Assembly: GCA_963924555.1 (NCBI GenBank)
Contig: OZ004581.1
Location: forward strand, 3,968,001-4,032,000
Length of the DNA: 64,000 nt
Origin: Crambe crambe
Lineage: Eukaryota; Porifera; Demospongiae; Poecilosclerida; Crambeidae
Direction of reading: 5' to 3'
The position numbers were made by a program, and so were the translations under genes. Position 1 is the stretch's first letter. Every line of letters begins with the position of its first letter. This document shows positions 1 through 64,000 of the stretch, piece after piece. Below the pieces are notes generated by a model, which was not told the origin of the DNA, did not search any database, and was given only the letters and a program-made list of their open reading frames with translations.

Positions 1-189
1 CAAAATTAGTCAATGGCAATCTTATTATAAACTGTATAGCTAGATCTTCCAGATCAGATTCATTTCGGCTCATACAATATTATGATGAAGTCTCCAATGA
101 ACTACATAGCTACAATACGTGAACTTTAACTTTTGATAGCATCCAGTTGCCTATAATAAAATAGAACATTACATCAAAAAAGATGATGA
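1..189. repeat. Interspersed repeat R1, copy 1
   Basis: No gene is visible. The stretch is nearly the same as 43055-43230, and its middle part also recurs at 32410-32480. In the first two places it sits directly left of a foldback MITE of the same family, so repeat and MITE may form one larger mobile unit. Confidence 0.7.
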
Positions 190-520
190 ACAAGTAAAGG
201 AAAAAATATTTATTCTAAATAAAAAAGAGAAGTAGGGATGGCTGTGTGCGGTTCAAAAAAGTTCAGCAACAAGAGAATGAACTTCAGTCAAGTAACCCCT
301 TACCCATCACCAACTACGAGGTAACTATTCCTACTTCACTCCCTTAAATTATATCTCATCATGTATGGGAGTGAAGTAGGAATAGTTACCTCGTAGTTGG
401 TGATGGGTAAGGGGTTGCTTGACTGAAGTTCACTCTCTTGTTGCTGAACTTTTTTGAACCCCACACAGCCATCCCTACTTCTCTTTTTTATTTAGAATAA
501 ATATTTTTTCCTTTGCTTGT
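190..520. mobile_element. Foldback MITE, family 1 (ACAAGTAAAGG ends)
   Basis: The two halves are near-perfect reverse complements. The left end ACAAGTAAAGGAAAAAATAT is mirrored by a right end finishing in CCTTTGCTTGT, and the centre is a short unpaired loop near 345-370. There is no ORF. The inner arm carries the block GTAGGGATGGCT, which recurs in about twelve elements in this window. Close relatives lie at 43215-43502, 32495-32690 and 6573-6800. No clear target duplication is visible. Confidence 0.85.
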
Positions 521-1670
521 AATATTACAGACATTCATGGAGTCTTCTGCAGAAGTTAACAACAATGTTTATAGAGTGCTCAGTATGCCATGAAATATAA
601 CTGTTGAGTATGTCTATGGGACAAATTTACTAGTGGGTGTGGCTCAGAATATTAAAAAGTTGTATATAATAGCTTGAAGCAACAATTTGGAAACTCATGC
701 ATGCTTCCATTGCACGATTATTTTGCATTGCCCTAATGTACTAAATTGCAAGCTTTTCTTTTGCTCTTCAATTAGTGTTCTTCTAGAGCAGCCATCATGG
801 CTAAATTTGGGATCTTTCTGAAAGCAAGAAAGTAAGACTGTGAAGAATGGGACTCAAATATGAAGAACAGAAGACGAAGCACCATCATTTTACAGTGACG
901 TCTAAATAGCTGTTTACATCTGGTCGTTCATCATCATCAAACGACATATTTCAGAAATGGTTCATAAAAAAAGTTATAATTCATTCAGAAATGACTCCAC
1001 TAAGTCTTCCAACCTAGCTTTCGACCTACAGTGCAGTGCAGTGTTCAGTTGGTGGGTAAAGGGTCACTTATGCAGTGAGGCCGCAAATAGTGATCTTGGT
1101 TATTAAGCTCCATCAAATCAAGCTATTTATACTGTCACCAACGGTTCTCTATCTTGTAGTTAGCTGTGTTAGTTCATAATTATTTCAAGCATAATTATAA
1201 GCTACCATAGTTCTGGTAATTTTCCAACTCTCTGCTCCGTGCACAAAGCTTTTCATGGCTGACTAACAGGCTTCAGCGCCTTTCTACTTTAGTCTAAGCT
1301 CTTAAACCTGTCAAAATTTTGTTTAATGATCATAATTGTGATTTATAAGCTTACAGGAAAAAATTTTGGTTAAATTATGACTCGTTAAACTTCATCCATG
1401 GCTCCATTCCTATGAGGTGTATGAAATGACTTGAAGAATCTGGATCATTTCAGTACAGACTCTTAGAAGTCATTTCAGTACTGCGAAACCAGGTCCACTA
1501 TAACATTTAGCTAGGCCACAGGATAAAAAATTATGAAATTTATAAATGCTATTTTAATAACAATTGTGTGTTGCTTCTGCCAACTTGACTGTCTTGATTT
1601 TAATGCCAGCTAGAAACATGGACTCCACCATACTTTATCACTACCTGCATCATAAAAAAAAAGGAGCTGA
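521..1670. repeat. Duplicated non-coding block (segmental duplication copy A, left part)
   Basis: No gene is seen. About 535-1010 matches 45665-46440. About 1016-1670 matches 49263-49920, in the same order and orientation. The stretch 830-1000 contains dispersed repeat R2 (GAAGAACAGAAGACGAAGCA to CATCATCAAACGACATATTT), also present near 35560-35720 inverted, 42560-42780, 46160-46400 and 47490-47700. Confidence 0.7.
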
Positions 1671-2165
1671 ATAAGTAAAGGTATTTTAAATAAAAAAGAC
1701 GAGTAAGGATGGCTAATACCTATGTAAGGTTCAAAAAAGTTCAGTTACAAGTGAGTCAAAACACCTTACCCGTACCCATCAACAAACTCAAGAACCACAC
1801 CAACTATTACTCAGCTAGCTACAAACTAACTATTCCTACTTCACTCCTAGCCCTCCTCACCCATATCACCTAACTTAAAGCTAACTATTCCTACTTCCCC
1901 CCCCCCCCCATGAGAGGCCGGATAATTATAACACATAGCGGGGGGAGTGAAGTAGGGGTATCAGTTAGCTGTTAAGTTGGGAGATATGGGAGTGGTTATT
2001 AAAATTATGAGGGTTAGGAGTGAAGTAGGAATAGCTAGTATGGTAATAATTGGTGTGGTTCTTGAGTTTGGCGATGGGTACGAGTGACTCACTTGTTGCT
2101 GAACTTTTTTGAATCGTACATATTAGCCATCCCTACTTCTCTTTTTTATTTAAATTTACATTATA
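1671..2165. mobile_element. Foldback MITE, family 1b
   Basis: The long imperfect palindrome starts near AAGTAAAGGTATTTTAAATA and ends in CTTCTCTTTTTTATTTAAAT. Both arms carry GTAGGGATGGCT-like blocks and the paired block TTCCTACTTCACTC / GAGTGAAGTAGGAATAG. A 13-base C run (1897-1909) lies near the loop. The same element sits at the matching place of the duplicated segment (49920-50400), so it was present before the segment duplicated. Confidence 0.8.
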
Positions 2166-2442
2166 AGACCCAGCATGCCTTCAGATCCTTATTCACCAAC
2201 AGATTATTATTTACATTAATTTCATAAAGCTTTCAAGAGTGATGGATACATACCCGAAGTGATTACTCACTTTATGAACCAGCAATGCTGTAAACTAATG
2301 CTACCAGTGAAGGTTATGTACCTTGAGGAGGCTAATAATACTGCCATTCAACAATAACTAAAACTTACTGGAATTGATTTTTAACTATCACAGAGAGCAT
2401 GCATACTGGTTCTGATGTTTTGCAATAATTTCATTGCTATAT

Positions 2443-2745
2443 ATATGAAAGGAAAAATTTTTATGCTAAATAAGAAGGCCATGTAGGGTTAGTCTGTACT
2501 TTAACAGTTTCCGTCAACAAGAATCAAAATTATGCTGCCTTCAATAATAATCCCTACATCACTGCCTCCCACCAAGCTGCTTTAATTGTTCATGTCAGTG
2601 TTCTGCTTGGTTTAGGCAGTGATGTAAGGATTATTATTGAAGGCAGCATAATTTTGATTTTTGTTGACAGAAACTGTTAAAATACAGACTAACCCTAACC
2701 CTACATGGCCTTTTTATTTAGCATAAATTTTTTCCTTTCACTTGT
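2443..2745. mobile_element. Foldback MITE, family 2
   Basis: The arms pair around a centre near 2575-2610, with AATTATGCTGCCTTCAATAA on the left and its complement on the right. The ends resemble GAAAGGAAAAATTTTTATGC and GCATAAATTTTTTCCTTTC. A relative is at 17848-18146. The element is absent from the matching place of duplicate copy B (near 50670), so it was inserted after the duplication or lost there. Confidence 0.8.
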
Positions 2746-3020
2746 TTGTTTAAATTTTGTTTTTAAGTAAAAATTGATTAATACCTGGTTGGCACACACG
2801 TACGTGCACGTGATAGTGACAGGTACGCGCGCATGACAAATGATGTCATTTTTAAATGGCTGACATAGTTATAATGAAAAGTCGTTTGATATGAGTGATC
2901 ATTTTGAAGGGAAACTGTGGATATAACGATGGTAAAAGCACATTATGTGGTTATAACTGCACAAGTTGATATGAGTTTCATTGTCGTGTGTGAAAGGATC
3001 ATGGAGTTACAGCTGTCAAA

Positions 3021-3051
<31 letters not shown>

Positions 3052-3300
3052 GAATCATAAAAATTTTAGATTTAGACAGCGGCTGGTGCCGATTGTTGAC
3101 ACTGTTCTGGAGGAGTTTGAGCGGTCATATCATCTTCTGCATTTTTTTCCGGATGTAAGAAGTTTAGTTGAACCTGTAGCAAGAATAGAAGAGATACAGA
3201 GAGTCTAGTTTGTATTATTCTAATAAGAGAAGCCATGCCCATTCCGTACTAACCCTACATAGAGAGTGCTACCACACTCTCTGATGAGAGTGGGAAAAAA
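2746..3300. other. Non-coding stretch specific to duplicate copy A
   Basis: There is no recognisable gene. It holds a GAT microsatellite and a short hairpin, AGAGAGTGCTACCACACTCTCT, at about 3261-3282. Together with the MITE on its left it forms an insertion of roughly 840 bases relative to copy B near 50690. Confidence 0.5.
3020..3050. repeat. (GAT)n microsatellite
   Basis: About ten uninterrupted GAT units. Confidence 0.9.
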
Positions 3301-4288
3301 ATTTTTAAAAAAGATGTAGCTACATAGGATAACTATACTATCAATGTTGCCAAGTTGATTCTTTACATCTGATCAATGTCTTTCCCTACATGATCAAACC
3401 GCTGGAAGGATGGCTTGATATCTTATACAGTGTTATGTACAATCATTCAGTGTCCTGAAACTTTCTGATGGAGCTGCTTAACTCTTACTCCACCCATCCA
3501 GCGGCTTGATGTAGGGAAGAACATTGATTCCTTGAAATTGAAATCTAGACAGAGCCTAGCTATAGCTAATAACCTGAGCATGTGTTGGCAGTGCTTTAGT
3601 CAGTTCTTTATAGCTAGCTAAAAGCCTACATAACAAACTCAAAGCAGCATGTTCATTGTTGTAGACTTGAGAATTGTAAGGTGTGGCAATGGCAGTTGGA
3701 AATTATAGCTCAATAACTTCGGGCCAGCATCCTCAGAATTGGCAGTTTTTTTGCCATAATTAGAACAGAAAAGTCTAAGGAAAGCTAGTATAATCATATT
3801 TTGTGGGGCTGCATTATTTCTGACATTTATGCCATGCTGTTGCTATATTGTGTACTGGCACTGGTGCTGTAGCCACAACATATAGTGTATCCAGACTAGC
3901 TGCATGTTGTGGCAATTTACTAAGTACATAATATGTAGGTACTCAATAATAAGTAAGTGCATTACAGCTCAATAATAAGTCCCTGCTATAGTACTTGCTA
4001 TAGTAATGACACAATGATACTGCATTTTGTTGTTGTTGGGAATTTTGTCTGGCAGGGGATTTGTAGGTAGAGTAAAAGAATAAGTAGATAGGACACAAGA
4101 AATTATAGACAAAACTCAAGATCTACTGGCACACAACTGAAAAAATCAGCATCATAATTATAGTTGTGTGTGCACATGAATAATCAGCACTACATCTTGT
4201 GACTTCCAACCTCTTAAGACTTAGTCTCTGGCATACATATACTACAGATTCAAGGATTTTATTTATGTACTCTCAATATCTTTCACAG
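3301..4288. repeat. Duplicated non-coding block (intron of upstream LRR gene)
   Basis: No coding sequence is seen. About 3300-3540 matches 50700-50960, and 3480-4160 matches 52840-53500. It precedes an LRR exon and probably lies in the intron of the upstream gene. Confidence 0.6.
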
Positions 4289-4372
4289 CCTTAGTTGGAA
4301 CGAGATTGGATTTGAAGGAGTTAGATCTCTATTTGGAGCCTTGGAGAGTATGACCAGTCTTCAGTATTTAGG
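4289..4372 (+). CDS. LRR exon of an upstream NLR-like gene (gene A, penultimate exon)
   Basis: The exon is 84 bases, flanked by acceptor TTTCACAG and donor GG|GTGAGTTG, with phase-2 introns on both sides. It encodes one 28-residue leucine-rich repeat of the ribonuclease-inhibitor type (core LSWNEIGFEGVRSLFGALES, ending TSLQYL). This is the exon pattern of the LRR exons of the main gene at 39010, 44967 and 52266. It joins in phase to the terminal exon at 4697. The rest of gene A lies left of the window or is lost. LRRs of NLR proteins usually sense ligand or keep the receptor inactive; the role here is inferred from the family. Confidence 0.75.
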
Positions 4373-4696
4373 GTGAGTTGCTATGTACATCTAGAACATC
4401 AATAGGAGAATGATTAAGGAGGGGATGAAACAAAATAAGGGTGTGGTCTGAAACTCAAATTAGGTCAGAGTCCACATCACATTTTCCCAGGCTACTTTAT
4501 AAAGAGAGGCCTATCACCATTCATTTATGACCACTGCTTTCAGTGTGCTGCCACCCTCACTCAGCTATAATCTGATCAGTGGAATAAATATCTTCACTCT
4601 GCTGCAAAATAAGGAGCAATCCTTTATTGAGAGATTATAGTCTGTATTTTAGGTGTCTTAACATTATATTCACTTACTTTTAATCTTCATTAACAG

Positions 4697-4775
4697 CTTA
4701 CAAGGAAATGGCTTTAGTAGGGAAGAAGCAGATGAGATTCGTAGTTGGAGCTGGCCAAATACTCCTACACTATAG
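4697..4775 (+). CDS. Terminal LRR exon of upstream NLR-like gene A
   Basis: The acceptor is CATTAACAG. The exon reads a last partial LRR (LQGNGFSREEADEIRSW, then SWPNTPTL) and ends with TAG at 4773-4775. It matches the terminal exon of the main gene at 53851-53935. It completes the codon left by the phase-2 donor at 4372. Gene A is therefore a partial paralogue of the main gene, of which only the C-terminus is in the window. Confidence 0.7.
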
Positions 4776-4828
4776 ATATTGTAAGTTGAGTTGATGACAA
4801 TACTAGGGTATGTTCATATAACATATTC

Positions 4829-5143
4829 AATTGGCGAACGAACCTTTTTATGAAAATTTCAACTTCTTAGGCTAAGATATTGCTGTCAGGATCCATGAAG
4901 TTGTGGTGGCAGCTGCATACATAGGAGGCTGTATAAATCCTTTCCATATATGCAAGCTGTTAGAAACCCAATCAGTATAATCCACCTAGTGCCTCTATGA
5001 CAAAATGCTATAGAAAGCAATTTTAAGCTCGTTGTGAACGTATTAATTTGTGGGGTCAAAGGTCGAAATGAATATATGCACATGCATATTAAATACAGAA
5101 ATCTCAATTTGTATGAATAGGGGGCTTGCTTCGCTCGCCAATT
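4829..5143. mobile_element. Small TIR element, AATTGGCGAGCGAAGC family
   Basis: The ends are inverted: AATTGGCGAACGAACC on the left and GGCTTGCTTCGCTCGCCAATT on the right. The interior has no ORF of note. The same element is at 53981-54299 in the duplicate segment. Similar GGCGAGCGAGCGAAG sequence also precedes both SAEQRAARL-type relics (near 31444 and 49170). Confidence 0.6.
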
Positions 5144-6240
5144 ATTTCAATGCATAAAATTAATTATAGTATCAAGAATTCAGCAAACTGATTGGTCAGT
5201 TTCTATTATGTAATCTCCAAATTATAATAATCATCATAAGCACGCACCCAACCCGGGTTGAGATTTAATCCAGATTCCAACCCACCTAATTGATGTGGGT
5301 TAGGCTACCCAGATCGTGGCACCGTTCATACTCAAAGCGAATCTGGGTCAAATCCGGTTTAGAACCCCTGTGTAAACAGAGCTCATGTCCCCTGAACCAT
5401 GATGATTCATATTTTGTTCCTACTATCACAGCACAAAGCACTTTGCCACCTGGGAGGGTTATATAATCATAGTCTCGTGTAACCAGACACTTTCCCGCTT
5501 CTTCCTGCAAGGACCAAAAGGGTGTGACACAACTTGTGTAGAGTGTTTTATTTGAGCTACGTAGGATGCAGCTGTGGTTGATGAAAAATGTGACCAGCCT
5601 CTTAGAATTTCTGCTAAGGATCGCATGATTATGTTTTAATAAGATTTGTTGACCCACAGCCACTTCAGCATCCAGTGGCACCCAAAACAAACACTCTACA
5701 TACATGTAAGTGTACCATGCAAACCCTTTGTAGGAAAACTGGTTGCAAAGACTAGGGGGTCTCCCCCTCAGAATTTTTTTTGAATTTAGGTATTCTGATC
5801 CTGATGCTATTTAGAGGAAATAATGTCTTAGTAGATTGTTGCTAAAATAAAATCAAGTGCTGAAACTATCACTTAACAGTCGGGACAAATATTACTTTTT
5901 TGCTGCATTTTCATGTGGCAAGAGAGTGAAGTAATATAGTTACATTCATGATTGTCGTGTGACTATGACACATGTACATAACATGTTACATCATTGCCAA
6001 GTGTTCTGTACAATATATATTATTATTTTGTCATACAGGTGATGATGGGACTCTTACCATGCATTGATAGATACATTTCACTTTAGCTGTTCATAATTAT
6101 TGTTGTGTTAACTTAGTGAAGCACTACATGCACACACACTAATTATTACTATACCTAGCAACTTACAAACAATACAACTAGCTATTTAAATTTGGTTCTT
6201 ATTGTCAAAAAAAGTTTAGCCTGTATGACTGTGTTATCAC
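5144..6240. repeat. Duplicated non-coding block, copy A right part
   Basis: No gene is recognised. The stretch matches 54300-55440 of copy B at high identity. Confidence 0.6.
5238..5383. mobile_element. Small foldback element (AACCCGGGTT type), left end truncated
   Basis: AACCCGGGTTGAGATTTAAT on the left pairs with a right arm ending TAGAACCCCTGTGTAAAC. The copy at 54397-54556 keeps both ends (CCGTGTTTACAC and GTGTAAACGGAGCT). The left terminus is missing here. Confidence 0.6.
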
Positions 6241-6485
6241 TATGAATTTGAAATGTGATGGCGCGGTTTCATTCGGCCCTTGCAAGAATAATAATAGTTA
6301 TTACACAAGATATGGTACATTAAATGGAGGCATTCATTAAGTACAATTGTTCATAGCAGGTCCCTGTATTTGTCCTAGTCCCACACTGCCTCTCACGCTC
6401 AACCAGCTGCTCTGGGGTTGGAGTACTAAGGTCTAAGGGCATTATCACAATAGGGATATCTATAGTCCTACAAAATCAGAGAGCA
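6241..6485 (-). pseudogene. Minus-strand exon-like block, broken copy
   Basis: On the minus strand this stretch matches the 75-codon ORF at 55480-55707 (with PTPEQLVERERQCGTRTNTG). Here a CAA codon has become TAA and the 5' portion differs, so the frame is broken. The product is not recognised: it is Cys-containing, with a hydrophobic C-terminal stretch in the intact copy. It could also be non-coding repeat sequence that happens to be open. Confidence 0.3.
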
Positions 6486-6572
6486 CTCTCTAGAGCAGCT
6501 GCATGGGGAGGGTTCACATGCTTTTGTATGTATAAAGTTGTACTAAAGCCTCAAAAAATTATTCTAAATATC

Positions 6573-6800
6573 TTTTAAAAGCAAGTAGGGATAGCTAACA
6601 TGTATGGTTCAAAAATTTTAGCAACAAGAGAGTCAAGTAACCCCTTACCCGTACCCAGCACCAAATTCTCAAGAACCACATTAATATTCCCAAACTACAC
6701 GCTAACAATTCCTACTTCATTCCCTTTATCTCATCCTGGCCCATCATGTGAGTGAAGTAGGAATAGTTAGTGTGTAGTTTGGTAATACTGGTGTGAAACA
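6573..6800. mobile_element. Foldback MITE, family 1, right side truncated
   Basis: It carries AGTAGGGATAGCT, the arm AACAATTCCTACTTCA and its complement TGAAGTAGGAATAGTTAG, but the outer right arm is missing after about 6800. Confidence 0.6.
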
Positions 6801-6929
6801 TGTTGGTATATATCATGACTTATAGATTGCAGAAAACACCAAATGTTAATAATATTGGTATGGGGTTATAAACCCAAATTTGCTGACAATGTCAGATTTG
6901 GTTGAGAGCAATTATTATTTATCTTCTAG

Positions 6930-7082
6930 CTGTGAGTTGTGGTACTTGGTTGTCACATCAGTAGTTGGAATTCTTGCATCTATTTTTTCTCTGTTGGTGC
7001 TTTGAGGTACAAGTATAGAAAACAAAAAGAAGATCCATTTTCACAGGCTGATATTGAGGACATCATAACTAGGAATATATAA
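6930..7082 (+). pseudogene. Transmembrane receptor tail fragment with a frameshift
   Basis: After a possible acceptor (ATCTTCTAG) the frame reads CELWYLVVTSVVGILASIFS and then LLVL, a good transmembrane helix. A one-base shift near 7006 then opens a basic stop-transfer and short tail (RYKYRKQKEDPFSQADIEDI, then ITRNI) ending in TAA at 7080-7082. The hydrophobic helix followed by a charged tail looks like the C-terminus of a type I receptor. The shift could also mark an unrecognised splice. No family can be assigned. Confidence 0.35.
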
Positions 7083-7230
7083 TAGTTAGACAACGAGACC
7101 GAGGGATCTACCGTCTGTATAAACCCAAAGGCCCTGGGCTGTAGTGTCCCGAGTGTAGCGAAGCTGCCTCGGAGAACCTTGGTGTTCTGCGTGGGGCATT
7201 TGCAAGGCCCAAGAACCTGTTGAACAAGCT

Positions 7231-7503
7231 ATGGAACTAGAAACTAAGCATGGTCTGCAGTCAGAGTCTAGTGATGATAACATTTATTCAGAGTTGAAGT
7301 CTTTACTGCAAAATTCTGGCCCTCTACCTCACTTGAGCTCCATCCCTGGCCCTGCTCACTCCAGCTCCACTCCCGCCCCTCTACCTCACTCCAGCACCAC
7401 CCCCGCCCCTCTACCTCACTCCAGCTCCACCCCTCTAACCCCCATGCAAGCTAAGCCACCTGCATGCAAGAAGCAGCGACAATTTAGAGTGACAGAGAGG
7501 TAG
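7231..7503 (+). CDS. Pro/Ser-rich ORF with internal repeats, possible cytoplasmic tail
   Basis: The ORF has 90 codons. An acidic N-terminal part contains NIYSELKSLL, a YxxL-type motif. Three to four units like PAPLPHSSSTP follow, then a basic C-terminus. The frame is open upstream of the ATG (PVEQA), so it may be an internal or last exon. It follows a transmembrane-tail fragment at 6930-7082 and could belong to the same receptor gene. The product is unknown, and it may not be expressed. Confidence 0.3.
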   Translation: MELETKHGLQSESSDDNIYSELKSLLQNSGPLPHLSSIPGPAHSSSTPAPLPHSSTTPAPLPHSSSTPLTPMQAKPPACKKQRQFRVTER

Positions 7504-8091
7504 AAGATGCTAGGGCATTTGGAATCCCAGAAAACACACGATCTTTGTCACATCATGATATGCTATTGATATACTATTGATGATGCTATTGATGATGCTA
7601 TTATATTGTACATTTTTAATCTTTGTCACCCAGCAATGCTATTATGCCTCAGGTACGGGGTGAATATATGTAGACTTACCTATGCCCTGAGAGGAGGTAA
7701 GTCTATATGTAGACACCTCCCAGTAAATAAGTGAACTGGTTTACCTCTAACTGACCAATCAGATTGCAGGAATCAATCAAGCCATGTTCTAACGAACATG
7801 TAACACTTTCACTTTCATGTGTGTGTTATTATCATTTTCTGCATGGCACAGAAATGTAATTGGGACCTTTGTTATTTACTTGCATTGTTTATAGAATCAA
7901 GCTGGAAGTGAAAGTCTCTTGAATAATGCAGAACAATAAAATGTTGCTGCACTGATGAATAGAAACATTACAACTGATATTCAGGACAATACTATTACTA
8001 GAGAAAAAGCTTTTTCAGACTGGAGGGGGTAAATAACCGATTAGCTTTCAAAATGCCCTTTGTGATAAAGATCCTCTTTATTTGTGTCTAC
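7504..8091. other. Intergenic, no gene seen
   Basis: A weak hairpin (TAGACTTACCT with AGGTAAGTCTA) lies at about 7668-7702. Nothing else is recognisable. Confidence 0.5.
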
Positions 8092-8364
8092 TTAGGAAGG
8101 AGAGTCCCATTTTGGCTCACGTACAACTTGGGTGAATACCATCAACTCTCTTATGGCATCAGCTGCACCAACAAGCAATGTACAAATCACAGTATACTGT
8201 GCAAAGGTTAAAAAAAAGAAGCTGGAGTGAGTATATAACAGCGCCACAAAAAACCAGCAGCTTATCAGACCATAACTAATGACCACCACAAACTCATGAG
8301 TAAAATTTGAAAATCCTTCCAGCTCCAGCTCTGATCCCAGTTCATGTACTCCTCTTTCTAGCAC
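8092..8364 (-). CDS. Hypothetical ORF with two hydrophobic segments
   Basis: The ORF has 90 codons and two hydrophobic stretches (VVISYGLISCWFFVALLY and YTVICTLLVGA). A splice-acceptor-like TTTAACCTTTGCACAG lies between them on the minus strand, so it could be two exons. No family is recognised, and it may be a chance ORF. Confidence 0.2.
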   Translation of the reverse strand: MLERGVHELGSELELEGFSNFTHEFVVVISYGLISCWFFVALLYTHSSFFFLTFAQYTVICTLLVGAADAIRELMVFTQVVREPKWDSPS

Positions 8365-10081
8365 GAGCTCTCATCCCAGTCCATGCACTTCCAGATACAA
8401 GTGAAATTGCACTCTCATGCATGTGCAAATCCCAGTACTCAGTACTAATCAAAGTACTACTAATCAAAGTGATGCCAGGGGCCAGTATTTAATTTCAGTA
8501 ACTCTACTAGCTATAGCTATGTTGTTCTTTGGCACATCGATACAAACACACTGAACTTTATTCATGCCTGTGATCATCGATAGTTGGAGGGAGGTGAGAA
8601 GACTCTGTCTGTGGAGAAAACTGGCTAGAGACTGAGCCAAATTATAAGTTTGAATGCAATGATTATTGCTATCAATAGCTAGCAGGTATATAGTAGAGAT
8701 AAATTAGTCTGAATCTATATCATAACTCTAAGATGATGTTATTCGCATCCGAGATCTTCATGAGCAGGTTGCAAAGTCTTACCCATACATGCACACCATG
8801 TTGGTAACAAAGAAATGCTGAAGCATAGTGTGAATCGATAATGAGTATTTCGAAATTATCTTGACTGAATTATTAATTTTTTTGCCTCCTGGCAAAGCCA
8901 CAGTTTGATCGTTTAGGCCAAAGCTGTTGAATAGAAGGATCAAGTGTGTTACTTGCACCAAGGTTGCGTGAATAGAGAGGACTCTTTCAGTCAGCAATTA
9001 AAGAAAAGCCTGGAAGAGGAGATTAATCTATAACTTAAGGTAGGTGTAGGTATTATGAGTCAGTCTCTATTATGGGTTCACCACTTGCTAAGAATCTAGC
9101 TACAAGAGTTGATACGAAAACTTAATAATAAAATCATTGCAAAAATTAATGCCTCATTCATGTATAATCATAAATAAGTGACCAATCTGAATAAAAAAAG
9201 CGCAGGGAAGCAAAGATGGAGTAAAAAATAAATATTAAGGTTATTTTATCAATTCTTAGAGACAGAAATCAAGCCAGCGACTCATAATTCATACTTTTGA
9301 CTTATAATACTTCTGGAGTATGTCATGTAAGATCATGACTCCTATCTACAAAATGAAATTTTTTAGTTCTACATATTAATATCTGGAGCAATTTTCAGCA
9401 GTCCATTTCCAAGAAAAGGGCAACAATACCTTAATACCCACATCTACCCTAGCACGTGCACGCGCACGTACTTGCAAGAAACATGCCCCGCCCCATCGAT
9501 TCTTGCAGTCGTGCACGTGTCAGACAAGCGAATCTCTAGACTGTGTTATACCGTCTTTACTGTCACCCAGGGTGTTGTAACGATTGATTGGTCAAAAAGC
9601 AGAACTAAACCGTTGGATTGACAAATTCACTACCTTGCTGGTAAGTGTACTAGACCAATGCAGGGCATTTAGGGCATTGTGCAGATAACTGTGTGATGCA
9701 TGTTCCCTTAGCAGGGATAAAAGAGTGAGATGTGTGATTGGGGCTAGTGAGTTAGTGTAGAAAAGTTTCATTATTAATCAGAGAGTGCTAGCAAGTAGAG
9801 ATGGCAGGTCAAAGGCCGTATAAGTTAAAAACTCTTCTTTCTCTTCTACCCTTACTCTACAGGTTCTCAGAAGGCTACAATGAATCATTACATCTACACA
9901 AAAGAGAGAAGAATGTTCAAAAATCTAAAATTCATTCGCTAACAAGAAAAAACTATCTAAAATTGACTTTTGTTGTTTCTTTATAATAATAATAAGGATT
10001 TTTTCCTTTAATTATAGAGTCAAAGTGGACACCTACTAGCTACTGGCTAATGCTAAGGCTGCCTATATGAAAACATGAATC
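8365..10081. other. Intergenic, no gene seen
   Basis: No supported coding region is visible. A cluster of CACGTGCACGCGCACGTAC-like alternating sequence lies at 9450-9475, with TCGTGCACGTGTC near 9510. The open stretch 9801-9986 has no recognisable features. Confidence 0.5.
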
Positions 10082-10085
10082 TTAA

Positions 10086-10760
10086 GGTGGCAGGTATGCA
10101 TTTGCTCATGAATAATTCATGAGTTAATGAGGCGAGTAGTTGCACCGATTATGAGATGCTACAGTTGAAAACTACAGTTTCATACTGACTAGCACTTCCT
10201 ACTCTACAACTGAGGGCAAATCAGACACTCGAGAACACTACTGTTGCAGAGAAACTCAACTGCTAAGCAGCCATACTTCGATCGATTTTTTAACGTCAAT
10301 TTTCTCGAACTACAGACTTGTGTTGACTGTCTTCTGTGCTTATTCCAGTTGTATAAACCAAGATGCAGGGCGGCACGGAGAGATTTTAGCCAGAAAAGCC
10401 AACACTCCTGAATTTTGATTGCTTTTAGCAGTCGATCGAACAATCGATGGGCCATAGCTCTCGCATACAGTGGCTTCTTTTCAAAATCTCTCCGTCTGGC
10501 CCTGCCCACTGGTTCATACAAAATACGGTCAGCACATGACTGCAGTTTGAGAAAATTGACATCAAAAAATCGATCGAGGTATGGCTGCTTAGTGGTTGAG
10601 TTTCTCTGCAACAGTAGTGGTCTCAAGTGTCTGGTCTGCCCTCAGTTGTAGAGTTAGTCAGTATGAAACTGTAGTTTTCAACTGTAGCATCTCATAGTCA
10701 GTCCAACTATTCACCTCATTAACTCATGAATTATTCATGAGCAAACACATACCCGCCACC
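10086..10760. mobile_element. TTAA-flanked foldback element (piggyBac-like MITE), copy 1
   Basis: The 675-bp palindromic element has ends GGTGGCAGGTATGCATTTGC and a right end whose complement is GGTGGCGGGTATGTGTTTGC. TTAA lies on both sides (10082-10085 and 10761-10764). Inside the ends both arms carry TCATGAATAATTCATGA. The arms are long and mutually complementary, so both strands show similar spurious ORFs. TTAA duplication is the hallmark of the piggyBac superfamily. No transposase is encoded. A disrupted relative is at 33285-34513. Confidence 0.8.
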
Positions 10761-11149
10761 TTAAACAAAACAAAAACAAAACATAATAGCACTATTGTGG
10801 TGAACATTTAAAAAGTTGTAGTTTCAAGTGTTTCTTAAAAGCCTGGTGAGATATTAGGCTCACAATTTCATCTGGGACTTTTGTTCTAGAGGGGGATGGT
10901 GCTTATAAAGTAGGAGCCACGATGATAGTTTGTTCTCATTCGAGGGAGAAATATTGGTGAGGAGTTAACATGATGAATTACTGCCAAGTGAAAACACTTG
11001 GCGGTATTAGTGAAGGATTCACCTGCATAGGCAGAGCTTCAGCAAGCTCCTGTACCCGCTCCAATTTGCAATGGCACCTCATTTATTCAGAACCTCCAAC
11101 TGCATAACAATAATAATGCTAGCCCATAATATTAAACAACACACAATAT

Positions 11150-11530
11150 TATTATTTCAATGCACTTCACTTATCTGGACTAATTCACTATCGGGCAGCT
11201 TGGAAAAAAAGTTTGGACAAAAGTCTCCAGATAGGTTTGAGTGTACTGGCACTGGGACTATGGCATAGTAGAGGCAGGTAAGGCAACTGGAGTCAAGTGC
11301 CAATATAAGAAGCTGATGATGCGTTTGGCCTGACAGCAAGTTGCATTGAGATTGTTAAGGATGATTCCTAGATATTTGATGGAGGACACAGTCTCAATAG
11401 CCTTCTTTCCAAGGTCTAAATTTAGGACAAGTGACTTCTTCTTCCTTGTCGCCAGCATTGCTTTAGTTTTGGTGGCATTCAGTCACAGACCTTGGGTTTC
11501 AGTCCATAAATATAAGATTGATGCACCAAC
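11150..11530 (-). pseudogene. Non-LTR retrotransposon (LINE) reverse-transcriptase fragment
   Basis: On the minus strand one frame reads LNATKTKAMLATRKKKS and then the RT thumb-type motif VSSIKYLGIILNN, followed by AKRIISFLYWHL. This is the C-terminal end of a LINE reverse transcriptase; the YLG motif is typical. The fragment is 5'-truncated and frameshifted (LTPVALPA then LTCLYYAIVPV in another frame). It is not functional. Confidence 0.6.
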
Positions 11531-11724
11531 TTACTGGCTATAGTCATCAAATTCTTTTTGACCATCTATTAGAGGGCACCTAGAGACTGATCTTTTGCTA
11601 TCAGTTTAGACTAAGGTTCTGCTTCACAATTCAGTGATATCAACTAGCTAATCTTTCTCTGCCATTTTTTGAAGCTGCGCACGTGCTACTAGGTCTTCAG
11701 TTTAATCATTTAGCAAGCTATTTA

Positions 11725-12264
11725 CCGTATAGCGGGTATATTTCGAGGGGCGAAAATTTCGCGATTAGACCTTTTTATCTATTTCGCGGGGAAATCATTC
11801 GTGGTTTAGATTTTGAAAGAAAAAAAAAAATTAGCAAGCCAGCTGGCCATGTGCGTGCGTGCACGAACACCTAGCTAGCTAGCTAAAGCTTCGATGGCAT
11901 GCAAGTCTAGGCCATCTTTCATTTGAGACTACTTTCTGTTTGAGACTACTTTCTACTTATTTAAAACGATATCTGGAGTGCCGTAGTTAGTGAAGTGCAG
12001 CGATCTTTTTGCCGTGGCTGCGTAGCGATGATGATAGATGTTCTGCCGCCTCGAGCTCATCATACCATAGATATACTAGACTACGTACAGCGAGGTGAGT
12101 CTATCCGTTGTAGAGTCAGACACACGCAATGAACTCTAGCTGGCCCAAGACTTATGATTTACCAAATTTCTTCCACATGATTCGCGTGGTTAAATATTCG
12201 CGGACAGAAGAGAAATCGCGAAATCTGCGAAACTTTCACCCCTCGAAATATACCCGCTATACGG
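11725..12264. mobile_element. TIR element flanked by TA (CCGTATAGCGGGTATATTTC)
   Basis: The inverted termini are CCGTATAGCGGGTATATTTC (then GAGGGGCGAAA) and, read inward from the right, the same 20 bases (then GAGGGGTGAAA). The TA dinucleotides at 11723-11724 and 12265-12266 fit a Tc1/mariner-type TA duplication. The interior of about 450 bases has no long ORF. It is a non-autonomous element. Confidence 0.75.
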
Positions 12265-12589
12265 TATTCTTATCTAATGGTGTTCCAGTCACTTGTTATT
12301 GCACTACAGTACAGATGCTCATCCTATTATAGCCAGTACTTTGCTGTAGTGTAGTCAGCTCACTTCACCATGCCATGCACATATCATTTATGTTGCTGTT
12401 GCTGTAAAGTTTGATATTACAACTTAATAGCTAAAAAATCACTTTACGTACCTACAAAAGAAAAAGATAATAAGGATAAGGTTTATGATGTGGCTAGAAC
12501 TTACTGTAGACTCATGTCAAATAACTACTGCATGCTCTCAGTTGAAGTGACAGTCAATACTGCCACCCTCAATTCTTTACATACACAAA

Positions 12590-12812
12590 ATTTCTTATTT
12601 TTAAATATGAAAGAAAAAGCACTAAGAAAAAGGATAGAAACAAGTGAGTGCTGCAGCTTTGTATTGAAGCAATCCCTACATTTACAACTGCCATTAGTTA
12701 GCTATAGGCAGTGGATGTGAATGTAGGGATTGTTTTCATACGAGGCTGCAGTAAATTTTAGGTTATCCCTACTTTAAAATTTTTTCGTGCTCACCTGTAT
12801 ATATAATATGAG
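12590..12812. mobile_element. Foldback MITE, family 3
   Basis: The inverted arms AATCCCTACATTTACAACTG / CAGTGGATGTGAATGTAGGGATT surround a loop TTAGTTAGCTATAGG. The outer arms carry CTGCAG and TTATCCCTACTTTAAAATTT. A relative is at 13880-14060. Confidence 0.65.
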
Positions 12813-12832
12813 CACAAATGTGATATAATTTT

Positions 12833-13863
12833 AGAAAAGGGACCACTTCACGCAGGATTTAATTTTGAGATATGCGCGTTTAAAGTTGCCTTAGGTAAAA
12901 TTAATTTTTTTATTCACTTCTTTTTCATTGCCTCCACAGTATCTTCAGTCCTTTGTCTAACTTCCTGCCAAATTTTAGGAAGTGGGAAGGCTTTGAAGTA
13001 GGCAAGCGCTCGAGTTGAAGTGAGCTACCTCACCCGGAACTTATTTCAGATCCTACGTGCCCAAATTTTAATGTTCAATTACGGAGGACGTAAGAGCATA
13101 GTGCGCGGAAATAAGGGAAAATCCCCACCCACATAATAACGAATTTTCATATCGATGATTTCTACTGAATACACAACTTAGCTACACATATTTAGCTAGC
13201 TACAGATAGGAAGAGGCTGTGGTAGAAGCCATCCAACTAAAATTCCGATCTGGAGGTGCTGAATGAAGTTCATCTGTCTCCTTCAACTCCAGGCCTGTTG
13301 ACGATGAAAGACAGTCCTGATCCCACCAGTGTCTAGATTCTAACCCAGATAAACACTGCTTCCACACGAACCAACTAATAAAGCTTAAAACAGAGATAGG
13401 ATAATAAAACTTACCAGTATTTTAAAACTACTGTACACTATGCATTTACAAACAGCTATCTACCCAAACTTTACCTGATCATTGTTTAGAGCTTGTCCCA
13501 TGTCTTGCATATCTTAGATAACCAAAACGCTCAAAGACAAGAACGCAGTAAAGCTAAGTCTACTTCTACTCTGCCCAGCTGCTACACGAGGTAAGAAAAA
13601 TTGAATGATGTCATCGTATTATACGGACTCGCGTAGAGATTTACGGAGAATTGGGTATTGACCGGAAGTTCAATGTTTAGACGCGTTTATTGCAAAACGC
13701 TTACTGAATCTTTCTCTCAGGCGATGCACTTCTAGCGCTTATAGCTCCGCGGTGGTTTAAGATCTAGCTTCAAGCGTAGTATCAATGAACTTCTAAGGCA
13801 ATGGGCTATAGCGTGGTACTAATAACTCCATTTTGAAATTCTGCGTGAAGTGGTCCCTTTTCT
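12833..13863. mobile_element. 1.03 kb TIR element (AGAAAAGGGACCACTTCACG ends)
   Basis: The inverted termini are AGAAAAGGGACCACTTCACG on the left and the complement of CGTGAAGTGGTCCCTTTTCT on the right, about 27 bases with one mismatch. The interior GC and codon texture differ from the flanks. A minus-strand open stretch of about 70 codons (roughly 13200-13410, with WFVWKQCLSGLESRHWWDQD) may be a transposase or captured-exon fragment, but no family is recognised. It sits between two family-3 MITEs. Confidence 0.6.
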
Positions 13864-13879
13864 CAAATTGGGTCACAAA

Positions 13880-14060
13880 TATTTTCTTCTAAATAAAACG
13901 GTTAAGTAGGGATGGCCTAAAATCTAGTTGGGCTGTATAAATGTACTGCAGAAACAATCCCTACATTTACATCCACTGCCTATAGCTAGCTAATGGCAGT
14001 TGTAGATGTAAGGATTACTTCTGCAGTACATTTATACAGTCAAGCTAAAATGGTGGAGAA
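13880..14060. mobile_element. Foldback MITE, family 3, second copy
   Basis: CTGCAGAAACAATCCCTACA on the left pairs with GTAAGGATTACTTCTGCAG on the right around CTATAGCTAGCTAATGGCAG. The left outer arm has AAGTAGGGATGGCC. Confidence 0.65.
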
Positions 14061-14179
14061 AGACTAGCTTGTGTTCCGAATGCTATCGATATCACTGAAT
14101 AGTGAAGTAGAACCTTAGTCGAAACTAATAGCGAAAGATCAGCCTCTAAGTGCCACTCTTAACAGATGCCATTGCTCAA

Positions 14180-14580
14180 AAAGTAAGGAAACAAGGGTAG
14201 GGATGAAGGATGGAAATAGGATCAGATTCACTGGCATCCTGGACCTCCAATATAGCTTAACACTCATGATCTATCACTGCATAGAAGAATGCATTTATGC
14301 GTACATACATAAAATACCGTAAAGAAAGAAAGAAAGAAAGACCAGGAACAAGTGAGGGAAAAAACATTTCCATGAAATAAAAAAAAAATGTAGGGGTGAC
14401 CATTGCTCAAAAAAGTAAGGAAACAAAGTCAAGGGTAGGGGTGAAGGATGGAAATGGGATCAATCTTTGTTCTGTATAATCCCTACATATATGTCGGGCA
14501 GCTTCAGATTATAGTGCAGTAATAGACGCAATGTAGTGATTGTTGGCTGGATATAAAGAACAAAGATTGAAATAGAGTCT
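14180..14580. mobile_element. Foldback MITE, family 4, with a partial second copy
   Basis: The complete-looking element is about 14349-14580: CAAGTGAGGGAAAAAACATT, GTAGGGGTGACCATTGCTCA, and an inner palindromic part AATCTTTGTTCTGTAT / ATAAAGAACAAAGATT. Part of the left arm recurs at 14170-14225, and a relative lies at 39205-39380. A (GAAA)n microsatellite is at 14321-14340. Confidence 0.6.
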
Positions 14581-15929
14581 ACCGGTATATAGATGGATTG
14601 GTAAAATATCTAAAATCCCTGAGTAGTCTGCTATGATCTAGCCCACACATATACATAGAGCTTGAGCTTAGCTAGCTGAGTAATGTTATAATTTCCAATA
14701 ATTGGATATCAAATACATGCACATGCATATTATCGAAAATATGGCTTCCAATAATTAAGTTAGTCAAGTACTGTGCTCCGTAGTGTCTCCTTTTACATCG
14801 ACTCTTTCGAGGATTGATGAGTAGAAAAGATCGTAGCTGGTAGAATTTGGAGTGGATTTATCCAGAAATCATAGCTGTAGCTTGAGTGGTTCGAGAGATA
14901 TGGTTGTCTAAGAAGAAGAAGAAGAATCCAGCGATTTACTTGCTTGCTGTATTTCTGAAACTGTAAGCTCCCTGGTCCTGAAACTTGGTCTGCACACTCT
15001 AGTAGGCTGGATAAACCATTCACAGTAGTTTTTATTGAGTCTAAGTGGGGTACTAGAATTTCACTTTTGTAATTAGTCTGTATGCAGCACACAGCCGTCC
15101 GCATTAGAGAGTGCTACTGCACTCTCTGATAATACCAATAACATGGTTTTCATTCTATGCGACCATCGGGTAAATCCTTGCGCATGACAGGTTCAATCTT
15201 GTTAGCATGCTATTTTGTTTGCTAGCAAACAAAATAGCATGCTAACAAGATTGAAGTCAGACGGCGACCTGAACTGTACACATGCATGGGCGCTGACAAG
15301 TTGTGTTGGGGGCATATATCCAACATGTCTTGTCGCAATAATATTCACATACCAAACTCATTCTACAGGAATGTTACAAGCGACAGTGATAATTAGCTAA
15401 ATCTAACATCACAATAAATCAGTAATGCGCATTAGGTATGAGCTAGCTTGTGGCTGAGAGTATTTTCTGCTTGGGCTGCAGGATTGACTTAGCCTCCTTG
15501 GTGAAAGTTAGAAGGAATCTTGGCTCTGATTCCAAAGGATGTCCTGAGCCTAGGGAACATGTTCTAATGGTGTGATCTCACGGTATGCAATAATATTACT
15601 TGCACAACTATGAACGGGTTTACTATGCAAATGCAAACGTGACAAGATCCTTTCCCTCCCCCCACCCCAATATAAAGTATAAAAAAGGTAAAGGGTCAGT
15701 TACGTGAGACTAGGTGCTAGTTAGGTGGACCCAATTGTGTAGGCATGGCAGGACCTAGAAATGAATGTGCCATATATTCAATTTAAGTGGCAAATTTTAC
15801 CAGGCCTTCCTCTTGTGGTCGCTTAAGTTTTCTTCTTCATCCTCGCCATGTGGGGTTAGATTTAAGAGATCAAGATAGCAAGAGAGGAAAGGCCTGGGAG
15901 GACAACCAACAAAGCCATTAGTATTTTCA
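14581..15929. other. Intergenic with palindrome, no gene seen
   Basis: No supported gene is visible. A hairpin AGAGAGTGC / GCACTCTCT lies near 15104-15126, followed by a perfect palindrome at 15192-15255. Confidence 0.5.
15192..15255. repeat. Perfect 64-bp palindrome without loop
   Basis: The left half, TTCAATCTTGTTAGCATGCT followed by ATTTTGTTTGCT, is mirrored exactly by the right half, with the centre GCT|AGC between 15223 and 15224. Pairing stops sharply on both sides. Confidence 0.9.
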
Positions 15930-16990
15930 AATCACCATAATAGATGGCTGGAAAAAAATGATTTTATGTTTATCTCTTCCTCTATTTCTTGAACATGAAG
16001 CCATGTATCATCTCTAATGCTCAAATTTTTTCTGTAAGTTTTTTTATCACCAGCTTCAAGAATAGCTTCTTCAGTGTATGCATTTGAAGTATAAAGTTTT
16101 ACAAGCCTCATCATGTCACTATTATAGCTCACATGGTGTATTTTATTTAACTTTTGGGAAGCACATGCTTGAGAATTGGCTTAGTCAAGGGATCTTGGAG
16201 CCTTTCTGTGATGCTCATTTTTATATCAAGCCATCATCTAAGTACCTATGTACACAGTCCAATATAAATGCTTAACTGACAATGTAACTTTAGGCTCATT
16301 AGCATAGAAAGAATGCTACAAATCAGTAAACTGTTTCTTTTATTATTACGTATGATAAAAAGAGCTGGTTGATACATCTATCCAGTGGAATGTTTTCATT
16401 CCAGCCTTGATGTACAGATCAGCAAGGTGACATATGCACCCTTCTCAACTTTAGACTTAGCTATTGGTATTGTCTGACATGAAGGACATGGCTTTGCTAA
16501 AGTCAAGATCATAAGGCTTTAGTTGTTGTTGTGGTGCTAAAGATTCTTTAATAATGGCTGTGCATTTTGTTATCCACAAGCAAACTTCCTCACTATCTCA
16601 GAGTCAGGAAATGAACTTAGTCATGTTAGTGGCATAATCACACATCAGGAAGGTCATATCATGTTTTCCAATAAACATTGGACCATCGAGTTTCATAAGT
16701 ACTGAGGTGTAAGGAAATTAGGTACAGATCTACTCGTGGAGGCATGTGATTGTGTCCCTCTGTGGCATTTCCTATTTATGAGTTGTCACATCATTACGAC
16801 CTCCGTGAGAGATACCAAAATCTGTCATGCACAGGGCATGTCTAGCAATGGATGATATGATTGTGTGGTATATCAAGTTATGATCAACCAGTACCTTTAT
16901 GACTTCTTACAATCTCCCTGAACTCCTGGATCCACTTTGGATTGAGGGAAATCCTTCTTGTTTTTCGGAGGGGTAGCCATGCTACAAAGC
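15930..16990 (-). pseudogene. hAT-like transposase relic (DUF4371-type)
   Basis: Minus-strand translation in shifting frames gives an N-terminal piece starting at ATPPKNKKDFPQSKVDPG. It continues with KPYDLDFSKAMSFMSDNTNS and GCICHLADLYIKAGMKTF, then a C-terminal part in the ORF at 15932-16132 (MRLVKLYTSNAYTEEAILEA, GDDTW-like). The combination SDN...GCICHLADL fits hAT-like transposases of the DUF4371 group. Several stops and frameshifts make it inactive. The call is by pattern memory and not confirmed by search. Confidence 0.5.
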
Positions 16991-17847
16991 TTGAGCTATA
17001 ATAGCCTTGTAGTCAAGGCTACTTTTTTCACGGGGCAGTGAAAAGCAAAGGGCCTGCATGAGCATGTGCTCCAGCCCTTGAATTAAAGGGATTCGCTATA
17101 CTTTCGGGCACATCTGCATCTGTTACACAAATCGTGATAAACATTACATCATCATAATTTTGAGAGCTGAGTCAGCAGCTCTAGCTAGAGACTGTTCTGT
17201 TGGTTTTGCTCCTTCTGCGCTAGATTCAACTCACCTCACTCAAAAGTGTTCTGTGCAAGCTGTTAATGAAAGAAGTGATTGGTTTGTGTCACTACCAACT
17301 GGTTAGACGAGAAGAGTCGCTGCTATCAAAGTATCATGTCTTACCTTTTGTTTTTTGACCATAAGCTTGGCTTGAGAGGGATAGTGCTGTTCTTGTTGTG
17401 TCTCAGTTTATTTCACTGATGTGGATCAGGTCTGGAGCCAGATTTAGCTAACTAGTAGTTACGTTTTGAGTACAGTACATTGAGCCAAATTATGTTTCTT
17501 GTTTACTATGTCTTATTAGCCTACTGTACAAACTCAAACCTATTGAACGAGCCACAAAAGACGATCCATGCACCTTCATGAGCAAGAACATCCAAGTCTT
17601 AACTATAACCACATGCCTTTGTTTTGCCAGTGAGTCAGACTAGACCTGCAAGGTTTACATTATATTGTTACAAAAGACAACAACATAACTGTTGACGTGA
17701 ACTTCTAGGAGTGGTTCTATTGAACCTAGATATATACAACACAAAGGAATCTTTGTGTTTTAGCTACAATCTATGGTTGAACCACCCAAATTTTCCAATT
17801 TTTTTATAGTTATCTACAGAACTAAAAATAATCTGGTTAACTGGAAA
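16991..17847. other. Intergenic, no gene seen
   Basis: I see no coding signal or structured repeat. Confidence 0.45.
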
Positions 17848-18146
17848 GTGAAGGGAAAACATTTATGCTAAATAGAATCCATGTAGGGTTAGGGTTAGTC
17901 TGTACTTTTACCTTATAGCAGTTTCTGTGGACAAATTATGCTGCCTTCAATAATAATCCCTACCTCACATTACTGCCTAAACCAAGCAGAACTTTTACAC
18001 TGACATGAACAATTAAAGCAGCTTGGTGAGAGGCAGTGACGTAGGGATCATTATTGGCAGCATAATTTATTCACAGAAACTGCTATAGGTGAAGTACAGA
18101 CTAACCCTACAAGGTTTTTATTTAGCATTTTTTCCCCTTCACTTGT
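17848..18146. mobile_element. Foldback MITE, family 2, second copy
   Basis: The arms carry AATTATGCTGCCTTCAATAA and GGCAGCATAATTTATT, with outer ends AGTGAAGGGAAAACATTTAT and CATTTTTTCCCCTTCACTTG. It is close to the element at 2443-2745. Confidence 0.8.
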
Positions 18147-18446
18147 CATAATTATTGACCTTCTGAACTGTTAGTACATACATTAATAACATTTTTCTAG
18201 ATTGTAGTGTGTTTTCAACTGTTTCACAGCTATACTTCATACTGGCAGGTATTGAGAGAAGCTATTTCCATACTTTGAAGTGCAAAAATATTTTCTAAAT
18301 CAAGGTTTCTGATAACGAAGCGTGGATAATCAAGGTTCTACCAATACGTAGCTGTAGCTGTCATACTGCTTGTATTAGAAGGTATGGTTTATAGCTAATT
18401 ATTGATTTGACTTACCAATGAAAATTTCATTCCTGTAATATTCTAG

Positions 18447-18850
18447 ATGCCTCTTTCTTGTATCCAAGAGTGGCGGGCTCGTACTGGCTCCTGCTGGTGT
18501 GTTCTTGGCCGACCTGCTAAATGTAGGTCTCCCTTTCGTGGAAAGGAGAGTCAGCCATCTCAAACCTCATCTTTCACTACCTTTTTCCTGATACTACTTT
18601 CAGCAATGAATTTTGGGATGATATTGGATCTCATAAATGCAACTTGCCATCTTCTGAATTGGAGTAAGTACAGTTTATTGAAAAATGTGATGATATTGCC
18701 ACAAGGAATAATTACCTACACTAGTATAATTGTACATGCATCTTTACATAGGTGTGAATACGTTGATATTGTTGGTCACATGACTTGTGACCAATTTAGA
18801 TCCTCTGAAAAATGTGCTTTAAATAACACTTCTCAGTGTTTATGTTGAAG
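18447..18850 (+). CDS. Candidate 5' exon of the main gene (Cys-containing, hydrophobic segment)
   Basis: An acceptor-like ATATTCTAG is followed at once by ATG and 133 open codons. The N-terminal part is Arg- and Cys-rich. A hydrophobic stretch (FTTFFLILLSAMNFGMILDL) lies near residues 47-66, and a Cys-containing end (CDQFRSSEKCALNNTSQCLC) follows. The frame ends in TGA (18846-18848), only two bases before a donor AG|GTACAT. Spliced to 19737 the phase is right apart from that TGA. Either the exon is a separate short protein, the TGA is a disabling change, or another donor is used. A fragment of this exon is copied at 32296-32409, which argues that it was a real transcribed exon. Confidence 0.4.
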
Positions 18851-19736
18851 GTACATAGGAGCCTAGTGGAAGATCCATTGGAACTATTACCTTCCAGCCT
18901 CAGTCCCAAATGCTTACAGTAAGATAAAAACAGAAAGTCTTCTTTTTTATAACTTCATAGCAATATTTTTGGTTGACCTCTAAGAGTGGCCAACCTCTGA
19001 ACAAGACACGGATTGAGCTGACTGTATTGTTATTTAATACTTTGAAGATAGCTCTTACTGTAGTTTATGGAAGGAGCTGGAGTTGTCTTGTGCAGGTTTG
19101 CAGTTGTAACCAGCTTAACTAGCTGGGCCCAATTGAGTTGGCAGAAATGGATATGCCCATGGCCATGCCCAATTAAAGTTCTTTCTGCCTCCTTTCAACC
19201 TCATGTGATACAGTGCCTTCCTCTTGCTTAACTCTTCTTTTTCTTCTTCATTTTCCCCTCTATATGGGGTCAGAGTACAAATAAGGGGTCAAGATAGTGC
19301 AAGAGAGTGTAAACGAAAAGGCCTGAGAATGAGGCTATGGTATTCTTGCAGCTGCACAGCTAGTGAACAGCCATTGCATGCATGTTTCTAGGGATAGCCT
19401 ATGACTTAATTGACTCTGTACTGCTAGCATTATCAAATATCCCATGAAACATGAGTCATATTACTGGAACACCATTCATGCCCTTAAGGTAGCTTCCTAC
19501 TTCACTGAAAAAGTATTATCATAAACTCAAACTGAATATACTATTCATTTTGAATGGATCTTTTTTAAAAAGTTCTCCACCATCTACAATCACCTTAAAC
19601 ATGCTTTTACTACTTGTATTCAGTGATAGTGGCTATTAAATTTTGTAGACTATAGGTGCAGCATACATAGTCTCGCATGCGTGAGACTAGGTGCAGCACT
19701 AGATGTATGGACCTTATGATGCTTACCTTTCTACAG

Positions 19737-19792
19737 AATTTTTCTGGACCCATGTGTACCTTCAACCATTGGAAACCCTTCTGATTGTATGT
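19737..19792 (+). CDS. Main gene exon 1 of model: short Cys segment
   Basis: The acceptor is CTTTCTACAG and the donor T|GTGAGT. It encodes IFLDPCVPSTIGNPSDCM and ends in phase 1, matching the next exon. If the donor further right (AG|GTGAGA near 19819) were used instead, the frame would meet a TAA just before it. Confidence 0.5.
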
Positions 19793-22700
19793 GTGAGTCA
19801 GAAGCTAATTTCTAAAGGTGAGACTCATGACAGCTAATGCAATTAATGTGACTTCACTTTCTGTAATACAGTAAAGAGTACTTGCAAGTCATCTCATCAA
19901 ATATCGTGGTATTATCAAGAAGCGTTTGAATATCAAACAAGCCAGATATTTCCATTGAACTACACAGTGAAGACTGTACACATAAAAGTAGCTACAGCTG
20001 TGGTTTCTGTAGCATTCATTGCTGCCAGCATCATCTTCTATCTACTATTGCTCTCTGGGGATGTGGAATTGAACCCTGGGCCAGCCATTTTCTCTGGTAA
20101 GGACTATAGTTAAATTCTTGAATTGTATATGCATGAGATAGCTACTATTTCCTTTTGTAGTTTCATTCTTCCTTTGCTTCATCGGGATGACTTCTGTCCA
20201 CCTAGTGCATGCACTACCAGTCATTCGTCAAGAGATGAGTGACAACAGCACTACAGGAGAAGGTGCAACTAGGTGCACTACAGGCGAAGGTACAACTGAT
20301 ACCACATCCCCCTCTGGTACATGGTATAATAATATATAACATTATGCAAATAATTGTAATGTTAACTCAGGTAATTCTGATAGTGACAAATCCGGAATTG
20401 TAATTGGTGTCCTTGGAATATTAACTGGCTTAATTGGAGCCGTCCTCAACTGTTGCTTCACTATGTGGAAACATTGCCATCTACCAGGTATAACACTAAC
20501 AGGATAATTAATTTACTTGTGCATGGTGATGTTTCTTAGGGTCAAAAGGCTATCTTATATTATACAGCAATCTGACTTGTCAGGGTATACGAGTTAATTA
20601 AGTACTATAACTATATTATGTAGCAATAATTATTATTATGATAATGCCTACAAATTTTCAGCTAGAAGTTGTGATACAAGCCATCCTGCATGCCTATACC
20701 CCAGTAGATTGAACCCTGCATAGTGCTGTGAAAGGAATATCGTACTACATTGGCTTGTCACAGAACCCAGTATCCAAAAACCATTTGTAGGTAGGCAATT
20801 GATTCTTATTTCCAATAAACCCTCCGTCCTTAGATAGCACCCTTTCTGCACTGAGATGCTACAGCTCAGGACCCATGGGATTCTAAACACCATAGATCCC
20901 TTTTGGTTTCAGAGCCTGTACAGATATCCTAGGAAACTTGCAGGAAGTCATTATAAAATCATGTCCATTCTGGTGTCTTTACTGTTTTTTCCTCCTTAGT
21001 GCATCTCAAAATTGAACCTAATGGTACCAATGTCATTGGAAAAGATTACTCTCTAACATGTACTCCCATGACTGATATTCCTGGGGACGAATTTGAATTT
21101 TCTTGGGACTATAACAAAGTTCCTACTAATGAAAACATTGACTCCAGTGATACAAAGAGCAAACTATCATTCAAACGTTTGAATAGTTCTCATAGAGGAG
21201 AGTACACTTGTAAATGTTCACTAAAGCAGAGACGTGGATGCTGTTTAAAGAAATTGCTTCCAAACGTAGACAGTTTGATATCATACCACTTGGATGTAAC
21301 TGGTAAGCACCACCATGCACCTATCATAGAGTGCCATGTTGTGAAAATAACGTCATTTAACCTTACTTCCAGACCCTATCATTTCAGCCACTATCAAGGA
21401 TGACGAGTATCCAATAGTTGGAAAAAGTTATAAACTGGAATGCACTATAACTGGAGCAAAAGGTTTCACTCCTGAGTATCAATGGATGCGTGATGAAGTT
21501 AATATTCAAGGAAAGACAACTCGTTCACTCTCCTTTGATTGCCTCAAATTCTATGATAGAGGACGCTATAAGTGTAGAGTCACCATTGAGTCTAATCTCC
21601 TCACTGAACCGCTCTCTGACACAAGTAATCCTATGGATATACAACCAAGTGGTATGTTAGAATTACCATATTTATATATAAGAGAGTCCTTATTGTATGT
21701 TGCTATTATTAAACAGTGAGAGATTAATAATGTTAAAAATAATAGTGGCCGCACTCAAAGCCTCTTGTATCACGTGTGCAAACATGTGGCCTGCTATAGG
21801 CTGAAGCCTGTGGCCATTCCTTAGATAGATAAGGGTTGTTGGGGATCTTGAGCTAGTTTTGACCGGCCCAAACCCAACTGAGTCAGAGAAGTAAAAGTAT
21901 TTTAAATTTTATCTCCAACTGAAATGACCGCCTTGTGGCTTTCTTTTTATAGCCAGGCATAAATGTGGGTGTGTGCATGATGAATATCATAAGCACACAA
22001 ATAACCACATAATCAGCAAAAGTGTTAATTGTACTCAATGTCCTTGAGGAGAGTCTCCAACATCTCCCCCTCCTTTTTGTGGCGGTAGCCACTGTAGCTG
22101 AGGTGTGTCTGTCCTTTCCACGCTCCAATCTTGCCTGCTCAATGCATCTGCATTTGAATTAGCTGACCCTTGTTTGTATCTGATTTCAAAATCGAAATGT
22201 TGCAAGGCCAAAACCCATCTCATTACTTTTGGTCCTGCCTTCGTTAGTTGTCTCCAGTAAGTGAGTGCCTTGTGGTCGGTCACCACAACAAACTTGGCTC
22301 CCAACAGGTACAACGCAAAGTGGAGCACTCCCTCCACCATGGCCAATGCTTCCAACTCAGTTATAGCATAGTTGGCTTCTCTTGGGAGCAACTTTCTGTT
22401 CCAATAAGCAATGGGATGAAGTCCATCCTCCCACTCTTGTGCCAATACAGCCCCTAGTCCAACACCGCTGGCGTCTGTAGCCAGAACAAACTGCTTGGTG
22501 AAGTCTGGAGCCTTCAAAACTGGTTGTGCCACCAGTACCTCTTTGATTTTCTCAAAGGCCTTCTCTCTTGGTCTGGTCCAGTTAATCTTGTCCGGTGATT
22601 CCTTTCTTGTGGCATCTGTCAATGGAGCAACTATGGTTGCCTGATTGGGAATGAATCTTCTGTAGAAATTGACTAGTCCCAAAAATGCCCTCGTACTCTT

Positions 22701-25700
22701 CTTCGTCACTGGCCTGACATATTGCTGAACTGCCTTAATTTTTGCCTCTTGAACTGACATCTTGCCATTTCCCACTCTATATCCCAGAAAATTTAGAGTA
22801 ACTCCTCCAAAGTGACACTTCTTCAATTTGATTTTGAATCCATGTTTGGCCAATGCTTGCAGAGTAAGTTCCAGGACTTTCAAATGCTCTTCCCAAGTCT
22901 GGGTATAAACCACGACATCATCTATGTACGCTCTTGCTCCATGCACTCCTGCCAATACTGTGTCCATTACTTTCTGGAAATGTGCAGGTGCATTCTTTAA
23001 TCCGAAGGGAAGTCTTGAGTATTCCCATTTCCCATGAGGTGTAACGAAAGCAGTTTTGTGTTGATCTTCTTTCGCCACAGGAATTTGTAGAAAACCTTTT
23101 GCAAGGTCCATAGTTGTAATGAATTGTGCTCCTGCCACCTCTTGTAATACTTCTTCCATCCTTGGTAGCGGATAAACCACCGTCTCTGTAATGGCATTTA
23201 GAGCCTTGTAATCTGTACAGGGCCTCACTGACCCATCTGGTTTTGGCACTGGTACTATAGGTGAACTCCAAGGGCTGCTTGATGTGGCTGTAATGCCTAA
23301 CTTCTCCAGACTTGCAGTCTCCTCCTTGACCTTGTCCACCCAATGATATGCCAGTCTTCTAGGATACTGTGCAACTGGCCGTGCCTCTCCAGTCTTGATT
23401 GTGAACGGTTCCACTTGGGCTAAGCCTGGTACCTCAGAAAAACTTGTCCTGTATTTCTTCAGTAACTGCAGAAGTTCTACCTTCTGATCCTGCTGTAGGG
23501 TGTCCATTCCCTTTGCTTCTGCGAGTTCCTGATCTGTAGTTCCTTCTTCTGCTGTCAGGTGAGTCCAATATTCCAGTTGTGCTAGGTCCAATTCATCCTC
23601 ATCTGGTGCTGCTGTTATCACTGTATTCATGTCCACATGGAGCGTGAACCGCTTGAGAAAATTTCTGTGCCTAACAATAGGCTTTCCTCGTCCTGGTGAT
23701 TCAATGAGGTAAGTGAGGTCCCCTACCTTCCTCAACACCTTGCATGGCCCCTCCCACTTGGCTGTGAGACCTTCTGTTCCCATAGGGCTCATGTATAACA
23801 CTTGTTCTCCTTCACTCAGGGGGTCCTCCCTGGTAGATCGGTCATAATAAATCTTTGACTTGTCCTTGCTCTTGCTGTCCGCCGCCTTCACCACCTCCAT
23901 GGTCTCCCACATCTTGGTGACCATCTCTGTGACATAGGTGATGATATCCTTGGGAGCTGCCTTCTTCTGAATCATCTTCTCTCTTAGCGCAGTGACTGGT
24001 GTCCTGGCCTCTCTCCCAAACAAGAGCTGGAAAGGTGAAAATCCCGTAGATCTGTGAGGTGCACACCTGATGGCCATCAAAACTTCAGGTATCCAAATGT
24101 CCCATTGAGAGTCTCCCTCTCTTTCTTTCTCCAAAACAGTTTTCAGGACAAAGTGCACTCTCTCCACCATACCATTGCTTTGAGGGTGGTAGGGTGATGC
24201 TTTCACGTGAGTAATCCCATTCTCTTGCAACATTTGTTCAGTCACTCTTGCAATAAAGTTTCCTCCGTTGTCAGAGAGAAGTCTCTTTGGATATCCAAAC
24301 CGTGCAAAGCACTCTTTCAGTTTTTGGCAAGTTGTAGCTGCATCAGCTTTTTTCATAGGCAACGCTTCCAAGTATCTGGTAGCAAAGTCCTGTATCGTCA
24401 GGAGATACCTGTTCCCTTTCTTTGTTCTTGGTAAAGGGCCTACTACATCAGTAGCCAGCCACCATCTCCCGGTCCCATGGGGTTGAGATGACAGGTAAGG
24501 GTTGTAGTGGTGCCTTCTGTGTCTTCTTGGAGTTCCAGGTGAGACACTTGCTACATGTCTTTATGTGGTTCACAATGTCCTTTGACATTCCAGGCCAGTG
24601 GAACTCTGCCTGAATCAGCTGAGTTGTCTTCTTTTTACCAAAATGGCCCGCAAGATCATGTCCTGCTCTTAGCACGGTGCTTCTCCATTTCTCTGGTACC
24701 ACAATCCTGGCTTGCTCCCTTGGGTATGTGGGTGGCACAAACATCAGCACTCCTTCCCTCATGAAATATGGCGAATCTTCCTCCTGTGTTTTCTCCAGTA
24801 GAGTTAGCAGATCGGAATCTTCCTTCTGATCTTGGATGAGAGAGTCTTTGTCTAATGTATCTGATCCTTGCACATTCTCCCACACACTGTGAAGTTCAGC
24901 AGGCTGAGATTCCTGAGGATGGCTCACAGCACTCACATTCTTCTTGGCCTTCCTTAGACTTGTTGGCATAACTTGGTCCCTTTCTGTGTCCTCTTGATCC
25001 TGCTTCAGGAGCTCCACACGTTTGCCAGGCTTGAATTGGTAGCTCTAGACAGGCTGTTGAAGGCTTTTCCAGAGTACCGCTGCCACCATTTGTTGGGGAT
25101 CTTGAGCTAGTTTTGACCGGCCCAAACCCAACTGAGTCAGAGAAGTAAAAGTATTTTAAATTTTATCTCCAACTGAAATGACTGCCTTGTGGCTTTCTTT
25201 TTATAGCCAGGCATAAATGTGGGTGTGTGCATGATGAATATCATTAGCACACAAATAACCACATAATCAGCAAAAGTGTTAATTGTACTCAATGTCCTTG
25301 AGGAGAGTCTCCAACAAGGGTATAGGGGTATCTGAGTTAAAAATAACAGGCGGACATCAGTCATTTTCCGAGCAATTATCAGATTTGACCGATCAATTCA
25401 CAGTTTGCACTGCCACAATGTCCTAACAACAGTTTTAGACTAAAATGATCCTTGAACAAACTTCTAACCAAGCTTTGGAACTTAGACTAAAGTAGAAAGG
25501 CTTCAAATGAAGTGCTAAAGCTAGCTAGTCAGCCATGAAAGCTTCGTGCATCCAGCTGCTGCAATCACCAGAACTAAGGTAGGCTTTCCAGCTTATGCAC
25601 TTGGAAATATGAACTAACTAAGCTATCTACACTACCTTCAGTACCTTGTTACTCTTATCTAGGCTCCTAGAGTCAGGAGGTGAGAAACTAACTTCTAGTT

Positions 25701-28700
25701 CGAGACTCCGCCCACTTCAATATAGTGAGCGCACTGCGCATGCTCCACATGGACAGCGCAGTCCTGCCTTCTTTTTTTTTTTGTGTATATGTCCGACCAA
25801 TTTTACTAAATGACCAATCAAATCTCAAATCTTATTTTGCTAGGACAAGTTGTCCTGGCAACATTGAATCCTTATTTTTAGCTCTGGGGTATAGATATTG
25901 TTGTTCGTGGCCATCATTTGTACAAGTCCATCACTTGGTTTGAACTGCTTTCTGGAAAGCCAAAAGCCATCAAGAGACTCTTGAAGCTGCTAAGACCTAA
26001 AAAAGAGGATGACTAGTAACTAGCTGTTCAACAATCATCGCCCCCGTTTAGTGGCCTCTCTCGAATTGTAGCCTCCATCTCCAGTCGAATGAAATAATTA
26101 GTAGCCGCGGCATCTGGTTGCGGAAATACAGTAATCACGAATGCCCATGGGCATGTCTTCTCAGTTGGCAAACACTCTGGCATGGCTGAGATGGCAGAAA
26201 ACTGCTACTCCAATATCTCGGCAAGGTAAAGGTCCACAGACAAAAAAATACACAAAACATTCTAGGTTATAAATCTATGATTCGAGCCCTTTCGCATCAG
26301 TCAAAGATTGGCGAAACGAGCAAGATGTAAATGGTAGCCTCATACCAAAGCCCAATTTAAAAATAGGGCCTGGTATACACTGCCTGCGCATGCGTGAAAT
26401 TATTTGATCACAAAACCCTAGACACACAGAGCGATAATAAAAAATGACAATCAATAGATCACGAGTTAGCTAGCTGACAATCAATCGACTAGTTGATACT
26501 CCTCTTAATTGTCTAGCATACATCTTTATTTTATTTCAGGAATGCTTTCAGAAAGGTAGGCTCAGCCACTGATTATAGCTATTAAACAGGCGGGATCCTT
26601 TGTGCCCATCATAGCTAGACGGTCTCTTGCTAACAGCAGCAGAACAGCAGCGAGTATGGGTAGCCTCTAGCTCTGGAGCCTCTAGCCATGAAGATATTGA
26701 TAAACCACACCCATTGTACTACGTACTAGCCCAGGCCGTAACACAGATGGTATAATGATAGTATCCTATTTTACCGGAATTCCAGTAAAATCTGGCGCAT
26801 GTGCAAGCAGTGTATACCAGGCCCCCTCCCCCCTGATGGAGAGTTACTGACTAAGGGAGGGTCAGTTACAAGGATGAAAATTCTTGATATAATTTCAATA
26901 TAATTTCAATGGTGAAAATTCTTGATATAATTTCACCACCTTGACTCTGGTGCTGCCTTTTCCTTGGAATTATGAGTCAAAATTAGCAATGAAATTAGTG
27001 ATGTTCTACTAGTTACTATAGCAGCCATGAAGGGTATATCGAAGCTAAAATAAGGTAGTCTATGTGAAAATCAACTCTTCAAGTTCAATGGTGGTAGTAA
27101 CAAGTTTCAACTCTCTGTGATAAAAGGTTAAGGAGGTAGGACTTTTCTACCTTAGAGACTAGCCTTGTACCCAGGCCCATTTTTTTCGGGACCCGCATAG
27201 CAGTATTGGAGAGGATTGCCATTATGAAACCTGAGCGAATGCTAAGCAGGAAATCATGAAACAATCAGAAGAACATCTTGCTGATAATCAGGAAGGATTA
27301 CAAGGTTCTGTGTCAACTATCAGAAGGTGAGAAGGTGAACAAGGTAACTAGAAAAGATGCTTATCTCCTTCCAAGGATCGATGATACATTGGACACCTAG
27401 CAAGAGCAAAGTAGTTCAGTATGCTGGATTTGACCTATGGTTATTAGCAGGTGGAGATGCACCAAGAAGACTGAAAAAACTGCTTTCAGGGTCTCAGTTT
27501 TCAAGTGTTGTAGAACCAAAGTGTCGAAAAGAAACATTGAACATTGTTTATATAAGTTAAAACTGTGAAGACTAACCCGCCTGTTTGGCACCATATTTTA
27601 TTATAAATATAGACTGGAAGTATTCAGCCAATTTCCATGTTCTTAGCATAGACTGATTAAAAGCACATTGAAACCCAACAAACACAGTAAAGTGTTATAA
27701 AATGACTGGCTCTTCTGCTATAGTTAATGGCAGAAGGGACCATTGTGGCCAGAGTGACCTGTGTGACCTCTAATAGTACAAGCTTTAGTCTGGCTTCACC
27801 ATGAAAATTCTTCAACCAAATGATAATGCATTCTCTATACTATACCTTAAGGTAACTATTATTTATTGTTAGCAATTTAGTGATTTTAAGGTATTAATAA
27901 TTAGCAGAAGTTAATTACAATACAGTATATATTGATACTAGACCCATGCACCAGGCCATGCCTTCACCATTCACATGCACATGATAGCCTCTGATCGATG
28001 CACCACAGTATTTCTACAGTATATATTCCATGCACCAGGCCATGCTTTCACCATTCAAAAGGCATGCTAGCCAGCATGGAACAGCTGCTGCCTCAAGTTT
28101 TTTCCCCCAGAAAGATGGGAAAGATAATCGACAAAGATAGTGTTCAGTCAGCATACTTGAAAGAAGGAGAAGTGTAGATTCGGAACCATGGCAGACCTTT
28201 AATGTTAGCAGATTTAGATGAAAAGGTGCAGCTGTACAGAAAATTAGAGATGGATTTTTTTTCAGCAGCTATTGCAATTGCCTCTGCCCATGGGATTTTG
28301 ATGTTTTGTGATAGATCTATAAGCTTGTGGAATTTGGTGGCCATATTGGTGGCATTGGGTGTATGGCTTACTAGATAGAATGAAATGTATTTGGAGAAAG
28401 GCAACAATATCAAAGAATAATCACACGGTGACAAACTTTCTTCAATTGAAGGACTCTTTCCTCGATGACATGGTATCCACAGGAAATACCTATGGAATTA
28501 ATTTTTAACCGGGACCAAACTGGCATTAAAATGGTTCTGTCATCTGGTTGGACAATGGATCAGCAGGGTTGGAGATCCATGGAGTGGATGATAGAATGAT
28601 CATAGCTGTTTTTTGTTGGAGATTTCTTGCCTGTGAAACCTATTTCCAAAGGGAAAACGAACTATTTCCACCCTAAAATTTCTACCTTGGTGGCATATTG

Positions 28701-31700
28701 CTCATTCTTCAAACACTGGTCTCTGAAACACTGGTTTACTGAACACACAATGGTGCAGTACATCAAAGAAATCATCATTCCCTATGTAGTATCTCAACGA
28801 GATAGAGAGACAATACATGTGCTTTAATGGATAACTTTAGCAGCACAATCAACAATCTTCCTGAATGAAGCCCATAACAGCCATGTATGCTTACTTCCAG
28901 CATTTACTCCAACCTCCCGCAAAATACTTTTTAAAATGAAAGTTTGAAATGTGGTATTTTGAGGACATTACCAAACAAATTCACAGAAAGGATATTAACT
29001 CAGTGGAGTTGCAACAAGTCAAATTGTGTCCAGCCTCATCAAAAGAGTTAAATGCAAAATGGTTGGTGGAAATGGCAGAATACATCCCAGAAGACAACCC
29101 TCAGTTCATTGTGAATGGATGTATATATATACATGCTGGAATTTGTAGAGCACATGATGGCTATAGAGATGCTGAGGAAGAGTCTGAAGACAAATTAGAA
29201 AATGAGAATCTGATAATGAATCTGATGAGGATTATTTTTTCCAGCAATGAGAGTGACTGCATGCTAATAGATTATTACACTGCTTTAGCTTGACCTTTGC
29301 TTTGAACAACAGGCCACACGGAATCTCTAGGCCTCCTTGAGGTAAATCTGCTGAGTGCCTTCTCCCTCCAGTTACTGTGCAGCATATGGATCCTCTTCTT
29401 AAGCTTAGAAAGAGTGAAGCAATCTTTGAAATCTTTCTTGGAAGATGTCCAATAATAGTAATAGCAACAGTGTACCTATCGCTAGAGTTTTCAGGTTCTC
29501 TTCTGCAAGAAAATTGTAGTCCACATGCATACCATTATTTTGATACACATGATAGCCTCTGATGCACCGCAGTACTTCCAAATCTTCCATAGTTGAACCA
29601 GCTAGCTAGCTAGCTAGCTATGGCACGTTAGTCGTCATGTGCACATTATGTGCTATTTTTTATTTTTAAATTATCTTGCGGTTTGGCCAGAGTGTGTGTG
29701 TGTGAATTAATTTTTCAATATGATTTTTAAACATGAATATTACAGTATACATACTGACCATGCAAACATCTATTTTCTATACTTTCAGAGCCAAGCATTT
29801 CTGCCACTCTTAAGGATACTACTATGTGTCCGACATTGGGAAAGGAGTACTCACTGGAGTGCACAATAACTGGAACAGGCTGCCTCTTTGATTATCATGA
29901 TACGACCTATAATATAACATGGTACAAGGATGGAACAAAGTTACTCTCAGATACAGATTGTCTTCAATTATTGAATGATAAATCTGCTAAGTGCAAATTT
30001 GAATCCCTCAAATACTCTCATAGGGGACGCTACACATGTGAAGTCACCATTACATGTGGTCTAGTAGGAGCAGAACCCCTCAAAACCACAAGTAACCATG
30101 TGGATGTTCGACTAAATGGTATGTTAGTTTTATAATCCCGTTTGCTGTATATTTATGCCTATAATTATGGCTATTACTCAGTTAATGTGTGTTTACTGAC
30201 AAGGTTTCATACGGAGGGGGAAAGGGGGGAGATCCCCTTAAATTGAAATTTCCCCCCTAAACCAATTACTGAATGTGTCTTTACAATCTCTATATAGCAC
30301 ATTTTTTCCTCACACAAGCACACACACCTTCATGCACTCTATCCAAAATTCCTATATGAAACCCTGACTGACAATTGGCGATATGAAAAGCTGCACCCAT
30401 GGATACTATACACTCTAAATAATAGTTTGTCATAAGATATGTGTAACTCCTGTATTGTAATAGTGTGACTGTGAGGAATTTTATGAAACCATAAATTAAA
30501 AAAAACAGTCATTATGACGAGGATTTACGCATGTATGTGACAGTCCCAGTACTTCCAAATCTTCCATAGTTGAACCGGCTAGCTAGCTAGCTAGCTATGG
30601 CATGTTTGTCATCATGTGCACATTATGTGCTATTTTTTATTTCTAAATTATCTTGCATTTTGGCCAGAGTGTGTGTGTGAATTAATTTTTCAATATGATT
30701 TTTAAACATGAATATTACAGTATACATACTGACCATGCAAACATCTATTTTCTATACTTTCAGAGCCAAGCATTTCTGCCACTCTTAAGGATACTACTAT
30801 GTGTCCGACATTGGGAAAGGAGCACTCACTGGAGTGCACAATAACTGGAACAGGCTGCCACTTTGATTATCATGATACGACCTATAATATAACATGGTAC
30901 AAGGATGGAACAAAGTTACTCCCAGATACAGATTGTCTTCAATTATTGAATGATAAATCTGCTAAGTGCAAATTTGAATCCCTCAAATACTCTCATAGGG
31001 GACGCTACACATGTGAAGTCACCATTACATGTGGTCTAGTAGGAGCAGAACCCCTCAAAACCACAAGTAACCATGTGGATGTTCAACTAAATGGTATGTT
31101 AGTTTTATAATCCCGTTTGCTGTATATTTATGTCTATAATTATAGCTATTACTCAGTTAATGTGTGTTTACTGACAAGGTTTCATACAGCGGAGGAGGAA
31201 AGGGGGGATCCCCTTAAAATGAAAATTTCCCCCCTAAACCAATTACTGAATGTGTCTTTACAATCTCTATACAGCACATTTTTTCCTCACACAAGCACAC
31301 ACACCTTCATGCACTCTATCCAAATTCCGGTATGAAACCCTGAATGACAATTGGCAACAGCATGAAAAGCTGCATCCATGGATACTATACAACTCTAAGT
31401 AATTGCAGCGAGCGAGCTGACTCTCAGGTTGTGACTCATTGAAATTGTAGATTATTGGCGAGCGAGCGAAGCCCCACACTAATTGATGAAAATGATATTT
31501 ATATGTATGTATGTACACATACATCAATTAAAATGTGCATGCGCATGAAATAGCTACTAAGCAACGTTGGGCTAATAACTTTCATGCAATCATTTTCGTT
31601 GAACTTGAAGTAGAAACGAGTATTATGGAACCCAAAGAACCAGAAAAGAAGCGAAGGAGGGCCCCAGAACACCCTGACGAGCAAAGAAGAGCGAAACTTG

Positions 31701-34700
31701 ATGAAAGCTCATAATAATGAGAGACTAGCCTTGGAGCAATTGAGGGTTGTATGGAATGAAAGACTATCAACAGAGTCTACTGAGCAGCAAACTGCCAGAC
31801 TGGAGAAACTAAGGGCCCGACAGAATGAGAAACTTGATGCAGAGTCTGCTGAACAACGAGCTGCCAGACTTGAGCAAGTTAATGCATACCGGGATAAAGC
31901 CTTCATACAGCTTCAAGTCACAACTAGCTTTATGTACCCAATTCCTCCCTGCTTTCTTTCTTGGATAAGATTTGTATACGAGTCAGGCGTCTCTACCCAC
32001 TCCTTGAATAACATGGGAGCTGGCATCACTGCGAATCCTCCTCCTTTTGGACGGTTGAACCTCGGTATTGCAAATAAAGCATCTCTCCATATACTTGCAC
32101 GAACTAGCTACAGTTGCATGAACTGTCTAGCACGAACTAGCTACAGTACCAGTACATCTAGCCATAGATATATGTGATCTAGCTGGCTGAATTGCACTGC
32201 GCACACGCGCATACGTCACCATCGAATTTGCAAATCGTATACTACACTTTGTGCATCATCAAATCACATGAAAACACAGGAAATAGAATTTGAATCCCTG
32301 CTAAATGTAGGTCTCCCTTTCGTGGGAAGGCAGAGAGTCAGCCATCTCAAACCTCATCTTTCACTACCTTTTTCCTGATACTACTTTCAGCAATGAATTT
32401 TGGGATGATCAGATTCATTTCGGCTCATGCAATATTGTGATGAAACCTCCAATGAACTACATAGCTACAATATTATGAACTTTAACTTGAATTGCAGGAT
32501 CACCCCTTACCTATCACCAATATTACCAAACTATGAGCTACTTCACTCCTGGGGGTGAAGTAGGAATAGTTAGTTTGATGATATTGGCAAGGGTATACTT
32601 GACTGAAGTTCACTCTCTTGTTGCTGAATTTTTTTTTTTTTTGAACCACACACAGCCATCCCTTCTTTTCTTTTTCCTTTACTTGTTGCAATTGTTTCTG
32701 ATGGGATTTTGATGTTGTGTGATAGATCAAAGCTTGTGGAATTTAGTGGCCATGTTGAATTAGGAAGGCATTGGGCATATGTGGCTTACTGGATAGAAGG
32801 AAATAAAAGGCAACAATATCTAAGAGCAATCATACAGTGACAAAAAAATTTTTTTCAATTGAAGAACTCTTTATGGTATCCACAGGAAATACCTATAGAA
32901 TTAAGGATCGGCAAGGTTGGAGATCCATGGGGTGGATGATAAGAGTGACTCTCTCACCGGAGATTCGCCTGTGCAACCTATCTCCAAAGGGAAAACGAAC
33001 TATTTGCCACCCTAAATTTATATTTCTACCTGAGTGGCATATTGCTCATTCTTCAAACACTGGTCTCTGAAACACTTGTTCACTGAACACACAATGATGC
33101 ACTACATCAAAGAAATCACTATTCCCTATGTGGAATCTCAACAAGATAGAGACAATGCGTCTGCTTTAATGGATAACTTTAAGACAGCACAATCTTCCTG
33201 AAGTCTATAACATCCATGTATGCTTACTTCCAGCCAACACTACTACTGCCAACCAATGGATATAGCCTGCAAAAGACTTTTTAAGGTGGCAGGGGAGTGT
33301 TTAATCATGAATAATTCATGAGTTAACGAGGCAGGTAGTTGCACAGGCTATGAGATGAAAAATATAGTTTCATACTGACTACAGTGGATATTTCTCAGTG
33401 TTGACTTTGAGATCTGAAAGTGTCAGAGGTTTTAAGGGGTGTAATCTATGCACACCTACGTACTGTACATTGCATGGAAGACAGTGAAGACTATTTCAGG
33501 GAGTCCATGATAAAATTGAGCAATTCCATAGCATTTTGCTTGAAAATGATGCTACGTATTAGCCTTCACTGAAGAACAGTAGCATAATGGTTTTATTAGG
33601 ACTGGAGCTGGAAAATGATAATTGCTCTTTATTGTAGTTATGATGGAATGAGAACAAACCATGATAACAAAGCCTCCGGTGCTCCTGGATTTTCCGTCAT
33701 TATTTGGCAAACTTAACTTGACATGTGATGTAGTTCCTACTCTACAACTGAGGGCAACAAACCAGACACTCGAGAACATTACCATTGCAGAGAAGCTCAA
33801 CCACTAGGCAGCCATACCTCGATCGATTTTTTTTTCACGTCAATTTTCTCGAACTGCAGCCATGTGCTGACAGTATGTTGTACTTATTCTTATTATATGA
33901 ACTAGTGGGCAGGGCAACTTGAAGAGATTTTGAAAAGAAGCCACTGTAGGTGAGAGCTATGGCCCATTGATCGCTCGATCAAAAGATCAAAATTCAAGAG
34001 TGTTGGCTATTCTTAGTAGTCTCGCAAGCCAGCCCACTTATTTGAAAATAAGGGTCTGGTCAAACTCGCATGGTCTGGTTTTTCTGAGTGTCCATATTTT
34101 TCTGGACAGATGTACGTAACGCATCATTTCGTAATGGGGTGTGGTTTTGTGATATCATACAGAAGCACACAAAAACAGTCACAGCTTCTATTTGCTTTTC
34201 ATTCATACTGCTGTAGCCCAACAATTCAACACTCTCCAAGATAGCCCTTTTTAAAGCCATAATCTTCTGTGAGCAACATTCCATGCACAATTATTCATAA
34301 TGACGTCATTACGTGCACGACGTCATATTGAGGATCCGGCTGGCCAGTACTGCTGACTGTGCAGAACAACTCGACCATGTGAGTTAGACCAGACCCTCAT
34401 CTTTCAACCACCCCACGAAAAAAATAGAAAGTGCTAGTCAATATGAAACTAGTTTTCAACTGCAGCATCTCATAACTCATGAATTATTCATGAGCAAACA
34501 CTTCCCTGCCAACTTAAATGAAAGTTTTGAAATGTGGTATTTCAAAGAAGATACCAAGCATATTCATAGAAAGGACATTAACTTGGTGGAGTTGCAGCAA
34601 ATCAAATTGTGTCTGGCCTCATTGAAAAAAGGATATGGCAGAACAGTTCATTGTGAATGGATTTAGACATGCTGGAATTTGCAGGCTATAGAGATGCTGA

Positions 34701-36305
34701 GGAAGTGTCTGAAGGCAAATTAGAAATGAGAATATGATAATTAATTTATTTTTTCCAGCAATGAGAGTGACTGCTAGCTAAAAAATACCATAGATTATTA
34801 TGTCTCATGCACTACTTTAGCTTGACCTTTGCTTTGAACAATAGGCTACACGAAATCTCTAGGCCTCCTTGAGGTAAATCTGCTGAGTGCCTTCTCCTTC
34901 CAGTTACTGTGCAGCATATGGATCCTCTTCTTCTTAGAAAGAGTGAGGCAATCTTTTTGAAATCTTTCTTGGAAGATGTCCAATAATGGTAACAGCAACA
35001 GTGTACCTATCTGTGACAGAGCGCAAGCAATTGATAATGGAATAAACATTTAAGGGCTCTGACATGCACCCATGTGCTTGTTTTGCAGGTTGCGAGGGAT
35101 TGATAAGACCCCTTTTCTCAAGTACTATCACATATGTACTGGATTCTTTCATTAAATTCTCCTTCAACATGGCTCTCTCTTTGGCACGTCAAACGATCAC
35201 CTAGTTCGTGTACATTGCAATCTCTGTTGTTTTTCATTGCTGTCTTTTAGTCAGTTCTCTGCATGGGCTTGATTTGTTGGCAAAGACGGCCAAGAAGCAT
35301 CAGCACTCTCTTCACGGTGTAGCATTACTGCGTAGTTACTGCGAGACTGAGCCTAGTCTGTCTGTTTGTCTTTAGTAGACCCTAGAGCTTGAAGCTGTGT
35401 TGGCTTACAGCTGGAGCTAGCTAGCTAGCTAGTGCTAATAATGCACGTGCTCGATACGCATCACCGCGCATCATTGCGCGTGCTATTAATACGTACCATC
35501 ATAGATACATAGTCGCCTTTGGCACTGTGCCTCGGCACTCTGGTGCCGAGGCAAAAATTATAGCATTTGAATGAACCATTTCTGAAATAAGTAGTTTGAT
35601 GATGATGAACGACCAGATGAAAACAGTAATTTTGGAAGTTGCTGTAAAATGATCTGCATTGTCTTCTGGTCTTCATACTTGAGTCCTAACACATTGAAGG
35701 TGTTCTGTCTTCAAGTTAGGAGTTGCTGACTGTAGAAGGAAAGTATTCTGGAGTTATACTAAGTATTAGTCCAATGGAGCGACCCGTGCCATCTCTGATA
35801 CTTCAGCTGTCCATTAATTAGTGGCCTAGGTATTGAATTGTGTTAATAACTACTAAATTACGTGCTTATATGACAATTATAGCTAGCATATGTTTTCTTG
35901 AAGCCATAATGCTTATAACATAAAGAACACTTTCTTGGTTGCTTGAATGCATGTTTTTCTTGTTAGCTCTGCCTCCAAGGCTATAAGTTAACTCAATCAT
36001 GCCTGGATATAGATTGCATGTGAGTTTGATCAATCGATCCTTACCAAATTGGGACCTGAATGAGGTAGGCTAGTCCCACAGGCATATTACAGTGGGACAT
36101 TGAACTCTGTGAGCTCTAGTTAATTCGTTTATAATCTGAAATGGTTAGGCAAATAGAGAGTGCAATCAAAAATTTTTGATGACCACACCTACTTATAATT
36201 AAGTGATCAACAGTTTGCCATCAACTACAATATTGATACTATATGGTAAAAAGATATTTGAAGCACATTAAGTTAGTGGTGTATGGTGGTGGTGGTGGTG
36301 GTGGT

Positions 36306-36336
<31 letters not shown>

Positions 36337-39300
36337 GGAGAACGACGACGTACTTACTGTCCTATACCATAGTATACTATTTTACTGTCATGGTATCACA
36401 TTTTGCATTTTCCAGAACCAAAACTCAAAGCTACTTTATATCTTCATCCAAATGATGATGACCTAGTTCTGGGAAAAGATTATGAACTGCAATGCAAGCC
36501 TGAATTGGATATTCCAGGAATGTATATTAGTCGTTTCAGACTTGATTGTACCTGTGATTGGCACAAAGAAGGAGAACTCACAGACATTAAAGAAGAAAGT
36601 TTTAGCTTGGAATCTTTCAAATTTTCTGATGCTGGACGCTATGCTTGTACAGTTACTGTTAAATCTGATCTTCTTGATAGTCCCCTTGAGTTAACAGAAG
36701 AAATAGATGTGAAACCAAGACTAGGTAAGACACTATAGTAAGTTATGTTCTGTCCAATCAAAGGAATGCATTGTGTAAAGCAAGAATTTGTGCCAATTTA
36801 TAAATAATGAGGGATATTTGATGGTTGAGTCTGATGTAAACATCCCGAAGGCATAGGCATAAGTAATTTAGACTCTATATATAGCTGTCAAGAACTGAGC
36901 AATCTGACTAGTCAGAGCAGATGATGTAAATCACATATTAGCCTCTGGACCTTGGATAAATCTTAGATCTGATCAGATTAGATGTTGTATTAGCATAATG
37001 GGTGCATGTGAGCTGTTTCCAATCCTGTGTACGTAGTCTAATTATCTAAGGATAAATTGTATCTATTGGGGGGGGGGGGGGGGGGAGGGGGGGAGGGGGG
37101 AGAGGCAGGAGATCCCTCAGAATTCCTGATCCTGAGTCCTGGTGCTTCTATGCTCAGTAATTACCAAATCTATATTCCAATTACTGCAGCGAAAAAATGC
37201 CAGGAAGAAATGAAGAAGATGTATGAAGAGATGCAGTTTGATCCCATTGATGAACAGTGGACGATGGATCATGTTATCAAACTTTCACTTGAGAATCAGG
37301 AAGGTAAGGAAAAACCTGGAGCTGGAAATGAAGGGACTCTAGAAGTTTCAAAGATTTACGAATCCTCTGAACACATCAGAGTAATTAAGGGGAAACCTGG
37401 AGCTGGAAAAACTACACTTATGAGAAAAATTAGTAATGACTGGTCACTTGGAAAGATCGAAGAGTTTTCAGAAAAGATACTCGTTCTGGTTATAATCAGA
37501 GATCTTCGTCAAAACTACAGTGTAGAAAACATCATAAATCAATCATGCTCATCGTTGAGCAGCGGAAAGCGTAAATACCTTCTTCAATGTCTTGACAGTG
37601 GTCAAGGAGAGGATTTTGTGTTTTTATTGGATGGATTAGATGAATATCAAGACAAAGTTTCCAATGCACCATACATTGAAAATATTCTAAGTGAGAAGAT
37701 GTTAAAGAAAGCCACAATTATTGCTACATCCAGATACTCTGCCTACTTACTCAAAAAAATTATCAGAAATAATGCCTGCTATTTTGAAATCAAAGGTTTT
37801 CTTGAAGATGAAGTATTTGATTACTTTAAAGAACGTTTTAAGGAGGATAATGACAAATGTAGTGAAGTGAAAAGATATCTAACAGAAAATCCTAACATGG
37901 TGAGGTTATGCTATATACCCTTACACTGTGCTATTATGGCAAATATATTTGAAGAACATAAAAAAAAAGTTCAAACTAAGACGGAAACACAGTTTTTCGA
38001 GATGCATACAAGATATAGAATTGTCCGATCAGTACATAGACAGGGTGATAGTAATTTTCAACCACTAACACTTGATGAACTTGAGGGTAAAAACAAAGAA
38101 CTATTTGATTATATTTGCAAGTTAGCATACCATGCAACAATGGAAAATACACAAAGTTTAGATGAGAAGGATCTAAAGAGGCTCAAACTTAAGCGTGATA
38201 ATTTCCGTTCAGATCAGGCTAATATAAATGGAGGCCAAAACATGCTAGGGTTACTTGTTATCACCCCCGATAAACCACGAGGTTTACTTATCAACAAATA
38301 CAGTTTTACTCATCTCGCTGTTCAAGAATTCTGTGCAGCGTTTCACATTGCTAAACTGCCACAGCAAAGTATAACTGAGATCATCAAGGATGAGAAACGC
38401 CGTAATCGCCTCAATTCTGTGTGGAAGTTTATTTGTGGACTACTAGACTTCACTAACAACTCTAATGGTGCATTGCAAGCATTTCATAATTTAATGGAAA
38501 AATATACAAATGAAGGAGAAAAATTGCTTTTCAAGATTCAGTGTGCCCATGAGACTCAGGAACAAGAGCCATGTATAGTCCTTTATAAATCCCTCAAAGA
38601 AATGAAGATTTCGAGCATGACACCACCAGAACTTTCACTTTTCATGGATACGATGAAAATATTAGGGAGTGCGAACACCGAACTTCCAGATCTTGAATGT
38701 ATCGGGTGAGTGTCATTGATATGGCTGGTATGTACAGCAAGCATAATCATATAGTACAATGCGGTTTTATTATGCTCTAGCCAAATCACAGCTGTAAGGT
38801 CATAGGGCAGTTGTAAATAAATCAAGTAGTGAAATTTTTTCAGAAAGTGTAAATAGCAGTGCATGCACAGAAGTACTTAATTTAGCAACAATTCTTCCAG
38901 TGTTTACCATGGTTCTACTCCATTTATATAGTGTACTAATTACATGATATGTAAACATCCTTTCAAGTTTGTAGTGAAGATGAGATTTACTCTCCATATC
39001 CCTACACAGCCTTTATTTCAACCAGATTGAAGATGAAGGAGCCAAGGTTCTCTCTGGAGCCTTGAGGAAGATGCCCAACCTTCAGGTTTTAGAGTAAGTT
39101 GACCTATGTACAGCTAACTACAACAGCACTCGTGTCCAACTTACACTGATTAATATTCATGTTGCTGATACAATATAACAAGTAAGCTAGTTACATGTGA
39201 GCTGTAACTACATGAGGGAAAAAACATTGAAAAAAAATCATAGGGATGACCATTGTTCAAAAAAAGTAAGCAAACAAGGGTAGAGGGATGAAGGGGGGAT

Positions 39301-42300
39301 AATCTTTGTTCTGTATATCCAACCTACATAATATATCACAGGTACTGATAATGTATTGTTGGCTGGATTTAGAACATAGTTCAGTGGTTTTACGATATTT
39401 CTAACTGACTTCGAAAGGAACGACAGCAGGTTTTCTAAGTGCCTAACAGTAGGTTTTCTAAGTGCCCCAGGCTCTTAGAAAACCTACTGTTAGGCACTTA
39501 GAAAACTTACTGTTAGGCATTATCTTGTTTATGTTACTATAGCTACTAATGTGATCACCAAGGAGATGTGAAAGAAGTATTTGATGTTAGGCATTATCTT
39601 GTATATGTTACTATAGCTACTAATGTGATCACCAAGGAGATGCGAAAAAAAGTATTGATTCTTTTTGTGTTTTGTATAAGTAAATATAATCATGATCATG
39701 GAATGTTTAAGATAGCTAGATTTAGCTACATAAATAGCTAAAATATGATCGAAGTGTTTGTTCTATCTAAGTTACTGAGCTGATCCAGCATTGTAGTTGT
39801 TGAAGTTAATGTTAATGGTACTGCATGAGTTAAAAGTGAAAGATCCTGTTTTTGAGGCCAAGCAATTTGGGAGGGAGAGGAGTATTGCTATTTGTCAGTG
39901 ATGGCATAAGAGCACTTATTGCCATCTGATCTTTGAAACAGCATTAACTAACTTATTTCTTCCCACTGGTGAGATTGAGTACCAGCAGTCTTTTTTGGTT
40001 TCTTGAGTGGTACTAAATAAAAAGCATTAGCTGGAACTTCTAGAGGGCAGAGTGATAGGTATAGTTTGAAGAGTCGAACAAAGCACCTAGACGGATTGTC
40101 TATGTTGGCATAGTGACATACTACTTTTGGTTTTACTTTGGTTTTACTTTTCGACCTTTGATTCTTCCTGGACCGTTTTTGGAAATATCTTCTGTGTACA
40201 ACAGGTAGGACTTCTCACCTGGTTTTTTCAATAACTTGAATCTGACATGGGTTGTGTCGTAAATTTCTGTGCTCATCCCCACTGCGTAGAGCAAAATATA
40301 GGCCGTTCATGTAGATGATGGTATTAAGAGGACTGTGGTCACCTAAAATCTTCTCTTTCCACAATAATTCCTCCTCGTCTTCAGTGATTGCCTCAGCTTA
40401 CCTGTGCACAGACCCCAGTCCTTTTGATTGCAACCGCTTCATTTCTGCATCTAGACTTCCACAAAATCCAAAATGTCAACAGTCTTTCTGCAACCTAGAC
40501 CAGAAGTCCATCAACATAATATAAATTTTTTTTTCAGTATAATATTGCGCACTCAACCCGCGAATTAATTCTAATTCTGGGTAAATGGCGGATTTTATAG
40601 GCTATCACAGGAATCACGCTAAAACATAGAAACCATCGACAGCCCTCAGGCCTTTAGTAGCACCCTCGCTTCGCTTGGGATGCTACAGCCTCAGGCCTTC
40701 GGGTGTCTAAATTACTTAGATCCCTTGGTCTCACTGTCTAACTATTATATACAGAACAAAGATTGACCCCCTTCTACCCTTGTTAGTTCATTCATTAGTA
40801 AGTACATTTGGCAATGGAAAGAGGGTTGGGGAAGCTGCAATAGTTGTGGGTTGACTGCTCACCGGATGGTTCGTGGAGACTTGAGACAATTGAGAGAAAC
40901 TATATATCATGTCGGCCATTGATGTTGATGGCATTGTAGTGTAAGTACACTATACAAGAACCATCATAAGGCTGCTGTAGTGGTTTCCTGACAGCATTAT
41001 ATCAAATGGAGACATGCATGGAAAAGGCTAGAGCATATGGCTTCATCCTGACTGAGTTAAACTGAAGCATTCACTGGGAGATATAGACTAGTGCAAAACA
41101 CCAACTCAGCAGCAGTATTTTTGAGTGCTGTACGAACACCCAGGAGTACCATGGGTAGGATATCTGTCAAGTGTTCTGGATTGGGGTGTGCTTTCAGAGA
41201 TGCTTTCAGTTGAAATCGCTCTATGAGTCTATTTGCAATGAGGTGATATGATGTAGTGTGAAGATTTTTTGCTTAAGAGATGAATGAGTTTCTCCCTATG
41301 TAAGTGTGCACTCAAAAATTGATGTCCACAATCAGTATTTCCAACCATTTATGAATGCTTGAGCAACAGTCTCTTCTGTGATATCTGCCATTGGAATGGC
41401 TTCCAGCCAACATATGAAAAGATCAATACAGGTGATGATATAGCTAGGTACAGCTAGCTGATGGATGGACCTATGATAGTGAGATGAATCTTATCAAAGT
41501 GGACATTGGGGGTAGCAATAGTGAGTGGGGTAACTGTATATCTCTGTACCTTTGATTGTTGACATTGTAGATAGGATCAAGTCCATTGTCTAATATCAGC
41601 ATTGATGCTCGGCATACAAACTGGGAGTAAAAATTGCACGGTGAAAACTAATTGGAACAAAAGGATGGCTACCGTAAGTTTGAGTGAGTGTAGCAAGGCT
41701 TGCAAGTGTGTAAGTTCAGGATCATCTGATTATGCTATAGTCATTGTTCTGGGTACGATGACTGGGATCCCAGTGAATCATCCAAGTTCAGTGTATTTGA
41801 TGGCCAAGTAGATTGAGAAGTTCACAATCAAATTAATGTGTTGGTTTGAGTGTTTTGAGATTGGACACCACTGATAATTGATGTATTGCTGAAGGATTCC
41901 TCCAACTGCTACATTGTCATGATGCAGGTTGGTGCATCTGGTTCTGGGTGAGCAAGGAGTGTAGCACTAGCCAGCACTTGTATTGAATGCTGTCATGGCA
42001 GTGTCATTCCACACCATGGTCTTTGAGCTGTTTGTGAGTGGTGTGTTGAGTGGCTGCAGGGTGTTCACACAGGAACTTGTGGTAGAAGTTCGCAAAGACC
42101 AAGGAATTCATGATATTTCTGTTATCAAAATGACTTTAAATTTGTCCTCTAGTAGACCATTCCATCACTGTTAATGTGGTGGCCAAGGAAAATTGAGAGA
42201 GATTAAGATGCTGCTTGTGCTCTTTTGGGCTGGAACTAGTGATCAATATATAAGTCATAGCAGAAGTGGAGGCTACGCAGCACCTGTTCCATGAATTGCT

Positions 42301-45300
42301 GAAACATTAATTTTGGGCAGCATTCAAAAAAGGCATATGGAGGAATTCAAAAGGAATGGTTACTGCTGTCTTGGAGATATCAGGAGGCTCCACTGGGATT
42401 TAGTGGTATGTAGATGAGATGAAAATTGGCTTGGGTGTTATGGCCTGACAACTTTCAGCCACATACTTTATCAGAGTACGATAGTACTCTCTAAGTAGGG
42501 ATGGCACGGATGATCCATTGGAGTAGTACTTAATATTTTCTTTCATAGTTCCAGAATACTTACTTCCTGCAGTCAGCAACTCCTAACTTGAAGACAGAAC
42601 ACCTTCAATGTGCTAGGACTCGAGTATGAAGATCAGAGAACAAAACAGTATCATTTTACAGCGACTTCAAAAATCGCCGTTTTCATCTGGTCGTTCATCG
42701 TCATCGTCATCATCATCAAACAACTTATTTCAGAAATGGTTCGTTCAAATACTATAATTCTCTACTCAGAAATGACTGCGCTATGATCCTTTACCTTTAA
42801 ATCGACATGTTCGAAAATATCACATCATTTTCCAACTTGTTAGCTTTCAACCTACAATGAGGCAGACATTTTTATGCCCCACCCCATACACGTGATTCTT
42901 GGATTGACCTCGCAACTGCTAGTGAATCTGGAATCTATCATTAGCTTTCTCAGTCTCTCGATACTCAGAGCGTAAACCCTAGGCACTAGTCTGGTTATGA
43001 ATCAAGCCTTGATGTCAGGTACATATCAGTAAAGGCCCTAAAAATTATAAGCAATCTTATTATAAACTGTATAGATCTTCCAGATCAGATTCATTTCAGC
43101 TCATACAATATTATGATGAAATCTCCAATGAACTACATAGCTACAATACGTGAACTTTAACTTTTGATACCATCCAGTTGCCTATAATAAAATAATAGAA
43201 CATTACATCAAAAAAGATGATGAACAAGCAAAGGAAAAAAAAAATATTCTAAATAAAGAGAAGTAGGGATGGCTGTGTGCGGTTCAAAAAAGTTCAGCAA
43301 CAAGAAAATGAATTCCCCTTACCCACCACCAACTACGAGGTAACTATTCCTACTCCACTCCCTTTATATCTCATCATGGGAGTGAAGTAGGAATAGTTAC
43401 CTCATAGTTGGTGATGGATAAGGGGAGCTCATTCTCTTGTTGCTGAACTTTTTTGAACCGCACACAGCCATCCCTACTCCTCTTTTTTATCCTTTACTTG
43501 TGACCACTTAGCCATGCATGCATTTTCACCTTTGGAACAATGGTACATGAACTTTGGGTGTTAATCTGTGTCAAGTGTTAGGGCAATGTGCCATATTCTT
43601 CATGTACAAAGAATATACTGACAATTTAAGCTTGGTAGTTGTAGCTAATGAATTTGTAAATAAAGGAGATAGGAGATCCCGTGTATGTATTTTTGATGTC
43701 AGTAACGCATCTCCTCATGGTACCTAAAAAAGACCCCCAGAGATTGGCGTCCTTAAGCTTGTGGTGACTACTGCTACCCTGAACAATGCTATTGTTCCCA
43801 ATCATTACGTCACATCCAAGATTTCATGTCTACACTATACAGGGCACTATTCAGGGGTGGCTCTGGCATATTGTGGTCAGGCCAAGGGGTTATTACCAGT
43901 TGCTGGACAGGCTATACCCAGTTCCATCATGTGCTCAATTCCTGATGAGCAATTTGTAGTGATTCGGGAGCTAGTTGATGAGGACCAGCAGTCTTGATGT
44001 GGTGTATCACACTGTACTTGATTGGGAAATCAATGGAGATCAGCAATGATGAAGACCCATCAGAAATTATCGTGAAGGCTGAGGTCAAGGGTGAGCAAAC
44101 AAGTTCCAAAAGTTGCTATTGTGTAGTTCCTTGAAGGCTGAAATTTTCCTGTTGATGTGTCGACTTGGTATGTGAAGGAGGTATCACACTGACTTCTGCA
44201 CCAGTAACAATAAGGAAATGGAGGCTGGTACAGTGATTGTTAATATAATGGACTACTAGTTGTAGGCCAGTAGACTTGACCACTTCCTGGAGACGCATAA
44301 CCTCAAATCGAAGCTGCTCCACTTCTGTATGGATGAAGTAACCACTTTCACCACCCTGTCAGCTAGTTCTGCCAGTGTCAGCAGCAGAGGCTCAACCTAT
44401 GGAGAGCTAGGAGGAATTCTCAGAGGAAAGCACCATCAGTGATTCCAGCTCAGTCTCCTAATAACTGCTGCATCTGAGAAAGCAATTATGTTGGCTTGCA
44501 GTCCCCTATATAGCTCTTCTGTAGTGCCCTGTAGTGTAGATATGAAAATCTTGGATGTGAGGTAATGATCAGTGATAGTAGCATTGTTCAGGACACAGTA
44601 GTCATGTGGAGAGGTTATTACCAGTTGCTGAAAACTATTAGCTCACATTGCTAAACTTGTTAGAGAAATTGATAGCAAGTTTTTGTCGAGATAGGTTCCT
44701 CCTTATGCTCTTTTGGATTTTTGGCTGGTTTTAGTGATGTATTAGCAGGATACAAAACCTATATAATACCATACTCTATCCAAAAAAATTTCCATCTGAG
44801 AGTCAGCTCATTCACTTCACTTCCTCACTGAATTACTTGAACATTCCCTAACTACAGTAGCCATACTCCATCAGGAAGTCCTTGATCATGACCTAGTCTA
44901 ATGAGATTGTATCCCAAACTTAGTTATGTTGTAACTAGTGAATCATTCAATAATATCCTTTCACAGCCTTCCCGGGAACAGGATTGGAGATGGAGGAGTT
45001 AAGGCTCTATCTGAAGTCTTGGAGAGCATGAAACAACTTAAAGAGTTAAAGTGAGTTGCAATGATATATTCTTACAAGCCACACCCACTAGTATATATAT
45101 AGTACATTTATCCCATAGACAAGCCATTGAACAAATCCCCATATTCAATGATTTCATGGAATACTGAGCACTCTATAAACTTTATTAGGCCACTATTAAT
45201 AGAATCCTAGTTTCCTGTCCAAGAAGACATCCACAAGTGCTACAGGCGGGAGGTTATTAATTATTGCTTTGTTGTTTGTCTCAAATGTCCTGTCTTGATC

Positions 45301-48300
45301 ATTCACCATGGGCTTTCTCAAAAGAGCTGTATGATGTCCAAACTGCTGCACTCTACTGCACTCATGAGCAGTATTTAGCAGTAATAATATTTTTTGATGT
45401 GGTGACATTTTCAATATGCGGGCGGTGGACAGGAAACAATCATTCCATTAATAGTGGCCTTATTAACTTCTACCAAAGACTCTATGAACATCTACAATGT
45501 ATTGTTGTCAGCTGTGAGCGAATAAATCACTTATTACAAGCCACAAGTTAGTGTGAGATATGGCAATTAATTTCATAAGCCGAAGGCAAGTGACATATCT
45601 CACAGCTGACAAGTGTAATAAGTGATTTATTCGCTCATGCACAGCTGACAACAATACAATAATATAGAAATTCATAGAGTCTTCTGCAGAAGTTAACAAC
45701 AATATTTATAGAGTGCCATGAAATATAACTGTTGAGTGTGTCTATGGGACAAATTTACTAGTGGGTGTGGCTTATCAGAACAATAAGTATATATTATACA
45801 CATACTAGGTACATTAGGAAAGTTGTTGAATAGCTTGAAACAACAATTTGGAAAGTTTCAAACTCGTGCATGCTTCCATTGCACGATTGTTTTGCATTGC
45901 CCTAATGTACTAAATTGCAAGCTTTTCTCTTGCTCTTCAATTAGTGTTCTTTTACAGTTATAGTGTGTACTCTGATGACTCTACATACGTAATCATCTCT
46001 GGCTATGTTTCTTGTGCAGTGGCTCCTTTATACAAAGGAGCTATGAAAATATTCCAAATGGCTTAACTTTTGAAGTCTTGCATGTGTCAATTGATTTTCA
46101 AGGTCTTGTAGGTCAAGCTAGTGCTCGCTATACTTGAAGCACAGGATGAAAGTGTTTCTTCTTCTGTTGAGCAGCCATCATGGCTAAGATTGGGATCTTT
46201 CCGAAAGCAAGTAAGTAAGACTGTGAAGAATGGGACTCAAATATGAAGAACAGAAGACGAAGCACTATCATTTTACAGTGACTTCTAATATCGCTGTTTT
46301 CATCTGCTCGTTCATCATCATCAAACAACATATTTGAGAAATGGTTCATTAAAAGCTATAATTTTTATGCCAATCTACTCGATCTTTAACATGACATGTT
46401 CAATAACGGCGCATCACTTCCAACCTAGCTTACAGTGCAGTGGTAAAGGGTCACTTATGCAGTGCACATTTTAAGCTCCATCAAATCAAGTTATTTATTG
46501 TCACTTAGTTCATAATTATTTATAAGCTAGAAAGCCTACCTTAGTTCTGGTGATTTTCCAACTCTTTGTTCCATGCACAACGCTTTCGTGGCTGGCAAAC
46601 TTTTATTTAAGGATCATAGTTGTGATTTATAAGCTTACAGAAAAAAAATTTTTTTGTTAATTATGACTCATTAAAATTACTCCTATACATTTAGCTACGT
46701 CATACCAAAATTTAATAGTAGCAAACAAAGACAAATTTTAAGCTAGCACAATGGATGGATAACCATGTGTCCATTTCTATCATTTATTCAGATGTATGAA
46801 ATGACTTCAAGAGTCTGCTACAATAGGATCATTTCAGTGAAGTCAACTTCAGTACTGCATTTGTTATCGTCATAGCCTCTGCCATTTCACTGTAGTTCTA
46901 CTTGTCTGAAACAGAAAATCTGGCTGAAAAGTATTAGCTCACATTGCAACACAGATATTGATAGCAAGTTTGTCGAGATAGGTTCCATCCTAGTCTAGGT
47001 TTACATCCTCTTGCTCTGCATTTGTTAGAGCTGATCCGTGTTGCTTGGCTGGTTTTAATGATGTATTACCAGGATACAAAACCTGGGATATCCCTATATA
47101 GCTAATACCATACTCTATTATACATATATCAAAACAATTTCAATAGTCATCATCTGAGAGTCAGCTCATTCACTTTGCTCCCTCACTGAATTAACGTAAC
47201 ATTTTGCATTATTCCCAGTCATACTCCGTCTGATCATGACCTGGTCTAACGAGATTGTATCCCAAGCTTGGTTATGTTTAGAATAGAAAGCCATAAGTCA
47301 ATATGAGATATGGCAATAAATTTCATAAGCCGAAGGCGAGTGACTTATCTCACAGCTGACAACTGTAATAAGTTCCATATTCCAATGGTTTAACTTTTGA
47401 AGTCTTGCATGTGTCAATTGATTTTCAAGGTCTTGTAGGTCAAGCTAGTGTTCGCTATACTTGAAGCACAGCATGAAAGAGTTTCTTCTTCTGTTGAGCA
47501 GCCATCATGGTTATGATCGGGATTTTTCCGAAAGCAAGAAAGTAAGACTGTGAAGAATGGGACTCAAATATGAAGAACAGAAGATGAAGCACTATCATTT
47601 TACAGTGACTTCTAAAATAGCTGTTTTCATCTGGTCATTCATCATCATCAAATGACCGAAATGGTTCATAAAAAAGCTATAATTCATCCAGAAATGACTC
47701 CACTACAATTTTTTACCTTTAACTCAACATGTTCAACAACAGCGCATCACTTCAGTGAAGTCTTCCAACCTAGCTTTCGACCTACAGTATGGCATCGTTC
47801 CCAGGCCCATTGAAATAGGGCCTGGTATACACTGATTGCGCATGCACATGATTAAATCGTCATAATGACAGCACGTGATTATTATGGTGTAGAAATCAAT
47901 ACTATCACAGCAGGCGCTAGGCTTGTCAAAAGCATCCCTCCACTATAGAGCTTCAGGATCACAAAAGAAAGTACTGTCAGTGCAGAGGCTCGAGTCTGAA
48001 GCAAGAGAAACCATTTTGAGATGAGATGACCATCGATTCCACGCCTCTCAGTCTCTTCCTAAGAGTTCAAACCTGTCGACCATCAGAGCGATGAGTGGAA
48101 ACACTACAGCAGCACAGCGCTGGTCTTCAAACTGCCAGCCAGGAAGCAAGCAAGCCAACCAGCTAGCCAGGAAGGGAAGCGCAGACTCTTCCTGACATCT
48201 GGTTTGCGAGACTACCTGTGGGGAGACATATACGAAGACATCTTTACCGTCGTAAATGGTTGAATGGACAGGTGCTGTTCTTCTTTCAAAGCAAGAATGA

Positions 48301-51300
48301 ACCAAACTTCTCCAAAAAACGATCTTAAGAAATTAACCACACCCATTATTCTTACATATATCCCACCTAGGTGCCTATGGTAACTGCGGTAGGATTCTAG
48401 CCAATCAGGTGGGATATATAATAGTTATAGTACGGTTGCCTTGGAAATTATGGCTGTGAACGGCCATAATTTCCTCGGCATCATACTATAACTACTAGAG
48501 ATGCTCGTATAGCATTAGTTGGGCGAGCAAGCAGCCAGTGGTCACTTCAATGTGCTCCTCCCTCACTTATGATTATATAGCCCCAACAGTGACTTTCGAT
48601 ATCTAGCTATTCAGGTTGTTAACTGACTTGGTACATTCCCAGTTAGCATTAGAGTGTCTTCTCTGAACCCAGGCTACCACTCCTGTTCAGACTCAGTAGC
48701 TAGTCTCTCAAATAATGAGCCCTCATATGCTCTAATCTGGCAGCTCTGTGTTCTGCTGACTCTGCTCTCTCATTTGCTCTGCTCTTGCAGCATTATCTTC
48801 TGCTGACTCTGTACATTCCCTCCTCCTGGCTCTATCTGTCGCATTTCTTTGCTAGTCTTGTTTTTCTCTGTTCCTTTGACTCTGTTCTTCTAGCTCTGTC
48901 TCTTTCATTTCTTTCATGAGGTCTCGCTCTTCTTTGCTGGTCAGTTTCTAGAGGGTGTTCTGGGGCCCTCCTTCGCTTGTTTTCTGGTTCTCTGGGTTCC
49001 ATAATACTCGCTACAATAGTGTTTCAACTTCAAGCTTAACGAAAATGATAGCTTATTATGACGTTGCTTAGTAGCTATTTCATGCGCATGCGTAAGCGCA
49101 TGCGCATTTTGAGTGACGTACGTGTAACATAAATATCGCAATTTTCCATTTTGACCAATTAGTGTGGGGCTTCGCTCGCTCACCAATTACATAGTAGTAA
49201 TGGTATACGGATGATATTACGATGTAGTATGTGGAGGCCCTGGAATGCTGGGGCATTTTAGCACATGCGCTACCTACAGTGCAGTGCAGTGTGCAGTTGG
49301 TGAGTAAAGGGTCACTTACGTATGCAGTGAGGCCCCGCCCGCAAATAGTGATCTTGGTTATTAAGCTCCATCAAATCAAGCTATTTATACTTTCACCAAC
49401 GGTTCTCTATCTTGTAGTTAGCTGTGTTACTTCATAATTATTTCAAGCATAATTATAAGCTACCATAGTTCTGGTAATTTCCCAACTCTCTGCTCCATGC
49501 ACAAAGCTTTCATGGCTGACTAACTAGCTTCAGCGCCTTTCTACTTTAGTTTAAGCTCTTAAAACTATCAAAATTTTGTTTAATGACCATAGTTGTGATT
49601 TATAAGCTTACAGAAAATAAAATTTGGTTAAATTATGACTTCATCCATGGCTCCATTTCTATCATTTATTCAAGTGTATGAAATGACTTGATACAATTGG
49701 ATCATTTCAGTACAGACTCTTAGAAGTCATTTCAGTACTGCGAAACCAGGTCCACCATAACATTTAGCTAGGCCACAGGATAAAAAATTTAAAAATGCTT
49801 ATTTTAATAACAATTGTGTGTTGCTTCTGCCAACTTGACTATCTTGATTTTAATGCCAGCTAGAAACATGGATTCCACCATACTTTATCACTACCTGCAT
49901 CATAACGAAAAAGTAGCTGAATAAGTAAAGGTATTTTAAATAAACAAGACAAGTAATGATGGCTAATAGCTATGTAAGGTTCTGAAAAGTTTAGTTACAA
50001 GTGAGTCAAAACACCTTACCCGTACCCATCACCAAACTCAAGAACCACACCGAACCAGCTACTTCCTTCTTCACTCCTAGCCCTCCTAATTTCAATAACC
50101 ACACCCATATCACCCAACTTAAGCTAACTATCCCTACTTCACTCCCCCCATGAGAGGCCAGATAATTATAACGCATTGCAAGGCAAGTGACGTAGGGATA
50201 GTTAGCTGGTAAGTTGGGAGATATGGGAGTGGTTATTAAATTATGAGGGCTAGGAGTGAAGTAGGATAGCTACTTTGGTAATAATTGGTGTGGTTCTTGA
50301 GTTTGGCGATGGGTACGAGTGACTCACTTGTTGCTGAACTTTTTCGAATCGTACATATTAGCCATCCCTACTTCTCTTCTTTATTTAAATTTACATTATA
50401 AGACCCAGCATGCCTTCAGATCCAACAGATTATTATTTACATTAAATTGTGTAAAGCTTTCAAGAGTGATGGATACATATCTGAAGTGATTACTCACTTT
50501 ATGAACCAGCAATGCTGTAAACTAATGCTACCAGTGAAGGTTATGTACCTTGAGGAGGCTAATAATACTGCCATTCAACAATAACTAAAACTTACTGGAA
50601 TTGATTTTCAACTATCACAGAGAACATGCATACTGGTTCTGATGTTCCAATAATTTCATTGCTATAGATATGAGAGTAGAAAACATTCTTTTAAAAATAT
50701 AAAAAGATGTAGCTACATACTATCAATCTTGGAAAAATAAGGGTTGCCAAGTTGATCAATGTCCTTCCCTACATCAAGCCACTGGAAGGATGGATTGACA
50801 TCTTATATGTATTTTACAGTGTTATGTACAATCATTCAGTGTCCTGCAAACCTATAACTATGATACACTTACTGATAAATCTGCTTAACTCTTACTCCAC
50901 CCATCCAGTGGCTTGATATAGGGAAGGACATTGATCAGATGTAAGGAAGGATGTTGATCTCTTGAAATTGAAATCTAGCAGAGTTAATAACCTGAACATG
51001 TGTTGGCAAAACTCTTCGTTCTCAGAATTTGTGCTTTAGTCAGCTCTTTATAACTAGCAAAAAGCCTACATTACAAACTCTAAGCAGCAAGTTCATTGTT
51101 GTAGGGTGTGGGAACGTGTAATTTAGGAATGCTAGGGAATCTGACTAGCTAGAGAGATAGCTTCAAGAACAAGTGTTGCAAGCTTGTTTTCTTTTATATC
51201 ATTATTCAACCAATGAAATTTACAGCTATGAATATGATTATGGCTCAATAAACGGCCTTATCTTCGGGCCAGCATTACTGGCACTGGTGCTGTAGCCTGA

Positions 51301-53935
51301 CATTTATGCCATGCTGTTGCTATATTGTGTACTGGCACTGGTGCTGTAGCCACAGCATATAATGTGTCCAGACTAGCTGCATGTTGTGGCTAAGTAATAT
51401 AAGTACTCGATAATAAGTACATAAAATGTAGATGCATTACAGTTCAATAATAAGTCCCTGCTAGTACTTGCTATAGTAATGACATGCATTTTGTTGTTGT
51501 TGGGAATTTTGTCTGGCAGGGGAATTTGTAGGAAGCGTAAAATTATTAAGTAGATAGAAGGACAAAAAAAACAACTGGCACACAACTGAAAAAATCAGCA
51601 TCATAACTAGGGCAATGTGCAACATTAATTTTGACAGCGAGTGAGCAAGCAAGTTAGTGCTACAACTCTTTAAAAGATTTTGCTGTTGAGTTTATATGTA
51701 ACAAAGTACTTAAATAAGCCTAGAGCCTCTACAACGACTACTATAGCAATGTGCTGCATTTGACAGTGAGCAGCTGATAGGCTCCAGTGCTTGATATTGC
51801 TGTTAGAGACAAAAATCATGTAAGTTGTGGTTCCAACAGGAAGCTCTGTACATAGAAAGCTGTAAATACTTACCACAAGCACTTAGATAAGCCAAGCACC
51901 TACAATCTATTAAGAAAACAATCTAGCTTGATTACAATTGGAGCATGTGCATTATGCACACACACAGCGCTACTATTTTGGGACATGTATGTACCATACG
52001 TATGCCTGGGGCATTTAGGAGTGTAGACATAGATATATATATATATATATTTAAAATTTCAATGAGTCATGACCTGAGAGTCAGCTCACTCGCTGCAATT
52101 ATAGTTGTGTGTGCACATGACTCTATACAATTCTAATGTCTTCTGACCTCTTAAAACTTGGTCTCTGGCATGAGCTGTGCATGGTTGTTAATTAGTTGTA
52201 TTGGGAGGGCATGTCTCCAACAGTTGTAGATTCAAGCATTAAATTTATGTACTCTTCTTTCACAGCCTTGAATGGAATGAGATTGGAGTTGAAGGAATTA
52301 AGGATCTATCTGGAGCCTTGAAGAATATGAGCCAACTTCAGGAATTATAGTGAGTTGCTACGTACATATACTACAGATTTAAGAATTTTTATTCCCAGGC
52401 TACTCTATAGAGGCCTATCACCATTCATTTATGATCACTGCTTTCAGCGTGCTGCCACCCTCACTCCAGTGGCGTAACTAGGCTTGATTGAGAGGGGTTC
52501 ACAAAGGGTTCAAAAAAATTAATATGCAGAAAATTTTTTGCCTGGCCACACCCACTTTTGACTTACCACCCCTTTTGGAGAACTGCACCTACTTGATAAA
52601 ATTATTCCTTTCCTCAATGATTTGGCGTGGGTTCATTGCTATGAATCTGGACATAGTAGTTACGCCCCTGCACTCAGCTATAATCTGATCAGTGAAACAA
52701 TCTGCTACAAAATAAAGGAGCAATCCTTTATTGAGAGATTATATTTTAGGTGTCTTAACATTATTATATTCACTTACTCTTAATCGTCATTAACAGCTTA
52801 CAACAGAATACTTTAGTTGGGATGAAGCAGACTTACTCCAACCCATCCAGTGGCTTGATGTAGGGAAGGACATTGATCCCTTGAAATTGAAATCTAGACA
52901 GAGCCTAGCTATAGCTAATAACCTGAACCTGTGTTGGCAGTCCCAGAATTTGTGCTTTAGTCAATTCTTTATAGCTAGCTAAAAGCCTACATAACAAACT
53001 CAAAGCAGCATGTTCATTGTTGTAGACTTGAGAATTGTAGGGCGTGGCAACGGCATTGGGAATTATGGCTCAATAACTTCAGGCCAGCATCCTCAGAATT
53101 GGCAGTTTATTTGCCATAATTCCCAGCTACTGTGATTTAACTATTACTTAAAGTAGCACTCAGTTTTGAGATCTGGTGGATGCTCCAAACCTGTAGAAAG
53201 TCTAGTATAATCATATTTTGTGGGGCTGCATTATTTCTGACATTTATGCCATGCTGTTGCTATATTGTGTACTGGCACTGGTGCTGTAGCCACAACATAT
53301 AATGTATCCAGACTAGCTGCATGTTGTGGCAATTTTACTGCATTTTATTGTTGGGAATTTTATCTGGCAGGGGATTTATAGGTAGTGTAAAAAATTAAGT
53401 AGATAAGACACAAAAAATTATAGACAAAACTCAAGATCTATGCACAAAAAACTGGCACACAACTGAAAAAATCAGCATCATAATTATAGTTGTGTGTTCA
53501 GTTTTTAGGGTGAGTTGCTATGTACATCTAGAACATAAGTGGGAGAATGATTAAGGAGGGGGGGATGAAACAAAATAGGAATGTGGTCCCTCTTAGCTAG
53601 TTTGAAGACATGATCATAGGGTGTGGTCTGAAAACTCAAATTAGGTCACAGTCCACATCAGCCTATCATTGTTCATTAATGACCACTGCTTTTCAGTGTG
53701 TTGCCACCCTCACTCAGCTATAATCTGATCAGTGAAATAAATATCTTCACTTTGCTGCAAAATAAAGGTGCAATCCTTTATTGAGAGATTATAGTCTGTA
53801 TTTTAGGAGTCTTAACATTATATTCACTTACTCTTAATCTTCATTAACAGCTTACAACACAATGACTTTCGTCAGGAGGAAGCAGATGAGATCTGTAATT
53901 GGAATTGGCCAAATACTCTTACACTACACACATAG
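19737..53935 (+). CDS. Main gene: 2A-signal / transmembrane / Ig x5 / NACHT / LRR receptor (gene model)
   Basis: The proposed exons are 19737-19792, 19872-20096, 20161-20316, 20371-20487, 21000-21302, 21373-21651, 29789-30118, 30764-31093, 36416-36724, 37190-38705, 39010-39093, 44967-45050, 52266-52349 and 53851-53935. All joins keep phase: phase 1 up to the NACHT exon, phase 2 afterwards. The product is an NLR-like receptor; NACHT is an NTP-driven oligomerisation switch and LRRs sense or autoinhibit. Unlike bona fide sponge NLRs there is no Death or CARD domain; an Ig array takes that place. A 2A-like motif followed by a signal peptide and a transmembrane helix would place the Ig-NACHT-LRR part in the cytosol, tethered to a membrane. 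Large introns hold many transposons. Transcription is unproven, and the last three exons could belong to a second gene. Confidence 0.6.
19872..20096 (+). CDS. Main gene exon: extracellular segment, hydrophobic segment and 2A-like motif
   Basis: The acceptor is TGTAATACAG and the donor TCTG|GTAAGG. It encodes about 74 residues: a polar start (STCKSSHQISWYYQEAFEYQ), then a strong hydrophobic segment (TAVVSVAFIAASIIFYLLLL), then S-G-D-V-E-L-N-P-G-P-A-I-F-S. The motif D-V-E-L-N-P-G-P (20060-20083) is a full match to the 2A consensus D(V/I)ExNPGP. At this motif ribosomes can fail to form the Gly-Pro bond, releasing one chain and starting the next at Pro. In sea urchin and other invertebrate NLR genes, 2A-like motifs have been reported next to N-terminal signal segments. 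Here the motif lies directly after the hydrophobic helix. Confidence 0.75.
20060..20083 (+). other. 2A-like ribosome-skipping motif DVELNPGP
   Basis: GAT GTG GAA TTG AAC CCT GGG CCA encodes the complete consensus, including the invariant NPG|P. It is preceded by a hydrophobic helix and S-G. The predicted break lies between Gly (20078-20080) and Pro (20081-20083). Confidence 0.85.
20161..20316 (+). CDS. Main gene exon: second hydrophobic (signal-peptide-like) segment and Ser/Thr-rich stretch
   Basis: The acceptor is TTTCCTTTTGTAG and the donor CTG|GTACAT. It continues directly from the 2A proline: after P-A-I-F-S it reads VSFFLCFIGMTSVHLVHALP, a typical hydrophobic core with a plausible cleavage site after VHA. 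A hydrophilic Ser/Thr/Gly-rich stretch follows (MSDNSTTGEGATRC, TTGEGTTDTTSPSG), likely O-glycosylated and extracellular. After a 2A break the new N-terminus would therefore itself be a signal peptide. Confidence 0.65.
20371..20487 (+). CDS. Main gene exon: transmembrane helix
   Basis: The acceptor is GTTAACTCAG and the donor CCAG|GTATAA, phase 1 at both ends. It encodes NSDSDKSG and then the helix IVIGVLGILTGLIGAVLNCC, followed by FTMWKHCHLP. The positive-to-cytosol pattern (W-K-H after the helix) fits a type I orientation with the following Ig exons on the cytosolic side. Confidence 0.65.
20488..20999. other. Intron with repeat debris
   Basis: No exon is seen. The stretch at 20840-20905 (GATGCTACAGCTCAGG to ATAGATCCC) resembles a block at 40670-40730, which suggests an old repeat. 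Confidence 0.4.
21000..21302 (+). CDS. Main gene exon: Ig-like domain 1
   Basis: The acceptor is TTTTTTCCTCCTTAG and the donor ACTG|GTAAGC. The phase-1 exon of 101 codons holds one Ig fold: strand-B Cys in GKDYSLTC, strand-C Trp in FSWDYNK, strand-E/F in SKLSFKRLNSSHRGEYTC with the canonical Y-x-C. A Cys-rich insertion (CKCSLKQRRGCCLKK) follows the F strand and is absent from the other Ig exons. Confidence 0.75.
21373..21651 (+). CDS. Main gene exon: Ig-like domain 2
   Basis: The acceptor is CTTACTTCCAG and the donor AGTG|GTATGT, phase 1-1. The Ig signature is GKSYKLECTITG, YQWMRD and LSFDCLKFYDRGRYKCRV. The start DPIISATIKDD parallels EPSISATLKD of Ig3 and Ig4, so these exons arose by duplication. 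Confidence 0.75.
21837..22062 (-). repeat. 3' LTR of the retrotransposon
   Basis: The 226 bases start with TGTTGG and end with CCAACA. They are nearly identical to the 5' LTR. The pol frame ends inside it at 22035. Confidence 0.9.
22035..24371 (-). CDS. pol: Retrotransposon pol: integrase core, reverse transcriptase, RNase H
   Basis: The open frame has 778 codons. Near the N-terminus are the integrase second Asp (LLSDNGGNF) and Glu (HPQSNGMVERVH). A GPY/F-type module follows (KWEGPCKVLRKVGDLTYLIE, about residues 210-230). The reverse transcriptase has a leader-type SSSPWSSPIVPVPKPDG, TMDLAKGF, LPFGLKNAPAHFQ and the catalytic YIDDVVVY. RNase H shows TDASGVGLGAVLAQ, ELEAL and TDHKALTYW, and the frame ends with DALSRQDW. 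All catalytic signatures look intact. The first integrase Asp lies just upstream, in a stretch separated by a small frameshift near 24455. Only the position is noted here. Confidence 0.9.
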   Translation of the reverse strand: MEALPMKKADAATTCQKLKECFARFGYPKRLLSDNGGNFIARVTEQMLQENGITHVKASPYHPQSNGMVERVHFVLKTVLEKEREGDSQWDIWIPEVLMAIRCAPHRSTGFSPFQLLFGREARTPVTALREKMIQKKAAPKDIITYVTEMVTKMWETMEVVKAADSKSKDKSKIYYDRSTREDPLSEGEQVLYMSPMGTEGLTAKWEGPCKVLRKVGDLTYLIESPGRGKPIVRHRNFLKRFTLHVDMNTVITAAPDEDELDLAQLEYWTHLTAEEGTTDQELAEAKGMDTLQQDQKVELLQLLKKYRTSFSEVPGLAQVEPFTIKTGEARPVAQYPRRLAYHWVDKVKEETASLEKLGITATSSSPWSSPIVPVPKPDGSVRPCTDYKALNAITETVVYPLPRMEEVLQEVAGAQFITTMDLAKGFLQIPVAKEDQHKTAFVTPHGKWEYSRLPFGLKNAPAHFQKVMDTVLAGVHGARAYIDDVVVYTQTWEEHLKVLELTLQALAKHGFKIKLKKCHFGGVTLNFLGYRVGNGKMSVQEAKIKAVQQYVRPVTKKSTRAFLGLVNFYRRFIPNQATIVAPLTDATRKESPDKINWTRPREKAFEKIKEVLVAQPVLKAPDFTKQFVLATDASGVGLGAVLAQEWEDGLHPIAYWNRKLLPREANYAITELEALAMVEGVLHFALYLLGAKFVVVTDHKALTYWRQLTKAGPKVMRWVLALQHFDFEIRYKQGSANSNADALSRQDWSVERTDTPQLQWLPPQKGGGDVGDSPQGH
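22063..22078 (-). other. Polypurine tract of the retrotransposon
   Basis: On the minus strand AAAAGGAGGGGGAGA lies directly before the 3' LTR. It would prime plus-strand synthesis. Confidence 0.8.
24448..25017 (-). pseudogene. Retrotransposon integrase N-terminal zinc-binding part (frame broken at its end)
   Basis: The reading frame of 189 codons has a charged leader (TERDQVMPTSLRKAKKN) and the HHCC zinc-binding motif of integrases (GHDLAGHFGKKK ... CSKCLTW). It then stops just where the catalytic core begins (WDREMVAGY, stop). The core resumes in another frame, with its first Asp (TDVVGPLP) near 24440. The frame opens at an upstream stop with no ATG at its start, which fits loss of gag and protease by deletion. 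Confidence 0.8.
25071..25090 (-). other. Candidate primer-binding site
   Basis: Directly inside the 5' LTR the minus strand reads TGGTGGCAGCGGTACTCTGG, beginning with TGG as expected for pairing with a tRNA 3' CCA. The tRNA was not identified. Confidence 0.55.
25091..25316 (-). repeat. 5' LTR of the retrotransposon
   Basis: The 226 bases include a TATA-box-like GGCTATAAAAAGAAA on the minus strand (around 25193-25207), which would be the element promoter. Confidence 0.9.
26366..26824. mobile_element. TIR element (GGGCCTGGTATACACTGC ends)
   Basis: The left end GGGCCTGGTATACACTGC(C)TGCGCATGCG is matched by the complement of GCAGTGTATACCAGGCCC on the right. The interior shows no ORF. A lone left-type end, GGGCCTGGTATACACTGATT, is at 47818. 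Confidence 0.7.
27290..27500 (+). pseudogene. Ty3/gypsy reverse-transcriptase fragment
   Basis: Plus-strand pieces read FCVNYQKV, then NKVTRKDAYLLPRIDDTLDT, then DLTYGY-x-QVEMHQED. This is the conserved gypsy RT region around the first catalytic Asp block. Stops and shifts (for example TAG after DTLDT) make it dead. It differs from the intact element at 21837-25316. Confidence 0.65.
28150..29295 (+). pseudogene. Tigger/pogo-like DDE transposase relic, copy 1
   Basis: Decayed frames read in order: RPLMLADLDEKVQLYRKLEM (helix-turn-helix side), AIAIASAHGILMFCDRS, then EIPMELIFNRDQTGIKMVLS (DDE-core region DQTGI) and GWTMDQQG. They continue with PVKPISKGKTNYFHP (ORF 28627-28827), KEIIIPYV, and the C-terminal ORF at 28949-29293 (MWYFEDITKQIHRKDINSVE, AKWLVEMAEYIPEDNPQFIV, NG...HAGI). 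This series is typical of DDE_1/Tigger-pogo transposases. Several stops and frameshifts make it non-functional. A second copy is at 32691-34790. Confidence 0.7.
29305..29590 (-). pseudogene. HIRAN-like domain ORF, convergent with the transposase relic
   Basis: On the minus strand, pieces read IRGYHVYQNN, then DRYTVAITIIGHLPRKISKI, then SLFL, RRGSICCTVTG and DLPQGGLEIPC. The G-Y-x-V-Y start and D-R-x-x-V-A-V...I-G-H-L-P-R-K centre resemble HIRAN-type modules seen in many invertebrate mobile-element proteins. It is frameshifted. The same arrangement, tail to tail with the transposase, recurs at 34840-35170. Confidence 0.45.
29789..30118 (+). CDS. Main gene exon: Ig-like domain 3
   Basis: The acceptor is TCTATACTTTCAG and the donor AATG|GTATGT, phase 1-1. 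The Ig signature is GKEYSLECTITG, YNITWYKDGTKLL and FESLKYSHRGRYTCEV, with extra cysteines in TGTGCLFD, DTDCLQ, AKCKF and TITCG that could form additional disulphides if oxidised. The exon is 110 codons, with NXT sites (NIT) present. Confidence 0.8.
30764..31093 (+). CDS. Main gene exon: Ig-like domain 4 (tandem copy of Ig3)
   Basis: It has the same splice sites and length as Ig3. Only four base differences are seen in the exon, and all four change the amino acid: Tyr to His, Leu to His, Ser to Pro and Arg to Gln. The domain is otherwise intact. Confidence 0.8.
31625..31906 (+). pseudogene. Relic of a mobile-element protein with ESAEQRAARLE repeats, copy 1
   Basis: ATG at 31625 opens MEPKEPEKKRRRAPEHPDEQ and runs into stops near 31713. 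An overlapping frame continues as MKAHNNERLALEQLRVVWNE with charged repeats (STESTEQQTARLEKLRARQN, AESAEQRAARLEQ). Such coiled, Arg/Glu-rich repeats occur at the N-terminus of some Helitron-like or other transposon proteins in invertebrates; this assignment is tentative. The sequence GGCGAGCGAGCGAAG lies about 170 bases upstream. A copy in the opposite orientation is at 48690-49002. Confidence 0.45.
32296..32409 (+). pseudogene. Captured fragment of the 18.4-kb exon
   Basis: About 114 bases (from CTGCTAAATGTAGGTCTCCC to TTTTGGGATGAT) repeat 18515-18630 of the candidate first exon, with a small insertion (GGGAAGGCAGAG versus GGAAAGGAG). The fragment joins abruptly to repeat R1 (CAGATTCATTTCGGCTCATG) on its right. 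It has lost splice sites. Confidence 0.75.
32495..32690. mobile_element. Foldback MITE, family 1, left side shortened
   Basis: The right arm is complete (TTGTTGCTGAA through TTCCTTTACTTGT) and the left arm is shortened. The inner palindrome is TACTTCACTCCTGGGGGTGAAGTA. It separates the captured exon fragment from the second transposase relic. Confidence 0.65.
33285..34513. mobile_element. TTAA-flanked foldback element (piggyBac-like MITE), copy 2, itself interrupted
   Basis: The ends are GGTGGCAGGGGAGTGTTTAA and the complement of GAGCAAACACTTCCCTGCCAAC, with TTAA at 33281-33284 and 34514-34517. The empty target is visible in copy 1 of the transposase relic near 28932. About 340 bases (33385-33730) and a GGGTCTGGTC element (34052-34396) have been inserted into it. 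Confidence 0.8.
34052..34396. mobile_element. Nested TIR element (GGGTCTGGTC ends)
   Basis: The left end GGGTCTGGTCAAACTCGCATGG is matched by the complement of CCATGTGAGTTAGACCAGACCC. It has no transposase. Confidence 0.65.
34840..35170 (-). pseudogene. HIRAN-like ORF, copy 2, convergent with transposase relic 2
   Basis: The minus strand reads SEPLNVYSIINC, then DRYTVAVTIIGHLPRKISKR in the ORF 34934-35170, then shifted pieces SLFLRRRGSICCTVTGRRR and DLPQGGLEISC. Its position relative to the transposase is the same as in copy 1. Confidence 0.45.
35528..35553. repeat. Short perfect hairpin
   Basis: TGCCTCGGCAC and GTGCCGAGGCA flank TCTG: an 11-bp stem with a 4-base loop, GC-rich in an AT-rich setting. 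Confidence 0.8.
35555..35720 (-). repeat. Dispersed repeat R2, inverted copy
   Basis: It matches 830-1000 and 42560-42780 in reverse orientation (TTTCTGAAATAAGTAGTTTG, CCAGATGAAAACAG). Confidence 0.6.
36284..36335. repeat. (GGT)n and G30 tract in the intron before Ig5
   Basis: Eight or so GGT units run into 30 consecutive G (36306-36335), 80 bases before the Ig5 acceptor. The length of such a run is uncertain in any assembly. Confidence 0.85.
36416..36724 (+). CDS. Main gene exon: Ig-like domain 5
   Basis: The acceptor is TTGCATTTTCCAG and the donor CTAG|GTAAGA, phase 1-1. The Ig signature is GKDYELQCKP, CDWHKEGEL and FSLESFKFSDAGRYACTV. The C-terminal end (LTEEIDVKPRL) leads straight into the NACHT exon. 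Confidence 0.75.
37068..37104. repeat. G-rich tract in the intron before the NACHT exon
   Basis: Runs of 18, 7 and 6 G are separated by single A, 85 bases before the NACHT acceptor. The tract is open in the NACHT frame but lies in the intron by splice logic. Confidence 0.8.
37190..38705 (+). CDS. Main gene exon: NACHT NTPase domain
   Basis: The acceptor is CAATTACTGCAG and the donor GG|GTGAGT; 1516 bases, entering in phase 1 and leaving in phase 2. A linker (about residues 1-60) precedes Walker A GKPGAGKTTL (37390-37419, residues about 67-76). Walker B is FVFLLDGLDEY (from 37615, about residue 142), with the acidic extension typical of NACHT. Then come a TSRYSAYLL sensor-like segment, the helical PLHCAIMANIF region and the winged-helix/superhelical signature YSFTHLAVQEFCAAFHIA (from about residue 370). 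All key residues for nucleotide binding are present. The family uses NTP exchange to oligomerise and signal. No Death, CARD or TIR domain precedes it; the Ig array does. Confidence 0.9.
38706..39009. other. Intron, nothing seen
   Basis: It is AT-rich with no feature recognised. Confidence 0.5.
39010..39093 (+). CDS. Main gene exon: LRR 1
   Basis: The acceptor is CCCTACACAG and the donor TTAGA|GTAAGT. The phase-2 exon of 84 bases encodes one RI-type LRR (LYFNQIEDEGAKVLSGALRK ... NLQVL). It follows the NACHT exon in phase. Confidence 0.8.
39205..39380. mobile_element. Foldback MITE, family 4, degraded
   Basis: It carries ATGAGGGAAAAAACATTGAA, AGGGATGACCATTGTTCAAA and AATCTTTGTTCTGTATATCC. The right arm is shortened. 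Confidence 0.5.
39425..39660. repeat. Palindrome followed by two 72-bp tandem copies
   Basis: GGTTTTCTAAGTGCCTAACAGTAGG pairs with CCTACTGTTAGGCACTTAGAAAACC around 39470. After it, a unit of GTTAGGCATTATCTTGT, then ATGTTACTATAGCTACTAAT and GTGATCACCAAGGAGATG is present twice. Confidence 0.8.
39880..40510 (-). pseudogene. Crypton-like tyrosine recombinase relic (DUF3504-type)
   Basis: The minus strand reads SLDAEMKRLQSKGLGSVHR, then AEAITEDEEELLWKEKILGD, then NTIIYMNGLYFALRSGDEHR with NLRHNPCQ. Shifted pieces VCHYANIDNPSRCFVRLFKL, CPLEVPANAFYL and KKPKKTAGTQ follow. The ALRSGxEHRxLR block is the catalytic-Arg region of Crypton-derived (DUF3504) recombinases. Stops and a short internal duplication (near 40125-40150) break it. 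Confidence 0.55.
42550..43214. repeat. Dispersed repeats R2 and R1 inside the decayed gypsy element
   Basis: 42560-42780 is repeat R2 and 43055-43214 is repeat R1, matching 1-189. No gene is present. Confidence 0.6.
43215..43502. mobile_element. Foldback MITE, family 1
   Basis: ACAAGCAAAGGAAAAAA on the left and CTTTACTTGT on the right, with the inner palindrome GAGGTAACTATTCCTACT / AGTAGGAATAGTTACCTC. It is the closest relative of 190-520, including its left flank. Confidence 0.85.
44967..45050 (+). CDS. Main gene exon: LRR 2
   Basis: The acceptor is TCCTTTCACAG and the donor TTAAA|GTGAGT; 84 bases, phase 2. It encodes LPGNRIGDGGVKALSEVLES ... QLKELK, the best-conserved LRR of the set. Confidence 0.8.
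45500..45656. mobile_element. Foldback MITE (TATTGTTGTCAGCTGTG ends)
   Basis: The arms TATTGTTGTCAGCTGTGAGC and GCACAGCTGACAACAATA are complementary; inside, GAATAAATCACTTATTACA pairs with its complement. A partial copy lies at about 47290-47370. Confidence 0.75.
45657..48350. repeat. Duplicated non-coding repeats in the LRR2-LRR3 intron
   Basis: No gene is seen. 45665-46440 matches 535-1010. 46050-46440 is repeated at 47375-47790, a local duplication of about 400 bases. 44640-44900 resembles 46930-47270. A single GGGCCTGG-type TIR end is at 47818. Confidence 0.6.
48355..48497. repeat. Two adjacent hairpins
   Basis: TATATCCCACCT pairs with AGGTGGGATATA (48355-48421). AGTTATAGTACGG-TTGCC-TTGGAAATTATGGC then pairs with GCCATAATTTCC and CATACTATAACT (48426-48497). 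Both look like small MITEs. Confidence 0.6.
48690..49002 (-). pseudogene. Relic of the SAEQRAARL-type mobile-element protein, copy 2
   Basis: On the minus strand ATG at 49002-49000 opens MEPREPENKRRRAPEHPLET, continuing with charged repeats and stops to AESAEHRAARLEHMRAHYLR. It matches the plus-strand relic at 31625. Upstream lies GAGCGAGCGAAGCCCCACAC, as in copy 1. Confidence 0.45.
49920..50400. mobile_element. Foldback MITE, family 1b, copy in duplicate B
   Basis: It matches 1671-2165 without the 13-C run. Confidence 0.75.
52026..52050. repeat. (AT)n microsatellite
   Basis: About eleven AT units. Confidence 0.8.
52266..52349 (+). CDS. Main gene exon: LRR 3
   Basis: The acceptor is TCTTTCACAG and the donor TTATA|GTGAGT; 84 bases, phase 2. 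It encodes LEWNEIGVEGIKDLSGALKN ... QLQEL. Read without splicing the end would look like a TAG stop; with the donor it continues into the terminal exon. It is paralogous to 4289-4372. Confidence 0.7.
52467..52670. mobile_element. 204-bp MITE (CAGTGGCGTAACTA ends) with CACTC duplication
   Basis: The left end CAGTGGCGTAACTAG and right end TAGTTACGCCCCTG are inverted. CACTC flanks both sides (52462-52466 and 52671-52675). The paralogous segment near 4555-4570 has the uninterrupted site CCCTCACTCAGCT, so insertion postdates the duplication. Confidence 0.85.
52797..52830 (+). pseudogene. Broken extra copy of the terminal LRR exon
   Basis: CATTAACAG is followed by CTTACAACAGAATACTTTAG, which matches the terminal exon start. 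One T is missing and homology to a different part of the duplicate (near 3483) begins after about 34 bases. Confidence 0.55.
53851..53935 (+). CDS. Main gene terminal LRR exon
   Basis: The acceptor is CATTAACAG. It encodes LQHNDFRQEEADEICNWNWP and then NTLTLHT, ending in TAG (53933-53935). It is the counterpart of 4697-4775. Confidence 0.7.
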
Positions 53936-53980
53936 TAAGTTGAGTTGATGACAATACTAGGGTATGTTCATGTAACATTC

Positions 53981-54299
53981 AATTGGCGAGCGAAGCAGTT
54001 TGTGAAAATTTCAACTTCTTAGGCTAAGATATTGCTGTCAGGATCCATGAAGTTGTGGTGGCAGCTGCATACATAGGAGGCTGTATAAATCCTTTCCATA
54101 AGCAAGCAGTTAGAAACCCAAGCAGTATAATCCACCTAGTGCCTCTATGACAAAATGCTATAGAAAATAATTTTTAAGTTCTAGCTATTTGTTGTGAACC
54201 TATTAATTCATGGGGTCAAAGGTCAAAATGAACATATGCACATGCATGTTAAATATAGAAATCTCAATTTGAATAGGAGGCTTGCTTCACTCACCAATT
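53981..54299. mobile_element. Small TIR element, AATTGGCGAGCGAAGC family, copy B
   Basis: Ends AATTGGCGAGCGAAGC and GCTTCACTCACCAATT; it matches 4829-5143. Confidence 0.6.
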
Positions 54300-54396
54300 A
54301 TTTCAATGCATAAAATTAATTATAATAAAGAATTAAGTAAACTGATTGATCAGTTTCTATTATGTACGTAGTCTCCGAATTTAAATAATCATCACA

Positions 54397-54556
54397 AGCC
54401 GTGTTTACACACGCACCTAACCCGGGTTGAGATTTAATCCGGATTCTAACCCACCTAATAGATGTGGGTATATAGGGCTACCCGGATCGTGGCACCATTC
54501 ACACCCAAAGCGAATCTGGGTCGAATCTGGGTTAGAACCCCTGTGTAAACGGAGCT
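54397..54556. mobile_element. Small foldback element (AACCCGGGTT type), complete
   Basis: The ends AGCCGTGTTTACAC and GTGTAAACGGAGCT are inverted; inside, ATTCTAACCC pairs with GGGTTAGAA. It matches 5238-5383. Confidence 0.7.
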
Positions 54557-55479
54557 ATAGACAGTCATGTCCCCTGAACCATGATGATTCAAGAATAAGT
54601 ATTTTGTTCCAGTAATGGATACTACCACAGCACAAAGCACTTTGCCACCTGGGAGGTTTATATAATCATAGTCTCATGCAACCAGACACTTTCCCGCTTC
54701 TTCCTGCGAGGAGCAAAAGGGTGTGACACACTCATGTAGAGTGTTTTATTTGAGCTACGTAGGATGCAGCTGTGGTTGATGATACATGTGACCCCTAGCC
54801 TCTAGAATTTCTGCTATCAAAAGTGGACATAACATATGTATGAAAGTCATGCACATAATTATGTTTTAATAAGATTCATTGACCACAGCCACTTCAGCAT
54901 TCAGTGGCACCTAAAATAAACACTCTATGTACATGTAAGTGTACCATGCAAACCCTTTGTAGGAAAACTGGTTGCAAAGACTAGAGGGTCTCCCCCTCAG
55001 AATTTTTTTGAATTTAGGTATTCTGGTCCTGATGCAATTTGAGGGAGGAAATAATGTCTCAGTAGTTTGTTGCTAAAATAAAATCAAGTGCTGAAACTAT
55101 CACTTAACAGTCGGGACAAATATTACTTTTTTGCTGTAAGAGTGAAGTAATATAGTTACATTCATGATTGTCGTTTGACTATGACACATGTACATAACAT
55201 GTGACATCATTGCCAAGTGTTCTGTACAATATATATTATTATTTTGTCATACAGGTGATGATGGGACTCTTACCATGCATTGATAGATACATTTCACTTT
55301 AGCTGTTCATAATTATTGTTGTGTTAACTTAGTGAAACACTACATGCACACACACTAATTATTGCTATAGCTAGCAACTTATAAACAATACAACTATTTA
55401 AATTTTGTTCTTATTGTCAAAAAAGTTTAGCCTGTATGACTGTGTTATCACTATGAATTTGAAATGTGATGGCGAGGTT

Positions 55480-55707
55480 TCATTCGGCCCTTGCAAGAAT
55501 AATAATAGTTATTACACAAGATATGGTACATTGAATAGAGGCATTCATTAAGTACAATTGTTCATAGCAGGTCCCTGTATTTGTCCTAGTCCCACACTGC
55601 CTCTCACGCTCAACCAACTGCTCTGGGGTTGGAGTACTAAGATCCAAGGGCATTGTCACAATAGGGATATCTATAGTCCTAGTACACTCACACAAATCAG
55701 AGAGCAC
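55480..55707 (-). CDS. Hypothetical minus-strand ORF, Cys-containing
   Basis: The ORF has 75 codons: LCECTRTIDIPIVTMPLDLS, then PTPEQLVERERQCGTRTNTG, then a hydrophobic C-terminus (CTISCVITIIILARAE). It is intact here but broken in copy A (6241-6485). It lies directly downstream, on the minus strand, of the 2A-like relic at 55904-55927 and may belong to the same decayed gene. The product is not recognised. Confidence 0.3.
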   Translation of the reverse strand: MLSDLCECTRTIDIPIVTMPLDLSTPTPEQLVERERQCGTRTNTGTCYEQLYLMNASIQCTISCVITIIILARAE

Positions 55708-55714
55708 TCTCTAT

Positions 55715-56044
55715 TTAGGAACATAGAGCAGCTGCATGGGGAGGGTTCACATGCTTTTGTATATCTAAAGGCGTAAGAACCCCCAAAAAGGTAACATGAT
55801 GATGCTGCATTTTTTTTCCAATAATATTATTAGCTATTACTTTCTTTGTCATGGAGTTTAGATGGATGGTTATAAAACCACCTGCAGTGATACTTACTTC
55901 TGACGGACCAGAGTTCTCCTCCACATCCATAGCAATGTGCAGCTGCATGATCAGGTATCCAGCACACTCCTTCACCACCCTCCTCCAAACAGTCCCAGTC
56001 CCCAAAGCTAGATGGAGACTACATACGTACATATATAAGTGCAT
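55715..56044 (-). pseudogene. Minus-strand exon-like ORF with a degenerate 2A motif
   Basis: The frame reads AGYLIMQLHIAMDVEENSGP, then SE, followed immediately by a strong donor, GTAAGT, on the minus strand. D-V-E-E-N-S-G-P (55904-55927) matches the 2A consensus at every position except the first Pro of NPGP, which is Ser. The motif precedes a splice donor closely, as in the main gene. The upstream segment is only moderately hydrophobic. This could be a decayed 2A signal exon of a minus-strand relative, or coincidence. Confidence 0.35.
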
Positions 56045-56074
56045 TTGATAGAGAAGCGATCAGAAGAGATACTT

Positions 56075-56096
56075 GGTGTGTGTGTGTGTGTGTGTG
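56075..56096. repeat. (GT)n microsatellite
   Basis: About eleven GT units. Confidence 0.85.
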
Positions 56097-56826
56097 ATAC
56101 TCTCATTTTTAGTTCTATATATATTTATTATATGGTGTTATATACCTTAGAATCTTTTTAAGTTGTACATAGCTGATGCAACAGCATGAGTTTCCTTACC
56201 ATAACTTCCATGCATGTAAGTCCATTGTGTTCAAAGCCTTGTCTCTTATGTAATCCCACATAGTACATCTACTCACATAGTAGGGCTGGACATTAACTGT
56301 AATATGGGTGAAACTGACTCCTCCACACCAAGTGAAATGCACCTCTCTAGGCCATCTAATAATGGCCTCTTCTAAAAACGATCTTTTCTATAGCTAGTCA
56401 CACTAATAGTTGCTATGCAATTAGTATTCCAGTCACTAAAATTGGATAAGCCCACTTTGTTATTTTTGATGTGTTCTGTGGAACTATCTCCTCTGCTAGC
56501 TTTGCTAGCTCTTTCTCAGAGGTGAATTCAAATGTAGTGCATTTTTAGCTCTGACTCAGCTGTAGCTGTGGACTTGGGGCCGGGGAGGAGCTCATTGCTA
56601 GCAGCACGCGCACACTTGCCAAGGAGGGTGTCAACTTCATCAGTAAGTGGTTGTAAATGAGGGTGTTTAGCTGCAGATCACCAAAAGCCCCAGGACAGCC
56701 AGTCCACTTGCACATGCCTAGGCAGTACCTATCATATAGGCATGCAAAAAGTAGTAGGAGACTCAGAGGTAGTATATTCTGCCATGATTGTTGATACAGC
56801 TAGGTGTCTATGGTTACTGCACTGGG
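56097..56826. other. Intergenic, no gene seen
   Basis: I see no coding or repeat structure worth calling. Confidence 0.4.
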
Positions 56827-57375
56827 ATTACAAAGAAGTAAGAGAAAGGTTATAAACACAGTTGTGATGGTCCCATGTAGAACTGTTTTTATTAGCTTGA
56901 TTGAATTTGCTATTTCTCAAATAATTATGCTTTGATGAATTTGTTCCAAACTTCTGTCATGTGTTTTATAATGCCCTACACCAAATTTCCAGACCATGAC
57001 CACTGGTAGTCATGAGAGCCAAAGTTTAAAAAGGGGCCAAAAAATGAATGCATCTAATATTTGATTTCTACTTGGGACTGTCACACTTTTCATAACTGAA
57101 TCGTTTACTGAATGAAATTAACCTTTGATTGATTGAAAGTCAACAAGACCCTTGTTTACCACTCATACTAATTGTGATACTCTCTGAGATGTACTAGTCA
57201 AACTTGAAGCAATCACTGATAAGTTGTTCATAGAGTATGATCTACTTGAAATGGCTTGTCATGCACAAACTTGTGTGATTTAGTAAAGTAAAAAAACATT
57301 TCTAGAGTGATGTGTATGGAGATGACCATATAAAAAGTGAAGGAACAAGGATCAAGTTGAGAATGTGGGCACATC
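56827..57375. repeat. Dispersed direct repeat, copy 1 (copy 2 at 60390-60895)
   Basis: Long stretches are the same in both places, for example ATTAGCTTGATTGAATTTGC and CCAGACCATGACCACTGGTA. Small indels separate the copies. There is no ORF. Confidence 0.8.
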
Positions 57376-57483
57376 ACCTTGTGACAGTGCCCCAAGATTC
57401 AACTTCACCCTTCCATAATTATCCTTGCTCCCTTACTTTTTTATGTGGTCATCTATATACACATCAGTTTTTACTTTTTACAT
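57288..57483. mobile_element. Foldback MITE
   Basis: GATGTGTATGGAGATGACCA and AAAAGTGAAGGAACAAGGAT on the left pair with ATCCTTGCTCCCTTACTTTT and TGGTCATCTATATACACATC on the right. Confidence 0.75.
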
Positions 57484-57535
57484 GTTAGATACCAATTTTT
57501 CCTTCTAATTCTGAAAAATAGCCAAAAAAATTTGG

Positions 57536-59035
57536 TTTTAACTGACCAATTTATTTTTTAACTGACACCTGCACATTTGAGTATCATTGGTCTCATGAAA
57601 AATTTGGCTATTTTTTCCAAGGCGGTGACCTGGTAAATTTTCTGAAAAACACCATTTCTTTCTTCACCATTTAGATTTTTTAACTGAATCTAGGCATCAT
57701 GGCGAATGATGTTTTATCAGTAAGTGCTTGACTGTTTCTACTGCACGAGCATATACTGCATGAACATGTCAAGACCTTTCAAGATGTGTTCAATCCATGG
57801 ATCATGCAAGGCCTATTACAGGGCTGGATCCAGGGGGTTGATGTGGTTGCAACCCCACCCCCCTTTTCTACCCAAGCTAGGCCTTTAACTAAATTTAAAT
57901 GGTGCACTGTATGTACTGCCCCCAAAATTTTTGCCTACTTAGCCCAATTTTTATTGACAATTTGTATTATTCTGTTCTAAGCAATATGGAATTGCCTTAT
58001 GGATTGCTAGTAATCTCACATAATCATAATTTTTTGTGCTACAGCTCCATCAATACAAACAGCTCCATCAATACGATCATGCAATCATGTTATCAAGGCA
58101 GTTACTAGAGAAGCCTCGGATCCTCTTTGCAGTTAATGATCTAGAAGTTCAGTGTCCACATCTTGTCTGTTATTGAGAGTTATCTGCACTGAAGATTGAT
58201 CAGCTACAGCAAACCCATGGGATAAATATGACAGATTTTAGTCGCAGCTCTAGCCTAGGTTGCAATAGATGGAACAATTGCCAGCAAACAGCAGCAAGAT
58301 GATTATGTGATACTGTCACCTAAGCATCAGAGAGGACCTTCATCCCACTCTTGCCATGACACAAGACCAGCATAATCACAAGACTAGCATAATCTCAAGT
58401 GTGGTGAGCTGTCAAGAATGAAGTTCATAATATACCCTCAGCCCAAATGAGATTACTATATATTTATGACGAAATAGGAACTCCCACAATACCAAGGTCT
58501 TTTCAGGAAATATATGGGTGGGTTTGCCATCACAGCATTAACAATGGTTTTAACTGACCAATTTAGGTTTTAGGGATCATGGTGAATGATTAGATTCACG
58601 TTTGAGTGTTATTGGTCTCATGAAAATTTTTGACATTCCGGTGACCTGGTAAATTTTTCATAACCAATCTTGGCTTCAACTGACCAATTTAGATTTTAAT
58701 AGCAACCTGCTGAATGGTTAGATTCACATTAAGTCTCATGAAAATTTGCCCAAGGCTGACCTGGTAAATTTTTTTTGAAAAACAGTCAAGAATATTTAGT
58801 GTCTAATTTAGGTTTTAACTGATCAATTTAGTTTCTTTAACAGTCAAAAATGAGTCTAGGACACATGCTGAATTATTAGATTCACAATTGCAACCTGATA
58901 GATCTTTTTAAAACAGCCAAAAGAAATTTGTGACAAATTTCAGGCTTCAACGGGATATAGGCAACATGTTGAATGGTTAGATTCACATTTGAGTGTCATA
59001 AGTCTCTGAAACTTTTTACCATTTCCTGGTAAGAA
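57536..59035. repeat. Degenerate repeats of about 115-150 bp, about five copies
   Basis: The units contain TTTAACTGACCAATTTA, TTAGATTCACATTTGAGTGT, ATTGGTCTCATGAAAATTT and GACCTGGTAAATTTT in this order. Copies are at about 57536-57650, 58540-58660, 58676-58790, 58800-58900 and 58925-59035. They are well diverged. Between the first and second is unrelated sequence. Confidence 0.65.
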
Positions 59036-59123
59036 TAAAGCTCTAGAGTGCCTATGAGAGCAGAAACACATTTAGTTTATCATTTTTCTACTTAGTATAT
59101 TTTATATTTTGTGTTGTTGTTGT

Positions 59124-59145
59124 GGGGGGGGGGGGGGGGGGGGGG
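59124..59145. repeat. G22 tract
   Basis: Twenty-two consecutive G follow (GTT)n. Confidence 0.85.
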
Positions 59146-59882
59146 AATCTCATCTGCACCGAGATGATTAGTGGCATATATAGAGGAAATCATTATATTC
59201 CTCACACAAACATTAGTCTCACTCTGCATGGTCTGGTCTATGTCAAAACTTCTAAAAAGATTATACAATTATGTCCAGCAAGAGCTTATTAAAAAACAAT
59301 GGGTATAAAAACCAAAAGCTACCATAATTGCTTTCCAGCTTTAAGCCTTCCAAATCACTTTTGTACCAACATCCAAACCTCACATAAATATACTATGCTG
59401 GGAGAGATCAGAGACGGTGAAAAAAAATTTTCCTGCTAAATGATTGTTTGATTGTTTTTAGCTGAAACATATGCCATTTTCATGAAGACAACATGTTGAA
59501 CTACGTAGCATATTCAACAGAGACTATAACAACTGGTCCATTAGCCAACAGAGGAAACGGTTGTGTTTACAATTATTAAGATGATGTGGTGACTTAAACA
59601 CAGCACTACATATTACATGTTTATATTGTGACTCATGAGGTGTTCTTTGGGATGGGACCATAAGCTTCACAAGTATGCATATCCATGTTACCAGCATCCA
59701 TTCTGTGGAAAACAGAACTTGTAAATGGGAAATTCAACGGGCACAAGCTTATCCCTTGCATATAGTACATGTAGTATTAGAAAGAAAATGCATCCAACAA
59801 CAAATTATTATACTGATTACAAGACAACTCTAACAAAGTTATATCATAATTATGCAGGTACTGGTGGAGCCTGTTTGCTTTA

Positions 59883-60092
59883 TTATTCAGTATTACTACA
59901 TGCTGTGTACCTGATTGTGGTCTCATTAGTGTGTTCCTCATTTACAGAAGTCAAATAACGCCTGGCTATGTTTGTAAGATTATTCTTCATCTTGCAAACA
60001 ATTAAAATAGCAATGGAGTATAGTATGATGGTCAAGATGAAAGCTGTCATTACAGCAATCACGAATGCTAGTCCAATGCCAGGATTGCACAC
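59883..60092 (-). CDS. Hypothetical minus-strand exon with a transmembrane helix
   Basis: After an acceptor-like ATTAATAG (minus strand, near 60100) the frame reads CNPGIGLAFVIAVMTAFILT, then IILYSIAILIVC with KMKNNL: one long helix and a basic stop-transfer. A polar tail of about 30 residues with NETTIRYTAC follows. It looks like the membrane exon of a type I receptor on the minus strand. No other exon of it was identified. Confidence 0.35.
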   Translation of the reverse strand: MCNPGIGLAFVIAVMTAFILTIILYSIAILIVCKMKNNLTNIARRYLTSVNEEHTNETTIRYTACSNTE

Positions 60093-60389
60093 GTAACCTA
60101 TTAATAGTTCATTCGTGTGTAGATTAACTTTAACTGTTGTAGCAAAGCAAAATAATGATTAAGCCTATAGCAGAGCCCATGGCCTTGTTGACCTGACCAT
60201 TCTCCCAGACTTTTCTCTTGAGTCTATAAAGATGATGGTTATAGCTAGAGTCTAAGAATCACTTCAAAAATGTATGCCCACAGAATTCCTAGCTATAATT
60301 TGTAATCTGACTTACATTCATAGCAGGTATGATTGCAAGTCATTCTTAACTTTATCTGCTCACTGTTATTCTTTAACACTGTACGCACA

Positions 60390-60895
60390 GATTACAAAGA
60401 AGTAAGAGAAAGGTTATAGCTAAACACAATTGTGATGGTCTCATGTAGAACTGTTTTTATTAGCTTGATTGAATTTGCTATTTCTCAAATAATTATGCTT
60501 TGATGAATTTGTTCCAAACTTCTATCATGTGTTTTATAATGCCCTACACCAAATTTCCAGACCATGACCACTGGTAGTCATGAGAGCCAAAGTTTTTAAA
60601 AAGTGCAAAAATGAATGCATCTAATATTGGATTCTACTTGGGACTGAATGAAATTAACCTTTGATTGATTGAAAGTCAACAAGACCCACTCATGCTAATT
60701 GTGATACTCTCTGAGATGTATTGGTCAAACTTGAAGCAATCACTGATAAGTTGTTCATAGAGTATGATCTACGTACTTGAAATGGCTTAATTGTCATGCA
60801 CAAACTTATTTGTAAAAAGCATTTCTAGAGTGATGTGTATAAAAAAGTGAAGGAACAAAGATGAAGTTGAGATTATGGAAGAATGTGGGCAGATA
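60390..60895. repeat. Dispersed direct repeat, copy 2
   Basis: It matches 56827-57375, in the same orientation. Confidence 0.8.
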
Positions 60896-61546
60896 GTCTA
60901 TGTATACATGACACTATATTTTGGCTTGTACTTTCAAGGTCACACATTAGATACCCTGTGACCATGCACATGTCACTTCAATCTTAGAAAATACTGTATG
61001 TTTATATGACATATCCATATTGCACAGAAAGGTCACACATTAGATAACTCTGGGAAAGTCCTGTGACCATGTGAGTGAGATGGCTATTACCTCCCACCAA
61101 CCATACTGCACCCTCTTGTCCACATGCTGCAGATAGCAACTTTTTAGCAAGCAAGACTGTGCAGGAGTTTACGCTTGTAGGCTTAGTCTCCTTCAAATTT
61201 CCTAATTAGATGCATAGGTTCAAAGGTTATGGTTATAATTTGAAGGCAGTAAAAGGCAAATGAAAACAAAAATTGGCTCATCGCATAAAGTTCCCCTTCC
61301 TTGAAATGAGTCCGCATGCACCGCATGATTACTTCAGGTAACCACGCCCATCTAGCTTAACAGTAAGACTCCAGAGTAGACTGAAATGTCTCATCAGGTA
61401 ACTATTTCCGCTGTCATTGAAGAATCATGTGAATTAAACAGGTATGTATGCTAAAGGTATTATTGTCAGGCACGCTATTGCATTTTAGAAATTGCTGATT
61501 CATTGTGCCTATGGAAAAATCTATAGGAATTGGCCAGAGAGGATCC
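60896..61546. other. Intergenic, short internal repeat only
   Basis: AGGTCACACATTAGATA occurs twice (near 60938 and 61030). No gene is seen. Confidence 0.45.
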
Positions 61547-61716
61547 TGAATGCTGGTGTAGCATCATGCATTCAAGGAGCTCATCTGGCCATGCTGAATG
61601 CTGGTGTAGCATTATGCATTCAAGGAGCATGCTGAATGCTGGTGTAGCATTATGCATTCAAGGAGCTCATTTGGCCATGCTGAATGCTGGTGTAGTATTA
61701 AGTATTCAAGGAGCTC
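61547..61716. repeat. Minisatellite, four units of 38-48 bp
   Basis: The unit is TGAATGCTGGTGTAGCATTA, then TGCATTCAAGGAGCTCATTT, then GGCCATGC. Units start at 61547, 61595, 61633 and 61681; the second lacks ten bases. The ORFs on both strands here are by-products of the repeat. Confidence 0.9.
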
Positions 61717-62046
61717 AATTCATGTCCTGCTAGTTATCCCTTCCATTTTCAACCTGATTGAGCTTCTTGTTGTCCTGTGTCATAAAACCGTGCATTGATG
61801 ATGCTATGTTCCTTCTCTTTGTAAGGTTTCTTCTGAAAATGCTCCAGCAAATGATGCATGTCAATTGAAGTTAGACACTGGTATCATCAAGGTACATACA
61901 TACTGATAGTATGCACAGATCTGCATATACACAAAAGATCTGTACATTTGCACGAATCTTTTGTGTCCACGTACCTTAGAAATGGCTGGATAGTGACCAT
62001 CAGTGGCTTGATGATAGTTGTGGCATGGGAAAGAGTGTGTGTTTTG

Positions 62047-62077
<31 letters not shown>

Positions 62078-63739
62078 GTTTTTTGGTAGCTGTGCTAATT
62101 TTTTTTTTTTTTTTTTTGGAAGACTTCCCATACAAAAAATGTTGGTAGCTACAAAATAAACAAAAATGCATAAAATCTGAAGGTAGAAGTTGTTCAGGCC
62201 CATCTAAAGAGTCAGGAACAGTATTCAGTAGTAAATAGTGATGCATCCTTGAAGATACATGCCTTTTTAAGTTACTGTAATGTTTCTGAGTCTGAGCCTG
62301 CCTGATTATACCTACAGGCCTATACGTAGGTATTCTAATGAAATGGATGTGAGATAGGAAATAGCTATGTTGTTCAAACCCTTGCAACCATGTTAATGTG
62401 TTAGTATGCATGGTTATGTACAGATCTGCAAGCCCATAAACAATGTGTTCATTGCCTGAGATGGTGGTGACCAGCTTGTTACTTTTCTTAACAGATGTAT
62501 CGGTGGACATTACTAATGGGTGCATTGTGCATTGGAGGGAATAAAAAGAAATTTGGAGCATGGTCAGGTGGAATAGAATAGCTGGAGAAATTGCATAAGT
62601 CTACATAGCCCTCATTCAGAGGAGTCACCTGCATTCTTAGTATCACATCTTCTCAGTCTCCCACACCTGAAGAACAACCCCTTTGCCACTTTAAGTGACT
62701 CTGATATAGGTCCTAGAAAAAAAAGCATGTATGTACAGGTCATAGTTGAAATAGGGACAGTCCTTGGGACAGTCTATAGGTGCGTGCAAAAATTTCTCAA
62801 CCACACCTAATTTTAATTAAACACGCCTTTTTGACTGTTAGAAAAATCAAGAGATCAATTTTTTCCCCCAAAAGGATAGATGAATAATAGCCATGCTGGA
62901 TTTCATGATCACATGATATGTGCTGAGCGTGCATAATAATGCTATATACAGCTGAAGTAAGTAAACTAGCTCCGTGTAGCTCTATCTGTTGGGACAAGTC
63001 ATTGTTAAAGCACTATGTCGGGTGGGACCGGGACAAGAGCTATAATATCATGAGTATCCCGGCCATATCGGGACAGTTGGCAACTATGACAGGTGCCTTA
63101 AATTTAAATGGCTGTGGTTAGCAAAAATTTATGCTGTGTGTAGTTTTACCTTTAGAAGGTAGTCACTGATTTTTCTGGATCTGCCTCTGTATGAGTATGG
63201 TTATCAGGGGTTCTCCCCAGGATTTCGGAGGGCATACGTAGGAACAAGACTGTGACTCCTGGTGCAGTGTGTGTGTGAGAGAGTAATGACTAGAAACAAG
63301 CCATAAGAAGAAGGGTTAGTGGTAAACATGGCATATTAGCTATACTGGCCTTTATTTAATATGCCTGGGAATTATGAACTCAAACAGTGCTCTAAAGTGT
63401 ATATCACTTTCATTAAAATGAATTTGTGCATCACCCTTATGATATTATTCAGGCTATTCAAGTATGATTTAGGTTATGTATTGTACATAACATATAATAA
63501 GTCAGTCAAAACTGTGGGAACAACAGTAACAAAACAAGCCATGAATTACTGAGTGCATGGCTGAGACCACAGGGGGTGTGGCCACAGTTAGGTACATGTA
63601 GGAAACTTCTCTGACCCAGTTAATTAATGATCTCATTAGCTCTGGAATGGAGAGGTGAAAGTGAAGATATAACAGTGTGTTTCACTCCCTGACATTATCA
63701 TTATGTCTTTCACCTCCTTATTCCTTATAAAATTTTAGA
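61717..63739. other. Intergenic, low-complexity tracts only
   Basis: A (TTTTG)n tract lies at 62042-62085 and a T run at 62100-62117. No supported gene is visible; the 224-codon minus-strand ORF across these tracts is low-complexity in its middle. Confidence 0.45.
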
Positions 63740-64000
63740 CACTCTCTCTGATATACATAGTGGCTATCGGTCAGGTGACTTTAACTGGAGATCAATCAGT
63801 AGCTATAGCTGTGGTCCAGTAACTGAAAACTTGAACATGCACATTATAGGACGGTCAATCGGAAAGGATTCTGACAGTGAAACGCTTGGAACAGAAAATC
63901 CCTGCCCAAGAAAGTGAAGCAACTTTTATCCGAAGCTGGAGTGTATGGGAGTATTGCAGCTACTCTTGCCATATTAATTTTCTTGTTGTTATGGTTGTTG
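63740..64000 (+). CDS. First exon of a further 2A-signal/NLR-type gene (partial at window edge)
   Basis: An acceptor-like ATAAAATTTTAG precedes an open frame DTLSDIHSGYRSGDFNWRSI ... TENPCPRK with a stop near 63918. From about 63895 another frame continues to the window end as KKVKQLLSEAGVYGS, then IAATLAILIFLLLWLL. This is a polar segment followed by a hydrophobic helix, the same layout as 19872-20096, where the 2A motif comes directly after LLLL. The change of frame needs either a splice or a one-base difference. Another open frame over the last 100 bases is less hydrophobic. Confidence 0.4.

Follow-up and report, generated by a model that had tools for sequence, protein, structure and literature searches.

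Six-frame translation of the 64-kb window, by which is meant the whole stretch of Crambe crambe DNA analysed here, yields the peptide NPGP only once, within DVELNPGP (Table 1), which raises the question of whether a cellular sponge gene uses a virus-style skip in translation and, if so, what the skip would separate. The initial annotation had described this site as matching the 2A consensus in full, which proved correct, as DVELNPGP fits the octapeptide pattern (D/G/C/N)(V/I)ExNPGP; from base composition, 0.00002 DVExNPGP sites would be expected in the window and 0.04 genome-wide. The upstream context of a 2A element (about 6 to 30 residues) is also suitable by sequence, as LLLLSG directly precedes the core. 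Passages of a survey that covers close to 10,000 viral 2A sites (PMC12846837) use this hexapeptide to name one class, report that motif 6, which resembles the LLLLSG class, is active in reticulocyte lysate, and describe cryo-EM data in which Leu side chains, together with the core Asp, bind the exit tunnel. The viral StopGo/2A elements with LLLLSG-like hexapeptides treated in these passages thus share with the site both the hexapeptide class and the octapeptide consensus, but they lie in polyproteins, unlike the cellular gene of the window, and the same passages call cellular use of 2A rare. Judged from sequence and context, skipping at the Gly-Pro bond is likely, and the exon probably carries a functional 2A/StopGo element that would close a small leader peptide ahead of a membrane NLR-type receptor.

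Table 1 Features of the putative receptor gene, with positions counted from the first letter of the window
Feature	Position	Strand	Description
Candidate first exon E0	18447..18663	+	72 codons with ATG; hydrophobic run TFFLILLSAMNFGMILDLI; GTAAGT donor in phase 1, fitting E1
Exon E1 (2A exon)	19872..20096	+	phase 1 at both ends; frame open in 9/9 copies
Hydrophobic helix H1, VATAVVSVAFIAASIIFYLLLL	19988..20053	+	by hydropathy; zero amino-acid changes among 9 copies
2A/StopGo core DVELNPGP	20060..20083	+	LLLLSG (20042-20059) directly before
Exon E2, signal-peptide-like VSFFLCFIGMTSVHLVHA and Ser/Thr-rich stretch	20161..20316	+	one N-glycosylation sequon; in 9/9 copies
Exon E3 with transmembrane run IVIGVLGILTGLIGAVLNC followed by WKHCH	20371..20487	+	Kyte-Doolittle 2.33
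Ig-like exon 1	21000..21302	+	Pfam Ig_3, E 4.3e-7
Ig-like exon 2	21373..21651	+	Pfam Ig_3, E 2.9e-7
Ig-like exon 3a	29789..30118	+	Pfam Ig_3, E 1e-7
Ig-like exon 3b	30764..31093	+	DNA 98.8% identical to 3a
Ig-like exon 4	36416..36724	+	weak Pfam Ig_3, E 0.0015, below cut-off
NACHT exon	37150..38706	+	Pfam NACHT, E 1.8e-18, above cut-off; exact start and splice to the Ig part presumed
LRR-like exon LYFNQIEDEGAKVLSGALRKMPNLQVL	39010..39093	+	by eye; LRR_6 E 0.017, below cut-off

The motif closes exon E1, whose reading frame is KSTCKSSHQISWYYQEAFEYQTSQIFPLNYTVKTVHIKVATAVVSVAFIAASIIFYLLLLSGDVELNPGPAIFS. The exon borders proposed earlier were borne out (AG|19872 ... 20096|GTAAGG, then TTTTGTAG|20161 ... 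20316|GTACAT), and the spliced frame reads ...FIAASIIFYLLLLSGDVELNPGP-AIFS-VSFFLCFIGMTSVHLVHA..., so that the second hydrophobic run begins four residues past the Pro, in agreement with the claim that a second signal-like segment follows within four residues. The Kyte-Doolittle mean over 19 residues is 2.69 directly before the Gly-Pro bond, which corresponds to the helix ending in LLLLSG that had been noted there (H1), and 2.01 directly after it. The unskipped product had been pictured as a chain with two spans; runs do lie on either side of Gly-Pro, but further ones are present in E0 (1.98) and E3, and the unskipped chain need therefore not be merely double-spanning.

As E1 contains no Met, E0 or some other exon further upstream is required for its translation. 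The gene belongs to a family of nine copies, and E0, which would contribute its hydrophobic run and one sequon (NAT), is located upstream of the 2A exon in seven of them, where ATG and donor are unchanged and one copy has a 3-base in-frame insertion. It is absent within the 10 kb read upstream in the two other copies (L031 and L035), both of which use a GC donor after the 2A exon and may have another first exon. The possibility that E0 is a dispersed repeat was rejected, seven of its eight genome occurrences being upstream of these genes and the eighth being a part copy (window 32297-32409).

From E1 through the Ig exons the introns are of phase 1 with GT-AG borders, and the joined frame of the window copy runs for 682 codons without a stop; its NACHT exon is open for 519. 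Immediately ahead of the NACHT frame the copies are of unequal length, and the start of the NACHT exon differs in frame between copies. The Ig and NACHT exons presumably belong to one transcript, with the NACHT and LRR exons joined to the leader/Ig gene, and on its exon content the gene would be of a membrane NLR type with Ig exons ahead of NACHT. The 98.8% DNA identity of Ig exons 3a and 3b suggests that an exon was recently duplicated within the receptor gene. A Ty3/gypsy-type pol (reverse transcriptase, RNase H, integrase) occupies 22035-25044 on the minus strand, in the intron that follows Ig exon 2.

A pattern search of the genome finds the same 2A sequence nine times, always on the + strand of one contig at 3.55-3.99 Mb, with the window copy being the last. 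A protein search with E1 gives the identical nine loci as its only close matches and shows that the count of intact motifs (9/9 tandem copies) does not rest on the motif search. The E1 acceptor is kept in all nine, and the donor is GT in seven and GC in two. The order of 2A, signal-peptide, transmembrane and Ig exons is the same in 9/9 copies, NACHT follows downstream in eight (the 10 kb read for the ninth, L045/L046, did not reach one), and leader, Ig and NACHT are ordered on one strand in every copy read far enough. In-frame stops occur in Ig exon 4 of two of the nine copies (L037/L038 and L043/L044) and also in NACHT of L037/L038, with the 2A exons of both intact.

Within the 33 codons from KVATAVV to NPGP, which comprise the helix and the 2A core, six codons vary among the nine copies and all six changes are silent (pS 0.091, pN 0 over all pairs of copies); the chance of six silent transitions out of six is 0.0027. 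The Ig and NACHT exons have 60 silent versus 381 amino-acid-changing variable codons (Fisher p 8.5e-6 against helix and 2A), and the N-terminal 31 codons of E1 itself have 2 silent and 12 changing ones (p 7e-4), these p-values being only a guide since codons are not independent across related copies. The pN/pS ratio is 0.43 for E0, 0.47 for E2, 1.08 for E3, 0.97 for NACHT, and 1.19, 0.93, 1.47 and 1.56 for four of the Ig exons, the latter taken from the best match per copy, so that neighbouring Ig exons may be mixed. Silent-only variation in the one segment, set against mostly changing variation in Ig and NACHT, makes translation of, and selection on, the 2A segment very probable, and in this family the skip segment is under stronger selection than the receptor itself. 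The ratios near or above 1 in the Ig and NACHT exons could reflect decay as well as diversification.

If the genes as a whole were decaying, the 2A exon might be a fossil, a reading to which the stops in two copies and the NACHT ratio would lend themselves; it is nevertheless very unlikely given a pN of 0 beside a pS of 0.09 in helix and 2A and the long open frames of the window copy (E1 to Ig exon 4, and NACHT). Also unlikely is a plain transmembrane anchor, in which H1 would span the membrane and LLLLSGDVELNPGP would be conserved for membrane or protein contacts with no skipping at all; in its favour, the strict conservation extends over the entire helix and not over the 2A part alone. This conservation, however, halts exactly at Gly-Pro: the residues directly after the Pro vary again at positions 1 (A/T) and 4 (S/F), a limit expected of a skip element but not of a simple anchor in the membrane. 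Moreover, dissimilar leaders elsewhere in the genome have only the LLxLxG-DVExNPGP end in common.

The motif might also be a relic of a transposable element, since 2A-like sequences are mentioned in non-LTR retrotransposons in passages of PMC4981915 and the Ty3/gypsy-type pol lies in the same gene. That pol is intronic, on the opposite strand and of a different element class, and downstream of the motif no + strand frame of a non-LTR-type 2A element (endonuclease and reverse transcriptase) was found among ORFs of at least 75 codons, and all nine close matches of the exon fall within one tandem gene array. A transposon origin of the window copy and its family is thus barely conceivable and was rejected on the ORF list, Pfam and the nine copies in one array; some of the other 158 genome sites could be transposon-derived.

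In the favoured reading, a skip that separates leader from receptor, translation of E0, the skip with its efficiency, and the topology are inferred. The leader, a small peptide that could be membrane-bound or secreted, would consist of a hydrophobic or signal-bearing N-terminal part and helix H1. Once LLLLSGDVELNPG has been made, the nascent chain in the exit tunnel would block formation of the Gly-Pro bond, the leader would be released and translation would continue from the Pro, giving a leader product ending in ...LLLLSGDVELNPG and a receptor product beginning with PAIFSVSFFLCFIGMTSVHLVHA. The receptor would thus start with its own, cleavable-looking signal peptide (AIFSVSFFLCFIGMTSVHLVHA) and be targeted to the ER, followed by a short Ser/Thr-rich part with one sequon, a single membrane pass in E3 and then WKHCH, leaving the Ig, NACHT and LRR parts presumably in the cytosol. 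A receptor with a fresh signal peptide after the skip site is what the initial annotation had foreseen, and the signal-like exon E2 is indeed present in 9/9 copies.

Where skipping fails, leader and receptor would remain one chain. Fused with E0, this chain would have four hydrophobic segments and NACHT would still be cytosolic; fused without E0, it would have three and NACHT would face the lumen. A cytosolic N side of H1 is favoured by the positive charges ahead of it (VKTVHIK), in keeping with the count without E0 and not with that including E0. With Gly in the P site, H1 is 9-27 residues from the catalytic centre and the E0 run 79-97 residues away, and the exit tunnel holds 30-40 residues according to passages of PMC2978324. 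Lying inside the tunnel, with the E0 run outside, H1 would at the moment of skipping not yet be in contact with the targeting machinery, and ER targeting of the leader would thus come from E0 or take place after release, as for tail-anchored proteins. According to the same passages, 2A can be inhibited when certain upstream sequences are translocated; next to a leader directed to the ER, skipping may thus be inefficient.

It is reasonable to compare this arrangement with the NLR genes of the sea urchin, whose 2A leaders have been published, which means that the kind is already known. In the SpNLR2A described in passages of Roulston et al. 2016 (PMC4981915), as presumably in the window, a 2A consensus and a hydrophobic, signal-like stretch occur together near the N terminus of NLR genes, in many copies of an expanded family; in the sea urchin the unskipped product enters the exocytic pathway and the skipped one stays in the cytoplasm. 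In those passages the 26-residue 2A leader of SpNLR2A serves as both signal and N terminus, whereas the Crambe 2A follows a candidate upstream exon and precedes a fresh signal peptide, a transmembrane exon and Ig exons before NACHT. A dual-function signal of the sea-urchin style, in which partial skipping would mainly relocate a share of the receptor and would not make two working products, is a possible but doubtful alternative. PMC4981915 reports that sea-urchin NLR 2A leaders work in this way in HeLa cells and that recoding in vitro is about 80%, H1 is hydrophobic enough for a signal anchor, and Lytechinus NLRs bear 2A leaders of the same short kind. In all nine copies, however, a signal-like exon of the receptor's own lies beyond the Gly-Pro bond; a receptor released by skipping would therefore still be directed into the ER, and loss of the leader would leave it neither cytoplasmic nor without a signal, unlike in the sea urchin. 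The earlier comparison with invertebrate NLRs and their dual targeting is thus supported in part: the full 2A consensus with its fitting upstream context beside signal-like segments and the NLR-type gene agree with it, and the segment is under purifying selection, but the receptor would keep a fresh signal peptide and a candidate first exon would add another hydrophobic segment to the leader.

The similarity search with NACHT brought up two Lytechinus NLRs with an N-terminal NPGP among the 120 proteins listed. Both have, as is presumed for the window gene, an N-terminal 2A leader (MANMLLLRSGDVEPNPGP in P0052; P0081 in addition has Pfam Death and NACHT), but the leader is short and no second signal peptide is present in the part printed. 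Ig together with NACHT was recognised by Pfam in six of the 120 (P0020, P0026, P0029, P0030, P0032 and P0075), which are 25-40% identical to the window gene over the matched part and have no NPGP. Sponge NLRs described in passages of PMC12909245 likewise include expanded NACHT genes and membrane-bound forms, and these passages mention neither a 2A nor an Ig-NACHT form. No relatives of the leader in other species were found in the protein database at E 0.01 with model residues 1-300, nor any with a composite Death-ankyrin query, but candidates must share exact words and fit a length range, so their absence is weak evidence.

The 2A core is not confined to this family: the genome pattern search gives 167 DVExNPGP sites (72 + 95) and the reversed pattern 0. 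Forty-three of these sites were read (30 search loci, twelve short stretches and one more), and in every one the motif is preceded by a short hydrophobic Leu/Ile-rich hexapeptide ending in G, namely LLILAG in 12, LLLLSG and ILLLSG in 9 each, and nine rarer forms. Further upstream, the leaders belong by eye to at least five dissimilar types; one type has 81 genome matches, 80 of them reaching the NPGP end of the query, and another has 39, six with an internal stop. A phase-1 donor is located 1-13 bases past the Pro codon in 12 of 14 leader exons and was not found by pattern in the other two. For leaders of the VVTSLLLILAG type (11 copies) pN/pS is 0.23 across 83 codons and falls to 0.16 in the final 33, and for two other types (3 and 2 copies) it is 1.15 and 0.91, values that are unreliable owing to the ungapped alignment.

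Stretches of about 6 kb downstream of six such leaders contain Death, ankyrin or NACHT on the same strand in four cases: Death at L047 (E 5.3e-5), ankyrin (E 7e-55) with a Death-like piece at L048, NACHT at L049 (E 4.7e-22), and Death (E 7.6e-5) with an ankyrin-like frame at L051; none of the three was recognised over that distance at L050 and L052. The Death-like pieces of L048 and L049 match no Pfam family and that of L048 no solved structure, although a 46-residue stretch of the latter is similar to the Death domain of L047. A single open frame at L065 comprises a signal-like start led by Met, 85 residues, the 2A and a Death domain, and an early hydrophobic run like that of L065 also occurs in several other leaders.

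Co-location was counted for 149 leader places, excluding the window family and rows without the 2A part. Of these places, 6 have one of the NACHT domains listed (at least 103) downstream on the same strand within 15 kb, 2 have one upstream and 0 have one on the other strand, and within 20 kb the numbers are 6, 4 and 0. For the Death domains listed (at least 150) the corresponding numbers are 4, 0 and 0 within 2 kb and 7, 8 and 1 within 20 kb, so that proximity exceeds the upstream control within 2 kb only. Genome-wide co-location among the domains listed is therefore weak evidence for a general rule and partly evidence against it. The NACHT matches over the cut-off, at least 103 with 103 of 232 candidates scored, form dense clusters on C21, C9, C10, C1 and C16 of the genome assembly (G000).

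One could tentatively propose, with rather more doubt than confidence, a general design in which well over 100 genes use interchangeable phase-1 2A exons and each messenger would give a small signal-bearing leader and an intracellular or membrane receptor (Death, Death-ankyrin, NACHT or Ig-NACHT) in a fixed ratio, with the skip additionally setting receptor orientation in the window family. There, if the leader supplied H1 only, the Ig part of the fused chain would be preceded by three membrane segments and NACHT would lie in the lumen, and the skipped receptor would have two segments and a cytosolic NACHT. No report of this gene family was found in the 2A literature (sponge, NLR, sea urchin, cellular use); the combination of a 2A exon with a new signal peptide and an anchor, the Ig-NACHT receptor, and interchangeable 2A exons before several immune families may thus be undescribed there, unless the eukaryotic 2A survey of Rao 2025 holds them. 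The genome, whose gene clusters contain 167 perfect DVExNPGP sites, offers a natural system for asking why cells use a virus-style skip, be it for pairing a leader with a receptor, splitting targeting or setting topology, and the natural differences among the tandem copies make its purpose testable.

Two observations concern leaders beginning with WRRVV. In C13 of G000 (2953171-2954437, minus strand) four matches to the 2A end of this leader lie within 1.3 kb, each with a TGA, and three of them are spaced by 231 bases, forming a tandem array of leader ends. In the window itself, an open frame at 55715-56059 on the minus strand reads WRRVV...DVEENSGP, a WRRVV-like leader by eye with a changed core, which is perhaps a decayed copy.
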